Below are positions 1-64,000 of a stretch of 64,000 bases of DNA, in pieces. The notes under the pieces were generated by a model. That model ran no database searches, was not told the origin of the DNA, and saw only the letters and a program-made list of their open reading frames with translations. The position numbers and the translations under genes were made by a program. Numbering within the stretch: the first letter of the stretch is position 1; every line of letters begins with the position of its first letter. This DNA comes from Absidia repens (taxonomy: Eukaryota > Mucoromycota > Mucoromycetes > Mucorales > Cunninghamellaceae), in contig MCGE01000008.1 in NCBI GenBank assembly GCA_002105175.1, positions 992,001-1,056,000 on the forward strand. Reading direction: 5' to 3'.

Positions 1-2
1 CC

Positions 3-1071
3 GAATTGTTCCCTGGTATGAGTCTCAAGTTATGTCTGGGCATCAAGGTCTCCTCCGCTCTGCGTACCATCACCCCTTACAGCACCTACTTTGGCCCAGG
101 TTTCTCCACTGGTGTGGTCCCTCATCTTACTTACGACGCCAAGGTCTTGACCATCGAACGTGAACTTGCCAGTGCTGTGTACATCCATGACGATACCGAT
201 ATTGCCAAACATTGTAGCTGTGTGTTGCGTGAAGCCGTGGAATACGATGAAGACAATGAAGATACCATCGTCCCCTGTGCTGCCTTGGTGGAAAAGATCC
301 AACGCCCCGATACCGATATCACCTTAGTCAAGCATGTGTGGAATTTGGATACGGACGAAAAGAGAGTGGAATTTTTGGATCGATACATTGACTTGGCTCT
401 TCAAGCGTTCTTACCCCCTGCGTTGAAGAACGGTGTCGCCTTTGAAGCTCATGGACAAAACACATTAGCTCGCTTTGATAAGAAGACTGGATTATTAAAA
501 GGATTTGTGATTCGTGACTTTGGTGGTATCAAGGTCCATCGGGAAACTTTGATCAAAACTGCTGGTGTTGACATTGATGTATTGCCTGACAGTTGTGTTG
601 TTGCTGAAACTCCTGATGAGGTAAGTCACGAAATAAATGACATGTAGAAAAGGATCATGCGAGCTGACTTTTTGTTTCTTTTTTAATACAAACATTAGGT
701 CTTCAAGCTTTTATACCATACCTTGATTCATTCTCATTTACAACGTTTGATTCGTGTATTGGATCTCCATTATGATGGCCGTGGTTGGGCTATGGTGCGA
801 AAACATTTGACACGTCTCGTACCTCAAGATCACTACATGTGGAAGAACTTTATGCAAGATGAAAAGGTTCCTGGAAAGTGTATGGTTAGAATGAAGATTG
901 AAGAATTATATCGTGATGTAAGTGAAAAAAAAAAAGAAAAGTAATGGGATTTGGAAAAAGAACTAGAACGTATACTAATATTGGGTTTTATCTTCTTTCT
1001 CATGCTTGCAGTACATTTACAGTCCTGTCCCCAATGTTATCCAATACCGTCCCTCTAGCCTTGTACTTTAG
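3..1071 (+). CDS. NRPS-independent siderophore synthetase (IucA/IucC family), 3' part
   Basis: C-terminal ~298 residues of an ATP-dependent synthetase that condenses citrate with an amine; in Mucorales this family makes the siderophore rhizoferrin. The 5' part lies outside the window. Exons 3-620, 699-917 and 1012-1071; introns are GT-AG (gtaagt...ttag, gtaagtg...gcag) and the second has a TACTAAT-like branch site. Family motifs visible are SSALRTITPYSTYFGPG near the left edge, AHGQN (residues ~150) and IRDFGGIKVHRE (~170-182), matching the HGQN and RDxxGI motifs of IucA/IucC and FhuF-type C-terminal regions. The last exon codes only 19 residues (YIYSPVPNVIQYRP...) and a TAG stop. Family assignment is strong; rhizoferrin as the product is inferred from the likely organism group. 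Confidence 0.85.
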
Positions 1072-1949
1072 TTTTATATATAGTTGTATTCTAATTTTGT
1101 TATTCTTATTCATGTCTCGACTTTATTACTAGTTTATTATATTCCTTTTTATCTCCCTCCTCACTTATACTAGACCTCAATAAATAATTTATTTTTACCC
1201 TCTTTGTTTGTGTTTGTTTTTTGTTTTACTTGATGCATTCTTCCTCTTTTTCTTTTTATATGCGGATAGTTGTCATCACGACTCATTGTATTTTCTGTCT
1301 TCTTTCTATCTCATGATTTAAAATTGAGGAAGGGAAATGGTTAATGTATGCAATCCCAATATAATGGAATGGATCACGGGAAATAGGTTGAACTTGCTCT
1401 CAATTGCTTTTTACTGTGTTATTTTCTTCATGTTTGGTTATTTTTTTTATGGTATCATATTATACGGGATGTAGGTCACCCACATTATACATACTGTACA
1501 ATAATGAAAAATATTGAGTCCTTGGCAAAAAAAAAAAAAAAAGGAACAGGGTTTAGGACAACAAAGTGCAAACTTATACATGTAGCTATAAAACAAATTA
1601 TACGAATGTCATCGGATGCCACCTCCCTAATGTATGCATTGGTTGGTATAAACTTTATATTAAAAAAAAAAAAATAAAAAACCCATTTTGGTATAATAAT
1701 ACCATTTCAATCCAACCACGATGCATAATTGAAGCGACTTCGTTGGTGTCTCTCCACTGCGGGGTTTTAAAAAGCCCCAACTCCCCCTTTTGTTCTTGGC
1801 TTCCCTACCTCCTCCTTTTTTCCCTTGCATTTTTTTTCTCTCTTATAAAAACTCACCAACTTCACGATGAAGGCTGACATTTATTTTATTTTATTTTTTC
1901 TTTCTTCTTCTTGATTGTTTGCTCCCCCTTCATAATATATAGTGCCGAC
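1072..1949. promoter_or_regulatory. Intergenic region with SulP promoter
   Basis: No gene seen. The left half is the T-rich 3' region of the siderophore gene, with AATAAATAATTT at about 1182. The right half precedes the SulP gene: a self-complementary block GGGGTTTTAAAAAGCCCC sits at about 1761-1778 and a good TATA box (TATAAAA) at 1844-1850, about 100 nt before the ATG at 1950. Oligo-A runs lie at about 1526 and 1663. Confidence 0.5.
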
Positions 1950-4860
1950 ATGAACACCATAAATCTTGATTATCAGCGGGACTCGATCTACACGCGATTG
2001 AGTCATTTTGCCAAACGATTACCTTGGCTCCTCCGTGCTTATGTGACTAGTTTCTTCCCTATCTTTCAATGGATTCATCGCTACAACCTCTCGGTAACGT
2101 CTCTAATCAATCTTGTAAACAATAGAAATGGTTAGTACTTACTTCGATCTATTTTCCCTTTTTCCTTAGTGGCTTTTACAGGATATGATTGCTGGTGTCA
2201 CTGTCGGTATAGTTCTCGTCCCTCAAAGTATGGCCTACGCCAAAATAGCTGGATTGGAGCCTCAATATGGTTTATAGTGAGTCTTTTATATCCAACAAAT
2301 AGACATGTTGTGCTGGTCGATTGATTTTTTATTCCTCTCGATAGTTCTTCATTTGTGGGTGTATCCATTTACTGTTTATTCGGTACCTCGAAAGATATTT
2401 CCATTGGAATGATATGTAAGTAACACCTGGTCTACTTTTGCAGCTACATATTATCGTATGCATCCGAAAAATAACCTTACTTTATCTTTTCTGCATTGAA
2501 TATTTATTAGCAACTGTGTCTTTACTTGTCGGTCAAGCAATCGCAAATGTACAAGCAATTTATCCAGAAATTAGTGGTCCTCAAGTAGCCGTTACACTTT
2601 CTTTGACCGCCGGATTGATTACTCTTGCTATTGGTATTTCCCGGTTAGGCATCTTGGTTGATTTTATTCCACGTAAGCAATGATAATGATATTAGTAAAC
2701 AAACTCTTTTTTTTTTTTTTTTTTAAAGTTGCTGTACTAATTGGATATATTTACAATAGAACCCGCTATTGCCGGTTATATGACAGGGTCCGCCATTTCC
2801 ATTACTTTGGGACAGGTACAATAATTGAAAATCAAATAAAATTGAATGTGGCCTCTAATGAAATCGCATACCGGACGACCCACAAAAGAAAAATTGACTG
2901 ATTGACTGACTGACAAATTCTTATTATTATTTTATTAGTGGCCAAAATTATTTGGGTTGAGTCAAGTGGATACCCATAACCCTGCCTACATGATCTTTGT
3001 GGACTTTTTTAAAAACCTTCCATTCACAAAACTTGATGTTGCTTTTGGACTGACTGGCTTGGTGTCATTATATTTGGTGCGTTTTGGATGCCAATACTTA
3101 TCGTCAAGGAAAGGTTTACCAGGCAGGCTACAAAAGGGTGTCTTTTATTTTGGAATCATGCGAAATGGTTTGGTGGTTATCGTGGGCACCTTGATCTCCT
3201 TTGGTATCAATAGTCGATTGGAAACAAGTCTTATCTCAATTATCAAAGATGTGCCTGCCGGATTTGATGCCCTCGCTGTACCTATGTTGGATTCTCGTAT
3301 CTTGGCTGCAAGTTCTGCTGTGCTACCATCAATCATCATTATTATGATCTTGGAACATGTCTCGGTGGCAAAATCTTTTGGACGTGTCTATGATTACAAT
3401 ATCAACCCAAACCAAGAAATCTTCGCTATTGGAATCAGTAATATCTTGGGCGCATTTTTCGGGTAAGTATCTAAAAAAGAAAACAAAAAAAAAAAAAAAA
3501 CTGGAAGGAGGGGCCACACTACAAAGGATGCACTGTTTTATTTACTGCTTATTTATTTATTTATTTTAATAGTGGGGCTCCAGCTACAGGTGCATTTAGT
3601 AGAACAGCAATCATGGCAAAATCTGGTGTCAGGACTCCCGCAGGCGGGATCTTTTCAAGTATGGTAGTTCTTCTTGCTCTTTATTTGTTGACACCCTGCT
3701 TTTACTATATTCCGGATGCCATTCTTTCTGCAGTGGTAATTCATGCCGTGGCAGATCTCGTCTCTTCTCCTCGCTATCTCAAGGAACTGTTTGATACAAG
3801 TCTTGCCGAATTCTTGGTATGGCTCAGTGGGGTGATTGTTACTATCTGTGTCGATGTTCAGTCTGGAATTTATGCTGCTGTTGGACTGTCATTAATCAAT
3901 ATGCTCTTTCGATCGGCGCGACCACCAATCAAATTCCTTGTTCGACTTCCATTGTCGGTGTCACCACATCATTATCAGCAACCACAAGATCAGGAAGATG
4001 AATCGCAGATTTTATTGGATGGAAAACAGCAACACAGCCCACGACAACGGTATATATATGTGGATGAGCAGGACCTCGACTATGACCAGCAATATGATCC
4101 ACTACCACCCGGTTTATTAATCATCCAGCTAGCTGAGTCTATGCTATACCCCAATGCGGAATTTATCTCTGAAAACATCCTGAAGAACGTGAAATCTAGA
4201 ACCCAGTGCGGCAATACAACAGAATTGGAAAAGGCAGCACACCAATTGACATGGAACCATACTGTAAGCAAATCACCAGAAACACATCGATTACAATTGC
4301 CTATTTTGCGTGTATTGGTATTGGACTTTACGGCCGTCCGACGATTAGATTGTACAGCACTCCATACTTTGACAAATTTACGAAACAACATTGACAAGTA
4401 TTCAGGGCAGAGTGTGGAATGGCATTTTGTGGGCATCCGGCATTTAAAATTGCGAAGGGACTTGATATATTATGGATTTGGATTGGAATATTCGGATGAA
4501 CAACAAAGCGGCAATATTGAGAAGAATAGTGATGACGACAATATCATCATGGACGAAAAGCAACCTCGCCAATCTCAACAATCGCAGCGCTTACAACAAC
4601 AACCACAGGATGCAACGGCCTTGGATGAAGATCTTGAAATTGGAATTGCACAAAATCATCAACATCAACATCAACATCAACATCAGCATCAGCATCAGCA
4701 TCAGCACAACGACAGCCAAGAAAAGAAAACTCAACCTTACCTCAATCAATCCGATCCTCAACGTAACCCCCAACAGTTACTTCATGATAAATACCCATAC
4801 TTCCATTGGGATATGGACACAGCAATAAACTCTATTTTGGAAACCTTGGAATTGATTTAG
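1950..4860 (+). CDS. SulP/SLC26 family sulfate permease with STAS domain
   Basis: Plasma-membrane anion (sulfate) transporter, 779 residues as assembled. Exons 1950-2093, 2182-2276, 2345-2415, 2511-2672, 2760-2815, 2939-3462, 3573-4860; all introns GT-AG and all junctions keep phase. The SulP signature is clear: DMIAGVTVGIVLVPQSMAYA in exon 2, AGLEPQYGLY, then PQPAIAGYMTGSA and GGAPATGAFSRTA, followed by a C-terminal STAS domain (LPILRVLVLDFTAVRRLDCTAL, about residues 600-660). The STAS domain is split by a long charged insert and followed by a Gln-rich tail with an (His-Gln)n run at about 4660-4705. The start is the first ATG after a TATA box. It lies tail to tail with a sulfotransferase-like gene. 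High- or low-affinity sulfate uptake cannot be told from sequence. Confidence 0.92.
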
Positions 4861-5275
4861 TTTGGAAAATAGTATTTAAAATAGACTCTCTCTCCCCCGC
4901 CCCCTCTCTCCTCTGATCATTAGTATACTAGATAGTTGACCTGCACTTTATTGTCTTTTGTTATTGTTTGTGAATAAAGAAAACCCCTTAATATTGTGAT
5001 ATCAAATTGAAGTCTGTGCCCAATGTTTTTAAGTGTTTGTATTTTTTTTTTTTTTTTTTTTTTTGTCACCAGTACGCCATCATGTACGCCCAACAATGTT
5101 TTTTTAGATTTCTCACGCCATTTTGCCCCTTTACTCGAATAGTTAAAAGTAACACAGCACATCGGACTTTGAACGCAGATGCATGATAAAAAAAAAAAAA
5201 AAAGGTGACTAATGCACCATCGGGGAGAGGGGGGAAGAAAAATTTATTGCAATTTTTTTTTGTTATTTCAGTGTA
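4861..5275. other. Convergent intergenic region
   Basis: Shared 3' region between the SulP gene and the minus-strand sulfotransferase-like gene. It holds a plus-strand AATAAA at about 4973, a long T-run at 5042-5064 and an A-run at 5189-5203. No coding signal is seen. Confidence 0.5.
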
Positions 5276-6165
5276 TCAATTCAATGCAGTGTTAGACAGC
5301 AAAACATTCTTTTTATATTCATCAAGTGCATAAAAGAGCAATGTGGGGAAATCCTGTGCTTTGTTATCATGAGGGAAAGGTGTTCCAGGTGGAGGTGGGG
5401 GGACATTTAAGAAGTGAGCCAATTTTTTCCAAGTGGTTTCTGCGTCAGTATCAGTAACGTCAATGACCAGCAGATTTTCAGGTGAAATGATGGCTTTGAC
5501 GTTATCGATATGTGAGTTGAATCGTTCTATCATGTATACTTTGTCCTGGAACATGTCTCCTTGAAGTTCGCCTTGTTTCACAACCACGCGGGCCATACGT
5601 CTTGCTTTTAATATATGTTCAGGCCATGATTCATCCACACATGGCCATTCTCGAATGGTTTTGGCCGCTGAAGCATACCATTTTTCAGGATCACGCACCG
5701 TCAAGATCACTTTGGCATCCGGATACACTTGGGTCGCTAATTTTTCATAAAACGCCGCCGCTGGCCAGTCCACCGCCGCAGTGTATCCCGAAAAAGCTCT
5801 TTCCCAATCCACAGGTTCGTCGGGCTGCTCATACGCATGCTTGAAAATATCTGCATCTTGGCTAGGATCGGTCAGAATTTTTAACATGTGATGGGTTTTG
5901 AAACTATAGGGTGAAGAAGTATCAGTAACCAAGGAAAAAAAAAAAAGTGCCTGCTATCAAGATTTTTTTTTTTTTTTTTCCATGACCGTACCCTAAAATA
6001 TCTAGCGCATTACAAAGGCTCAATGTACCCGTTCTACCTATCGTTAGAGGAAACAATCAGTTATCAAAAGATCAAACAAAAGTGGACTATAAGTATCTAT
6101 CTTTCTCTCTCTCTCTTTTTTTTTTTTTTTTTACCATAACCAGCCCCAATAATTTCAAGAGTCAT
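5276..6165 (-). CDS. P-loop sulfotransferase-family protein
   Basis: 234 residues. Three exons read on the minus strand: 6165-6135, 6037-5992, 5903-5276. The first exon is only 31 nt (MTLEIIGAGYG) and joins in phase to RTGTLSLCNALDILGF and then KTHHMLKIL. The resulting GAGYGRTGT is the 5'-PSB (phosphosulfate-binding) loop of fungal and metazoan Sulfotransfer_4-type proteins; VILTVRDPEKWYASA (about residues 110-125) is the 3'-PB motif region, and WPAAAFYEKL sits where the family has its substrate helix. The exon 1 start is supported because it restores the whole P-loop. Many fungal members have no proven substrate, so a true sulfotransferase reaction (PAPS-dependent) is inferred. It converges on the SulP sulfate permease, a suggestive but unproven pairing. 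Confidence 0.85.
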
Positions 6166-6809
6166 AATAATTTTTAATGGATAGATAATAACACAAAGTA
6201 GAAGTACTAAATTGAAAGTGTAGAAAAATAAATGTACATATATATATATGTTCACAATCATCAATATCAAATTTTAAAATAGACCTGCTCCGCTATCGTA
6301 CCATACGAAAATCATGCACTATCCCTGGCACACTAACCCAATCAATGTAAAAAAAAAACACAATATTACGTAACACTATTAAAAATGCATTTTTTTTATT
6401 CAATAATAAAGAAGAGATAATATTGGTAAAAAGAGATAAGAACAATAAGGATCAAGTAGTAGTCAAAAGGGTAAATGGGCAGATAAACGAGATAAAATAT
6501 AAAGAAGGGAAGGAAAAGGGGGAAAACTAGATCATAGAAGAGAGAGGGACGAGGGGTAAGATAATGACAATAGGGAGAAGGTAAAAATAGACATAACAAA
6601 ACGCTAAAACTATAATCAAGTGTAGGTTTCCAATGAGACGGAAGTTGGTTGTTTGTATAAGATAAGATCGGGTTGATGGATAAATAGATAAAAAAAAAAA
6701 AGGGTTGTCACTGGATTGGATCATCGTAGGTTGGTTAGTTGGTTGGTTTTTGTAGTGGTCGTCATTAACGTCAGTTGTGTAAACATTGGCGCAGTAGTTT
6801 GCCGTTGGT
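6166..6809. other. Intergenic region between two minus-strand genes
   Basis: 5' flank of the sulfotransferase-like gene and 3' flank of the Ras gene. CT-rich and T-rich tracts occur at about 6100-6132 and a short (TA)n at 6238-6248. Several oligo-A tracts and minus-strand AATAAA-like signals (TTTATT at about 6396-6408) fit a 3' end for Ras. No gene is seen. Confidence 0.45.
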
Positions 6810-7777
6810 TCAAAGAATGGTACACTTTTTGTTCTTGTTCTTTCGTTTCTTGGAATTGCTGTTTTGACTTGATCCTTCCCGATTAGCACGAATGGTCCTG
6901 ACCACGGTATAGAAAGAGCGTTCCACATTGACACAGGTTTTTGCCGAGGTTTCAATGAAGTCACAACGTAGATGCTTGGCCATTTGATTCCCTTCTTCCC
7001 GGGAGACTTCACGTTCAGTGATCTTGTCACATTTGTTGCCCACCAAAATAATAGGTACATTGTCCACATCCTTCACCCTAAAAATTTGATCCCGAAACCT
7101 TTCCACCCGTTCAAACGTTGACCTTGATGAGATTGAATATACCAAGAGAAATCCTTCACCATCTCGAATCCATTGATCTCGTAATGCGGTATATTCCTCT
7201 ATAGCAATAAAAAGGAATAGGTTGAGTGGTTATCAATTTTTGCTCCTGCATACAGCATAGCACTATCGCCAAATCATCTCTGACTTTCACCCTATACCCT
7301 CATAATCACATACAACGCCATTAGGCATATGTATTACCCTTCCTTACCTTGTCCAGCTGTATCTAGCACTTCGAGTACACAGGGTTGATCATCAATAACT
7401 ACTTGCTTGCGATAAGAATCTTCAATTGTAGGATCATAAGTCTATAAGATGGAAGATAGAAGGTGGGTAAATGGGTCATTCGATAGATATAGTAAGCCTA
7501 TGTTGCGTTGCCCAAGTGGTTTTTTTACCTCTATTAAATAAAGAAGATGAGTATAATTGATGCCAAAGGCCAAGCATGGTATATGAATGTCCGTCTATAT
7601 AATATTTTTCTTACCAACAAAATGGTTTAAGCACAGTTGTATAGTCAAAGCAGTCTATAAATGAAAAAAGAAGCAAGGCCAGTTTTAGCAAGAAATACAG
7701 CATTTCCAAAACGAGATTGCATACGATACCTTTCCAACACCACCATCGCCAAGGACGACTATTTTGTATAGCATCAT
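6810..7777 (-). CDS. Ras-family small GTPase (Ras3-like)
   Basis: 190-residue signalling GTPase of the Ras branch. Exons on the minus strand: 7777-7730, 7654-7615, 7530-7529 (a 2-nt exon, AG), 7441-7348, 7198-6810. Motifs: P-loop GDGGVGKT (Asp where H-Ras has Ala11), effector loop [24 protein letters not shown] and ETSAK. The tail is a basic stretch, KKRKNKNKK, then CTIL, a CaaX box ending in Leu, which predicts geranylgeranylation. Without the 2-nt exon the phase between exon 2 (ends HFV + G) and the exon starting ACT TAT GAT cannot be kept; with it the loop reads HFVETYDPT and has exactly the family length. The sequence recalls Mucor Ras3. Two ATGs in tandem (7777, 7774) could start it. Confidence 0.93.
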
Positions 7778-8543
7778 TTTTCTTTTTGTAAGTATGTATG
7801 TATGAAGAGAAAGACAAGACGATAAATGTACAAAGTTGTATAATAAGTTAATCAAATAAAGTAAAACGAACGATTGGGCACAGTGAAACGATAAAAAAAG
7901 AACAACAAAAGAAGAAAAAAAGGAAAAAGAATAAAAAAAAAAAAAGAAAAAGAGGAGCTTTATTTTGATTTCACGCACCAAAAAATAAAAATAAAAAAAA
8001 TAGCTCACTAGAAATATAAAAACAGCGTGACCACACAAAATAAATATTCGTTGCCTTACAAAAATAAAATAGTGTGTGAATGGTATAGTATACAAGAAGA
8101 GCCGCTTTCATATAGCAAAACCTAGAGTGTTTCAATAGAACCATCATCTTGGCTATGCTAAATGATTTTGAAATTGCTTGGATGAAACAATGATAGAGCG
8201 CTGGAATTTCTCCGCTGGAAATATACAAGCACACACTACGATTAGATCATCGTCATCGCCTGCTACAGCACACAGCATTGCTGAAGATCACTATTATGAT
8301 ATGATGGATCTCCTTTATACGCTTTGCAAACATTACTCTCTCTTTTTTTTTTTTTTTTTTTTTTGTAGTGTAACAACTTTTGAAGCACTCAATACGAGGC
8401 ACAAATCATGTATTTTCTCCTCAACGGGAACCCATTTCTCTTGCTTGAATACTTTTTAAACGCCGGCGCGGTATGTTTTTTTGTTTTTTCGATTTTTTTT
8501 TTGAACTTTTTTCTATTTTTTTGTATAAATTTTATCTATTCAA
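7778..8543. promoter_or_regulatory. Divergent promoter region: Ras (-) / cyclin (+)
   Basis: Gap between the divergent Ras and cyclin genes, so it must hold both promoters. It is rich in homopurine/homopyrimidine tracts (about 7890-7960 A/G-rich; T-run 8341-8364) and T-rich before the cyclin ATG (about 8476-8535). ORFs here are low-complexity and unsupported. No conserved gene is seen. Confidence 0.5.
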
Positions 8544-10244
8544 ATGTCAGGGTCTTCTTCTTCACCGAAACCCACTACACCCACTACACCCTTTGCTTTT
8601 GGATCCTATTACAAACGACGTTATCGACCTTACTTTACCAAACGACAATTGGCCACCATTGATCAACTGAATGGCGGCACTCTGAGAAATAGTCAAACTC
8701 TTACCTCTCATGGATCGAGCTGCAAGTTTATACAGCAAGTTGGGAAAAAACTCGATTTGTAAGTACAGCAAAATGACTGTGAGATAATCTGAAAAAAATA
8801 ATTTATAGAGAGCCGAATTACTGATTATATTGATTCTTCTTCTTTACTCTATGGAAAACATAGCCCCCAAACCACCATCAGTACATCTCAGGCACTTTAT
8901 CATCGGTTTTATCTATACTACTCTTTACGCGACTTCCAACCTTTGGTATGTTGAAGGAAATTAGATGAGTGTTGAAACTGGATATTGTTTAATGGCGTAT
9001 CACGATTAAAGAGAGGGATGGAGTGCGTGAGCGGGGGACAAGGCGGCTACTGGATGGAATGATGTCAGTTAACCAACTCTCCGGCTTTCTGTTCTTATAT
9101 TTTTATAGGATGTATGTATTACTTGTCTCTTTATTGGATGCAAAATAGAAGAAACGATCAAGAATTTGAAAGAAATATATGTTATGGCACATAGTGTTAG
9201 ATACCCCAAAAGTCAAGAAATGGAACCAGACAAGGTAAAGGGATGTGATATATGGCTAGTGGTATTGATCTGACTAGATTCTTTCGTATATTTGAACTAT
9301 GTCTCATGTAGATCCCGGAAGATCGTATAGCAAGAATCAACGAATACGAAAAACTACTACTGGAAACGTTATGTTTCAACTTCCAAATTGTCCACCCATA
9401 TGAATACATAATCAAATTTGCCAAATATATACAAGGTAGGAAATAATAATGATTGATTAGAAGGGTTAGCATTGATATTCATTATTATTACTTGTTGTCA
9501 TTAGAATCACAGCCACTGGATGGAAAACAGTTGGCGAAAAAGGCGTATTCACTGGCTGTCGATAGGTAAGAAGGAAGAAAGATGAAGAGTAATATCGAGA
9601 TAGATCTAATATCTTTCTGTGTGGCGTGTAGTTATAGATTGTCACTATGCTTAGAGTATCCGGCTCATACGATTGCGGCGGGATGTTTATATTTGGCCAG
9701 CAAACTTTGTCAACATGAAGACTCAACATTTAGAGGACTGGACAGGAATCAATCGTGGGGAAAATTATTTTTATCAAGGCTGGAGGATGTGAAAGGTAAA
9801 AGAAAGGACTGTTGTTACGTGCGTGCTTAAGTAAGTACTATATGCAAAGTGTTTACCAATATTTTTATGGATATAGATGTAGGGAGAAAGATTTTGGACT
9901 TCTACATGTCAAAACCCAACGAATTTGGAACCTCTATCCACTATATGCAAATCAAAATCCAACTAAATGAAGAAATTATTCCTCCTGATACCATTGGTGC
10001 TACTACTGCTGCTCTTGCTCCTTCTTCTGATACAACAATCGCTACTACTGGTGTTGATGTTGATGCCACGAAAAACTCAATCAAAAATGGATTCCCACCA
10101 CGACCACCGCCCAACAAATACGATGACCCTTTGATGAATGAACAAACAAAATTGGACGATCAATGGTCCCCTAGTCAATTGCCTTCTTACAATGTAGATC
10201 TTTTACTCAACACCAACACACACACTGTATCATACTCTTTTTAA
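8544..10244 (+). CDS. Transcriptional-CDK cyclin (Ctk2 / cyclin K-like)
   Basis: Cyclin subunit of an RNA polymerase II CTD kinase, acting in the nucleus. Exons 8544-8758, 8864-8945, 9109-9234, 9312-9435, 9505-9565, 9632-9795, 9877-10244; every junction keeps phase. The first cyclin fold is clear: CKFIQQVGKKLDF, TISTSQALYHRFYLYYSL, DVCITCLFIGCKIEETIKNL, then LLLETLCFNFQIVHPYEYI. The second fold contains YSLAVDSYRLSLCLEYPAHTIAAGCLYLASK. The pattern (FI..VG..L, TISTA..HRFY, CLFIGCKIEET) fits cyclin K, Ctk2 and Pch1 better than cell-cycle cyclins. The N-terminus is Ser/Pro/Thr-rich and the C-terminus is disordered. Exact assignment among Ctk2, cyclin K and cyclin L is uncertain. Confidence 0.8.
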
Positions 10245-10450
10245 ATTATTTCATCCCTCCCCTCAGTCCCCAATTAGCATCCCTCACCAAATCTTATTTG
10301 TACCCGTCGACTATGCAAATATTCTCGCACACTCAGAAAAAAAATAAATTCCGCTTTTTTTTTTTTTTTTTTTTTTGTATTTTTTTTATATTGGCACATC
10401 ATGCACATTTATCCCTTCCCATACATCTGCAAATAGGATCTTCTGTGTTA

Positions 10451-10631
10451 ATGCATGTCTCTCTATTGGGGTAAGTCAATATTACTCATGGGCTGATTTA
10501 CTTAGTTGACAATATCCATTATCATTATTCTCAATAGGATTACGGCCTCTGCTCGCAAGGATTTCACCAACAATGAACCCATCTTACAACAAGCTGCATA
10601 TAATACCATGAACAAAAACTATATCAAGTAA
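10451..10631 (+). CDS. Possible two-exon mini-gene, 37 codons, unknown function
   Basis: Exon 1 10451-10470 (ATG CAT GTC TCT CTA TTG GG) ends at a perfect gtaagt donor; exon 2 10538-10631 starts after ...ctcaatag and reads in phase to a TAA. The product would be MHVSLLGITASARK, then DFTNNEPILQQAAYNTMN and KNYIK. The intron is 67 nt with canonical ends. The reading frame of exon 2 has no low-complexity bias and its codons look coding-like, which is why it is reported. I do not recognise the protein; very short membrane or respiratory-chain subunits are of this size but nothing proves that. It could also be a remnant of a larger gene. Confidence 0.35.
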
Positions 10632-11174
10632 CAAAATGGCTATGAATTTAAATCCTGCAAGTAGAATATTTTTTGCAATTGACACGATGCAATCACTCAA
10701 CTCTTACTATGAAATAGGTCTCATTTACTTGTGATCGCGGAACTGTCTTTGGGGCATAAATTTATATGGGAAAATGTGCTATGACTTTTACAGCCAGCCA
10801 AACACTACTACGACGTTATTGAAGAATTTGTACGCATACCATAGTCCAGCCTTTATGTTCATAGCTGTCTTCCGATAGTGTATTTACCCCTTGATTTTCA
10901 TATTAGTTTAGTTTACTATCTCTATATATCTTTAGAAATAAACGACCTGTTTTACATACTTTATTACTTGGCTGCATTGGTTCGGATCGTGTGGGGTTTT
11001 CATTTTTTAATTTTTTTGGGCACTTATGTATAAGTGGTTTTTTACTTCTCCTATCATTTTCTCTGTAGACTCCTGAAATTGTTTTGAAGGGAATAAGTTT
11101 GACTACAAGAAACACATATTATCTTCCTCTTTTTCTTCTCTCTTGTTTTAAAAAAAAGACTCAAATTATAGCAA
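10632..11174. other. Intergenic region
   Basis: No gene seen. It lies downstream of the mini-gene and upstream of the single-pass membrane protein gene. The last ~60 nt are a pyrimidine-rich leader (TCTTCCTCTTTTTCTTCTCTCTTG) followed by a short A-run just before the ATG at 11175. Confidence 0.4.
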
Positions 11175-11720
11175 ATGGAGGCTCATCATCATCATAATAC
11201 TGCTACTTCCCGGACACAACAACAATCAGTACCATCTACAGCACAATCATCATCATCTAGCACTTTATCATCAACATCACCACATACAAACACAGTTCCA
11301 TCCATTGGCGCCGTACCCACAACAACGGCAGGGCCCATCACCATTTCTATAGTGGTTGCTTTGACTCTGGTCATTTGTATGATTTTAAATTGCGGAAAAC
11401 TAAAACGTCGTGTCAGCCCACAGCGTTATAATGTACAGCAACAGCAACTGCCACAGCAGCAAGAAATTTACACAGAGAAAAAAACAGCAAACAACAAATC
11501 AATGCGACCTCCTTTGAACGTCCAATCCCCAGCATCAAGATGTGAATCATCACCTTGGTCCTCTAGCTCTACATTACTTTCCCCACAGGCTGCCCCTGCT
11601 CATGTACCACGTCAATTACATGATGATCCATCCCAACAAATGCAAAATCAATATTATCAACAACAAGCACCATTATCTCGAGTTCAGCCCCTCTCTAATA
11701 ACGATCCCTCTCCTCGATAA
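11175..11720 (+). CDS. Small single-pass membrane protein, Ser/Thr/Gln-rich, unknown
   Basis: Single-exon ORF of 181 residues. The N-terminal ~50 residues are Ser/Thr-rich (a likely O-glycosylated segment, with a HHHH run at residues 4-7). One hydrophobic segment, ITISIVVALTLVICMIL (about 55-72), is followed by a basic stop-transfer stretch KLKRRVSPQR. The rest is a Gln/Pro/Ser-rich, presumably cytoplasmic tail. The layout (short outside mucin-like part, one membrane helix, disordered inside) resembles fungal cell-wall sensor or adaptor proteins, but there is no recognisable domain and no cleavable signal peptide, so no function is assigned. The ATG is the first in frame after the pyrimidine-rich leader. 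Confidence 0.6.
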   Translation: MEAHHHHNTATSRTQQQSVPSTAQSSSSSTLSSTSPHTNTVPSIGAVPTTTAGPITISIVVALTLVICMILNCGKLKRRVSPQRYNVQQQQLPQQQEIYTEKKTANNKSMRPPLNVQSPASRCESSPWSSSSTLLSPQAAPAHVPRQLHDDPSQQMQNQYYQQQAPLSRVQPLSNNDPSPR

Positions 11721-12836
11721 AGAAGAAAGGACTTCATTTTTTTATTTTTTTTATTTTTTTACCAAGCTTATCGTCCTCCACTCACTCCCTATACTCCTTA
11801 CTTTTATACATATATAGTCTATATACACCTTTTTTTTAGCGTTTGTTTGAATCATTTACAGTTATACCATCATTTCTAGTTATCATAATAAAAATGTGTT
11901 GTTTAGTGGAAGCTTTTTATATTTTCTTCGTTTTGTTTATGAAATGAAAATTGTTTTGGTTGTCCTGGGAGAGAAAATGGTTTTCATACCGTCCCCTGAA
12001 TTACTGCTTTGAAAGCAGGATGCTGGCATGTTGTTATTTAAATCGCCGTCCGCCAGCGAGTTATTTTTACCACATTATAGTCTAACGAAGGGAGGGATGG
12101 GGGGGGGTTACAAATAATCCCCCACCTTCCAGCTTACAAAATAAAGCTCCCTATAAGAAGACCGAATATCTTATCAAACACATATTATGTTTGGTGATTT
12201 CCGGTCAAAGTTTCAATGATAGCTCAAAAGGGGAGAGGGAGCCAATCAGATATATTTCGGAATTTGAAATGGATGAAATGGTATGGCTGTCCAATACTAT
12301 ACAAGTTTGAGGCATGTATAATAAAAAATAAGACAATAGGGCTAACGGCCATTATTTTTTATTACAAGACGAATCACTTTTGTACAACCAGGTATCATAT
12401 CAGTTGATTGGTCATAAACAAGGTAACTGAAAACCACATGACCTATTTCGTTTTGCTCAACGTCATCTCCGTTTTTATGCATTTTGTTTTTCGCTTGGTC
12501 GCTCTTTTTTTCTCACTCAAAAGTGGAAAATTAAAAAACAGCCATCTTTCGTCTTTCTTCTTCAATTTTTTATGTTTGTGGTTTTTTCTTTTTTTAAAAA
12601 AGAGATACAACAGACATAACTCGATATTATACACATTCGCTTTTACATTACCCTATTACTACCCCACACATACCTTATCTCACCTTTCACTCTATTCTTT
12701 CTTTTTTTCTTTTTGCTTCACATATATATATTTCTTTCTGTTTCGTTTATTCTTACGCATCTCAGTTATACTGTCTCAAAAAACAGCAAACAACTACGTC
12801 AACAATCTCACTTAGCTCTTCAGCAATACTGTTTCA
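11721..12836. promoter_or_regulatory. Intergenic region upstream of BCAS3-like gene
   Basis: No coding gene seen. The left part is the 3' flank of the membrane-protein gene (AATAAAAATG at about 11887). A G-run lies at 12097-12107. The right part (12440-12830) is strongly T/C-rich, as expected of a fungal promoter and 5' leader, and contains ORFs made only of Phe/Leu/Ser that are judged non-coding. Confidence 0.45.
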
Positions 12837-15800
12837 ATGCCTGGTGTTCGCGCAGAACCGAAATACCTTCGGTAAGTACTATACAAGACTTCATGATACC
12901 GTTTTTTTTTTTTTGTAGCACCATTAAGTTCTTATCTTTTTCATTTTTATATAGCGATCCGACTTCCTTTGAAACTTTATCATCTGGCTTGTCCCGCCTT
13001 TCATCTTATGTTAGCTCCAACCTTCCAAAGATAAAGACCAGCACTTACCCACCATATGTACCACCACAAGACCCTCATTTATTATTTTATCAACAGCAAC
13101 TGCTCCAACAACAGCGGGCAGCCGCAGCAGCAACTCAAACAGATCCCAGCGCCAATCGGCATATACTCCCAGCCAGTCCTTCATCTTCCTCGGTAACTTC
13201 ATCCAATGCGGACTCGACACTTCCAACAGAACAACACCAGTCGTATAAACAACCACAGCAGCAACAACATCAACAACAGGACAGTGTGGAAAGTATCACC
13301 TTCGCCAAATTTGATAAAATCGACACTATGACCTCGGGCATTCTTTCTTGTTTATTACTTGGTTACGAACATGGTTTTCAACTTTGGAATATATCTCAAC
13401 CAGAAAATATCCATGAAGTGGCGTCGGTACGAAATGATACTCTTGGCACTGTGATCAAAATGCATATATTGTCGACACCAACATCCTCCTCCTTTCAGCA
13501 TGATGCATATAGTCACCTACGTCCATTATTGGCAATGATGTAAGTTTTTTATATGTAGAAAAGTGGATGGAGCAGTAAATGGATCGTATGCTAATCTCGT
13601 TTTTTTTTTTTTTTCTTTTCTCAACATAGATGCTCTGATACGCCAACGACAGACGACACTTCATCCTCATCAACTGATATAAATCATCGACGTGAATCCT
13701 CATCCTCTTCCTCTTCTTCTGTCAAGAAGTGTAACACTAGCTTGCATTTATATTCCCTCAGGACGCATGAATTTATTCCAACAGACAGCCTCAACTTACA
13801 AGATGATATGATCCTGACAGATGTGAAAAGCAACGGAAGAGTCATTGCTTTGGTGAGTTGATTCAAAATAAATATAAATATTTATACTTCGTTTACTTAC
13901 TTTTATTGAATTATTTAGGGATGCAAAAACCAACATACATCAGCAATCCATCTACTGTCTTCCTATGATTTATCACAAGCATACTCTCCACTGACTGATG
14001 TTTACAATCATCGAGATGGGCCAGTTTTCACTTTGGGATCACGCTTACTGGCATATGCAACTACGTTACCTGTACTCAACAATGATGCTACCCATAGACA
14101 CAGCGCTGATAAGGATGTTAAAGTAGCCGCGAAAGACATTGCAAAGGAAATGGTCAACGGTGTCAAATCATTAGGTGAATTTGGATATCATAGACTCTCT
14201 AGTTACTTTTCGCCACAACAGCAACAGCAGCAACAGCAACAGCAATTTCAGCGACAACACCAAGATTTTGCAACGATGGCTTCACCTATGGGTATCAATC
14301 CTTCATCTGACTCATCGCCTTATTATGCTGCTGCTCCGTCCAATCCAGCATCCATCTCATCCGCAGCACCTATCACCTCTCCATCTATGGGTGCTACGCC
14401 ATCCTCTGGCTCTTCGGCTTTGAACACCACCACTACTACTCAGAAATCGCCAATAGCATCTCCTTCAGGTATGGTGATCATCCGGGATATTACAAAATTG
14501 CCAACACACACCTCCTCCAGTCGACTCTCGTCATCCACTGTGGCTCATTTCAAACCTCACATGCATGCTATTGCTATATTAGCATTCAATCCAGCTGGAA
14601 ACCTGTTGATGTCCGTATCGATGCAAGGCCATACCTTCCATGTCTTCTCTCTCTATTCACCTGACAAACTCCTCGGTAACGCAGCGCACCTTTACAATTT
14701 ATCCAGGGGATACACTGATGCTCAAGTGGAAGATTGCCAATTCTCTATTGACTCTACTTGGTGTGCTGTGACGACTGCTCGTGGAACCACACATATGTAT
14801 ACCATCAACCCTTATGGAGGCAAGCCCGAAATCAATGGCCATGTTAACGGGAAAATTAACAATTTGCCTGAACAATCGTTTGCACCAAAAAGATCTCTAA
14901 ATGTAAGTAAAATGAATGCCTATATATATAGGTTGGTATAAGAAAACATACATACTAATACACTGTGAACTGTATTTATTTTAGGTAACATCACTTGGAC
15001 CTGCTGTCCGTGTCAAGCAACGAAGGTCAATGCCGTCGGAATTTATAGGCTCAGCTGACGAATCGGATACCAACAACAACATATCCACACCTGCGAATGG
15101 TTTATATCCAGCATCTGTATCATCAACATCATCCATACCATCATCTCCTCCTCCTCCAGGAATCTTCCGCCTTGACATCAATTTCAACTCACAACGCTAT
15201 CAACAACAGCAGCAACAGCAACAACAACAAAGAACCTGGCCTCCTTTGGGTTCAAAACAGCGCGCCAATCTGATCACTATGTTTTTATCCGTAGCACGTG
15301 TGCCTCAGCAACTTCAACCCGATCCATCGAGTATCGACCAATCATTCAGTCATGCCACCAATCTTTTGCAAAAACCCAGTCTTTATTCATCATCACCATC
15401 GTCATCATCATCTTCATCATCTCCCCATCATCCAACAACTTCTACCATCTCAGGGTTGGGTGGCCCTGCAACAGCATCATCTTTGGCTTCGCTCAAAAAT
15501 CAAGCATCCACGATTGTATCTCAAGTATCTTCGTATTTGCCTTCAAATGCTTCCTCATCTCAACGTATGGGCGACTGGACCTCGGCCAAGGACAAAACAA
15601 GCGACAATCGGATGTTTGGGTTTGATGAAGAAGAATCCTCCTTAGACAACGACGATGCTGTCACAAAAATGACGAACGACAACACAGGATATCAAGATGT
15701 GTACTCCTTCCACCCTCAAGGGGTACTCACTTTACATCGGCTATGGATTACAAAAACTATGGTGCGTAAAAAGGTGCAAGGGCGAACGGTTGGCAAATGG

Positions 15801-17458
15801 GACTTATCTATCAAGGAAGAAGATATTGCAGAATGGCAAATAGCTCGGCGTACAGATTGGCAACAAGTTGGAATTTCTCTGGAAACATCCTTATCGCTGT
15901 CTTCTCCTTCACCAACACATTCCTCCTCCGCCTCCCCAGCTGAACAACGTGAAGAAGACGAAACCGAAAATGGAGATAACACTTCGGCAGACACTGGGAA
16001 GGATCGTGATACGGTGACCCCAACCAAATCTTCCAACAAGAGTAAAAAGAAACAACATCAGCAACAAAACCGAAACAACAACAGCACCAATAGAGATGAC
16101 AAAGCCCACGACGATGTTATACTAGAACAACAACAACAACAACAACAACATCAGCGTCCCACAACCCAACAACCACACAGCAGCAGCACCAACAACAATC
16201 AGTGGTTAAGTCATGCCGAAATTATGACCTATGCTGTTTCCAATAGTAACAACCACCATTCGTCATCATCATCGCCCTCTCCCAGTGATAGTCACGAATC
16301 CACCCTCTGGTCCAGCCCTCAATTCTCCTTCCAGGTATACTCGGACGAAAAGACCAATGGGACAAGGTTACGAGCCATGCTAGCATCTGGTGTTGTGCCC
16401 CCTACCGAACCTGTTGCTGTGCGATCAGAAACACCAGAACCATATTCAAGTCGTATCAATCGTGTTGGGAAAACAACAGCCAAGGCACGCAGCTTGGAAA
16501 ATCAAGAAGAGGAATACATGGAGGATGCTTTGGCGGAATTGGAAGGTAAAGAGAGTGTCTGCATCAACATGGGAAAAACAAAACAAAAGTATTCATATTT
16601 ATTTGACGTCTGTCTTTTTTATTGTTGGGTATAGAAAACTTGTCGACAGCAATGCAAACATCCTTTGTACCTTCCTCATCTACAGCAAGTCCGCGGCGTG
16701 GTATTCGACTGTCATCAAGTGCGGGTGTGGCTCATTCGGGTGGCTCGGCGTCGTCGGCAGCTACATCTACGACGGGATTCAACAAGAAAGGATCGACAGG
16801 ACTGGAACGGACTTCGTCATTGTCATTTGAAGATGCGTACCTGATCAGTATGGGTGGTGCCCCAGTGTATCGAAGCTCGCCATCCTCTAGTGGTGTTGGT
16901 CAGAAACCTCTTGACGATATGGACAGCAGCAACAATAACAATCATCGATACCAAACCATCCCTGCACCGACCACTGTGACAGCCAATATGATGACACCAT
17001 TGCATGATAGTGCTTTGATTCAATTTGATTCGGATGACGACAACGACGATGACGACGACGATGATGATGATGATGGTGATCATCATCATGATAATGGCGC
17101 GGATGGAGTTCATGGTCTTGCGTCGGTGACTTCAAGCATGGCTGACATGACGACAGATAAGACTGGTCAAAGTGGTGCCGATGACAAACAATTTATGCAG
17201 CGACAAGGTGGTACCAATGGTAGTAGTAGTAGCAGCGGTGGTGGCGGCAGCGGCATCCCCATGATGAACAATGACACCATGGTCTCTTACTCCTCATTGG
17301 ATGGTAGCTTTGATATCCAAGGACTTGATATGGATGACAATGAACCTTCCAGGACGGCGACGTCTTCGCGTGGTGGCAGTGTGGGCGAAGTGGTTTTCTC
17401 GCCTGATGGTGACAATGAAATGGGTTGCCCTAGCGATTCCATGATGTTTAGTAGATAG
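12837..17458 (+). CDS. BCAS3-like WD-repeat protein
   Basis: Large (1403 residues) homolog of human BCAS3 and its plant/fungal relatives, WD proteins linked to phagophore membranes and autophagy. Exons 12837-12871, 12955-13539, 13630-13852, 13919-14902, 14985-16545, 16635-17458, all in phase. Family-matching blocks: CLLLGYEHGFQLWNIS, LHLYSLRTHEFI, DGPVFTLGSRLLAYATTLP, AKDIAKEMVNGVKSLGEFGY, VAHFKPHMHAIAILAFNPAG, GHTFHVFSLYSP and ARGTTHMYTINPYGG. These cover the propeller. Beyond residue ~700 the protein is Ser/Gln/Asp-rich, with polyQ runs (about 14218, 15205, 16131), a run of Asp codons at 17034-17080, and the BCAS3-type C-terminal segment HPQGVLTLHRLWI...KKVQGRTVGKWDLS. The start ATG makes a 35-nt exon. 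Family call is firm; the low-complexity C-terminus is less certain. Confidence 0.88.
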
Positions 17459-17584
17459 TAGTTTTATTATTGTTTGAATTTTATTATGATGATTATTCTC
17501 TCATGTACATACATGCTTTTTTTTTTTTTTTTTTCCTTTCTTATATACAATTTTCCCCTCTCCACCATTTTTGTCTTTTCTTTT

Positions 17585-17620
<36 letters not shown>

Positions 17621-20089
17621 AATGATCTGGCCCTCCAAGTTTTGAAACATCATAGTTCTATTGGGTGTCAGTTGCTTTTTTTTTGTTTTGTTTTGCTTTG
17701 TTTTTGTTTTTGGTTGCCGTTGTTGTTTGTCATGTGAGTTCTGAAAAGATGGAATGAGACGCTTACGCCATATCTCTCTTCTACGGGCAGCTCCTTGAGG
17801 TCCAACCATCGTGCTCAAGAACAATCAACGATTTATCTCAGGGGAAACTAGTCTAGTATAGTGTAGTTTCGTATTGATCATCATTGTTTATTATATACAA
17901 TACATAAATAAAACAAGAATTGAAATTGAATATGACTTTGATGTAGTTTGGAATGCACAGAGGGAAACAATGGGGCTGATTGGTGTACTATGTACAATAC
18001 ATTCTACTTAGAAACGTACATTGATCCAAAAACATATCAAAAAATAATCTATGCGCAAGATTGTTTAAATTTAGTGTAAAAATAGAGACATGTTTTATTG
18101 AAACATAACAAGCAAACGTAAGTCGGGATAATAACGCTAATCTATAGGAGCGAGGGGGGGGGACGAATGTAAAAAAGGAATCTATTGTGTAAGACATGAG
18201 CGAGACAAATGAGATCATTGCTTGCGGTGTCAGGTAAAGAGGAACATGTTTTATTAAGATGTACATACAAACTATGGGGAAACTAACATTAAACTAAGTA
18301 AATGAAGGCCTCAAAAAGACAACTAAGGATGGTTCTAAATCCTAGATTCAAAATGAAAGGGGTTCCCCATGCAATTTGTAATCCCTGAGCTAAAAACGCT
18401 TATAAACTAATACTAACACTAATCTAAGATCACTATGAGCTGAAAAAAGCTACAATGATGAAGAAAAAAAAAAAGAAGGGAAAGAAGAAGAAAAAAAAAA
18501 ACTTTTGGGAGAATACACGTGGGCGGAATTTGATTTTTTTTTTTTACAACTATCAACACCATATAGTACATTGTGCAGCATTAACATCATGCGCATTCTC
18601 TTCCTATGCTTTTGATGAGAACCATTTAACAATAGCGGCTCGTATCCCTCCGCTTCCTTTTACAGCATCCATCACCTTTTATAGCGCCATGGATTCACTC
18701 TTTCTTTTGAAGCAAAACCTGCTTTCAACAACGGCAACCTCGTATCTCTGTTTCATTTTTACAGCAACCAACACTGTTCTTATTTTAAATCAACCGCACC
18801 ATTCAGTATTGAAACACTCTCCATTTTGCAGCAACGGACACCATTCAACTAAGGTAATATTGTGACTTTCGCTTGTGTTTCAGCTAATCAACAGCATGCA
18901 AATTCGACGACATGATCGCATTGAATTAACATGGAGCACATCAACTTAGTTTAGTCTATTAATGTCCTTTTCTTTAATGTTGAATAGTATGTGTCATTCT
19001 CCATAGAATAACTTATACTCTTTACTTGAACTAGTTTACTACGCGGAATTAAATTCTCAGAAGTAGCCATAGTTTCTACTTTTTTTTTTTAACTCCTGTA
19101 CCACAATTGAATAAACAACATTGATTCCATCAATATATATTACAGTCTGATCATATGTGCGATGTCGTTGCATATATTTATTATTATTCTTTATTCTCTT
19201 GGAAAGCTGATGCGGATATTATTGACACCCGCTATTAATTTTGGACGGTGCCGGGGTGCTTTTTAGCAGGGTTTTTTTTAGCAGTATGGAGGGATCGTTC
19301 TGGGAGTGTAACGGGGATATTGGAGAAAAAAAATGGTATAGGAAGGAGGCGTATGTGGCCAGGAAGAGATTTCATGCGAATTGGTGGCCAAATCAGTGTG
19401 TGACTGAATGGTGGACGGCAGCGTGGAGGTAGTTATCTGGACTTTTTATGATTTTAGGTAAAATGGTTGCTTATGGGATGGTTAGGGTCATTACATTAAA
19501 AAAAAAAAATGATTGTCCCCATTTTCTTATCCTGCATGCTCAAAATTTCAAGGCGATGCCGGACTAAATGTATCTGGATAGTCTGGTATTTTTTATTTAA
19601 AAGCTGATTTACAATAGCTAAGTTTTGCTACGGACCAATTAAAAATATCATGTTTACTAGTAACGATCATAATCGATTTGATTTTGGTTTTGATGTAGGT
19701 GCTGAATCATGAATATCTTTATTTTTGACCTATTGCATAGTGCTCACTGTATGGATAGCATGTTTGGCCTTTACAGCAGCACTCACTTCTTTTTTTTTCA
19801 TAGATGCCATGCTGATGCATAAATATTTTTTTTTTCTCTGATAAATGTACCACTTATGAAGAAATTCATCACATATTTAGCAAATAAAAAACAATATTGA
19901 ACCCATGGTACGTTTTGTTCTTACTTTATCAGCATATATATGCGGGGAACGGGAAGGATTGGGAACAAGCAATCATTTTACTACTAAAATTAAATCGCCG
20001 ATTGGCCCCTTTTAACCTTCTTTCCTTTTATTTCTTTTTTTCCCTTTTTGATATTTGCACTTTATTTCAACACGTACCTATTAAACTAG
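17459..20089. other. Long intergenic region containing one minus-strand dispersed repeat
   Basis: 2.6 kb without a convincing gene. T-runs (17519-17534, 17587-17616) follow the BCAS3-like stop. Repeat copy F occupies about 17960-18532. From 18540 to 20080 are scattered short ORFs (for example 18455-18865 and 19241-19432) without recognisable domains, splice structure or codon bias; they are judged non-coding. The last ~100 nt are T-rich and lead into the glucuronokinase gene. Confidence 0.5.
17960..18532 (-). repeat. Dispersed repeat, copy F
   Basis: Minus-strand copy. The CACGTG box is at 18516-18521 inside CCGCCCACGTGTATTC (minus strand), then a pyrimidine tract (A/G-rich on plus, 18460-18500), then the core with GATTACAAATTGCATGGGG (minus strand; plus 18340-18390), then the segment CATAGTTTGTATGTACATC (plus about 18255-18275) and 3' units with TTCAATAAAACATG (about 18080-18100). 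The core has diverged: the loop region reads GGGGAACCCC rather than GGGGAAACCC. Ends are approximate, set by where similarity to the other copies fades. Confidence 0.75.
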
Positions 20090-22291
20090 ATGACCAAAAC
20101 ACTCATTATTCTCGCTACACATGATACTCCCAGTCAACTAGAACTGGACATCTCTGTAAGTTCGAAAAAAGGCTGGGCATAATTTATTTCATTTCACTGA
20201 TTGCTTGCTTTTTTTATTCATATACATGTACACCGTAGAACAGGCAGGAACCTCAATTCTTACGCTGGAAAGATGTACCAAAAGCTCTTTTGCCCGTGTC
20301 ATCGAGACCTGCTTTGAGTTGGACTATGGATTGGTGTCGACAGCACTTCGATGAAATTTTTATTGTCACGACGGCGATCAAGTAAGTATCAGATAACATT
20401 CACCAGAATATGCTTTCAAGAAAGAAACTGACACCCTTTTGTGTTGTGTAATATTACTTCGTTCTTAGTTACAAGAACTATGAACGGTGGGCTACCAGTA
20501 CTGGATTACCCAAGTCAAGTGTTTTGAATTGCGGTGTAAGGTAAGCCTTTGATGTTGGGCAGGTGGACATGGCAACAATGATTCATACCTCTACATTTAT
20601 TGTTATAGCTCTGGCCCTTTGGAAGACCTTGCCTTTGTAGAGCGTGTTAAGGGCTGTCAGAACGATGTGATAGTGATGTCGTGCGATGTAGTGTATTATG
20701 ATACTGGTATCCTTGAAAAATTGCTGGATGCGACAAGGACAAACAACACACTTCTTGCTCCTGGAGTCGTCAGTATCTCGTTGGACTCTGTACACAAATT
20801 GAAAGATGATGGATCGGATATTATCGAAAACACACCACTCACAGCCATGAGCACCATACAAGCATTGGTTGACTATTTTGCAAAAAACACCAACAACAAC
20901 AACAACAACAGCAGCAACAGCAGCAAAAGTGACATGGTGACTACCTTTACTACTGATCCATCAACAAATTATCTTTGTGAAGATCTTACGTGGAAGCAAT
21001 ATTTACAACATTGGGTCTCTCGTTTCGATCCAGCGAACCAGTCTTCCTCTATCAAGATACCCATTGCGAATGCCGGCGCCGCTGTTAACAGTGATTCACA
21101 TCCTCCTGCTTTGGTTCAAGTTAAGTCATATGCTCGTGTGGGTCTGATGGGCAATCCCAGCGATGGATTTTTCGGCAAAACCATGTCACTCTTGATCTCT
21201 AACTTTTGGGCACAAGTCACTTTGGTCTCCAATCAGCACTACAACAATTACACCACCGGCAAACCTATTGATGCTCTGGATCAAGGCGACGCGACAATTG
21301 AAATCATTCATAAGCCAGTGACAGATCCTAATCGATTCGCAAGCATTAGCTCTTTGACACTGGGATGTGAACAGGACGGGTACGAAAATGGGGATCGACT
21401 GTTGTTGGCATGTTGCAAAGTGTTTTACAACTATTGTCGTCAGCAACTGGGACTCTCGCTTAAAACTGATGTTGGCTTCCGAATCATGTTTGACACCAAT
21501 ATTCCTCGGCAAGTGGGTTTGGCAGGCTCGTCGGCGATTATCACGGCATGCTGGAAATCCTTGATGCAGTTTTACGGTGTGACCTCGACTCAGATCCCGC
21601 CGGAGATCCAGGCCAACTTGGTGCTTTCGGTGGAAGTGGATGAACTAGGTATTGCGGCGGGTTTACAAGATCGTGTCATCCAGACCTATGGTGGGCTTGT
21701 ATATATGGACTTTGATAAGACATTGATGCATCAAATTGGTCGTGGCAGGTACGTTGAACTCGATAGGGGTGCACTACCTACTTTGTATCTGGCCTATGTT
21801 GCTGATCCTGAAGACTCTGGAAAGGTGCATAGTACGGTGAAACAACGCTTTTTAAACGGTGATCCTGTGGTAAATAGAAAAAGAAGAAAAAAAAGGTCGC
21901 AGACTGTCAGAATTAACCTATGCTGATATTCTATTTTCAAACTATGTTCTAGGTTATTCAAGCCATGAAACAATTTGCAACGCTGACAGACAAAGCACGA
22001 GTGGCATTGGAAAAGGGGGACCACAGCTTATTCGGTCAGCTGATGACGGACAACTTTGAACTGCGTCGACGGACCTATGGAGATTCAGTTGTGGGATGTA
22101 GAAACATTCAAATGGTAGATATTGTCCGGCGACATGGAGGTCATGCAAAATTCAGTGGATCCGGTGGAGCTATTGTCATCTATATGCCAGACTCATGCCA
22201 TGCCTCAATTAAGCCATTGCAAAGGGATCTGGAAAAGGAAGGATTTGTCTTTGTCAAGTTAGTATCAGTTGGCTCTCAAATTAGTGGATGA
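20090..22291 (+). CDS. Nucleotidyltransferase-glucuronokinase fusion
   Basis: 626 residues. Exons 20090-20155, 20239-20381, 20469-20540, 20609-21869, 21953-22291. The C-terminal ~360 residues are a GHMP kinase matching plant glucuronokinase: KSYARVGLMGNPSDGFFGKT, DTNIPRQVGLAGSSAIITA (ATP loop), VDELGIAAGLQDRVIQTYGG, DPEDSGKVHSTVKQRF and KFSGSGGAIV. That enzyme makes glucuronate-1-phosphate from D-glucuronate and ATP. The N-terminal ~200 residues look like a sugar-1-phosphate nucleotidyltransferase (WKDVPKALLPVSSRPALSWTMDW, then DVIVMSCDVVYYDTGILEKLL), but the usual Gly-rich GxGTR loop is not present; ATHDTPSQLELD stands in its place. Inference: one protein for both steps from glucuronate to UDP-glucuronate, or a kinase with a degenerate regulatory domain. 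Intron 1 acceptor is ambiguous by whole codons (20239 or later AGs). Confidence 0.85.
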
Positions 22292-22689
22292 TGTAGAATA
22301 GCTTTATTATAATAGTGTATCTTTATTATAGTAGAATAGAACTTGATTCGTTTTTTTTTAAATACCTCAATAAAATCAATATTGTACTTTTTCTTTATCA
22401 TATTACAAAATTCTGCGGTTTTATTCTTTATACATGTATGGTGTAGTTCAGCAAGAACGCGAAGAAAGCCTTGATTATAGCGGGACGGGGTTAAATTTCC
22501 ACATTTCCAAGGAGACACTCAAAAGCAGTTGTAATAATGACATTGTTCATTATGTGACGGGACTGAGGATGGCTAATAAAATGGACGCGTTTTCTTGCAG
22601 CATATGGGTAAGAGACAAAAACTAAAAACGATCGGTACATATAAATAAGGAATCTAGTAGAGGTAGCATAAAGGAGACTAGTATGAGAT

Positions 22690-22981
22690 ATTAAAAATAG
22701 TTGACATTAATATGAAGAAACAATTATTAAAGGGGAACCGCTATATTGTGCAACGCATGAGAAAGGCTTCTGTTATTCAAGCACGACACCGGTCAAACGA
22801 AGCAAAGTGGGTGATGGTAGTAATATATATATATATATATATATATAGCACAAGACATGATAAATACCAATGGGACTTTTTTTGAAGCATGTAAAAAGAG
22901 ACACATTTTACTCAAATATTTTAGTCAAACATATATACAAACTATGGACTAACCAAGGCTGAACAAATGACAGGCGACGAA
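22690..22981 (-). repeat. Dispersed repeat, truncated copy A'
   Basis: On the minus strand this matches only the 3' half of the repeat family: TCCATAGTTTGTATATATG, ATTTGAGTAAAATGTGTC, TCTTTTTACATGCTTC, then TATCATGTCTTGTGC and a second TCTCATGCGTTGCAC unit. The CACGTG box and conserved core are missing. A (TA)n expansion at 22823-22847 sits inside. It meets copy A head to head across the A-run at 22980-23003. Confidence 0.65.
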
Positions 22982-23003
22982 AAAAAAAAAAAAAAAAAAA
23001 AAA

Positions 23004-23720
23004 CTTTCAACCCCCGCCCACGTGAAATTTTTCTCTCTCCGTCTTTTCTTTCGGATCTCTTTCTTTTTGATTATTTTTTTTTTCTTTCATTTTTTCTTCA
23101 TCATTCAACTTCTGTGGGGTTATGTTGAACTTAGAATAGTACCAGGACTAGTTTAGAAGTAGTTTCAGTTCAGGGATTACAAGATGCATGGGGAAACCCT
23201 TTCATTTTGTATTCAGGATTTGGGACCCGCCATTAGTTGAAGTCTTCATTAACTTAACTTAGTGTTAGCGTGTCCATACTTTGTATCTACATCTGAATAA
23301 CATATGACTTTTTTATATACTTCAATAAAAAAAATGCCCTATTAGCACACCCCATGTCTTACCCTTACAATTATTTTTTACTACCATGATTAGTATTGAC
23401 CGTTGTTATGTTTCAATGGTAGACGTCCCTGTAGACTTTCACACGCTCTATACAACATAATAGCTCTCCTTTTACAATTGCTTTTTTTTTATTAGTGTTG
23501 ACCATTCTTCAAATCTCACATTTAGCTCCCTCATGCTACCACCAATAGACCCTCCCAATAAGTCCTTTAATACAATGAACCCTTCGTCGTTTGTTTTAGT
23601 ATCTACAAATATAATCAATAAAATATACGTATTTACTAACTATACCCTGACCTATCGAATAATAATAATAATAAATTGCTATTGTAGATTTTTTGTGAGT
23701 GTCCTATCAAATATTTGATT
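23004..23720 (+). repeat. Dispersed repeat, copy A
   Basis: Full-length plus-strand copy. CCCGCCCACGTGAA (CACGTG at 23019-23024), pyrimidine tract 23030-23105, core from about 23135 (AGGACTAGTTTAGAAG) through GGGATTACAAGATGCATGGG (about 23173) and CCCTTTCATTTTG, then CATACTTTGTATCTACATC (about 23274) and AATAACATATGAC. The 3' half carries several degenerate units beginning TTCAATAAAA (about 23322) or TCAATAAAATATAC (about 23617). The core is identical to copies B and D over at least 29 nt. Confidence 0.8.
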
Positions 23721-24105
23721 GCTAGTTCACCCACTATAACTACTCCCCACATACCCCAATAGTTAGTTGGCAGACTTTTGATCATTAAATTAAGCATTGC
23801 CTTCATATAAACAATCAACACTTTTCTACCCACGTAAGTGCACCCAAATTATATCCCGTCCCACCCCATGCAAGCAAAACAAAACAACGAAAACCAAATA
23901 TATTATATAAGACTTTATAAAAATGTATAAAATGAATCTATTCAGCAAGTGACATATGTATAAAATAATAAAATAGTAAAAGGTAAAACTAAGAGATGTA
24001 TACTATGTTTAAATGATACATATAAAATAACTAAACTAAGTAACGGATATCGTAACACTAAAACTAAAACTAAGACTACGGCCAACACCAGGATTTTGCA
24101 CCAGT

Positions 24106-27100
24106 TTATACAGATCCAACAATTTCATCCGCCTTTTGTAGCGCTTCGATCATTTTCTTGCATTCCTTTCGTCGCTGTTGAGTAAATTCAGATTCTTCTA
24201 GAAGGTCGTCCAGGACATCAGCCTTATATAATTCAGTTAGTAGTTCGCGTTGTAATTCTTCCTTGGCGTGGCTGACGAGTTTGAGCATAATGGCCTTAGG
24301 TACCATATCAATCATTGTGCGCTTGACAATATTGTAATATGATTGGATCAATAATTCTATGCACACAAAAGAAAAACAATATTAGTATTTTATTTCTGAG
24401 GGTTTTATTTTTTTCTTTTTCTAATCCTACTTATCACTTCGGTTTCCATAAATTCACGATCTGATAATGCGCCAGTTGCTTTGAGTGATTGGGGTGGCTA
24501 AAATTAAAGACAGAAGGTTAGTTAGTACCAATGCATTGCAATAGAGTATATAAGGATATGACTTACAGCATCCATCATTCCACTTGTTTTCTTCGTTTTC
24601 TTGTTACCAGAGAAGAAGCTTCCAAAGAAACTGTTGTCATCACTAGTAGGGGTAGTAGTAGGGTGGTTGGCTTGAAGAGCATGTTGCTGTTGTGATGATT
24701 TTTGTTGTTGCTTTCCATCCGTAATCGCTGAAGGAGGTTGGTTTTTACTTTGAAGCTGTTCGTTGACCATAGCGATAGCTTGATGGCCATTCAAAAAGTC
24801 AGGATGTCCAGTATTAATATAACATGCTTCCATCCTATGTTAAAAATTAGTTAATAATAATAACAAAGGTGGTTACACCCCCTCCCTTCTTTTCTTTTTA
24901 TACTTACGCTACAAGATCGGAAACAAGTTTTGTAGTGGGATTCAAAGCCTTTTTGAAGAATGACAAGACAACTTGATAAAATTTGTCCTTGAGAGTGGGG
25001 AATCGCTTGAAGAACTATAGAGAGAGAAAAAAAAAAGCAATAAGAATGTCATCTCTGTCTTTGATATAACTGTGATGGTGCAATATGTTACCTGTTTTCC
25101 CAGGAGTTGTCCCAAAATTCGCACTAATTCATCATACACCATGTTGATACATTTGATACTTGGTTCCTCTAAGCGTTTGATTTGTTGTTTGACAATCACT
25201 TCAAAGGCAGTCGTAGCCACAAATAAAGCAGGTGATGAGCCCTAATGATGATTATGGTACAACAAAAAGTCAATGAGAAAATATATACCACAATAACAAT
25301 GACTTTTTCAACTTACGGAGGAGTTGTACAGAATAGTACGTATATCCACATCTTTGATTTGTTCTAAGGGGTCGACGCTTTTCACACCATTCGAATAAAG
25401 TTCATGGAAGACAAAGCTGATACGAGCACCACCAGATAGTTCGAAGCTGGAGAGATCATTCGAGTTGCCGTCAATAATAGTGCGGAATTCAGTACAAAAT
25501 TCGGTAATGATGTTCAAAACCAAATTAGCTTGATTTGCAGAGCCGTCACCGAGAGGATCACCCAATTGAGCAAATTCTTGTTGGTATTTCACTAGAGCGT
25601 TTTGAATCTTGGCTTTGATTTCAGGAAGAGTGTTGCGGATGTGGTGCATCAAGATCATATTAAGTTTTCGAGCCAAAAAAGGGGTACCACAGTATTGAGC
25701 CTTGCTTCGATAAGCAGTGTGGCCTTCAAAGAAATCCTTTTCAGCTGTCAATGCTTTGGTGATGCTTTTCTTGCTGTCGATATCGCGCTGGCCACGATTC
25801 ACCACAGGAACATAACCTAAATACAATGACCATCGATCACAAAAGAGGCCAAAATAAATAAGTCCGTCAGTCAGTCATTCGTTCACTCGCATTTTTTGGG
25901 AGGGGACGGATAATTTACCTAAACGTAAAGGAATCACACGACCAGCTAAGATATCAATGACGTCAGTTCCTTGGTCCATCAAATCCACCTTTGTAAGCAC
26001 ACCGATTGTACGCAATCCTTCAGGGTCTACTTCTCTTGCTAGCTTCAATCCATCCGAGTTCGCCAAATCTTGATTTGCTGCGGTCACCGCCAAAATAATC
26101 GCGTTTGGTTTTGTGATGTACTTGAGAAGCATATCCCGAATTTGTTTTTCGATGTCTTTTGGCTGGTCTCCGACAGGTACCTGTAAGTAAAGCATCATAT
26201 CGAAAGTCAGTTAAAAACATCATCTGACTTGTACTATACATAATTATTTGATAAATTACCTTTGTCAAGCCAGGCAGGTCCACCATCGTCAGGGTCAAAA
26301 CATTCGGAGAGAAGATACGTAAATTAATGGGTTGTGGTGAGATACCTAAAACGGAAGAAGCAACAAGATGATAATGATTAGTCCCTTGTTTCATATAATT
26401 ATACCAATTGGTATCGCCTATCCTATTCCCGCCTTCAGTAACACATACATCCACACAAATCCATACATATATACACACATACGCATTTGTATTTTTTGTC
26501 TAGAATCTACTTACCAACATTCTTGCCAGTTTTGAGTTCAGTGTCCTTGACGATTTCTTCACGGATCTTGTCAAAGTTGTAGAATTTCTTTCCAGGTAGA
26601 TGGAGGAATTCACCCCACTGGTTAGGATCTTCATTTTCGTTCATATTGACTTCCTTGTCAGTTGATTTTTCAGCAGGCCGGTTGATGAGTTGTAGAATCT
26701 AGATATGTAGAAATATAGTAAACAATTCGTAAGTATGTCAAAAAGTACCCTTTCTATATATCTATATATATTGTTTCTTGTTTCTTACCAAAGGGCGGCG
26801 AGTAACGATCCCAGAACCTCGAGGGAGAAAGTCCCTGCCAACAATGTTCTCCAATACCGAAGATTTTCCACTGGATTGCGAGCCAATCACTGCTATCTCG
26901 GGCAAAGAAATTGGATTGTGTACACCAACAGTTGAGAAGGCGTCTTGTAGTTTGTTCACTAAAGGGATAATGTCAATCCAAGTGTATCAATAAAGGAGTT
27001 CAAAAATAAAAAATAAAAAACGCGTGAGACATAGATGATAGGTCTACTTCCCCTTTATTTCAATCCAGTTCGACCATGTCATGGTAGTCTTTTCTTTTCC

Positions 27101-27133
27101 TCTCTTACCTGTCTTGATGAGTTGGGAATCCAT
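24106..27133 (-). CDS. VPS1: Dynamin-family GTPase Vps1
   Basis: Dynamin-like GTPase for vacuolar sorting, endosomal fission and peroxisome division. Eleven exons on the minus strand: 27133-27109, 26958-26789, 26698-26515, 26345-26260, 26180-25919, 25816-~25317, 25241-25092, 25014-24908, 24834-24567, 24497-24431, 24356-24106. Motifs: [20 protein letters not shown] (P-loop), [26 protein letters not shown] (G3), [26 protein letters not shown] (G4). The middle domain keeps [14 protein letters not shown] and the C-terminus has a GED ([20 protein letters not shown]). A Gln/Ser/Thr-rich linker (about residues 560-620) replaces the PH domain, as in Vps1 and unlike classical dynamin. The first exon is only 25 nt (MDSQLIKT). 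Confidence 0.93.
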
Positions 27134-27380
27134 GTTTGAAGGAAAAACAATTGGATAAAAGACGAGTTGAAGAGAGATAAGTGAGTGAAAGGAAAAAGTA
27201 AAGTAGAGAAAAGAGAAAGAGATAAAAGAAAGACTTGGCGAAATTATTTGAAGTGACGCAGGCCAAAAGACCAAGAAAAAAAATCAAATTCATTTTCCGC
27301 CGTTCCCAATTTGGGCTGAAAGCTTAATCAATGACAGTAATGAGGATGGGTTTTTATTAGTAGAAAAATATGAAATGAAT

Positions 27381-28367
27381 TTACTGTAGATTTGTTCTCC
27401 AAATATCTTTGACAGCACTGAAATAATTTCTTTCTGGTAATAATCGTTTGTCTTGCACCGGCAAGGCACTGGCGGAGTATGGAAATCCACTGTAATAAGG
27501 ATGATGACCTCCCATGCCATAATAAGGATCATGCATGCCATAGGCATAGTCAAGAAGGCTACTACTTGGATATAAATAGGGCGAAGGACCATAAGGGTGA
27601 TGAGACATACCACCATAATATCCCCCACCACCACCCATACCCATTGGATAGTTCATCATTGCCATTCTATTAGCATATGGTGACATTGGCATTCCATTAT
27701 ACATCATACCATATTGTTGGTCGCCCCATTGAAAAGGATGAGGAGGATACATGGATGACGTAGGGAAACCACCAGGTGATGCTGTTGATGTTGCTGTTTG
27801 CTCTGGCCCATAGGGAGGTAATCTTGTGGAAGAATGACCTTTTCCTAAATAAGGATTGACGAATTGTGAATCAATCCCAGCCACCGATCTCATTCTTTTA
27901 CGAAAAGAGCCAAAAAATCCCCCGAAGATGCTGCTGCTGCTGCTGCTTCTTCAGGTGATGTTGGATGACCTTCATTCATAACTGGTGCCGTCATCTCCGG
28001 TTCAGCCGAAATTGGTATTGTTGCTTCAGGGCCAATGGCTGTTGATGGACCTGCTTGGAGATTTGGATCAGGTGCTATTGGATTCGTTGTCGCCGGCATC
28101 GTTTCACCTTTGATCACCGTAGGCTGCGAAAACATTGATATATGAATTAAAAAATTAAAAAAAAGGGGAAGCGACCGATAGGTGGGGAGTAAGTGATAAA
28201 AAGAAAATTGATCGAGGGAAAAAAAAAAGAGGATGAGAAAAAATGAAGAAAAAGAGATATTTCTCATGTTATTTATTTTTCTCATATAAACAAAAAAAAA
28301 CGACGTGTCTCTATCAACTTTGAAACCAATCATTGATTGGTTGGATTGTTAAGTCAAGACTTACCAT
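27381..28367 (-). CDS. Gly/Tyr/Pro-rich protein of unknown function, frame broken once
   Basis: Minus strand. A likely first coding exon is just ATG (28367-28365) followed at once by gtaagt; the acceptor ...ttcgcag lies at 28124 and the next exon reads PTVIKGETMPATTNPIAPDP. An in-frame ATG at 28135 inside the intron is an alternative start (MFSQPTVIKG). After SPEEAAAAAASSGDF the frame ends (TGA at 27890), while the next frame carries on as GSFRKRMRSVAGIDSQF and then a Tyr/Gly/Met/Pro-rich part (GMGGGGGYYGGMSHHPYG) to the stop at 27381. One extra T in the T6 run near 27912 would join the two. The composition suggests a disordered or RNA-associated protein, but I recognise no domain. Confidence 0.55.
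28326..28340. promoter_or_regulatory. Palindromic double CCAAT box
   Basis: CCAATCATTGATTGG is an inverted pair of CCAAT boxes sharing their flanks, with another GGTTGG just after. It lies between two divergently transcribed genes (Gly/Tyr-rich protein on minus, acyltransferase starting at 28625 on plus). If the minus gene really starts at 28367, the site is inside its first intron; if at 28135, it is in the shared promoter. Confidence 0.45.
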
Positions 28368-28624
28368 TTTTTTTTGTTACTTTCAATTACACCTTTTTGC
28401 ATGAATAAATCATGGGGTTCATCTTTTTTCCTTATCCGCCTTGAAATTTTTTTTAGGGGGCGGGTCAATGGCCATGTGAAAAAAAAAAGGTGGAAAGGTG
28501 GTATGCTTTTTTAAATCCCGCTCCATTTTTCCCCCAAAGTTCGAGTCAGTTTTCTTTTTTTGAAACGGCACATTCTTCTTTACTACTTTTTTTTCTCTTC
28601 AATTCTTTATTTCTTTTTTACACC

Positions 28625-30514
28625 ATGCCTTTTGGTGCTGGTCACGAACTTGTTTGTTTAATATCAAGAACTGCATTATGGTCCTTCTTCACAGATATCA
28701 AACTCGAGAATGCTCACTTGGCTCCAACTGACATACCTCTCATTGTGTAAGTTAAGCCAATGGACCTTCTTTTATCTCATGGCTTTCTCGGATGTTTTTT
28801 TTTTTTTTTTTTTTTTTATCTATTTTACTTATTGTCTGATACTTGCTCATTATTTCTATAGTGCGGCTACTCATCACAACATGGTTGTTGATCCTGCTGT
28901 CCTTTCGGTCACTTTTCCTGGCCAACGCCGTTTGCACTACTGGGCCAAAAATACTATGTTCAAGCACCCATATGCCAAAGTATTCCTCGAAAATTGTGGT
29001 GTGGTGCCTGTCGATCGAACAACAAAAGAAAATTCTCTACTATATTCTTCGACCTTTGATGTCCTTCGTTTAGGCGAAGCGGTTGCTGTATTCCCTGAAG
29101 GCACAAGTCATACTCTTCCTCGTCTTGGTCTTTACAAAGATGGTGCCAGTTTTGTAAGTTGAAGGAAAGGGAAGGGGGTTATTAGTGAACGCGTATGATA
29201 TTATATGTACATGCCAGAGCTTATTTGCCTCATATTATATTACTTTTTAGGCTGCCTTAGAATACGCAAAACTACTACTTGAAAATCCTCAACCAAATTC
29301 TGATGGTTCATTACCAAAACAAGCTGCTGTCCTTCCTGTCGGGATTGTATACCCGGAAAAATCGAAATACCGAAGCGTGGTGATTGTCAGGTATGAAAGT
29401 GGATTGATCTGGTGATTTAGTGCTATGATAACAAGCGATTGACCATTTGATTTTTTTTTTTTTTTGTACATACAAACAGATATGGCGAACCTATTTATAT
29501 CGATAAATACTTGAAAGTTTATCTGGAAGAACCAAAAAAGGGTGCCAAGCAACTGACAAGAGATATCGAACTGGCCACTGAAAAACTGACTGTGAATGCT
29601 CCCAACTGGGAAATCCGTGATTCTGCGGAAATGGCCCGGCATCTCTTATTCCCTGGTGAAAATGGACTGATGAAGGATTATGTGCCAGTGACTCAAAGGT
29701 ATACTATATTTATTCTTCGTTAAAAAAGAAAGACTGGGGAAAGCGCATACTGATAGAACCTTATAGCTTGATAGACTGTATGACGGAAATCGGTGCCAAG
29801 GATCCATCAATAACAACATTACAACACAGTTTACGTGTATACAAGATGGAGCTGGAGGATCTTCGTCTCAAGGACTCACATATCGCTAATTACAATGAAA
29901 AGAACATCACGGCGGCATCAACCACGGTGGAACTTCTACGCCGCACATTGACTTCTTTGCTTGATCTTCCTTTATTTTTACCAGGCTTGATGGTCCATCT
30001 TCCTCTTTATGTGGCGGGTTATTTTGCCGGAAAGTCTGAAATCTATGAAGAAGTGCGTGCTCAAAACAAGATCTTTTTTGGTCTGGCGTTGCTTCCACTG
30101 ATTTATATTTTCGCCTTTTTATGGGGTTGGTATGTGATCTTCGGCGGTACTTTCTTTGGCTTCTTCGTTGCCGTGGCCACTCTTGGTGTCTTTGTATGGT
30201 ATCACAATGTGTCGATCGACGAACGGTATGAAAATTTCAAAGACTTGACGGGGCGCTGGCGCTTATTCGATGCTGTTGTGCTCGGTCGTGGCATGTGGCG
30301 ACGAAAGGAACGAATCCTGCAACTCAAACTTCTGCGACAAGAAAACCTTGTGGCCCTGCGGCACATGATCAAAACACATAAGTCAGACAATGGTGAGGTG
30401 CATCAGGTATGGTTGGCTATTCGAAGACGTGTACAAGAACTTGGTGATACATCAAAGCTTCATGGTCGACGAAGAATGCTGGCGAAACAATTCGAATGGT
30501 CATTTGAAGGATAG
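28625..30514 (+). CDS. PlsC-type glycerol-3-phosphate/1-acylglycerol-phosphate acyltransferase (Gpt2/Sct1-like)
   Basis: Membrane acyltransferase of early glycerolipid synthesis, 506 residues. Exons 28625-28746, 28862-29153, 29251-29390, 29480-29698, 29767-30514, all in phase. The HX4D motif is HNMVVD (within ATHHNMVVDPAVLS), block II is GVVPVDR, block III is FPEGTSHTLPRLGLYKDGA, and block IV is VLPVGIVYPEKSKY. Two hydrophobic hairpins follow near the C-terminus (LDLPLFLPGLMVHLPLYVAG and IFFGLALLPLIYIFAFLWGW), the arrangement seen in yeast Gpt2 and Sct1. It is shorter than the yeast enzymes (about 750 residues). The substrate (G3P, DHAP or LPA) cannot be fixed from sequence. The ATG follows a pyrimidine-rich leader. 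Confidence 0.85.
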
Positions 30515-30831
30515 TTTAGTTATAGATTTTATTATATTGTCATGTTAGTTTAGGTTATCATTTATCCTCATTTAGTTTATACATTTTGAATAAAAATTCC
30601 CCTACTCTTTATATTACATGTCCTTATTTTTTATTTTTATTTTATTTGTCTTTTTGATAATGATAATGATGATCCCTACCGCAGCTTTTCTCCTTTGCTT
30701 TGATCATGATCATCAGGTCAAGACTGTGCGGCGTTTTAATGTTCTGCGGTGGCTGCGGAGTGTATTTCGATTTTCAATAAGTGTGCGATCTCTTTACAAA
30801 TGTTGGATTCCTTCCTTTTTTCGCATACACA
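30515..30831. promoter_or_regulatory. Intergenic region, eS27 promoter
   Basis: 317 nt between the acyltransferase stop and the eS27 start. AATAAAAATTCCCC at about 30590 is a probable poly(A) signal for the upstream gene. The right side is the eS27 promoter, with GATCATGATCATCAGG (partly palindromic, about 30702) but no obvious TATA box. No gene seen. Confidence 0.4.
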
Positions 30832-31496
30832 ATGACCGTAAGTCAATATATGAAGGATAAACAGTGTGATAAGACTTGTTTGACGTCTTGATAGCGAAAT
30901 GGTTGGATGGATGAGTGTTGCTTTTATGGATGGATGAAGAGATTGATATATTGATGGATGGATGGAATTATCATTTGTGGAAATATATCCAAGGGCTTTT
31001 CAAGGTGACATTTGCAGGCCTATAGAAATGTACATGTCATTGTTGTTATTTTATTCCTTTTTAGCAACCACTTTGATATATTTCTGACTTTTGATATTGG
31101 GGAAATATCGAATACTCATAGATCAAGTACGTTGACTGACCTTTTTTTTTTTTTTTTGTATGTTTAGTTGGCCGTCGATCTTCTTCACCCTACCGTTGAA
31201 CACGAAAAGCGCTCTCACAAGCTTAAGCGTCTTGTGCAATCTCCCAACTCTTACTTCATGGACGTCAAGTGCCCTGGTATGAATAGTGATACGTGAATAT
31301 AGGGAACTTGAGCGCCACCGTCGCTAACTGGATTTTTTTTCTTTTTGTCTCGATAGGTTGTTTGAACATCAGCACTGTCTTCTCCCATGCTCAAACTGTT
31401 GTGCTCTGCTCCTCTTGCGGTACCGTCTTGTGCCAACCCACTGGTGGTCGTGCTCGTTTGACTGAAGGTTCCTCTTTCCGCAAGAAGGCCAACTAA
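30832..31496 (+). CDS. RPS27: 40S ribosomal protein eS27
   Basis: Small-subunit ribosomal protein with a C4 zinc finger. Exons 30832-30837 (ATG ACC only), 31168-31276, 31357-31496. The joined protein begins [16 protein letters not shown] and contains [35 protein letters not shown] and [19 protein letters not shown]; the zinc ligands are CPGC and CSSC. About 84 residues, the normal length. The first coding exon has two codons and a gtaagt donor, followed by a 330-nt intron, long for this window and typical of ribosomal protein genes; it holds a GGAT-rich stretch (about 30900-30965). The third exon completes the finger. Very secure. Confidence 0.95.
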
Positions 31497-32360
31497 AAAA
31501 GAAAAGCAACTTTCAACTACACAACAATTTCGCCCAACTTGTCTCTTTTATTCGAATTGGTGGGATCTTATGTGGGTTGATGATTGTATACTGTTTTTAT
31601 TGTAGTTTAGATTTGTTGTTTTATCAGTTATGATCCTCTGGACATATGCTTCCATCCAATAAAAAAATATCAAAATTGACAGGCATGCATATATACTTCT
31701 CTTTTTTTCATTTTATTGGACGATTCTTTACTTACAGTTTATTAACCTTAAATTGAGACGAGGGTAAAATAAATTAAGACGGTGTATAATAAAATTGGGA
31801 TGGGCAAGAAATAATGTAGGTCATGGATGGGGGAAAAAAAAGAAGCACATTAGCATACATTTTTTAAAATGTTGATATTCATCTTTTTAAAACCTTACAT
31901 CAATAATGAAACTGCAATATTCGCTGCATTTTTAGCAGGTACTAGAACAGCCCGAAACAAGGCAGAAAAAAATGATAGGCACATGCTACTGGAGGGGCGG
32001 CAGCCGAGCTCAGCAAGTAGATATTTTAGGGAGAAAATTGTTTCAAAAGTTCATCCTTCAACCGGGTCAAAACCATTTGGAAAAAAGAAAAGAAAGGCGG
32101 AAAAAGAGAGAGCAGTGTAAATGTCGTCCTAATTTTCAGTTTCCAATGTCCATAAAAAATTGCTCCCCGTCTCAATTGAAACTTAAAACACTGTAGCGGG
32201 TTGGGGTGCGATGGGTTTGGGGAGAGGTAGGTGAACCGTCTTTGCCGCTACAACGGACATTGAATTTTTTATTTTTGTTGGAAGGCACGAGTTTTTATAT
32301 ATCAGGAACTACCCTTCCGCATTATTTTTTTTTTCTTTGGCTAGAAATACACACACCACA
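31497..32360. other. Intergenic region
   Basis: No gene seen. 3' flank of eS27 (AATAAAAAAATATC at about 31660) and 5' flank of Atg29. Short ORFs at 31869-32196 are low-complexity. A T-run and a possible TATA (TTTTTATATATC, about 32291) precede the Atg29 ATG at 32361. Confidence 0.4.
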
Positions 32361-34489
32361 ATGGACCTGGAAAAGGAGATGCATGTCGTCATTAAACTAC
32401 CTTTTAGAAGGCCCTCTGACTTCGTTGAACCACCTCCTGTAGGTTACAAACACTCTCATACGCTCGCTTATTGTACTCACGCACTCACCTTTTTACTTTT
32501 ACAGGTTGTGTGGACTGAAGATATGGAACACCAGCTATGGAAACATATAAATCAAAAACATACCGATTGTAAGAAAAGTTTTCTTTTTCCAAAGGAATGT
32601 ACTTATGCTCTGTTTTCTTCGGTTTGAAAACCTAGGGAACTATATTGCTGAACAGTTTGGAATTCCTACACCTTACTTGGTTCGTCATGCTGCCTTCATG
32701 TATGAAACTCAACTTCGTGGAATTCAACAGCAACTTCGCCTAAGTGAGGCTGGCAAACCTACCACCATCTCTTCATCACCACCACCCGTCGTGTCGACTT
32801 CAACGTCTTCAAGTGCCACCTATCGCTCCAGTGGGCCCTCCAGTCAAAGACAAGGTAATTCTATAGACCATTCGCAAGCATTTGCAAACTCACTAGACAC
32901 ATTAGAATGTCTAGGGGAAGAGCGCTATATACTCACTTACTTTCTCCATTACAGTTCGGCCCGTATCATCTTCGTCTACCTCATCACAAACGTATCAGCA
33001 GCAACGAAACTTGACAGTATCAAAAAACGCGCAGGACCATCACAATGAAGATACTGCTTTTCTTTTAACGACATTGACAGCAACGAGATCCGGAAACACA
33101 CCAAGTAATGACACCACCAGGGGTTCTACAATATCGCAACCATCAGTACATACTTCCCCGATATCTCGACATGGTGATAACCGGCACTTGATGGCAACTC
33201 ATATTCCAATAGCACCTTCCTCTTCAAACATGGACATTGAAATACCTGCAATGGCAACCGCACCACCATATCAGTATCAACACTTGACACATGATGATTC
33301 AATGATGCTTTCAGCTATATCAAATGTATCACCAAGGAATAAATCCAACCATAACAACAACATCGTCGACAACGACAGCACGGAATTCGCATCATTGACT
33401 CCACGCGATGTCGATTCTATTGGCCCTGGTCAGCAGATCCAGAATTACCGAAATCAACCACCTGATGACATCAAAACTTGCTTATCCCATGATACAGGAA
33501 CTCAACAAAACGTGGATTTGCGAATGGAGGGGGTGGGAATACCATATTACAATACCAGGGATCGAGACGAAAATCATGGCGAAGAAGGCTATGACGATTC
33601 TGCGAACTTTTTCGATGCTAACGGATATGCAAGAACGAGCGGTGGACTTGAAAATGACTACAGCCATAGCGATTTTGACGACGACGGTGGATTCAGCAAG
33701 CATTTTGAAAACATGAAACTGGATTTGGGGGAACCGGCGTTTTTACCATCAAGAAGAGTAGAAGGATCACAGTTACTCAGCAGTCTCCGGGCGTCATTTA
33801 GCAGAAGCGGAGGATCAATGTTATCAAAAGCACCTTCAACTACGGTCCCCTCCTCCTCTTCTTCGATATCGCCCACACAGCAACTGAATTCGTCAAATCC
33901 CATTTCGCCACCACGACCACCATACTCATTAGAAGAAAACCAACACCAACAACCATCGTCATCCATGGTACATTCAGCGGACAAACAAGTACCAAACCAC
34001 CCGAATTATGAGCATTCCTTTTCTCCAATGCATGAAGGTGACGAACCGGCTATCAAAACAACGACCACCAATAACGATACAAACCACAATAGCAGTGGTA
34101 GTAAAACAAAGATGGTGTTTGGACCTAGTCTCAGTCGCGCAACCTTGACTCAGCCCTCAAGCGAAACAAACAAAGATACCAGTAGTGCTCTCAGCTCGGT
34201 GGGATCCTCATTTAGTGATTTGTCAGGTAAGAACTGTGCGCCTTCATAAGTTGGAATATGAATGAGAAACTAATGTTTTTTCAAAATATACCAATATATA
34301 TCTATATGTATTATGTGATAGATTACTCAGTGACACAATCAGCTATGGAAGATGCTATTTTGTCAAAGTTGAACAATGGATCGAAAATGTAAGCTATGTT
34401 ACGATTGCGAACGTTGATTAAAACTTTTTGGCTCCACCTTTGATTATTATTATTTTAATAGGTCGTCTATGGCATTCTCAAAAACCTGA
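32361..34489 (+). CDS. ATG29: Autophagy-related protein Atg29
   Basis: Subunit of the Atg17-Atg29-Atg31 scaffold that organises the phagophore assembly site. Exons 32361-32438, 32505-32568, 32636-32854, 32955-34226, 34322-34388, 34462-34489; 575 residues. The N-terminal ~75 residues match the Atg29 N-terminal domain: HVVIKLPFRRPSDFVEPPP, VVWTEDMEHQLWKHI, DWNYIAEQFGIPTPYLVRHA and MYETQLRGIQQQLR. The remaining ~500 residues are Ser/Asn/Pro/Thr-rich and look disordered, many times the length of the yeast protein (about 210 residues in total). The last exon codes only eight residues, MSSMAFSKT-like, and both last introns are canonical. The domain call is firm; the tail exons rest on splice signals and open frame only. 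Confidence 0.85.
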
Positions 34490-36819
34490 TTTGATTTGGA
34501 TCCAAATGCGCTGTTTTGCGCCCTGACATTTAGTTATACAATAGTTTTGTGATTTGCTTTGTTTTCCCTTTAGTTTTAGTTGTTATTGTATCATTATACT
34601 ATTTCCTCCAATTAGTTTTTAGTTGAATAAACATGGGGTCTTTATTGGACCTTCTCAAATATCAATTATTATGTATTGCTATCCGTAGTCATTTGAAGGC
34701 GATTGTAGTTAGAGTAGATACTATGGCTTGGCACTTTGGAATGTCAAAATCCGCTATTATGGTCATCTTACTCTTAAATTATTGTCATGACTTGTACCTT
34801 TATTTGAATAATAAAACATATCTCTTTTTACACACTTTTTTTTTTAAAAAAAAAAAAATAGCCCCTGCAGCTCTCTTTAATGTCCTATGGAGAATGTTTG
34901 GTCTTTGTTAGTTTCTCTTCTCAAGTTAGCGTTGCTCAATGTGATATGATTTAATAAAAAATTAAATGATACGAAAATGTGTTTTTATTGTGGAATATAA
35001 ATAAGAGAAGCTATTCTACAGTGCAGTGGCGGAAGGAAGGTATCATATGCAATTTTACTGTTGGTGGCAAACAGTTCTGCAGAGGTGTTGGAGTGCAAAG
35101 GCATCTGAGCAATTATGTCATGAGAAGCTAGTTATAGAGCTGGCCATGTTAAATAATTATGGATGTTGCCATGCCAATTGAATAATTATATCAATGATAT
35201 TGATATTGTGAAAAGGAAGAGGAACAAAATTCAGGCTTTCCTTTTTTGTATCCACCAAAAAAAGGCACGTCCTCACAAGAGACCGAAAAAAACAATTTCA
35301 TATCCCGCCCACGTGAATTTTTATTCTCTCCCTTTTTTTTCGCTCTCTTTCTTTCTTTTTTTCTTTTTTTTTCACCATTCAATTTCTCTGAGGTTTCGGT
35401 TACCTTAGATTAGAGTCAGGTCTAGTTTAGAAGCGTTTTCAGAAAAGGGATTACAAGATGCATGGGGAAACCCTTTCATTTTGGATTCAGGATTTAGAAC
35501 CACCCATTAGTTAGCTTTTTGAAGTCGCCATTAGCTTAGCCTTGGTCTTAGTTTGCCATAGTTTGTATCTACATTTGAGTAAAGTATTTTATATCTTCAA
35601 TAAATGATATTCCGTTAGTCTCTTTCATGTCTTCTATACATAATAAATTCCTTTTTACTGTTGTCTCCTTAATTAGTGTTGACAGTTATGGTGCTTCAAT
35701 AAAAGATATCCCTTTCGCCTCTCTCATGTCTTATACTATTATATAGTACATTAGATCCATTTTTAGCATTATCTCTTTAGATTAGCGTTGCCATTCTTTA
35801 AACCTCCAAATAGTCTCCCTCGTGTTTTCTACAATTGATCCCTTTTTCGTCTCCTTTTTGTCACACAATAAACCCGGCACCTTTAGTATAGTATTTACCT
35901 CTGCCCCTCGTATACATATTGAAACTATTTTTTCTGACCTATTAAACATTCTCCCCTGCTTTCTGTCTACCACACTATCAAAATAAATCAAAGTATCAAA
36001 ATCCTTGAAGCTTTATTTGTCAATACCAGCTCCACTATTCATATTAACTACTGAACCAAACCTACATCACTTGGGCAACCTCTCCCATAACTATTAAAGC
36101 CTTCATTAGACTAGATACACTGTATATATTCGGTATTTTATTGTGAATGGTATAACAAATAAACATAAAACTCTAAACAGAAGTCAATTGGATCCCCTTA
36201 AAAAACTGTCCATCAAAGTACGACTTTACGAAACGCTTCTAATTCCTCTCCTGTTGCTTTTATTTTCTTACAAAAGTATCTAACTAGACGAAACTCTGAG
36301 CACTGCCCAACAAAATGCTATACTATTTTTCTTGTTGATCCACAAAATTTCAAGCGGGCAGAGTTAAAAGATCGTCAAACATCGTCAATCATCGTCAAAG
36401 AAAGTAGCAGTATAAAAATCACGTTTATGACGAAAATGTGAAACTTATTTGAACAAAATGAAACGCAAAGCCGCCTGTCATCCAACCAACATTTGTAGTA
36501 TATGCTAAAATATCATACATCACATTGTATACCAAATCTTTATTTTACACACCCACTCAACACTAAAAGGTCCCATTATCATATACACCATTGGATAAAG
36601 GCAGATTTTTTTTTTTTTTTTTTTTTGATTATAACAATACAAAACAATGTATTCAGTAATTTGCTTTATTTCAATAAACCCAAAATAAAATAAAAAGTCA
36701 TCAATATACAAAAACCCAAAAGATCAATCATAGCTACACAAAATAAAAGCAAAAATATAACTGGATGATAACATTGATACTAATGCTAAATGATAGGCAC
36801 TAGCTAACTAAATAATGAT
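34490..36819. other. Long intergenic region containing repeat copy B
   Basis: No protein gene between Atg29 and PA2G4. The Atg29 3' flank has AATAAACATGG at about 34625. Repeat copy B spans about 35295-36000. The region 36000-36500 is unique AT-rich sequence, with a local ATCGTCAAACATCGTCAATC triplication (about 36370-36402). A T-run at 36606-36626 precedes the PA2G4 3' end. Confidence 0.5.
35295..36000 (+). repeat. Dispersed repeat, copy B
   Basis: Plus-strand copy. TATCCCGCCCACGTGAATTT (CACGTG at 35310-35315), a pyrimidine tract to about 35385, CTTAGATTAGAGTCAGG, TCTAGTTTAGAAGCGTTTTC, GGGATTACAAGATGCATGGG (about 35447), CCCTTTCATTTTGGATTC, CATAGTTTGTATCTACATTTG, then at least three degenerate 3' units with TTCAATAAATGATATTCC (35596), TTCAATAAAAGATATCCC (35695) and CACAATAAACCC (35863), separated by CTCTCATGTCTTATAC-like spacers. 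Confidence 0.8.
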
Positions 36820-38412
36820 CTATTGAGCGGCAGCGGGGGCAGCAGCCTTCTTGGCCTTCTTCTTCTTGGCAGGAACCTTGTATTCAGTGGCGAGCAACTT
36901 GACAATTTCTTCATCCTTGACAGACTTGTCGGACTTGATCACGGAGGCATCAAAGAGGGGATCGGTGACCAAAGTGTTACCGTTCTTGGTGACGAGGACA
37001 GTGGTCAAGAATTGAGCAACCACGGTGTTTTCACGTTCGTAGACGATATCGTAAGGCAAAACGGTTTGATGCTTGGCACATTCGACAATACCCATACGAG
37101 CCTTGCGTTCATCATCCAAATCGCGGAGAGAGAAGGGGAAGCTACCAGCCTTGGTTTGGATTTCACTGAGGACAGCACGGGAAGCAGCCATCTTGAGTTG
37201 GTAACGGGTGCCAGTCTTCTTGTAGATGGTGGTACGAGAATCGAGTTGACGGACCTTACCTTCACCGGAAGAGATCAAGATATCAACACAGTAAACTTCG
37301 TTTTCGGCGAATTCGACACGTTGGAAATCCTTGAGGTGACCTTCGGAGGGGTTCAAGATGATCTATAAAAAAAAAAAAATAAGATACGAATTAGCGTCAA
37401 TAAAAGCATTGTATATGCACGCTATTAAAATTTTCTAAATATAACTTACTTGCTTCTTGCCATCGGTGACGTTCTTCAATTGTTGGTGGGACAACATACC
37501 TTCAACAGGCTTGGTGTCATAAGCGGCGGCAATCTTGTCAACAGTCTTAGTGATTTCCATGTTCTTGTTACCGGGGCGGATCATACGGACGGTAGCTTCC
37601 AAAGCAGTTTGAGCAGCTTGAATCACATCAGCCTTGACACCAGTGACGGGCTTTTCAGCAGAGGCACCAACAACGAGAGTGTGGGCAACAGTGGAGCAAT
37701 AACCATCAATTTGAGCACCCAATTGACTATCGAATTCAAAATTAAAATCAGTCGTCAGGCGAATGATTTATTGATCCCATATCAATTTAATTTTCACTTA
37801 CATCTTGGCAACATCACCTTCCTTCAAGGTGGTGGCGGCTTCAGGGTCGGAGGCAATAGGAGAGAAATGAGCAACACAGTTGTTCAAGGAGACAGTGGTA
37901 GGGAAACCAATACCTAAGAAAGAAAAAAAGAAACAAGATCAGTAATGTGTAACAATTGATCGCATAAAATGGATCAGACCCCACTCGTACTTGGGCGTGA
38001 TACATTCCCACACAAACCCACAGTCCAGGACACGGTATCCCTTCATTTTTTCTGGTTGTCTTTACCCTTAGTGACCTTGCCCTTGTTGTAAATAGTTTTA
38101 CAAGCGTCATTGATGAGCTTGTCACCAGTGACACAGATATCCATCACCTTGGCATCGACAACACAAAGCTTGATAACTTCGGCGAGGACCTCTTAATAAA
38201 ACAAAAAAGAAGTTGAATATGTTAATCTATCAAATTGCCGTAGTTTTGTGGGTGTATGGTTTAAGGGTTGTGAAGAGTGAGTGAGTATATTTACTGTTGG
38301 TAATGGCAGCGGCGTCCTTGTACTTAGCAATGACTTCAGAGTTGGCGATGGTGGTGTCAACTTCAGGGGTGGCAGCAGCAGCAGCAGGTTTTTCGGTAGG
38401 CTTGGCAGACAT
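36820..38412 (-). CDS. Proliferation-associated protein 2G4 (PA2G4/EBP1) homolog
   Basis: Methionine-aminopeptidase-fold protein without peptidase activity; relatives bind ribosomes and nucleic acids (S. pombe Cdb4, human EBP1). Minus-strand exons: 38412-38295, 38191-38066, 37913-37802, 37726-37450, 37362-36820. Clear blocks: [96 protein letters not shown] and a Lys/Ala-rich C-terminus ([17 protein letters not shown]) like human EBP1. The N-terminus is Ala/Pro-rich. Strong codon bias (C/G-ending codons) marks a highly expressed gene and creates a long spurious antisense ORF at 36823-37368. The protein is close to the family's ~390 residues. Confidence 0.92.
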
Positions 38413-38699
38413 GATAATATAATGAAAAAACAAATGAGAGGAAGAAAAAATTTCGCGTAGGTAGTAACATCCGTTTTATTTTTTGCGGATACCTCAAAGC
38501 CACAAAAAAATGCGGCCAAAAAGCGCGGGCTTTTAAAATAAATTGTTTCCCCTTACTTTTCTCGCTTTTTGTGCTCTATTCCTTTCCCTTTTTGCTTTAT
38601 ATAGACAATGAATACACCTACTCCCACTACTTGTAAAGCTGCTTCCTCCATTAAAAAAAAAAAAAGACTAAAATTATATCAGAACATGAGCCTATTTTC

Positions 38700-39776
38700 C
38701 CAGAAACCACCACTTTTAGTGATCCTGGTATTGGTTGTTGATTGGTGGAGGTCCTTCAAGCTATGCAAACGAAGAAACCTATCATGATCCAACGTATTTG
38801 TATTGCCCCTATTCCTGTAGGTAAAATGGAAGACAGTGGACTCGTTCTTCTAATATCATGCACTAAAAAATATACATTTATAGGGAAGGATGTGATTGGT
38901 GGTGCCGAACTGGTCCTGGTGGAACTGCTGCCTTTGCTTTGCCTCTTCTCCAACAACCGTCTGAAAATCCGTCTGGTGCGTTTGTTGTTGTATTGATTCC
39001 CACAAGGTAAATCCTGTTAAATTAATAATTTAGAGTGAGAGAAAAAAAAAAGCACACCTGTCTAACGCCTACGTGCTTCATTTAGAGAACTCGCTTATCA
39101 AAATCGCTGGGCAATGCAAAGTGCTTGGAAAAAGAATTGGGATGAAATGATGCGTTGTAGTTGGTGACATGGGTATGATATACATATTACCATTACAATT
39201 ATGCTTGAAGAATAAGAACTAAATAATATCATTTAAAATTTTAGATATGATGACTCAAAACTTTGGAACTCGACCTCACGTTATCATCGCTACACACCAG
39301 GATGATTTTGGATCATTTTTGCAGCAATTCGAGGTGCTAGGGATTTATCAAGTGTCAGCTATTCAGTGATGGACTGAGCCGATCGACTGCTATCATCAAA
39401 CTTTGTGCCTGGACTAGGTGTTATTTTCAGCAAAATACTCACCAAACGGTAGACACTCTTATTCACTGCCACCATACCGATTTGACTTTGGGTCTTGCAT
39501 GAAACCCAAGATGATCCCATGAAGAAACTTCGGTTCATATCTGCGAAATGAATACCCACACTATCACCACCTTGGGTCGTTCTATGTGTTTTAAGGGTCG
39601 GGGATATCTCAAGTGCGATCGGTGGATCTGGTACATTTGTTCGACGAATTCAATGATAAACCAGTCATCACCTTATGTGGACGTTGCTCGACTGCTAGCT
39701 CAATGGTCTGAACGAAGTGACAACTTCCAGGCGACTAACATCAGTGGTAAGAAAATAAAAGAAGTTGGAGTATGAC
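38700..39776 (+). pseudogene. Decayed DEAD-box RNA helicase (Dbp8/DDX49-like)
   Basis: Pieces of a Dbp8-type helicase follow each other in order but in shifting frames. Seen: LVEVLQAMQTKKPIMIQR (Q motif, about 38741-38795); an intron-like gap with gt...ag (38820-38883); GKDVIGGAE then, after a 1-nt shift, TGPGGTAAFALPLLQQ (motif I with the GKT lysine lost); LIPTR, then a gap, then ELAYQ (motif Ia); VVVGDM, then a gap, then DMMTQNFGTRPHVIIAT (motif Ib lost); MD-stop-ADRLL, where the Glu of DEAD is TGA at 39375-39377; LLFTAT; and later KPVITLCGRCSTA. Introns are still in place, so this is not a retrocopy. The C-terminal third is missing. Too damaged to be active; a working copy is presumably elsewhere. 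Confidence 0.85.
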
Positions 39777-39779
39777 TGG

Positions 39780-40288
39780 AAAATTGAAGTTGACTGGCTG
39801 ATCCCCATACATTTATTAACCTTGACACAGAGCAAGTGCATGATCCAAAAGTTGGTGAAAAGGCGAACCCATATAAGATGAATAGGTTGATACATGGAAA
39901 AGTTTAGATCAGGATTACTATTTTTTACCTCATTTTGTACACACACACACACACATAGCCCCTTCATACACATATATAGAATATTATCATATAGACCATC
40001 ATCATTTATAAAATTCCAATTTATTGATTTGATAATAAAAGCAAATTTGAAAAAAAAAAGTACTGTGTAGGGAATAGAATACATAATAAATTGAAGTGTT
40101 TTGGGACAGGGAAAAAATCAATGAGGAGAGGGGAAGACTATATCTAAGTATATAACTGTATGAGGGATGTGAAGGATATAGGTTGCGTCTAAAAAAAAAA
40201 AAAAAGGCCGAGGGACTTGACATCTGTAGTCGAGGATTGTTGACGGTAGATATTGAGGATTGTTGCTTGGTGTTGATCGAAAATGAAT
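39780..40288. other. Intergenic region
   Basis: 3' flank of the helicase pseudogene and of the minus-strand Pam18 gene. A (CA)n run lies at 39941-39955. No gene seen; ORFs in this stretch are Phe/Tyr-rich shadows of AT-rich DNA. Confidence 0.4.
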
Positions 40289-40763
40289 CTATTTCTTAGC
40301 CTTGCCTTCCAAAAATTCCTTCGCTTCGTTGATTTTTGTTGCAAGATACGGTGAGCCACCACGATCCGGATGGTTCAATAACATAATTTTACGATGAGCT
40401 TCCTTGATTTTGGTTTTATTAGCTTGAGATTCTCTAAAGACGAATAGATGGATTAGCACCGGTCAAATATTAAAAAGGCGCTGTATACACATATATGTAC
40501 TTCTTACCTAATTCCCAATATCAATGCCGCTTCCCGTTTGTTCATCTTGGCATCAAATCCACCCTTGTAGTATTTCGACATGCGGGGCACCTTAGCAGAT
40601 TTTGGTAGTTTTTGATATTCTTGGTAAGCCCTGATGCCAAGACGTCCAGCAGTCGCAGCGCCAGCCACAGCGAAACCAATGATAATAGGTGTTGACTAAA
40701 AATAGTAGAAATAATTATTCTTCCTTTCAAAAGTGTAAACGTATTTTGTGTTCGGCTTACCAT
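40289..40763 (-). CDS. PAM18: Mitochondrial import motor subunit Pam18/Tim14
   Basis: J-protein that stimulates mtHsp70 at the TIM23 translocase in the inner membrane; 111 residues. Minus-strand exons 40763-40761 (the ATG alone), 40695-40508, 40433-40289. The gtaagc donor follows the start codon directly. The protein reads [20 protein letters not shown] (membrane anchor), then [20 protein letters not shown] and the J domain [20 protein letters not shown] ... [19 protein letters not shown] with the HPD motif intact, ending [11 protein letters not shown]. Length and order match fungal Tim14. Other starts would lack the anchor, so the one-codon exon is the best model. Confidence 0.9.
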
Positions 40764-41056
40764 GATTCTGTGTATTGCAAGTGCCAAAAAGTGAAAGAGA
40801 AGGGGATTGGAAGGAAAAAAAAACATTTTTATTTTATTTGGGAAACTCCGACAAGAGACGAAGTTGAGTCTTGGGGCAAAATGATTTCGGGAATGGGGGA
40901 TGGGCAGGGGAAGCATGAGCGGATGGAAATCTATATGTGTATTGAGTAACAGACAAAGAAAAAAAAAGGGGGGGGAGAGTATTGACAATAATAACGAATA
41001 CATATATGGCTAAAATTTTGATCTTTATTTCAAATGTTTTTGTTGTATACACTATT
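40764..41056. other. Intergenic region
   Basis: Short gap between two minus-strand genes, holding the Pam18 promoter and the alpha6 3' flank. It has an A-run at 40819-40828 and an A/G tract at 40959-40977. No gene seen. Confidence 0.4.
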
Positions 41057-42351
41057 TCAATTGTCGGTATCCATAGCCACCGTATCATCTTGACCAGTCG
41101 TAGAAGCTTGATCCACCGATGTTGAGGCATCATCACCACCTCGTCGAACTCTTCCAACATCATCACCTAATAAATCAAGGTACTTTTGCAATGCATCGCC
41201 TTCAATGATTTCAAATGGTGTTCCCTTTCCAACAATCCCTAACGATGTATTTTGAATGTTGAGTTCCTTATCTTGCTGTAATGTATCGCGGAGCGCTTGA
41301 AGACCATGACGCACTAATTCTTCCAATGAAGCTGCATAATGAATAATAAAACGCCAAAGACGTTAGTCGAGCTGTACGTGGATCATATTGATGGCTGGCT
41401 CAACTTACCATTTGAGAAAGAATCGAAGTTGTTTTCTAAGTAGGTTTTTGCGGATTGAGATCGAGCACCGATAGACATGGCATGATATTCAAAGATGGTT
41501 CCAGAGGGTGAGCATTCGAATAAGTGAGGGCCAGTTTCCTATATTATTGAAACCAGAAATAAAAATTATAAGATGGATAATCATATTAATAGCAGTGACG
41601 CATATAAATGTGATGGAAATTGGCAGAGCTCACTTACATCATACCCACTAACCAAAAGACCGACACCGTAAGGACGACGACCATATTGTTGCGTATTAAT
41701 TTGAGCCTCTATTAAAATTAATAATAGCAACAAGTCAGTGGGTGTAAACCAGTCTTTCAAAATGTTCACTTACTGTCACCAATAGCGTGGACAATGCGTT
41801 GCACAGGTAAAGGTCGATCATATAACATCTTTGACTTCATGGCTTCCGTACGCATAAAGTTACTGTATACACCAAAAGAAAATAAGATGAATACGCGGAT
41901 GATTAAGTACTAGTGATACATTCAATCACTCCTCCACAGTTCGCTTCTATTTACCTCAAGACACGAGCATCGGATGTCAAACCAGCAATACCAATACCCA
42001 TATGATCATCAATTTTGATAAGTTTCTTTTGATAGGACGCAAGTTCACCAGAAGATCTCTATAAATGACGTGAGTTCAGTAAGGAACAATTAGTATTCCT
42101 GAATATCCTTTTGTTCGTGGGTGTATGTGTTACCTTGAGAGCTAATAAGACAACGTGTTCATTGCTTCTCAAACCAATGGCTGCTGAACCTTGTTTGACG
42201 GCTTCGACAGCATATTCCACTTGATGAATGCGTCCTTGAGGAGACCAAGTTGTAACATCATTATCGTATTGGTTTCGAAACTATGTATAAAAGAAGAAAA
42301 ATAGTTTAGTTCTCTGTATTGTGAAAAAAATAAAACAATATACCTTACCAT
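41057..42351 (-). CDS. PRE5: 20S proteasome subunit alpha6 (PSMA1/Pre5)
   Basis: Alpha-ring subunit of the 20S core. Minus-strand exons: 42351-42349 (ATG only), 42280-42134, 42058-41955, 41862-41774, 41708-41638, 41538-41409, 41331-41057; 272 residues. It begins [19 protein letters not shown] with the alpha-subunit signature ([18 protein letters not shown]), then [57 protein letters not shown] and [16 protein letters not shown]. These match yeast Pre5 and human PSMA1 rather than other alpha subunits. The C-terminal ~40 residues are acidic (DDASTSVDQ ... AMDTDN). The donor gtaagg follows the start codon directly. Confidence 0.94.
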
Positions 42352-43946
42352 GATTACAATAGAATATAAATTAAAAGGATGATAAAAAATGGAAAGAAAA
42401 CTGACAAAAAAAGAATTGCGCGTATGATTTTTGAAAAAGAGGGAGGGGAGTAAATTTTTTTTTTTGGATGAACGCGCGGCAAACACACAAATTTATTTTA
42501 CCGCCCGACTTCGACCAAAAGATGTGACAACTACCTGCCTAATTTCTAGGAAATGTACGCCCAAAAATATATAATTATTGCTTTGTTTGTACAAATATCC
42601 TCACCTTTCCAATGACCCTTGAACATGCACCTGAGATAAAATTTAAGTTAATTCCAACAGTCTATTGCTTTTTTTTTGTGGTAGGTAAAGAATATATAGC
42701 CCAATTCCCGGAAAAGCATGCTTGGCTTGTATGCTGTAGTTCAGCAAGAATTTAAAGTAAGCCATAATGCTGCAATGCAATTTTTGATAGTCAATTCAAA
42801 GTATTATTACATTTGCAAAAAAAAAAATCGGTTTACTCAGTGTCAGGGATAAGATTGTTGGAGTGCGATTTATGATGAAAATAGATATTCCCTCCCGCCT
42901 TTATGCAACTTGAGAGGTGGCCCCCTGAGGGATCAACTGACTTCAGCCCGGGCTTCACTTTTTATATTATATTACTTGCAAAAAAGTAAAATAGAAAACC
43001 GAGCTTTATATATACAATATCTCCACATTAACCAGTGTTAGCAGTACGGCTTAGGTTGATTAATATGAAAGGTAAGGCAGGGGTAGGGTCATATTTCATA
43101 GTAAGTGACTTAAAGTTGTCAACCAGTCATTAGGCCACTGACGCTGGGACATACATTCATAGATTAGCTAGAAAGTAATGAAAAATTACCTATAGCGGCA
43201 ATTATACGCACAGTTTAAGCAAAAGTTATTTATATAACTGGTCGATCTGGAATATAGCCGTCTTTAACGACAAGTAAACTATGTTTATCAGCCAGCTTCT
43301 CGGTTTTCCGGAAGAAAAGTGGTCATAGTAGATGAACTATAAAACAAATGTTTGGTAGAACTCCGACAAAACGACTACAATAACGATATTTTTTCAGTAT
43401 ACGATGAGTCAGAGTATGGTTAATAAAAAGAACATATTTTATTGAAGAATATTGGCATATACTGAAATTAAAGATGATGGGTTCATTGTAACAAGAGATT
43501 CAATGGAGGTAGCATGAGAAAAACACTGTATGATTTGGAGACGGTCAGCACTAATATAAAGATGTGTTTGTAAAATCAACGCTAATTCACTGTCAGGGTA
43601 TGAGAAAAATTAAAGGGACCTCCATTATTGAAGCACAACAACATTCACACTAATCAAACTTGATTGGGAGACCTATTGCACAAGACATGAGAATGACTAA
43701 TGGGACGTTTCCATTTAAGGATGTAAAAAGAGATATATTTTATTCAGGTATAGATACGGACTATGGACAAACTAACGCTAAACTAAGCCAATGAAGACTT
43801 TAATAAGCCAACTCATGATTCCAAATCCTGAATCCAAAATGAAAGGGTTTCCTCATCCATCTTGTAATCCCTTTTCTGAAAACTCTTCTAAACTAGTCCT
43901 GAAACTATTCTAAGTCCAACATAGTCGCATAGAAGTTGAATGGCAA

Positions 43947-43991
<45 letters not shown>

Positions 43992-44560
43992 AGAGAGTGA
44001 AAATAAAAAAGAGAGAGCGAACAAAAAAAAAAGTGGGAGAAAATAAATATTCACGTGGGCGGCATTTGAAATGTTTTCTGTGAAAACTGACTGCCGGCCC
44101 CTTGCCCCCAAAATCGACCAGCTTTAAACACCCTAGGTCTTTTTATAACAACAAATAACAGATCAAAACAACCAACAACTACGTAACTTTGTTCATTCTC
44201 ACCTTTACCATTAATTACGGCAAGGAATATATATATATATCCTCAGCATTTTCATGAAAGCCAATTTTTGTAACTTCTTGCTGAACTATACCAGATCATC
44301 CCTACCCTACTTAATAGAATTTTTCTAATAAACATTTCAATCATGCCACCATTCCTTTTTATTTAGCATCCTTGCACAACTGAAAACCACAACAAAATTC
44401 TATGTATGAAAAAACCAAGTTTTTATTGATAAAGGTAAAATAAAAAAGGTACAATGGAATAGGGGGGGTTTGAGTCGGGGTTTGTATATGTATAAAAAAA
44501 TATATAATAGTCTAATGTAGTATGAATATTTTGTAGATTGTATATGACAAAAGAGCATCC
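42352..44560. other. Long intergenic region containing repeat copy E
   Basis: Between alpha6 and citrate synthase, with no protein gene. The alpha6 promoter occupies about 42352-42530. 42530-43420 is unique AT-rich DNA. Repeat copy E lies at about 43425-44072 on minus, with a run of 34 A (43950-43983) followed by 8 G. 44080-44400 is unique; a short (AT)n is at 44230-44241. The citrate synthase 3' flank follows. Confidence 0.5.
43425..44072 (-). repeat. Dispersed repeat, copy E
   Basis: Minus-strand copy: TTTCAAATGCCGCCCACGTG (CACGTG at 44052-44057), pyrimidine tract with an expanded T34 run (plus 43950-43983), GGACTAGTTTAGAAGAGTTT, GGGATTACAAGATGGATGAG, GAAACCCTTTCATTTTGG, then GTCCGTATCTATACCTG, TATCTCTTTTTACATCC and CTCATGTCTTGTGCAATAGG units, ending near TTCAATAAAATATG (about 43430-43445). 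The hairpin stem has one mismatch (GAG instead of GGG). Confidence 0.78.
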
Positions 44561-46351
44561 TTAGTTCTTGGCGTACATCTTCTTCAAGTGAGCAGTGCTG
44601 TAAGACTTAGGACGTTCAAGGGGGAGACCAAGGGCACGATCCCAAACCAATTGAGACATGACACCCAAAGCTCTTGAGACACCAAACCTGATAAAAGAAA
44701 ATAAAATAAGTATCTTTGATCACTTTTCCCAGTTCCTTTTTTATTTTATCATATACTTACAAGACGGTGTAGTAGTCTTGTTCCTTCATGCCGTAGTATT
44801 GGAGTAAGACACCACTGTGAGCATCAACGTTAGGGTAACTAAAGAGATCAGAAAAAATCAAAACAAAATTGGTAAGTTTCACAATCAATTCCCGTCATCT
44901 TTTTTTTGGGGGGGGGAACTTACGGGTTAGCGGTCTTGCCGTGTTCGGTCAAAACTCCAGGAATGATGTGGTACAACTTAGAGACGAGGGCAAAGAGAGG
45001 ATCTTCAGGCAAGTGTTGAAGAGCAAATTCACGTTGAGCCATGTAACGAGGATCAGTCTTACGCAACACAGCGTGGCCGAAACCGGGAACAACCTTACCA
45101 CCGTTCAAGGTATCCCACAAGTACTTGGTGATTTGTTCATCGGAGGCATCCTTACCAATGGTTTCTTGCATCTTCATGGTCCAGCGCAAGACTTCTTGGT
45201 TGGCAAGACCGTGGAGGGGACCAGCCAAGGAGTTGAGACCACCAGCGAAGGCGAGATAAGGATCGGCAAGGGTAGAACCAATCAAGTGAGTACTGATTGT
45301 GGATAAACAAAAATGAAAATGATGGGATGAGTAAACAATACTATCATGCCTCCCCCCCTTTTCCTCGCCAGTCACACAATCCAGGCAGTCTTCCCTATTT
45401 TTTACTGTCACCCGTCCTCTTTTCTCAATAACTTACGTGTGAGCGGAAGCATTACCACCTTCGTGATCACTGTGCAAGACCAAGTACAAACGCATCAATT
45501 CAACAAATTCCTTGTTTTCTTCGAAGCCCAAGAGCTTGGAGAAGTTGTAAGAGTAATCTTGGTCGAGGTCAATGTCAGCAACCTTGCCATCCTTGTAGAC
45601 ATTACGGTAGATACGGGCAGCAACCTTAGGGAGCTTGGCAATCAAATCCATAGCATCTTCGTAGGTAGGACCCCAGTAGTCAGCCTTGTTGATACCGTTG
45701 GAGTAAGCCTTGGCGAAGTTGGATTCGTGTTGGAGAGCGTTGATGGCAAGAGAGAATTGAGCCATGGGGTGGAGGGTCTTGGGACAACGGTCAATGAGGT
45801 TTTCGACGAATTCAGGAAGGTCGGAACGAGCAGCCCATTCGTTGGAGATGGACTTGGTTTGTTCGGGGGTAGGGACTTCACCAGTAACGAGCAACCAGAA
45901 GAGAGCTTCGGGAAGAGGTTCACCGCCGGGGACAGCAGAGGGCAATTCCTTTTGACATTCAGGGATGGTCTTGCCACGGAAACGGATACCTTCTTCAGCA
46001 TCCAAAACGGATCCTTCCCAGATGAGACCCTTGACACCACGCATACCACCGTAAGCTTGGTTGATGGTCACTTCACCGAGAACAGTGCTTCCGTAATCCT
46101 TCTTGAAAGCCTTAACTTCTTCTTGACGTTCAGGAATAATTTCAGTGAGACGTTCCTTCAAAGACTAATAATCACAATACAAATGGCCACAACAGAAGAA
46201 ATGTTGAGTATTTCCAGTATTTCCAAAATGTCGTGTTTTTTTTCTATATTACCTTAGCTTGAGAAGCATAGCCACGGGTGGCGTTCAAACGAACAGCAGG
46301 TTGACGAATAGTCTTGGCGAAGGTAGAGTTGAAGGCACGAATGGCAGACAT
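44561..46351 (-). CDS. CIT1: Citrate synthase, mitochondrial
   Basis: First step of the TCA cycle (acetyl-CoA + oxaloacetate to citrate); 466 residues. Minus-strand exons 46351-46253, 46164-45437, 45292-44924, 44838-44761, 44687-44561. The N-terminus [20 protein letters not shown] is a basic, acid-poor mitochondrial presequence on its own exon. Catalytic-site blocks: [16 protein letters not shown] (His), [14 protein letters not shown] (His), [17 protein letters not shown] (His, Arg) and [18 protein letters not shown] (Asp). Typical length. TATATA at 46447-46453 lies about 100 nt upstream. Codon bias is strong, giving a 303-codon antisense shadow ORF (45346-46257) that is rejected. Confidence 0.96.
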
Positions 46352-47631
46352 TGTAATATGAATTTAATAAAAAAGAGAAGGGTTGAAGAAGAAGAAAAAA
46401 AAGAAAAGAGAAGAAAAAATTTTATGGCAGCTAAACCCCGTAAGCTTATATAAGAAAAAAAAAATGAAAGGAGCTCGGTTAAACGTTGGAAATCACAGAA
46501 AACTAAGTTCGGGAGGTGAAAATAACCATTTTGAACTACCACATTTGCATCTGTTCCCCAAATTTTCCAAGGCTGTGAAACTGGACGGAATTAAGATTAA
46601 GGTCACCCAGAGTGTCAGGGTGAATATTTGGCATTTGATGATGAGACAATCCTTTATCCTCAGACTGTCTCACCTTGCCTAAAGCAGTTTTTCTTCCAAT
46701 CGACGACCTTCTTTTCCCCTCATTTTTTTGTTTCCAATCGAAATAAATAGAATCCAAAGAAAAAGCGGGGAAGAAGGGTTGTTTTAGAAAAGCTAGGAGG
46801 TCCTTCATAAAAGAGAGAGGTTGATATAATAGCCATTGCAAGTCATACTTTCGAACCACGTTCTGCTTTTTAAGGTTAAAAAATCAACAGGGTGTTGCTT
46901 TTTTAGTTCAGTTTTGATAATCAGATTTATCAATAACATCATCAATATATCTTTGTTATCAATATATGCCTGTAGTATAGTACTACAGTTGTAAAAAAAC
47001 AAGAAAAGGGAAATTGCCATGAATATTTTGGGAAAATATGGTTTGTCATTCACCCCATTTTAACGTTCATGATCATAAGGGGTAAAATATCATGATTCAA
47101 AAGGAGAAGTAAAGATAAAAAAGATGATAAAGCCAACCGGAGGCTGACGTGGGAATCACGGAAGTGGGCGTTTATGATGACAACTCTTTTTTATCGGTAG
47201 AAAAGATCGTCTCTATGTCTAATTCTAGCAAGGGGCTTTTTTTTTTTACACCAAGCGGAAAAATTGTCGTCATAGGGGCATGCCCATTGGCAGATGGTAA
47301 AAAAATATTTTTAGTGTACGTCGGTGTGTGAAATTTAACAGAGGACAATTTTTTTTAACTTTTTGAATTGAGACAAACAGACCAAAAAAAAAATCCTTTC
47401 ACAAAAAAAAATCTAGGTCCGTATATAAAGCGCCGTTTGAAATATCACCTTTGCAGCATTGGATGTGAAGTAAAAAGGACTTGCATGAATGATACCATGA
47501 TTGGCTGAAATCCTAAACTTGACACTTTCGATTCAAAAACTAAAATCAATGATATAAAAGCTTTTTTTCCATATCATTTTTTCTTCCAATACTTTTAATT
47601 CGGTAAAAAAAATTAAAAAGAACTCCCCACA
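46352..47631. promoter_or_regulatory. Divergent promoter region: CIT1 (-) / small unknown gene (+)
   Basis: 1.28 kb without a supported gene. Near 46352-46500 is the citrate synthase promoter with a TATA box on minus (TTATATAAGC, 46446-46455). On the right, TATAAAA at 47553-47559 is about 75 nt before the ATG at 47632. Stretches such as GCTGACGTGGGAATCACGG (about 47141) and TGGGCGTTTATGATG look like possible control sites but are unassigned. Confidence 0.45.
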
Positions 47632-48081
47632 ATGATGAAAAGAATGATCACAAACGCAAAATCAAGTCGCCTTGCATCATTCATGGGTTACAAGGACTAC
47701 ATGCCTTATCATAATGAACACTGCACGGTTGGGTCAACTTACGATGTCATGGTAAATGGTGAAAACAAAGCTGATCGAGTGTGTGTGTCGAAAAAAGTAA
47801 GTATATACCTGACCAGAAATCTTTTCGTTGTGATTTCCACTAATATTATAATGCTAATATTATAATGCTTGCTTGCAAACTAGGCCATTGATACAGATTT
47901 CATGTGGGAGAATAGTTCAGCTAATTCTGAAATATCAGACGTATTCGAAGAAACTGAGCCATCCGAGGGTAGTATGTATATGGATAAGCCATCCACCGCT
48001 CACTTCCAGTCGAAGGCACCTCCTTTACGTGAGGGTTTATTCAAATCAACAAAAAAACAGACTTTTAAACGGTTGCCCTAA
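47632..48081 (+). CDS. Small two-exon gene, 120-residue protein of unknown function
   Basis: Exons 47632-47796 and 47884-48081, intron gtaagt...actag, in phase. The protein starts MMKRMITNAKSSRLASFMGY, continues KDYMPYHNEHCTVGSTYDV and then has an acidic segment (SEISDVFEETEPSEG) and a basic C-terminus (LREGLFKSTKKQTFKRLP). No signal peptide, membrane helix or known domain is seen. A strong TATA box 75 nt upstream and a short leader suggest a regulated Pol II gene. I do not recognise the product. It could be a rapidly evolving or Mucoromycota-specific protein. Confidence 0.6.
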
Positions 48082-49815
48082 AATCATATACTATATATAA
48101 AACAGATATTTTTCGTTTCTTTTTTATTTTCAAGAAATATATACAATAAATGAATATAATAAAAACCAAAAAAAGTTTATCACAGCCGAGCACACGCTCC
48201 TCTGCCTAAAATGAATTGACTATATTGCACTCTCGTCCATATACGCGCAAAAACTCGAATTGGAAACTATTTTTTTTTTCTTCGGTTTAACCCCTTGCTA
48301 CACACAGCATACTAGTAATCAACATACATTTAGACTATTCTTCCCAAAAATGTCGGTGCTTTCCGGAGTAACCTTCATTTTTCTCAAAAAGAAATAAAAT
48401 AGAAAAGTGTCTGGGTTTGTTTTGTTTATGCCTCCTGTACCTTGTCAGCCAAGCCTTCCCTGTCGAGGGCAAGGTCGGACACATCTTTCAACAATATAAG
48501 GACCATAATAACGATATCAACAAGAAAATGAAGTGCGTCGTTATTATTATTGGTGTAGTCATGCTATATCTAAAAATACATCGCCCTTCTAGACTCTACT
48601 CTTTGTTTTGTTTTTGTCGAAACAAAAATAATGAAGGAAGTATAGGAACTGCAATTCAGCGAGAGACTGGAGCAAATATTTCAAATCCCGCACACGTGGT
48701 TTTATTTTCCTCTTATTTTTTTTTTCGCGCTCTCTTTTTTTTTCTTTCTTTTTTTCTTCGCCATTAACTTTTTTGAGGTTATAATAATCTTAGATTAGTG
48801 CTAGGACTAGCTTAGAAGGGTTTCAGCTCAGAGATTACAAGATCCATGAGGAAACCCTTTTATTTTGGATTCAAGATTCGGGACTACCATTAGTTTTGGC
48901 GTTTTGGAACCTCTATTAGCTTAAGTTTAGTGTTAGTTTGTCCATAGTTTGTATCTACATCTGAATAAAATATGTCTCTTTTTACATCCCTCATTAAAGT
49001 ATGTTCCATTAGTCTCTCTCATGTCGTGCACAATGGATCCTCTTTTTTTTTTTTTTTACTTCATTTACTCAAACTGAAATGCTCTCCTGGGTCTACCCTA
49101 TCTCATACAAATAACTCAAAAATGGTACGCTCATAAGGGAGGTCTGAAGCGCTAACAATATTTAGTGAGAACAAATTGCATAGAGTCCATAGTATGTTTC
49201 GGATAAAAAAGTTAAAATGGTCAATGCAAACAAATGATTGACATTATTAAGAACCGATAATTTTCAAGGATCATCGTCCCCTCAATTGATCTCCATTCAT
49301 TTACTGCAGCAAAGTCCATCATCTCCGAGCCCATGGTGCCCCCTTTTTCTCCTACCAGCTTATACATACATTTATTACACGCACTAATACAAACTAATAC
49401 TAATTTCAGTAAGGCAAAGGAATTGCATCTATTTTCCATACGAGTCTTCCACTACATTGTGTCCAGTCTATATCGAGCACATGTTGCTTACCGCAATTTT
49501 TCTTCCCTATTTCCCCGTCATTTTCACCACATACACATACATATGATAAATGATACACATACAAGTAATTTCAAATGAGTTTTATTTATTTGGGATAGCA
49601 ATGAAGAATAAAATGATCAAATGGAAAATCATCGACCAGTGAATAAAAACAACTGTGAATAGCAATATATATAATAAATATTTATGTAATTGAGAGGAAA
49701 TCAAAGGATATAAATACTACTGATGATAAAATAACTAATAATGGTAATAATAGTGATAATAATAATGATAAAAAGGGTACACTACACTAAAAAAATGATC
49801 CACTAAATCATGTTG

Positions 49816-49851
<36 letters not shown>

Positions 49852-49890
49852 GTAAATAATAGTAATAATAAGTAAATAAAACCAAGGGGA
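48082..49890. other. Intergenic region containing repeat copy C and a (TAA)n microsatellite
   Basis: No protein gene seen. The AATAAATGAATATAATAAAA cluster at about 48144 fits a 3' end of the small gene. Repeat copy C occupies about 48678-49070. A T-run is at 49046-49061. An (ATA)n microsatellite at about 49817-49850 lies just downstream of the Pho80-like gene. The ORF 48417-48767 runs into the repeat and is not supported. Confidence 0.5.
48678..49070 (+). repeat. Dispersed repeat, copy C
   Basis: Plus-strand copy, shorter and more diverged: TTTCAAATCCCGCACACGTG (CACGTG at 48693-48698), pyrimidine tract to about 48765, CTTAGATTAGTGCTAGG, ACTAGCTTAGAAGGGTTTC, GATTACAAGATCCATGAGG, AAACCCTTTTATTTTGG, CATAGTTTGTATCTACATC, TGAATAAAATATGTCTC and one TCTCTCATGTCGTGCAC unit. 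Similarity is lost after about 49070, so it has fewer 3' units than copies A, B and D. Confidence 0.75.
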
Positions 49891-51088
49891 CTATAGATAC
49901 AGCTGGTGAGAAGAAGATGAGGAGGAGGAAGACGAGATAGGATAAGAGTAAGACACATCGGACTTGAGCTGTTGACCATGATGGTGGAGCTGACGTTGAT
50001 GTTGATGTTGACGGGTAGGTGAAGAAGAAGGCGGCGGAGTAGGAATGCCCATTGGATATTGATAAGAAGTCGAAGAATTGGTTACAGGGTAGTATGCAAA
50101 AGAGCCAGATGTTGCAGACATCGTCCCATTGCCGCTGGTTGTTTTGTATTCCGCTGAGGATGGGCATTGAGGTATAAAAGGTGGAGCGTGTACCGCAGAT
50201 GTCAAAGATAATCGGCGTCGATTCCCACTACTGGATAAATGATAGGGCTGCTGTTGAACTCCATGGAATTTCTGTTGCTGCTGTTGATATTGATATTGAG
50301 GAGTAGGATCGATGGGTATCATAGGTGTTGTTACTGATGACGTTGGAGTATTTGTAGCCCAAATCGAATTGTGCTGTTGATACAGGTTGATACTGGATTT
50401 GGTTTGACGGGGAGCACGCCAACCATTCGATTTCGGATTACCATGCATGCCCATACTTTCATGTCGTTGACGAGCTTTAGGTGGTGAGCCACTGGTCATA
50501 GCATAGGCAGAAGAAGATGAAGAAGATACCAAAGGCCAATCCGCAAAACTATGTCGTTGTTGGTATCGATATTGCTGGTTCCCATCGTTTCGAGTTTGTT
50601 GATTCGAATCACTCCGGGACTGTGGACGATGAAAGAATGGAGGCGTAGTGATTGTCAATGGAGTCACTGGTTGCTGGTGTTGATGATTTTGCTGGTAAGT
50701 CATTGTTTCGTCGTTGTTTGTTGCCACTGATAAAGGACTTTGGTGAAGCGAATGTAAACTGTTCATGCTACCCATTCTACGCATTGTGGGATGACCATTG
50801 GCTGGTATTGCCTGTGCAGAAATATGAGAAGATGACGATGAAGTAGGAGGCGCCAATGGTGACGTGTAAGGCACATACATATACATTTCCTTGTTTCCTT
50901 GTTGATGTGGGTGATATTGGTGATACTGATGATTGTGTTGTTGTTTCCCAATACAACTTGCGCTATGTCGTTTTACATTTTCAGTGGTGTTTCCGCTATT
51001 GTTGCTGCTATAATGGTGATGTTCGTCGAGATATAATTTGTTTGTTCCATCTACAAGTTGCTGCACTGACGGCTGATCCATGCTTCTG

Positions 51089-51123
<35 letters not shown>

Positions 51124-52032
51124 TTGTTGATGATGATGATGATGTTGTTGTTGTTTGTAGTTTTCAATTCCATCCAATGTACGCACAAGTGCTGTTGATC
51201 CAAGTGATGTTGACCGGCCATGTCGAACGGTATATGGGGACGGAGAGGATTCACGAAGCATTCGCATTTCTTGTTCCATAAGGCCTACTTTCAGCAGTTG
51301 ATCACCGTAACGCTGTAGTTCACTGATAGATACAGATATGTTGAATTCGTTTAGTTGTAGAAATTCCAGTTCCAATCGGTTCAGTTCAGAAACAGGTAAA
51401 CCGCCCACCTATCATGTAAAGTAATGATTAGAATCGTCGCCCTGTTCCCCCACTATTCCCTCCCCCCCTTGGCTTACCTTTGCATATCTAGTATTGGTAT
51501 AGAAGATATCACTAAAGAATTTGCTCGACACCATAACACCAGAAATGATCAAGCGGTGGATATTGAAGGAGTCGATTGTAAAGGGTTGACCAGTGATAGC
51601 CAGGGCATTCTTGGACATGCGGTCAAAATACACCAAAAGAGACAAAAAGCATTCATTGGCACAAGGACAGTATTTCAAGATACGTGACAAATAAGAGTAA
51701 AGATCGATAGATGGAATGGACCTTGCATGGAATACCGTATAGTTGCCACCAGTATTTTTGTTTCTATTACCGTCAATGTTGTTGATTGAAGAAGCTGATG
51801 ATATTGTTGTGGCTGCGGTTGTAGATGATGGTTTAGGTAAAGGACTGGAAGAAGGACAAGCGCCAAGGGGAGACGCAGAAGATGAACGACGCATTTCAGT
51901 TGTTCCTTTCCTCGTGATATTTGCCTTGTTCAGTTGATCGTTCGCATTCGTCATTCGTTCCAACAATGAAGCTAATAACCTGATGGTGTCCCCAGTTGGG
52001 TATTGCGCCAAATCAAACGTAGGTGATATCAT
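49891..52032 (-). CDS. Pho80-like cyclin (partner of a Pho85/CDK5-type kinase)
   Basis: 690 residues; minus-strand exons 52032-51478 and 51408-49891. The cyclin box is spread across the junction: SIDLYSYLSRILKYCPCANE, CFLSLLVYFDRMSKNALA, FNIHRLIISGVMVSSKFFSD, FYTNTRYAKVGGLPVSELNR, LELEFLQLNEFNISVS. The NxRYAKVGG..xELNxLE motif is diagnostic of the PHO80 family. Pho80 cyclins act in phosphate, glycogen and cell-cycle control through a Pho85 kinase. A Ser-rich insert precedes the cyclin box, and the C-terminal ~400 residues are Gln/His/Ser-rich with long (Gln)n runs (about 51091-51150). Such tails are common in filamentous fungal Pho80-like cyclins. The tail has no known domain. Confidence 0.85.
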
Positions 52033-52903
52033 TTTGATGATGATGTTTTTTTTGAAGGGGAGGGATAACTGTTCGGCGGATGTGAAAGATAGAGAAAAAA
52101 ATAGATAGAGAGTCTGTGTGCGTGGTGTGTATATATGTGTGTGTATCAGGAAAAAAGAATAAGGGTAAAGTAAGCAAGACCGTTTGTCGAATCAAATAAG
52201 ATGAGAAAAGGTATGGGTATCAATAAAAGAGTAGATAATATGTTATGCGTACATAAGTATAAATAAGAGGACGTTTGCTGTAAAAGACGTGTAAAATAAT
52301 AAACGACTTGATATGTAAACAAATGAAAAATGAAAAATGAAGAAAGAAGATAAAATTTGAGGATTTAGCTTCAAAAAAATACAAAAATACAAAAAAAGTG
52401 GGGGATCCCTCCATGTGAGCCCGATCGGACTATATATCCAATATGGCAGAGAAATTTAAATAGAAAGCACATTGCGCTGTACCTGTCACATTTGATGTAA
52501 ATATCACTACTTTATATAAAATGAAACAAGGGTTCACCTTTATATAAGCATCATATAAAATAAAGCCTTGTATTGCGCTACCAAGTGATATTTTGTGCTT
52601 CAACTTACTGCCAGACCAAGAGTACAGTTAGTGTAAGGTGATCTTGGGGGTCATCATCGTCATTCTTTTTCCTACTAAATTATATGAATTACTTATCAAC
52701 GACATGGGAGCTTGGCAAAATTGGTAGCAATCAATAGCATGGATGTATTGATGTTGGATCCTCTTTGATAATCACTCCCCCACTGATTTTTTGGAAATAG
52801 CGGCCATTTAAATTTTGTTGTTGTTTTTTCAGCAAGGGACGCCTCAATTTTTTATTGCTTCTTTTTTTTTTTTTCCTTACATTATATTTCTTTGACATCA
52901 ACC
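52033..52903. promoter_or_regulatory. Divergent promoter region: Pho80-like (-) / MIC60 (+)
   Basis: 871 nt between divergent genes. A GT/TG-rich leader (52113-52145) lies near the Pho80-like start. A T-run (52862-52874) and pyrimidine-rich leader precede the MIC60 ATG at 52904. No gene seen. Confidence 0.45.
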
Positions 52904-54734
52904 ATGCTTCGAAGGGCCACCATTCTTTCGACTACTGCTCGTGCTACGGCTAGGTCAAGTAGATCATCTTTGTTGATGATTGTAAGTGATATTAGAAAAC
53001 GCAGTATATCAAGAAATAAGAATTTAGAACTAACGACTCCCTTCTTTTCCACAGAATAGACCTTTTACTACCCCAAGTAATGGCGAACAAGTCGTCAAAA
53101 AGTCAGGTTCCTTTGGCAAAAAGCTATTCTGGATGACCTTACTGGGAGCTGGCTCTTATGGTGGAGCTACATATTTGGCCTTACACAACGAAGCCTTTCA
53201 CGATACCTTTACAACCTACATTCCAGGTGGCGAACGTGTATTGGATGCTTTAGAAGATGCTGCTGCCGATGCCGACTTCAAACACTATTACGAACAAGGA
53301 CTACTATACAAAAACCAGGCTGCTGAAACCGCTTCACAGATTTCTACACATGCTGGCAACTTTAAGGAATCTGCTTTGGATTGGTATGAATACCTTAGTG
53401 ATGTCATTGCTTACTTGAAAGGTGAAAACGATACCGACTCTTTACCCAACACCTCTCGACAACAACGATCTTTCTCCAGCAAAAAGGAATCTCCTATCTT
53501 TGATAACATCGTCAATGGTGGTGGTGCAGCACGTATTCCTGTCTTCAAGTTATCCACTTCTCCTGGTGAAGAACCTGTCTTGGACGACCTCATCAAGACT
53601 ACCCAACAACTGATCAAGACATTGAACGAAGTGGGCCTTACTGGACATGCGAAGCGATTGGCTGATTTTGCATCAAGGGACATCAAGCGGATTGACCAAG
53701 AATTCAAGGCGGTGCGTGACGGAGAAGAACTTGTGCGTACAAAGGTGGCCCAACTTAGTGCATATGCCGACAAGGTGGACAAGAAGGTATCCGATCGATA
53801 TGACGCTACCATTGCCAAGGTGACAGCTGCTCAAGACAAGTCAAAGAAACGTGTGGCTGACAAGGCGGACAAACTCAAGCAGCTATTAGTGGTCGAACAT
53901 ACCAAATTACAACAACAACTGGTGGACATGGGGCAACTCGAATTGGACAATCAACGCGATCAAGCAATGGTGATGCTTAAGGAAGACCTCAAAACACAGA
54001 TGATTACACTTCAACAAAAGTTTGCGGAACAGGTACAACAACGAGTGGAAGAAGAACGTGGTGGACGATTGGCGAAGGTGGACCAAGTTGTTGCTAGTCA
54101 AACTCAATTGGAACGACTCTCCAATGCCAATGCGGAATACCTGGATGATTCTCGGAAAGCTCACCAACTGCTTGTGGCCATTGATGCTTTGAAACGTGCT
54201 GCCTATGCTGGTAACAAGCAAGCCTTTTTACAAGAACTGCAATCCCTACGTGTGCTCAGCCATCCTGATAGTCCCTTTGCCAACCAAGTTGAAAAACGCA
54301 ACGATGCTTTGGTGCAGGTGGTGGCAACCAACATCTCGGAAACTGTTGCCCACCATGGTATCAGCTCCTATACTCAATTGGTTGATCGATTTGAAACTGT
54401 GGCCACCGAAGTTCGTGATGCATCATTGATTCCTGAAGAAGGCAGCTCCATGGTCTCTCACATTGTGTCGATTGTCCTTAGTAAGCTCATGTTGCCCAAG
54501 CATGGTCTGGTTCCCGGTGATGATATCGAAGCGCGTCTTGCCCGTGCCCAATACTACTTGACCCATGGTGATGATTTGGAAAATGCTACTCGGGAAATGA
54601 ATCAATTGAAGGGATGGCCAAAGCACTTGACCTCCGACTGGTTGGATGCCGCGCGCCGTCATTTGGAAATCAAGCAGGCTTTGGATGTGATGCGAACTCA
54701 AGCTGTCTTGAATAGTTTATTACAATTAGAATAG
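52904..54734 (+). CDS. MIC60: MICOS complex subunit Mic60 (mitofilin)
   Basis: Inner-membrane organiser of crista junctions, 585 residues. Exons 52904-52981 and 53055-54734. The N-terminus MLRRATILSTTARATARSSR is a mitochondrial presequence; a membrane helix follows (KKLFWMTLLGAGSYGGATYL). The centre is a long coiled coil (KADKLKQLLVVEHTKLQQQL ... ELDNQRDQAMVMLKEDLKTQ), and the C-terminal mitofilin domain carries ADKVTQ-like VAIDALKRAAYAGNKQAF, FRLI-region SMVSHIVSIVLSKLMLPKHG and YYLTHGDDLENATREMNQL with LKGWPKHLTSDWLDAARRHLE. The length is normal. The family call is very secure. The presequence has its own exon, as in citrate synthase. Confidence 0.95.
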
Positions 54735-56014
54735 TACTTAGGTTAGTTTGTCTGTTTATATATTCTCAATAAAAATTTTATGGATGTTGTTGTATCATTG
54801 TTTTATGCTTGTCTCAAACCTCACTGATCATGTTTTTATAAATGTTTCTAATATATATTTCATGATACATAAGAATTATCAGATGTGATATGAAATCAAC
54901 TGGTTTATATATATTATGTACTATTCTTTAGTCGACAAAAGGAAAGAGGAGGCTGACTTGTTGGTCCAAGTGCACAAAAGAGTGGGATTTCACACACAAA
55001 AAAAAAAGAGAAACGCTGAAATTAACGGTTTTTTTGGGACATGATAGTGGTGTTTTATTTATAATGATCTATTTTGGTCAAATGATAAAGCGGTGGATTG
55101 AAATTGGTAAATGAAAACGATCTTTGAATTTCCTTTTCTGCTATCACGATTGACATTTTGGTGATTGATGGCGGAGTTTTTCGTTCGAGATGCATGAATT
55201 ACAAGTGATTTACTGGTATTATAGGTATGGAACTCGGGCATATTTGGCTAAAAGCATCTAGGATAATTCAGTGATAACAAACACTGGGAAGGAAACATCA
55301 TAATATTTTTTAAATGTATTCGTTTTACTAATATCGGTCTTTTTCTGGTCGTTTCACTGTTTCCTTATTCTCTTTGTTTTTATTATTTTGGCTAGTCTCG
55401 TTGATTTATTAGCGGTGGTTTAATCTTTCGATATCCTCTGTTTTGAAGCAATTGATGACTTAAAGGGGGATATAATACTCCACTCCAACGAATGCGACGC
55501 TCCAAGTAATCAAGAAGACAATCAATGATATGTAGTATCATAATATTATAGTATTAAGTGAAATTTGTTATTTATTCTAGGCAAAAAAAGTTGAACTCAT
55601 CTCCCATTGACTGCAGTAAGATTTGTATTAAAGTTACACAAAGCGGCAATTGTAGTTATTGGCCAAATCCTCACCATTACTTTCGTTTCCCAGGCAAGAG
55701 GCCAATGCTCATTTGATATATAGCAGTGGATGGTAGGTATCATTATTACTGTTTATTATTGAAGTCTATTGAACAGTTCGATAAATTTGTATTTGATTTA
55801 TACCATCAGTCTGACACAGTGGGAGCTGGGGAGATCCAAAAAAAAAAACAAAAAAATACCACCAGGCACCCCGATTTACATTGGGTGTACGGGTAAAATA
55901 AGGTTTTTGGTTGCGAAAATCAAAAAATCAAAAAAGAAAAAAAAATTATAAAATCCATTAATTTTCATTTCCCCTCTTTTTTTACCTTTTGTCTTCTTCC
56001 TTCATAATTTCGAC
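54735..56014. other. Intergenic region
   Basis: 1.28 kb without a supported gene. AATAAAAATT at about 54768 fits the MIC60 poly(A) signal. 54850-55800 is unique AT-rich DNA; ORFs are short and without domains. A-runs at 55839-55848 and 55935-55943 precede a T/C-rich leader before the ATG at 56015. Confidence 0.4.
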
Positions 56015-57891
56015 ATGAAGCGGGTCTTCCCTTCGCTTACATTACTTTTATCTTTATGGCTTCTACTCTGCTTCCCAGGTAAGACATCTTCGCCATTCCT
56101 TTTTTGTCCGTATTTACCTCTAGATCTAATCGACTTTTTCTCTCCCTACATAGATCATGCTTACGGATCAATTGACACTTTGAATCCATCGCTCATGACA
56201 CATGGCAAGTAGTGGTTCCCTCTTAGTCCCGTTATTTCAGACTTTCAGCTAACATTCTTTTTGTACGGCGTTTTCTAGACATACTACACCTATTTCGCCG
56301 CCAGGAAACAACAGACTCTTCAAGTGGGGATACTGACACAGCAGCGTTGACATCACCAGATGGATCTACAAATACCGCGGATGATTCCACGAGTAACTTG
56401 CCTCCATCATCACCACCCCCTCCAGATACATCAACTTCACCTGAAGCGACGGCCCACAGTGAACCTCCTACTTCCTCCGCGACACCAACCATACAGACCA
56501 GCGCCGAACCACCACAAAGCACTTCGCATCAATCTACTCCAGTCACAGCAACAACGGCACCAGCGTCACACACCACTGACCATACTGAACATTCATCATC
56601 ACAGACACAAGCACAGACACAGACACACACGCAACAAAGTACTTATTCAACACCCGAAACCTCTTCAATAACGCCTCCACCGTCGTCCATGGATTTTACC
56701 GCAAGCTCAGCCTCTTCAGCGCCAGTGGAATCGGCTGTTACCTCAGTAAGCCCTACACTTGTCTTGGGCGACATGGAATGCGCCTCGGATCCTCTAGCTC
56801 AACAAAATGGACGCTGCCCGGTCGATCACTACTGCAATGCTGCTTTAAAACAATGCTCCGTGCAGCTCAACAATGGCGTGACCTGTGCGGCTGATTTCCA
56901 ATGCAAGTCAGGCTACTGTATCGGAACGTGCGCTGATAGGACAACATTCAACAACAACTCTCAGGCTCTATCAGGTGGACAGATTGCAGGCATTACCTTG
57001 GGAACCATTGGCGGTGGGCTTGTTGCATTGGTGGGACTTTTGTTTTGTTATCGCCGCAGAAAGAGAAAAATGGCAGCACAGCAAAGCCGGGCGATGCAAT
57101 ACATGATGGATGGCGAAGAAGGCACTGAAATGGCGGACAAACGTGGCGCAAAGGGAACAACCCGGCTCTCCAAGTATAACTTTTTGACGCAGGTGTTGGA
57201 TGGCAGTCAGCAACAACGGCATTTTGGATTTGAATCTTCACAACAGGAACTCGCACATACAAGCCCTGACAATAGCACGGTGAATAATGGCGACAGCAAC
57301 AGTATCTTGGATTATCAGAACGAGTTCTTCGTTAGCAATGCAAGCTTACATCAGCCGCCGCCACTTTTTAATACTCAATCCGTGTCCTCATCTTCAACAA
57401 CTGCTCTGCGCCCTCGACCTATCACGGATGACTTTATGCAAACAACTTCGTACTCGTCATTGCCAAAGCCGCGCCCGGACTCTGAAGCATTATCATTGGA
57501 GCATCGTTATCAAATGCAGGGTCCTCCTTTGACAACGACGACAACAATCACCCATCGTGATAGTATGACGGATACAGCGTTATCATCACACCCCACACCT
57601 ACAATGTCACATCGATTCACGGAACAACAACAACAACACTTTATGAACATCAATACTTTATGGGATGATGCCTTACATCATACAGCAACACCAACGGTCA
57701 ATCATCGTCATCAGTTCCAGACCAGTGCTCCTCCGATGCCAAACGCTCAAGATGCATGGAGCCATGAAGATCAAGCTTCCTTACCATCAACCACTACCAC
57801 CACCACCACCACCGCTCCAAGACATGGTTATCACAATGGTACTGCACTTCCTCCCCTTCCTTCCAGTCAGGTCCCTCCATCCTTCTTTTAG
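56015..57891 (+). CDS. Mucin-like, Cys-rich single-pass membrane protein, unknown
   Basis: 575 residues. Exons 56015-56078, 56154-56204, 56279-57891; intron 2 is a GC-AG intron (gcaagt...tctag). The signal peptide is MKRVFPSLTLLLSLWLLLCF. A dibasic LFRRQE site (exon 3 start) resembles a Kex2 site. Then come a long Ser/Thr/Pro-rich part, a Cys-rich module (CASDPLAQQNGRCPVDHYC ... CSVQLNNGVTCAADFQC ... CIGTC, about ten Cys), a membrane helix (AGITLGTIGGGLVALVGLLF) and a stop-transfer CYRRRKRK. The cytoplasmic tail is Ser/Thr/His-rich with (Thr)n. The layout fits a wall-anchored sensor or adhesin-like receptor; the Cys spacing weakly recalls dickkopf-type modules. No function is claimed. Confidence 0.7.
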
Positions 57892-58174
57892 TATTTGTAT
57901 TATTGTAGTTTCATAGTTTTTTAATTTTTTAGTTTGTATTTTTAGTTTATTTTAGTGTAGAAAAAGTAGGTCGTATGTTTTTTATCATAAATAATAATAA
58001 AAAGATGGTATTTGTATTTTTGTCACTTGTCTTCTGTGTTTTGTATGCGTGTGTGTCTGTGTTGGGTGTACAGTAGATCAAAACAATGAGACCAGCGGCG
58101 GCGTTTAAACATCATTCCAAAGTCTACCAGTTTTTTTTTTTTGGTACCTTTCCTTTTTCTTTTGCCTTTCCCTT

Positions 58175-58214
<40 letters not shown>

Positions 58215-58308
58215 CCTTGCGCTCTCTTTATATTCCTATCACCTATTCGTCAATTTATATTTTCACGGCATACATATCTTCCTCTCTTCGCCGTTTACTT
58301 TTTTAGCC
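57892..58308. promoter_or_regulatory. Intergenic region, NIPA-type transporter promoter
   Basis: 417 nt. Poly(A)-like AATAATAATAAAAAG at about 57988 serves the upstream gene. Long T-runs at 58131-58141 and 58179-58206 and a pyrimidine-rich leader precede the ATG at 58309. No gene seen. Confidence 0.4.
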
Positions 58309-60606
58309 ATGAGCAATTCAACTTCATTTGTTGGTCATCCTGGCGATGATCAGCAAGCTGCTCTCTTCAAAGGTATTGGTGTGTCTCTTGCTATTGGGAG
58401 TGGTAGGTATAAAAATAGGATAAATGTTTTAAAAAAGGCTACACTTATTTATGTAACCGATGCTTTATTTTTCTCCTTTTTTTTTTTTCTGGGTACCCTT
58501 TTTGATTTTCCTCTGTGCAGGATTATTGATCGGCAGTAGCTTTGTCTTTAAAAAAAGAGGTCTCTTACAATCTACCGAAAAAGCAGGTTAGCGAAGCATT
58601 ATTTTATACCATAGCTGCATTCCTTCAATCTTACATTTCTTTTTATGGTTATTTTATTATAGGCGGTGTGGCTGGCGAAGGTTACCATTATTTGCGATCT
58701 GTAATGTGGTGGTCTGGCATGATTCTTAGTAAGTCCTGGATAATCTTTCGGAATATGTGGGAAAACAAGGGGGGAAGAGGACGGATGAAAGTACGATATA
58801 ATACTAAACAATCTTTTTTTTTCAAACTTTAGTGATACTTGGTGAATTATGCAACTTTGTAGCGTACGCATTCGCACCGGCGGTCCTGGTCACTCCCTTG
58901 GGTGCGCTTAGTGTGATCAATTGGTAATTTGAGCATGAAAAATATTCAAACTCCGGAGTATGGTTGATTGATTTTTTTCAAATAGTGCCATTTTATCATC
59001 CATCTTTTGAAGGAAAAATTATCTTTTCACGGAAAATTGGGATGTTTACAATGTATTGTTGGTGCTGTGATGATTGTTTTACATGCGCCAACTAATGCAT
59101 CTGCGGATTCATCTGTGGAAGGTTTCAAACACCTTGTTATCAATACTGGTAAGTTTCGCCACTATGATCAATGTTTTTTGGGGGGTTGCAGGTACTTACA
59201 TATATTTTGCTTGCATTTATTAATTAGGTTTTTTGGTTTATGCTGGTATTATTGCTATCATTTCATTGATATTGATATTCTATTGTGGTCCTCGATGGGG
59301 CAAGCAAAATATGCTGGTGTACATCTCCATATGTAGCGTGATTGGATCAATCTCGGTTGTATTCACTCAAGGGTTTGGATCAGCCATTGTATATTCTATC
59401 GGTGTCAAAAATCAATTCACCAATTGGTTTATCTACATTATGCTTCTGATTCTGGTATTTACTTTGGTGCTGGAAATTGTTTACCTAAACAAAGCTTTAA
59501 ATCTATTCAACACGGCGCTGGTGACTCCTACTTATTACGTTATCTTTACAACAATGACAATCATAAGCTCTACCATTCTTTTCCAAGGATTTAATGCTTC
59601 TGGTACCGATATTGCTTCTTGTGTGATGGGATTTCTCTGCATCTGTTCAGGTGTTGCACTTTTACACCATTCCTCAGCAGCACCTACCAGTAACGACAAC
59701 GACAATGACAACATCGCGACATGCAACAATGGTGGCGGCAATGAGGAAAAAGGAAACGTGACGACAGTATTTTCGGACTCGGCTAACGCCAGTGGTAGCA
59801 ACATCCAACAGCAACAGGGTAAATCTGGCAGCTTGCTCAGCTTTTTCGAGCGGGACACCATGATCGGATTGAACGACCCTCATTACCTTCATCACCAAAG
59901 CTGTCATCGTTTGGGTGAGGATACACCTGGGCCCGCGGAATTTTTCTCGGCACCATTTAGTGGAATGCGACGGTACGCCAACTCAACACGAACTTGCTCC
60001 ACACGACTCCGACAAAACTCTATACAGCAGCAGCAACAACAGCAGCAACAGCAACAACAGCAACAACAGCAACAACAGCAGCAACAGCAGCAACAGCAGC
60101 AACAGCAACAACAACAACAAACCTTGGAAAATACCAATATTGATAGCGATCACAATAAAAGTGACAGTATTGCTTGCCAGTATCAGCAATACAAAACTCA
60201 GGGCAATGTTTTAGATGAAAAACACTGTGTTCTTCGCAAGGTAAAAGAGTCTTAGCCCTTCTTCTAGGAACCTTTTCGTTTTGTTTCACTCACTTCTCTT
60301 TTTTATATCCATATAGTAGAGCTTAATACAAATCAAACAAAGGAAGTCAAGACACCATTACTGTCCACCGCCACGTCAATCAAAAGAACGAAACCGTCAA
60401 GCACAAACTCCCCTGAAGAAAACGTAACCGCGGCAACATCACCTCAAGTAACCAACTCCTCCACCACAAATCTATTCCAACAAACATCAAGACGCGATCA
60501 AGATGGATTGGGACCTGTACAAGTACTGCGAATTGGTATGAAAAACAACAACAAAAATCAAAACCGAGATAGTGATGACGAATGGAAGGACTTGGTGAAT
60601 CATTAG
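58309..60606 (+). CDS. NIPA-family magnesium transporter with polyQ tail, one frame break
   Basis: Multi-pass DMT-superfamily protein of the NIPA type, proposed Mg2+ transporters. Exons 58309-58402, 58521-58586, 58663-58728, 58833-58923, 58986-59148, 59228-60240 and probably 60322-60606. Blocks: [108 protein letters not shown]. Exon 5 should read CAILSSIFLKEK but a single T appears missing in the T-run at 59005-59008, so the frame shifts there. The cytoplasmic tail has 32 consecutive Gln codons (60025-60120, mixed CAG/CAA). The last exon acceptor is one of three overlapping AGs (tagtagag); only the third keeps phase. Confidence 0.82.
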
Positions 60607-62623
60607 ATTAGATTTTTTCCTTTTTTTTTTACGTCTGTATTTTTTTTATACGTACATTTTTTGATTTGTAATTAGTTATTGCATTTATTGAACTAGTTAT
60701 ATATTCTTACTATCGATTATGTATTTTTTTTCTTAATACCGTCTCTTTAAAATAATATTCTAGGGACTTCAAATAAATGATTACAACCATAATATTTACA
60801 CTGTTTAAATGACTTTTATGAATGTGCGGATTGTGATGGATAGAAATTGGAGTTGATAGCGGTGGTAGGATATAAGTGATTGGGATATTGTCGATGAAAG
60901 TGGCGACGGGATTGATGATAATTATATTAATCGCCATGCTTGACTTTATTTTAACAAGAAAAAAAAAATGCAAAACGACAAGGGATATTTTATTCATATG
61001 AAAATATAAACAAAGACAACTAAACTATACTAGTCCACAGACTACTATGACATATAAGTAAACGTGAAGCAATCTGGGGTGTGTGCGCGTGGGACGAGAC
61101 AGTGTAGAATGTACGGGTCTGGTGTTATATTTTTGTTAAATAGATATAGAATAAATTAGTTCAATAAAGGAAAAGAGGGTTATTTTACAGTGAGTTGCCA
61201 AACTGTTCTACAGTGAAAGGACAAATTAAACTAGGACTGAATTGTTCCACCTGGTCCGCAAATCCATCAAGAAAAGAGAACAACCATGCTGCACCTGCTA
61301 CTGAATGGTTACGGATACTTTTATAAGAATAAAAATACTATATTGATGATGTTGTAAAAGAGAAGACGGAGAGAAGAAAATGCCGGAGCTCCCTTATTCA
61401 AATCGATATGACTGGTCAAAAAAGACAACTACCACCACACAAAACCTGGATTTCAAAACCCGCCCACGTGAACGGTTTTATTTTCTCTGACCCGCCATTT
61501 TTATTTTTTCGTCTCTCTTTCTTTTCTTCTTCCACAATTGTGGCCCCCATGAGGTTTTGACGGAATTAGATTAGTGTCAGGACTAGTTTAGAAGCGTTTT
61601 CAGCTCAGGGATTACAAGATGCATGGGGAAACCCTTTCATTTTGGGTTCAGGATTTGCGACCACCATGAGGTTTCTTATTAGTGTCTTCAGTAACTTAGA
61701 TTAGTGTTAGTGTGTTTATAGTTTGTATATATATATAAATAAAATATGTCTATTTTTACAAATTTCAATGAAAATTGTCCCATTTAGTTTCTCTCATTTT
61801 TTGCACCATAGATCCCGTTTTTTACTACAATCAATGCCGATTGATTAGTGGTTACCTTTGTTGTGCTTCAATAGCAGATTTCCCTTTAATCTTTTTCATT
61901 CCTTATACCATACAATATATATTTAGATTATGTTTCATTATCCTTCAAAAGTCACACTAGCCTCTCTCATACTTGCTCCAATAGATCCCTCCCATGTACA
62001 ATGAACATCTCCTTTCGCTTTAGTGTCTACCAATATGCTTCAATAAAATATACCTTTTTATTAACCATCCTCTGACCCATCTGATAATGAACAATATCAT
62101 TATGCAGCTCTTTCAGGTTGTTCTACCAAACATTTTCTTTCAAGTTTACCCAATATCACTACTTTTCTTCTCTGCAGATACAGAGATTGTTTGGCAGTAT
62201 TGTCAGAAAATCAATATCTCCTTTTCCTGTTTCTCTTTTTTTTCTTTTTTTTTTTCCTTGTGATCATCCAAATGAGTAATGACCAATTTATCTGAGTCAA
62301 TCCACCTTCCAATGATTATAATCCCACACTGACATTTTCAAAAACACTTTCTTAAAAAATAATTGAATATACTCTCTATACAAGTATGGCAAAAGACCGA
62401 GTAAGACAGATGTGACCCGAAGATATACGAGTAAACATATTTTATTTACATGTAAGACTGCAGAAAACTACCTACTACATATAGATAGATAGATAGATAT
62501 AATGCGTATATAACAAGAGTACTATAATCTACAAATTCTAATAACAAACTAAGCTAGGCTGAGATAAATAAATTAAAAGCTGCCGCCATCCCCTCCATCC
62601 AAAAAAGTCGAATCAAAGTTTGT
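60607..62623. other. Long convergent intergenic region containing repeat copy D
   Basis: Between the NIPA-type gene and Rib7, with no protein gene. 60610-61440 is AT-rich with minus-strand short ORFs only. Repeat copy D lies at about 61448-62110. A short (GATA)n microsatellite at 62481-62500 and the Rib7 3' flank follow. Confidence 0.5.
61448..62110 (+). repeat. Dispersed repeat, copy D
   Basis: Plus-strand, best-preserved copy: TTTCAAAACCCGCCCACGTG (CACGTG at 61465-61470), pyrimidine tract (61480-61535), ATTAGATTAGTGTCAGG, ACTAGTTTAGAAGCGTTTTC, GGGATTACAAGATGCATGGG (about 61606), CCCTTTCATTTTGGGTTC, ATAGTTTGTATATATATAA, AATAAAATATGTCTATTTTT and at least three 3' units (61764 TTCAATGAAAATTG, 61866 CTTCAATAGCAGA, 62038 CTTCAATAAAATATACC) with TCTCTCATACTTGCTCC-type spacers. 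Confidence 0.8.
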
Positions 62624-63597
62624 TCAGGCAGTATGTAAAGGACGAGCAGCCATCACGATATCGCGACCAAAAGTTAGGTAGTGCACATGATCTAGCTCTG
62701 TTGTTGCAGAGACATCCACGCCTTGATTCCCCACATAAACAGGAGCAATCGTTACAATCAATTGGTCGACCGAGCCACTTGTCAGGCATGACTGAATAAT
62801 CCTGCTTCCTCCTTCCACCATTACACTTTTGATGCCCTGGTGTGATAATAGCGCCAATACATCCTTCCACACGAAACGTCCGGCTGTTGTTGTTGATGAT
62901 GATGATGATGATGCTGTTGTTGGTTCATGGATTACGAAGATCTTGGCTCCCGCCTCTTCCAAAGCGACCTAATTGAATAGTGAAAAATAATGACAAGAAC
63001 AACAACAAGAAATGTGAGTAAACCACCTAGCCTCCTAGTTATCTAGTACAGACATACTAACTACTTTACCTTTTTTGCTGTCTCAGCAGCCAATGGCGAC
63101 GTAATGACCCATGGTTGCTTGCCTTGATTCGACGCGTAATTTTTCAGCAATTTACAAGTCAGTGGCAATTCTAATCGGGTATCCAAAATAACAGGTTGAG
63201 GTTGATGGTCCATGTCTTCCTTGGGAATATATCTAGCTACATACAACATGAAAAAGAGAGACAGAGAGGGGAGGTGGGTGAGTGGAGAAGGAGTCAAAGC
63301 TACTGCAAGTTCGTCGGTATCACAGTCAATAGAATAAAATAAAATAAACTTACCGTTGAGTTGGGGGTCATCAATACAGGCAGTTCCACTTCCAATCAGT
63401 ATAGCGTCATGAATGACACGTAAGCGATGAGTCATGGCCATACTTTCTTTCCCACTGAGCATCAATTGTTTTCCTTTGATGGCGATCTTGCTGTCAATAC
63501 TTTGAGCGTAAGTGAGTGTTACAAGAGGACGATCGGGGGGAGGGGGAGGAATGTTGTCATAAAGTGGAAGAAGAAAGGATTTTGCTTTTTCATACAT
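62624..63597 (-). CDS. RIB7: Riboflavin biosynthesis reductase Rib7
   Basis: 2,5-diamino-6-ribosylamino-pyrimidinone 5'-phosphate reductase, the second step of fungal riboflavin synthesis, NADPH-dependent. 251 residues; minus-strand exons 63597-63354, 63236-63070, 62968-62624. RibD C-terminal fold motifs: RPLVTLTYAQSIDSKIAIKG, SGKESMAMTHRLRVIHDAIL, IGSGTACIDDPQLN, PVILDTRLELP, KSVMVEGGSRIIQSCLTSG and IAPVYVGNQGV. No deaminase domain is present, as expected for fungal Rib7. A short run of Ser/Thr codons lies in the middle (TTASSSSSSTTT). Length and motif order match the family. Confidence 0.93.
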
Positions 63598-64000
63598 TTT
63601 AACTGGAAGAAGGTAGTGAAGTTATTTTCCTATCCGATATATGTATATATGTAATGTTGGTATGTGCGGAGGATGCAAGTGCGTAAAAAAAGAGGAAATT
63701 GAAAGAGCCAAAAACAAAAAACAAAAAAAGGTAATATTTTTAAATCCCCGGTCGACTTGAGTTGACAAAACTTTCATCATCGTTGGACATCCTGCAAACG
63801 CTCGAGAAGTTTTTTTTACGTCAACCAATCATCATCTGCATCAGCAGATAAAGAGATGGTCACTTGGTTACCTAAAAATACCACATTGAGAACAAGCATT
63901 GTCGTCAAAAATAAAAATACAAAGATAACCAGGGCAATGAATTTTGGAGCACCACCCTGCAGGATACATCCTTATCGACCTCCCTTAGGGAAAAGTGGAA
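63598..64000 (+). other. Window edge: Rib7 promoter and a possible partial gene start
   Basis: The first ~150 nt form the Rib7 promoter on minus (A/G-rich on plus). On plus, an ATG at 63856 opens a frame (MVTWLPKNTTLRTSIVV ...) without a stop to the window end (48 codons). No homology is recognised; it may be a gene start or chance. Confidence 0.25.

Follow-up and report, generated by a model that had tools for sequence, protein, structure and literature searches.

The genome of the fungus Absidia repens contains a dispersed repeat family of high copy number, whose copies share one layout with three conserved modules, are mosaics of one another and lie outside predicted genes, mostly beside their 3' ends. 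Tentatively, and at somewhat below an even chance, we read this family as an ancient, very-high-copy, non-autonomous dispersed element whose layout resembles that of a Pol II transcription unit of short length. In the window (the whole stretch of 64,000 nucleotides that was analysed) the original prediction had placed seven copies, and all of them were recovered by a profile of the family. This profile, as well as the consensus, was made from 46 copies, 37 of them chosen by exact core or similarity. The copies found in the window, a weak fragment and the parts of copy c7 are the following:

17970..18542, minus strand: copy c1 (nhmmer 333 bits, model 2-540)
22506..22966, minus strand: copy c2, without its 5' third, i.e. 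box and core (215 bits, model 252-706)
22998..23752, plus strand: copy c3 (556 bits, model 2-749)
34783..34961, plus strand: weak fragment of the 3' part (17 bits)
35289..35911, plus strand: copy c4 (466 bits, model 2-618)
43297..44079, minus strand: copy c5, in two profile pieces (555 and 36.5 bits)
48672..49047, plus strand: copy c6, recognised to model position 376 only (348 bits)
61450..62186, plus strand: copy c7, near full length (nhmmer 571 bits, model 8-764 of 766)
61454..61472, plus strand: 5' box of c7 with CACGTG, promoter-like (one mismatch against the box)
61475..61536, plus strand: pyrimidine-rich tract of c7, ending in the putatively initiator-like CTTCCACA (from reading of the sequence)
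61566..61646, plus strand: conserved core of c7, -42 to +38 about GGGATTACA at 61608
61738..61743, plus strand: first AATAAA of c7 (from reading of the sequence; the block is kept family-wide)

The order of parts that had been described, i.e. box, pyrimidine-rich tract, core and AATAAA-like signal, was confirmed in the six full copies with some variation in the letters, and the exact 20-mer GGGATTACAAGATGCATGGG was present in three of them (c3, c4 and c7). CACGTG was also found, as claimed, at the six full copies and at a single other site, the position of which is 15295 and not 15293. Decayed relics adjoin intact copies. Several copies have, ahead of the element and some 350-450 nt before the core, a degenerate repeat with a unit of about 22 nt around GCTATTCTACAGTGAGTGAC (61179-61215 in the window).

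The genome searched comprises 47.37 Mb in 79 contigs. With up to three mismatches allowed, a 19-letter piece of the core gave 3,953 matches (1,955 and 1,998 on the two strands; reversed control, 5), the 19-mer of the 5' box 2,621 (control, 1) and a 40-mer of the core 2,498 (control, 0), and a 19-mer of the 3' part gave 1,905 (control, 15) versus the 3,953 of the core piece of equal length. The core 20-mer GGGATTACAAGATGCATGGG was found in its exact form 1,004 times (507 and 497 by strand; reversed control, 0). A chance origin of the repeat was ruled out by the reversed-pattern controls, which gave only 0-15 matches, and a tandem satellite by the scattering of the copies over both strands. The core count corresponds to about one copy per 12 kb of genome, and from these searches the copies in which a core can be recognised are put at about 3,000-4,000 genome-wide. 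In an unselected sample of 164 kb, made up of the window (64 kb) and C1:1-100000, 15 copies scored 200 bits or more, of which 14 had the core; there were also ten weaker fragments, the split piece of c5 aside. The spacing of the copies appeared irregular, with close pairs. Between two copies, at C1:24469-24910 (about 4470-4910 in L041), there is a very long TG/CA dinucleotide run, visible as CV/TH frame runs. A 21-mer of the core had no match in collections of viral and prokaryotic contigs, as expected for a fungal repeat, and no public proteins with likeness to the longest open frame across the core were found.

The three conserved modules are the CCCGCCCACGTG box, the core of 80 bp and the AATAAA block, which differ from the consensus by about 6-11% versus 21-25% in the lead and the 3' part, as measured on copies chosen by the box alone (20) or by position (15 contiguous copies). 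Among the contiguous copies, the box diverged by 0.11, the core by 0.098 and the poly(A) block by 0.073, as compared with 0.252 for the lead and 0.226 for the 3' part. When the pooled set was read in steps of 10 nt, the core (-42 to +38) showed 0.05-0.15, the AATAAA block 0.07 and the rest mostly 0.11-0.40, the stretch from core to AATAAA being intermediate (0.12-0.30); the pooled value of the box, 0.04-0.05, is lowered by the 20 exact-box copies and should be read against the 0.11 of the contiguous copies alone. The core was less diverged than the 3' part in every copy with enough sequence, i.e. in 11 of 11 among the 15 contiguous and in 18 of 18 among the 20 box-chosen ones, with a mean ratio of 3' part to core of 2.4-fold and 2.5-fold, respectively. 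It was present in all 20 box-chosen copies (divergence 0.02-0.18). CACGTG was retained in 11 of 13 contiguous copies, where the median retention of hexamers was 0.30. When the box-chosen and contiguous sets were taken together, 29 of 34 copies had kept the first AATAAA. The spacing between CACGTG and ATTACA, followed in 25 copies, was 123-186 nt in 22 of them; in the other three it was larger, perhaps because the motifs were wrongly paired.

The 20 box-chosen copies were hand-picked out of a list of 100 exact boxes, so that no divergence can appear in their box; some known exact-core places on C1, C2 and C5 were skipped, which biases this set against the core. The contiguous set was formed by copies of at least 200 bits on a profile that contains the core, with ten weaker fragments excluded and the split c5 piece merged with c5. 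A sample picked by similarity showed a greater contrast between core and flanks than both sets. Strong homology extends over about 0.75 kb and a weaker one from about -500 to about +900 from the core start, past the AATAAA; a degenerate internal repeat with a period of about 100 nt lies downstream of the core, and the layout is strand-asymmetric (A-rich, box, T-rich). The anatomy named in the original prediction (box, core and poly(A) signal) is thus supported by modules conserved beyond their surroundings.

The copies had been said to lie between genes, and an overlap of more than 60 nt with predicted coding segments was seen in none of the 53 strong copies; these segments were called with a hexamer score trained on long frames and not taken from an annotation. 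By the same prediction, 38 of the 52 callable facing gene ends were 3' ends and 14 were 5' ends, and among the 17 copies with both neighbours called, nine lay between two 3' ends and none between two 5' ends. No neighbour could be called for 18 of the 53 copies, and copies sharing one intergene were each counted. According to Pfam, the neighbours in the window encode a sulfate permease, a sulfotransferase, a GHMP kinase, a dynamin, an acyltransferase, a citrate synthase, a cyclin, a NIPA transporter, RibD and a BCAS3-like protein, all of them ordinary genes. The claimed lack of an ORF for reverse transcriptase or transposase held, as Pfam named none in 25 of the 33 window frames of at least 150 codons; of the other eight, one is Mic60 and seven were judged from the frame list only. 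The Mic60 gene (53034-54731 in the window) has a second relative in A. repens with 80% identity and looks duplicated. In the 164-kb sample, CACGTG occurs at 16 sites, 12 within elements and four in predicted coding blocks, about 19.5 being expected under a second-order model; it seems to be avoided in the non-coding DNA of this sample outside the repeat. Matches to the box with up to four mismatches were all inside elements (13 of 13 in the 164 kb).

The possible nature of the core was studied at the level of RNA and protein. No covarying RNA fold was detected in the core among 44 sequences, RNAalifold giving -0.05 kcal/mol with four pairs, none of them changed on both sides, and four single-copy folds had energies near those of shuffled sequences (z-scores from -0.16 to -1.26). 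A folded RNA was rejected on both grounds. In the frame of the core ATG, codon 11 is a TAG stop in 27 of 66 copies, and the divergence of this frame at codon positions 1, 2 and 3 (0.128, 0.059 and 0.109) does not follow a coding order. In the longest open frame (0.109, 0.128 and 0.059) the third position is the least diverged, and in the remaining short frame (0.059, 0.109 and 0.128) it is the most diverged, the second being nearly equal. A protein-coding core, or a family of small-protein genes, was rejected on the frequent TAG and on the lack of a convincing coding pattern.

Early-diverging fungi are thinly represented in libraries of repeats and ncRNAs. In the window, Rfam gave no match at the gathering threshold and one chance-level match (E 4.4), and ARAGORN found no tRNAs. 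A tRNA or Rfam family, or a SINE with a Pol III-derived 5' region, was not encountered there, the outer 5' end lying outside the view. The original prediction knew of no named family that matched, and none was found in Rfam or in searches of the openly readable literature, subscription papers and Repbase-type libraries falling outside this search. For the related species Absidia glauca, repetitive DNA is given as 35%, and no such family is named in the consulted part of that account (PMC4133162).

Hallmarks of mobile elements were also looked for. No terminal repeats were seen in the 0.75-kb model or its flanks, although the ends of the element could not be placed, and the model contains no inverted repeat of the kind that bounds a MITE. 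The upstream motif GCTATTCTACA had no pile-up of a partner near the 3' end. At least 150 reverse-transcriptase domains are spread over many contigs of the genome (150 of 213 candidates were scored), many of them in long open frames, and several groups with equal score and frame length suggest recent copying of retroelements. No elements were found in 52.8 kb around 15 RT domains, the flank of about 1.5 kb at each being too short to exclude LTRs; that the repeat forms part of RT elements was rejected on this weak test. In 100 kb of C1 there are two close same-strand pairs of copies, which rank 2nd and 18th in likeness among 21 pairs. Their gaps showed no Pfam RT or gag in the five of 13 frames of at least 100 codons that were scanned; within the same five frames, the only Pfam name was that of a ZIP transporter, in one of the two gaps. 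LTR pairs were rejected for the sampled 100 kb on the lack of RT or gag in these five frames and on the ranks of the two pairs in likeness.

The copies are mosaics, in which variants of different parts assort almost independently. Linkage was studied in 66 copies, including the 37 picked by exact core or similarity, at 75 two-state sites. It was strong at short range only (r2 up to 0.85 within 10 nt) and reached the sampling floor beyond about 30 nt, and all four allele combinations occurred in 95-100% of the site pairs in each distance class. Of the 75 sites, 21 lie in the loosely aligned pyrimidine tract, and the result was unchanged on the remaining 54, for which the mean r2 was 0.19 at 1-2 nt, 0.135 at 3-9 nt, 0.041 at 10-29 nt and 0.025 at 30-59 nt, with a floor of 0.02. 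In the 29 copies not chosen by core or similarity, linkage was near the floor (0.05) throughout, with a slight rise below 10 nt. Almost independent assortment was also seen for the multi-base haplotypes of the lead, of -4/-3 and of +40/41; among 28 pairs, the nearby +40 and +47 were linked (p 7e-6) and three others had p values of 0.007-0.04. Shared runs of at least 25 nt were seen in 101 of 2,145 pairs of copies versus 50.8 in column shuffles, i.e. about twofold. In addition, copies L011 and L084 are closely alike in a central tract and unlike in the flanks on both sides. Both the near-independent assortment and this mosaic pair indicate past recombination within the family, through either ectopic conversion or a switch of template while copies were made.

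Relatives of six whole-element queries were sought, each with 2,630 to 4,129 candidates of which the best 40 were scored. Among these best 40, no query had a relative above 75% identity over 600 nt or above 82% over 400 nt, and the best relative by bit score had 72-79% identity across about 410 to 720 nt. At 600 nt or more, the top identity among the best 40 was 73-75% in five queries, and the sixth, of 558 nt, reached 75% over 553; at 400 nt or more it was 74-82% per query, and one shorter match had 88% over 266 nt. As recent copying would yield closer relatives, there is no sign of it at the six places tried. Most of the core has diverged evenly: the 77 of its 90 sites with less than 20% divergence had a mean of 0.059 and a ratio of variance to mean of 1.06 (0.93 simulated, p 0.17), which matches neutral decay from a fixed form. 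When all 90 sites were considered, including 13 polymorphic ones above 20%, the core was uneven (4.35), as was the 3' part (2.4). The counts of core changes per copy were slightly above chance scatter (variance to mean 1.5), and the divergences of core and 3' part were uncorrelated from copy to copy (r -0.27, p 0.16, n 29; r 0.04, n 63). These results point in different directions. The even decay over most core sites leans toward an old mobile element; however, the lack of close relatives and of an age correlation between core and flank leans toward the RNA genes, or toward gene conversion.

Several known systems resemble the family in part. CORE-SINE type elements are old dispersed families with a conserved central domain and variable ends, all of which are found in the Absidia family too; however, the latter has no part from a tRNA or a known Pol III RNA in the window, by ARAGORN or by Rfam at the gathering threshold. 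Solo LTRs of fungal retrotransposons contain a promoter, a transcribed part and a poly(A) signal, and are intergenic and of high copy number. The Absidia copies share the module order, the high copy number and the intergenic placement, but lack recognised termini and pairs around pol in the limited tests made. The 21U-RNA loci of Caenorhabditis elegans are short units that lie scattered in their thousands, every one of them behind an upstream motif, and what is conserved in them is this motif and not the RNA; the Absidia family likewise has thousands of scattered short units with an upstream motif, whereas its putatively transcribed core is itself conserved too. The SIDER2 elements of Leishmania are, according to the consulted part of their description, degenerate dispersed retroposons located in gene 3' regions, in which a conserved block of some 80 nt comes after a stretch rich in T (PMC5509151). 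By that partial description, and not by sequence, the Absidia copies are similar in being degenerate and dispersed, with a T-rich tract and a block of about 80 nt by predicted gene 3' ends, any origin of theirs as retroposons being putative. As far as the same source goes, SIDER2 has two tandem signature boxes of 79 nt, whereas the Absidia copies have one core with the degenerate repeat of about 100 nt downstream, and add an upstream CCCGCCCACGTG box and a conserved AATAAA. Also, SIDER2 is described as sitting inside 3' UTRs; the Absidia copies lie mostly beside predicted 3' ends (38 of 52 facing ends), in either orientation.

The original prediction had left the choice between a non-autonomous element and a family of Pol II non-coding RNA genes; the module anatomy that it invoked stood, and the promoter and poly(A) roles are putative. 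In the non-autonomous element that we favour, an intact copy begins with the CCCGCCCACGTG box and continues with a pyrimidine tract, in which an initiator-like CTTCA is found, with about 220-230 nt that contain the 80-nt core, and with AATAAA; the box and the AATAAA would start and end a transcript. The copy number with its strand balance, the low divergence of the three modules, the even decay of most core sites, the retention of CACGTG and the first AATAAA, the relics next to intact copies and the short range of linkage all speak for this account. The modules would have been kept since copies needed them for being copied; most copies would have decayed afterwards (about 6% at most core sites) and would hardly move now, and sequence would have been exchanged among them via template switching or ectopic gene conversion. 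This reading is weakened by several points: no terminal repeat was seen, no autonomous partner emerged at the 15 RT loci with their short flanks, the six queries had no close relatives among the best 40 scored, and the core scatter is strongly uneven once the 13 polymorphic sites are counted. In addition, simple retroposition does not carry along a promoter located before the transcript start, and a single shared age predicts a positive correlation between core and 3' part, which was not found. The main rival and bolder case is that the copies are short RNA genes functioning in place, each giving a polyadenylated RNA of about 220 nt under purifying selection for a local effect of transcription or for the dosage of a redundant RNA. 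We consider it unlikely, although the joint conservation of box, core and AATAAA, the independence of core and flank divergence, and the six queries without close relatives, by which copies seem long in place, argue for it. Against it, most core sites diverge evenly and not patchily, there is neither a conserved fold nor an Rfam match, and thousands of redundant copies would demand strong local or dosage selection. In its full form, of some four thousand individually maintained mini-genes for a short polyadenylated ncRNA, one per 12 kb, with a composite box that is confined to these copies in the 164-kb sample, and with sequence exchange free enough to make the family resemble a recombining population, the proposal would be a little less probable still.

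Concerted evolution, in which dispersed copies convert each other mostly around the core and homogenisation mimics conservation, agrees with the near linkage equilibrium (linkage at short range only), the almost independent multi-base haplotypes and the mosaic pair. Nevertheless, a single conversion centre would not leave the box and the AATAAA block as separate islands of low divergence, and shared runs of at least 25 nt are only about twofold above shuffles (101 vs 50.8 of 2,145 pairs); we find this account improbable. A density of about one per 12 kb outside predicted genes, facing ends that are mostly 3' (38 of 52), none of 17 copies between two 5' ends and the strand-asymmetric A-rich, box, T-rich layout could also be explained if the copies were cis-acting DNA elements that a mobile ancestor had spread on one occasion, for instance origins of replication or boundaries at gene ends. 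Nonetheless, the copies seem irregularly spaced and include close pairs, any insertion in a compact genome would be expected to avoid promoters and the conserved AATAAA block would have no obvious role; we judge such elements very unlikely. The least probable reading, by a little, is that of solo LTRs of an extinct LTR retrotransposon, with the box in U3, the core in R, then AATAAA and U5. The module order fits it and the mosaicism agrees with template switching in reverse transcription, but the two close same-strand pairs in 100 kb, 2nd and 18th of 21 in likeness, enclose no Pfam RT or gag (5 of 13 frames) and no LTR termini were recognised, the test at RT loci being narrow (flanks of about 1.5 kb).

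The family combines three conserved modules with a lack of close relatives for the queried copies and near linkage equilibrium between copies. With about four thousand such repeats in 47 Mb, this fungal genome would contain a mobile element of unassigned class that has decayed, or else short Pol II units in very great number, and both readings can be tested with ordinary data, i.e. RNA-seq, 3'-end reads and a second Absidia genome.
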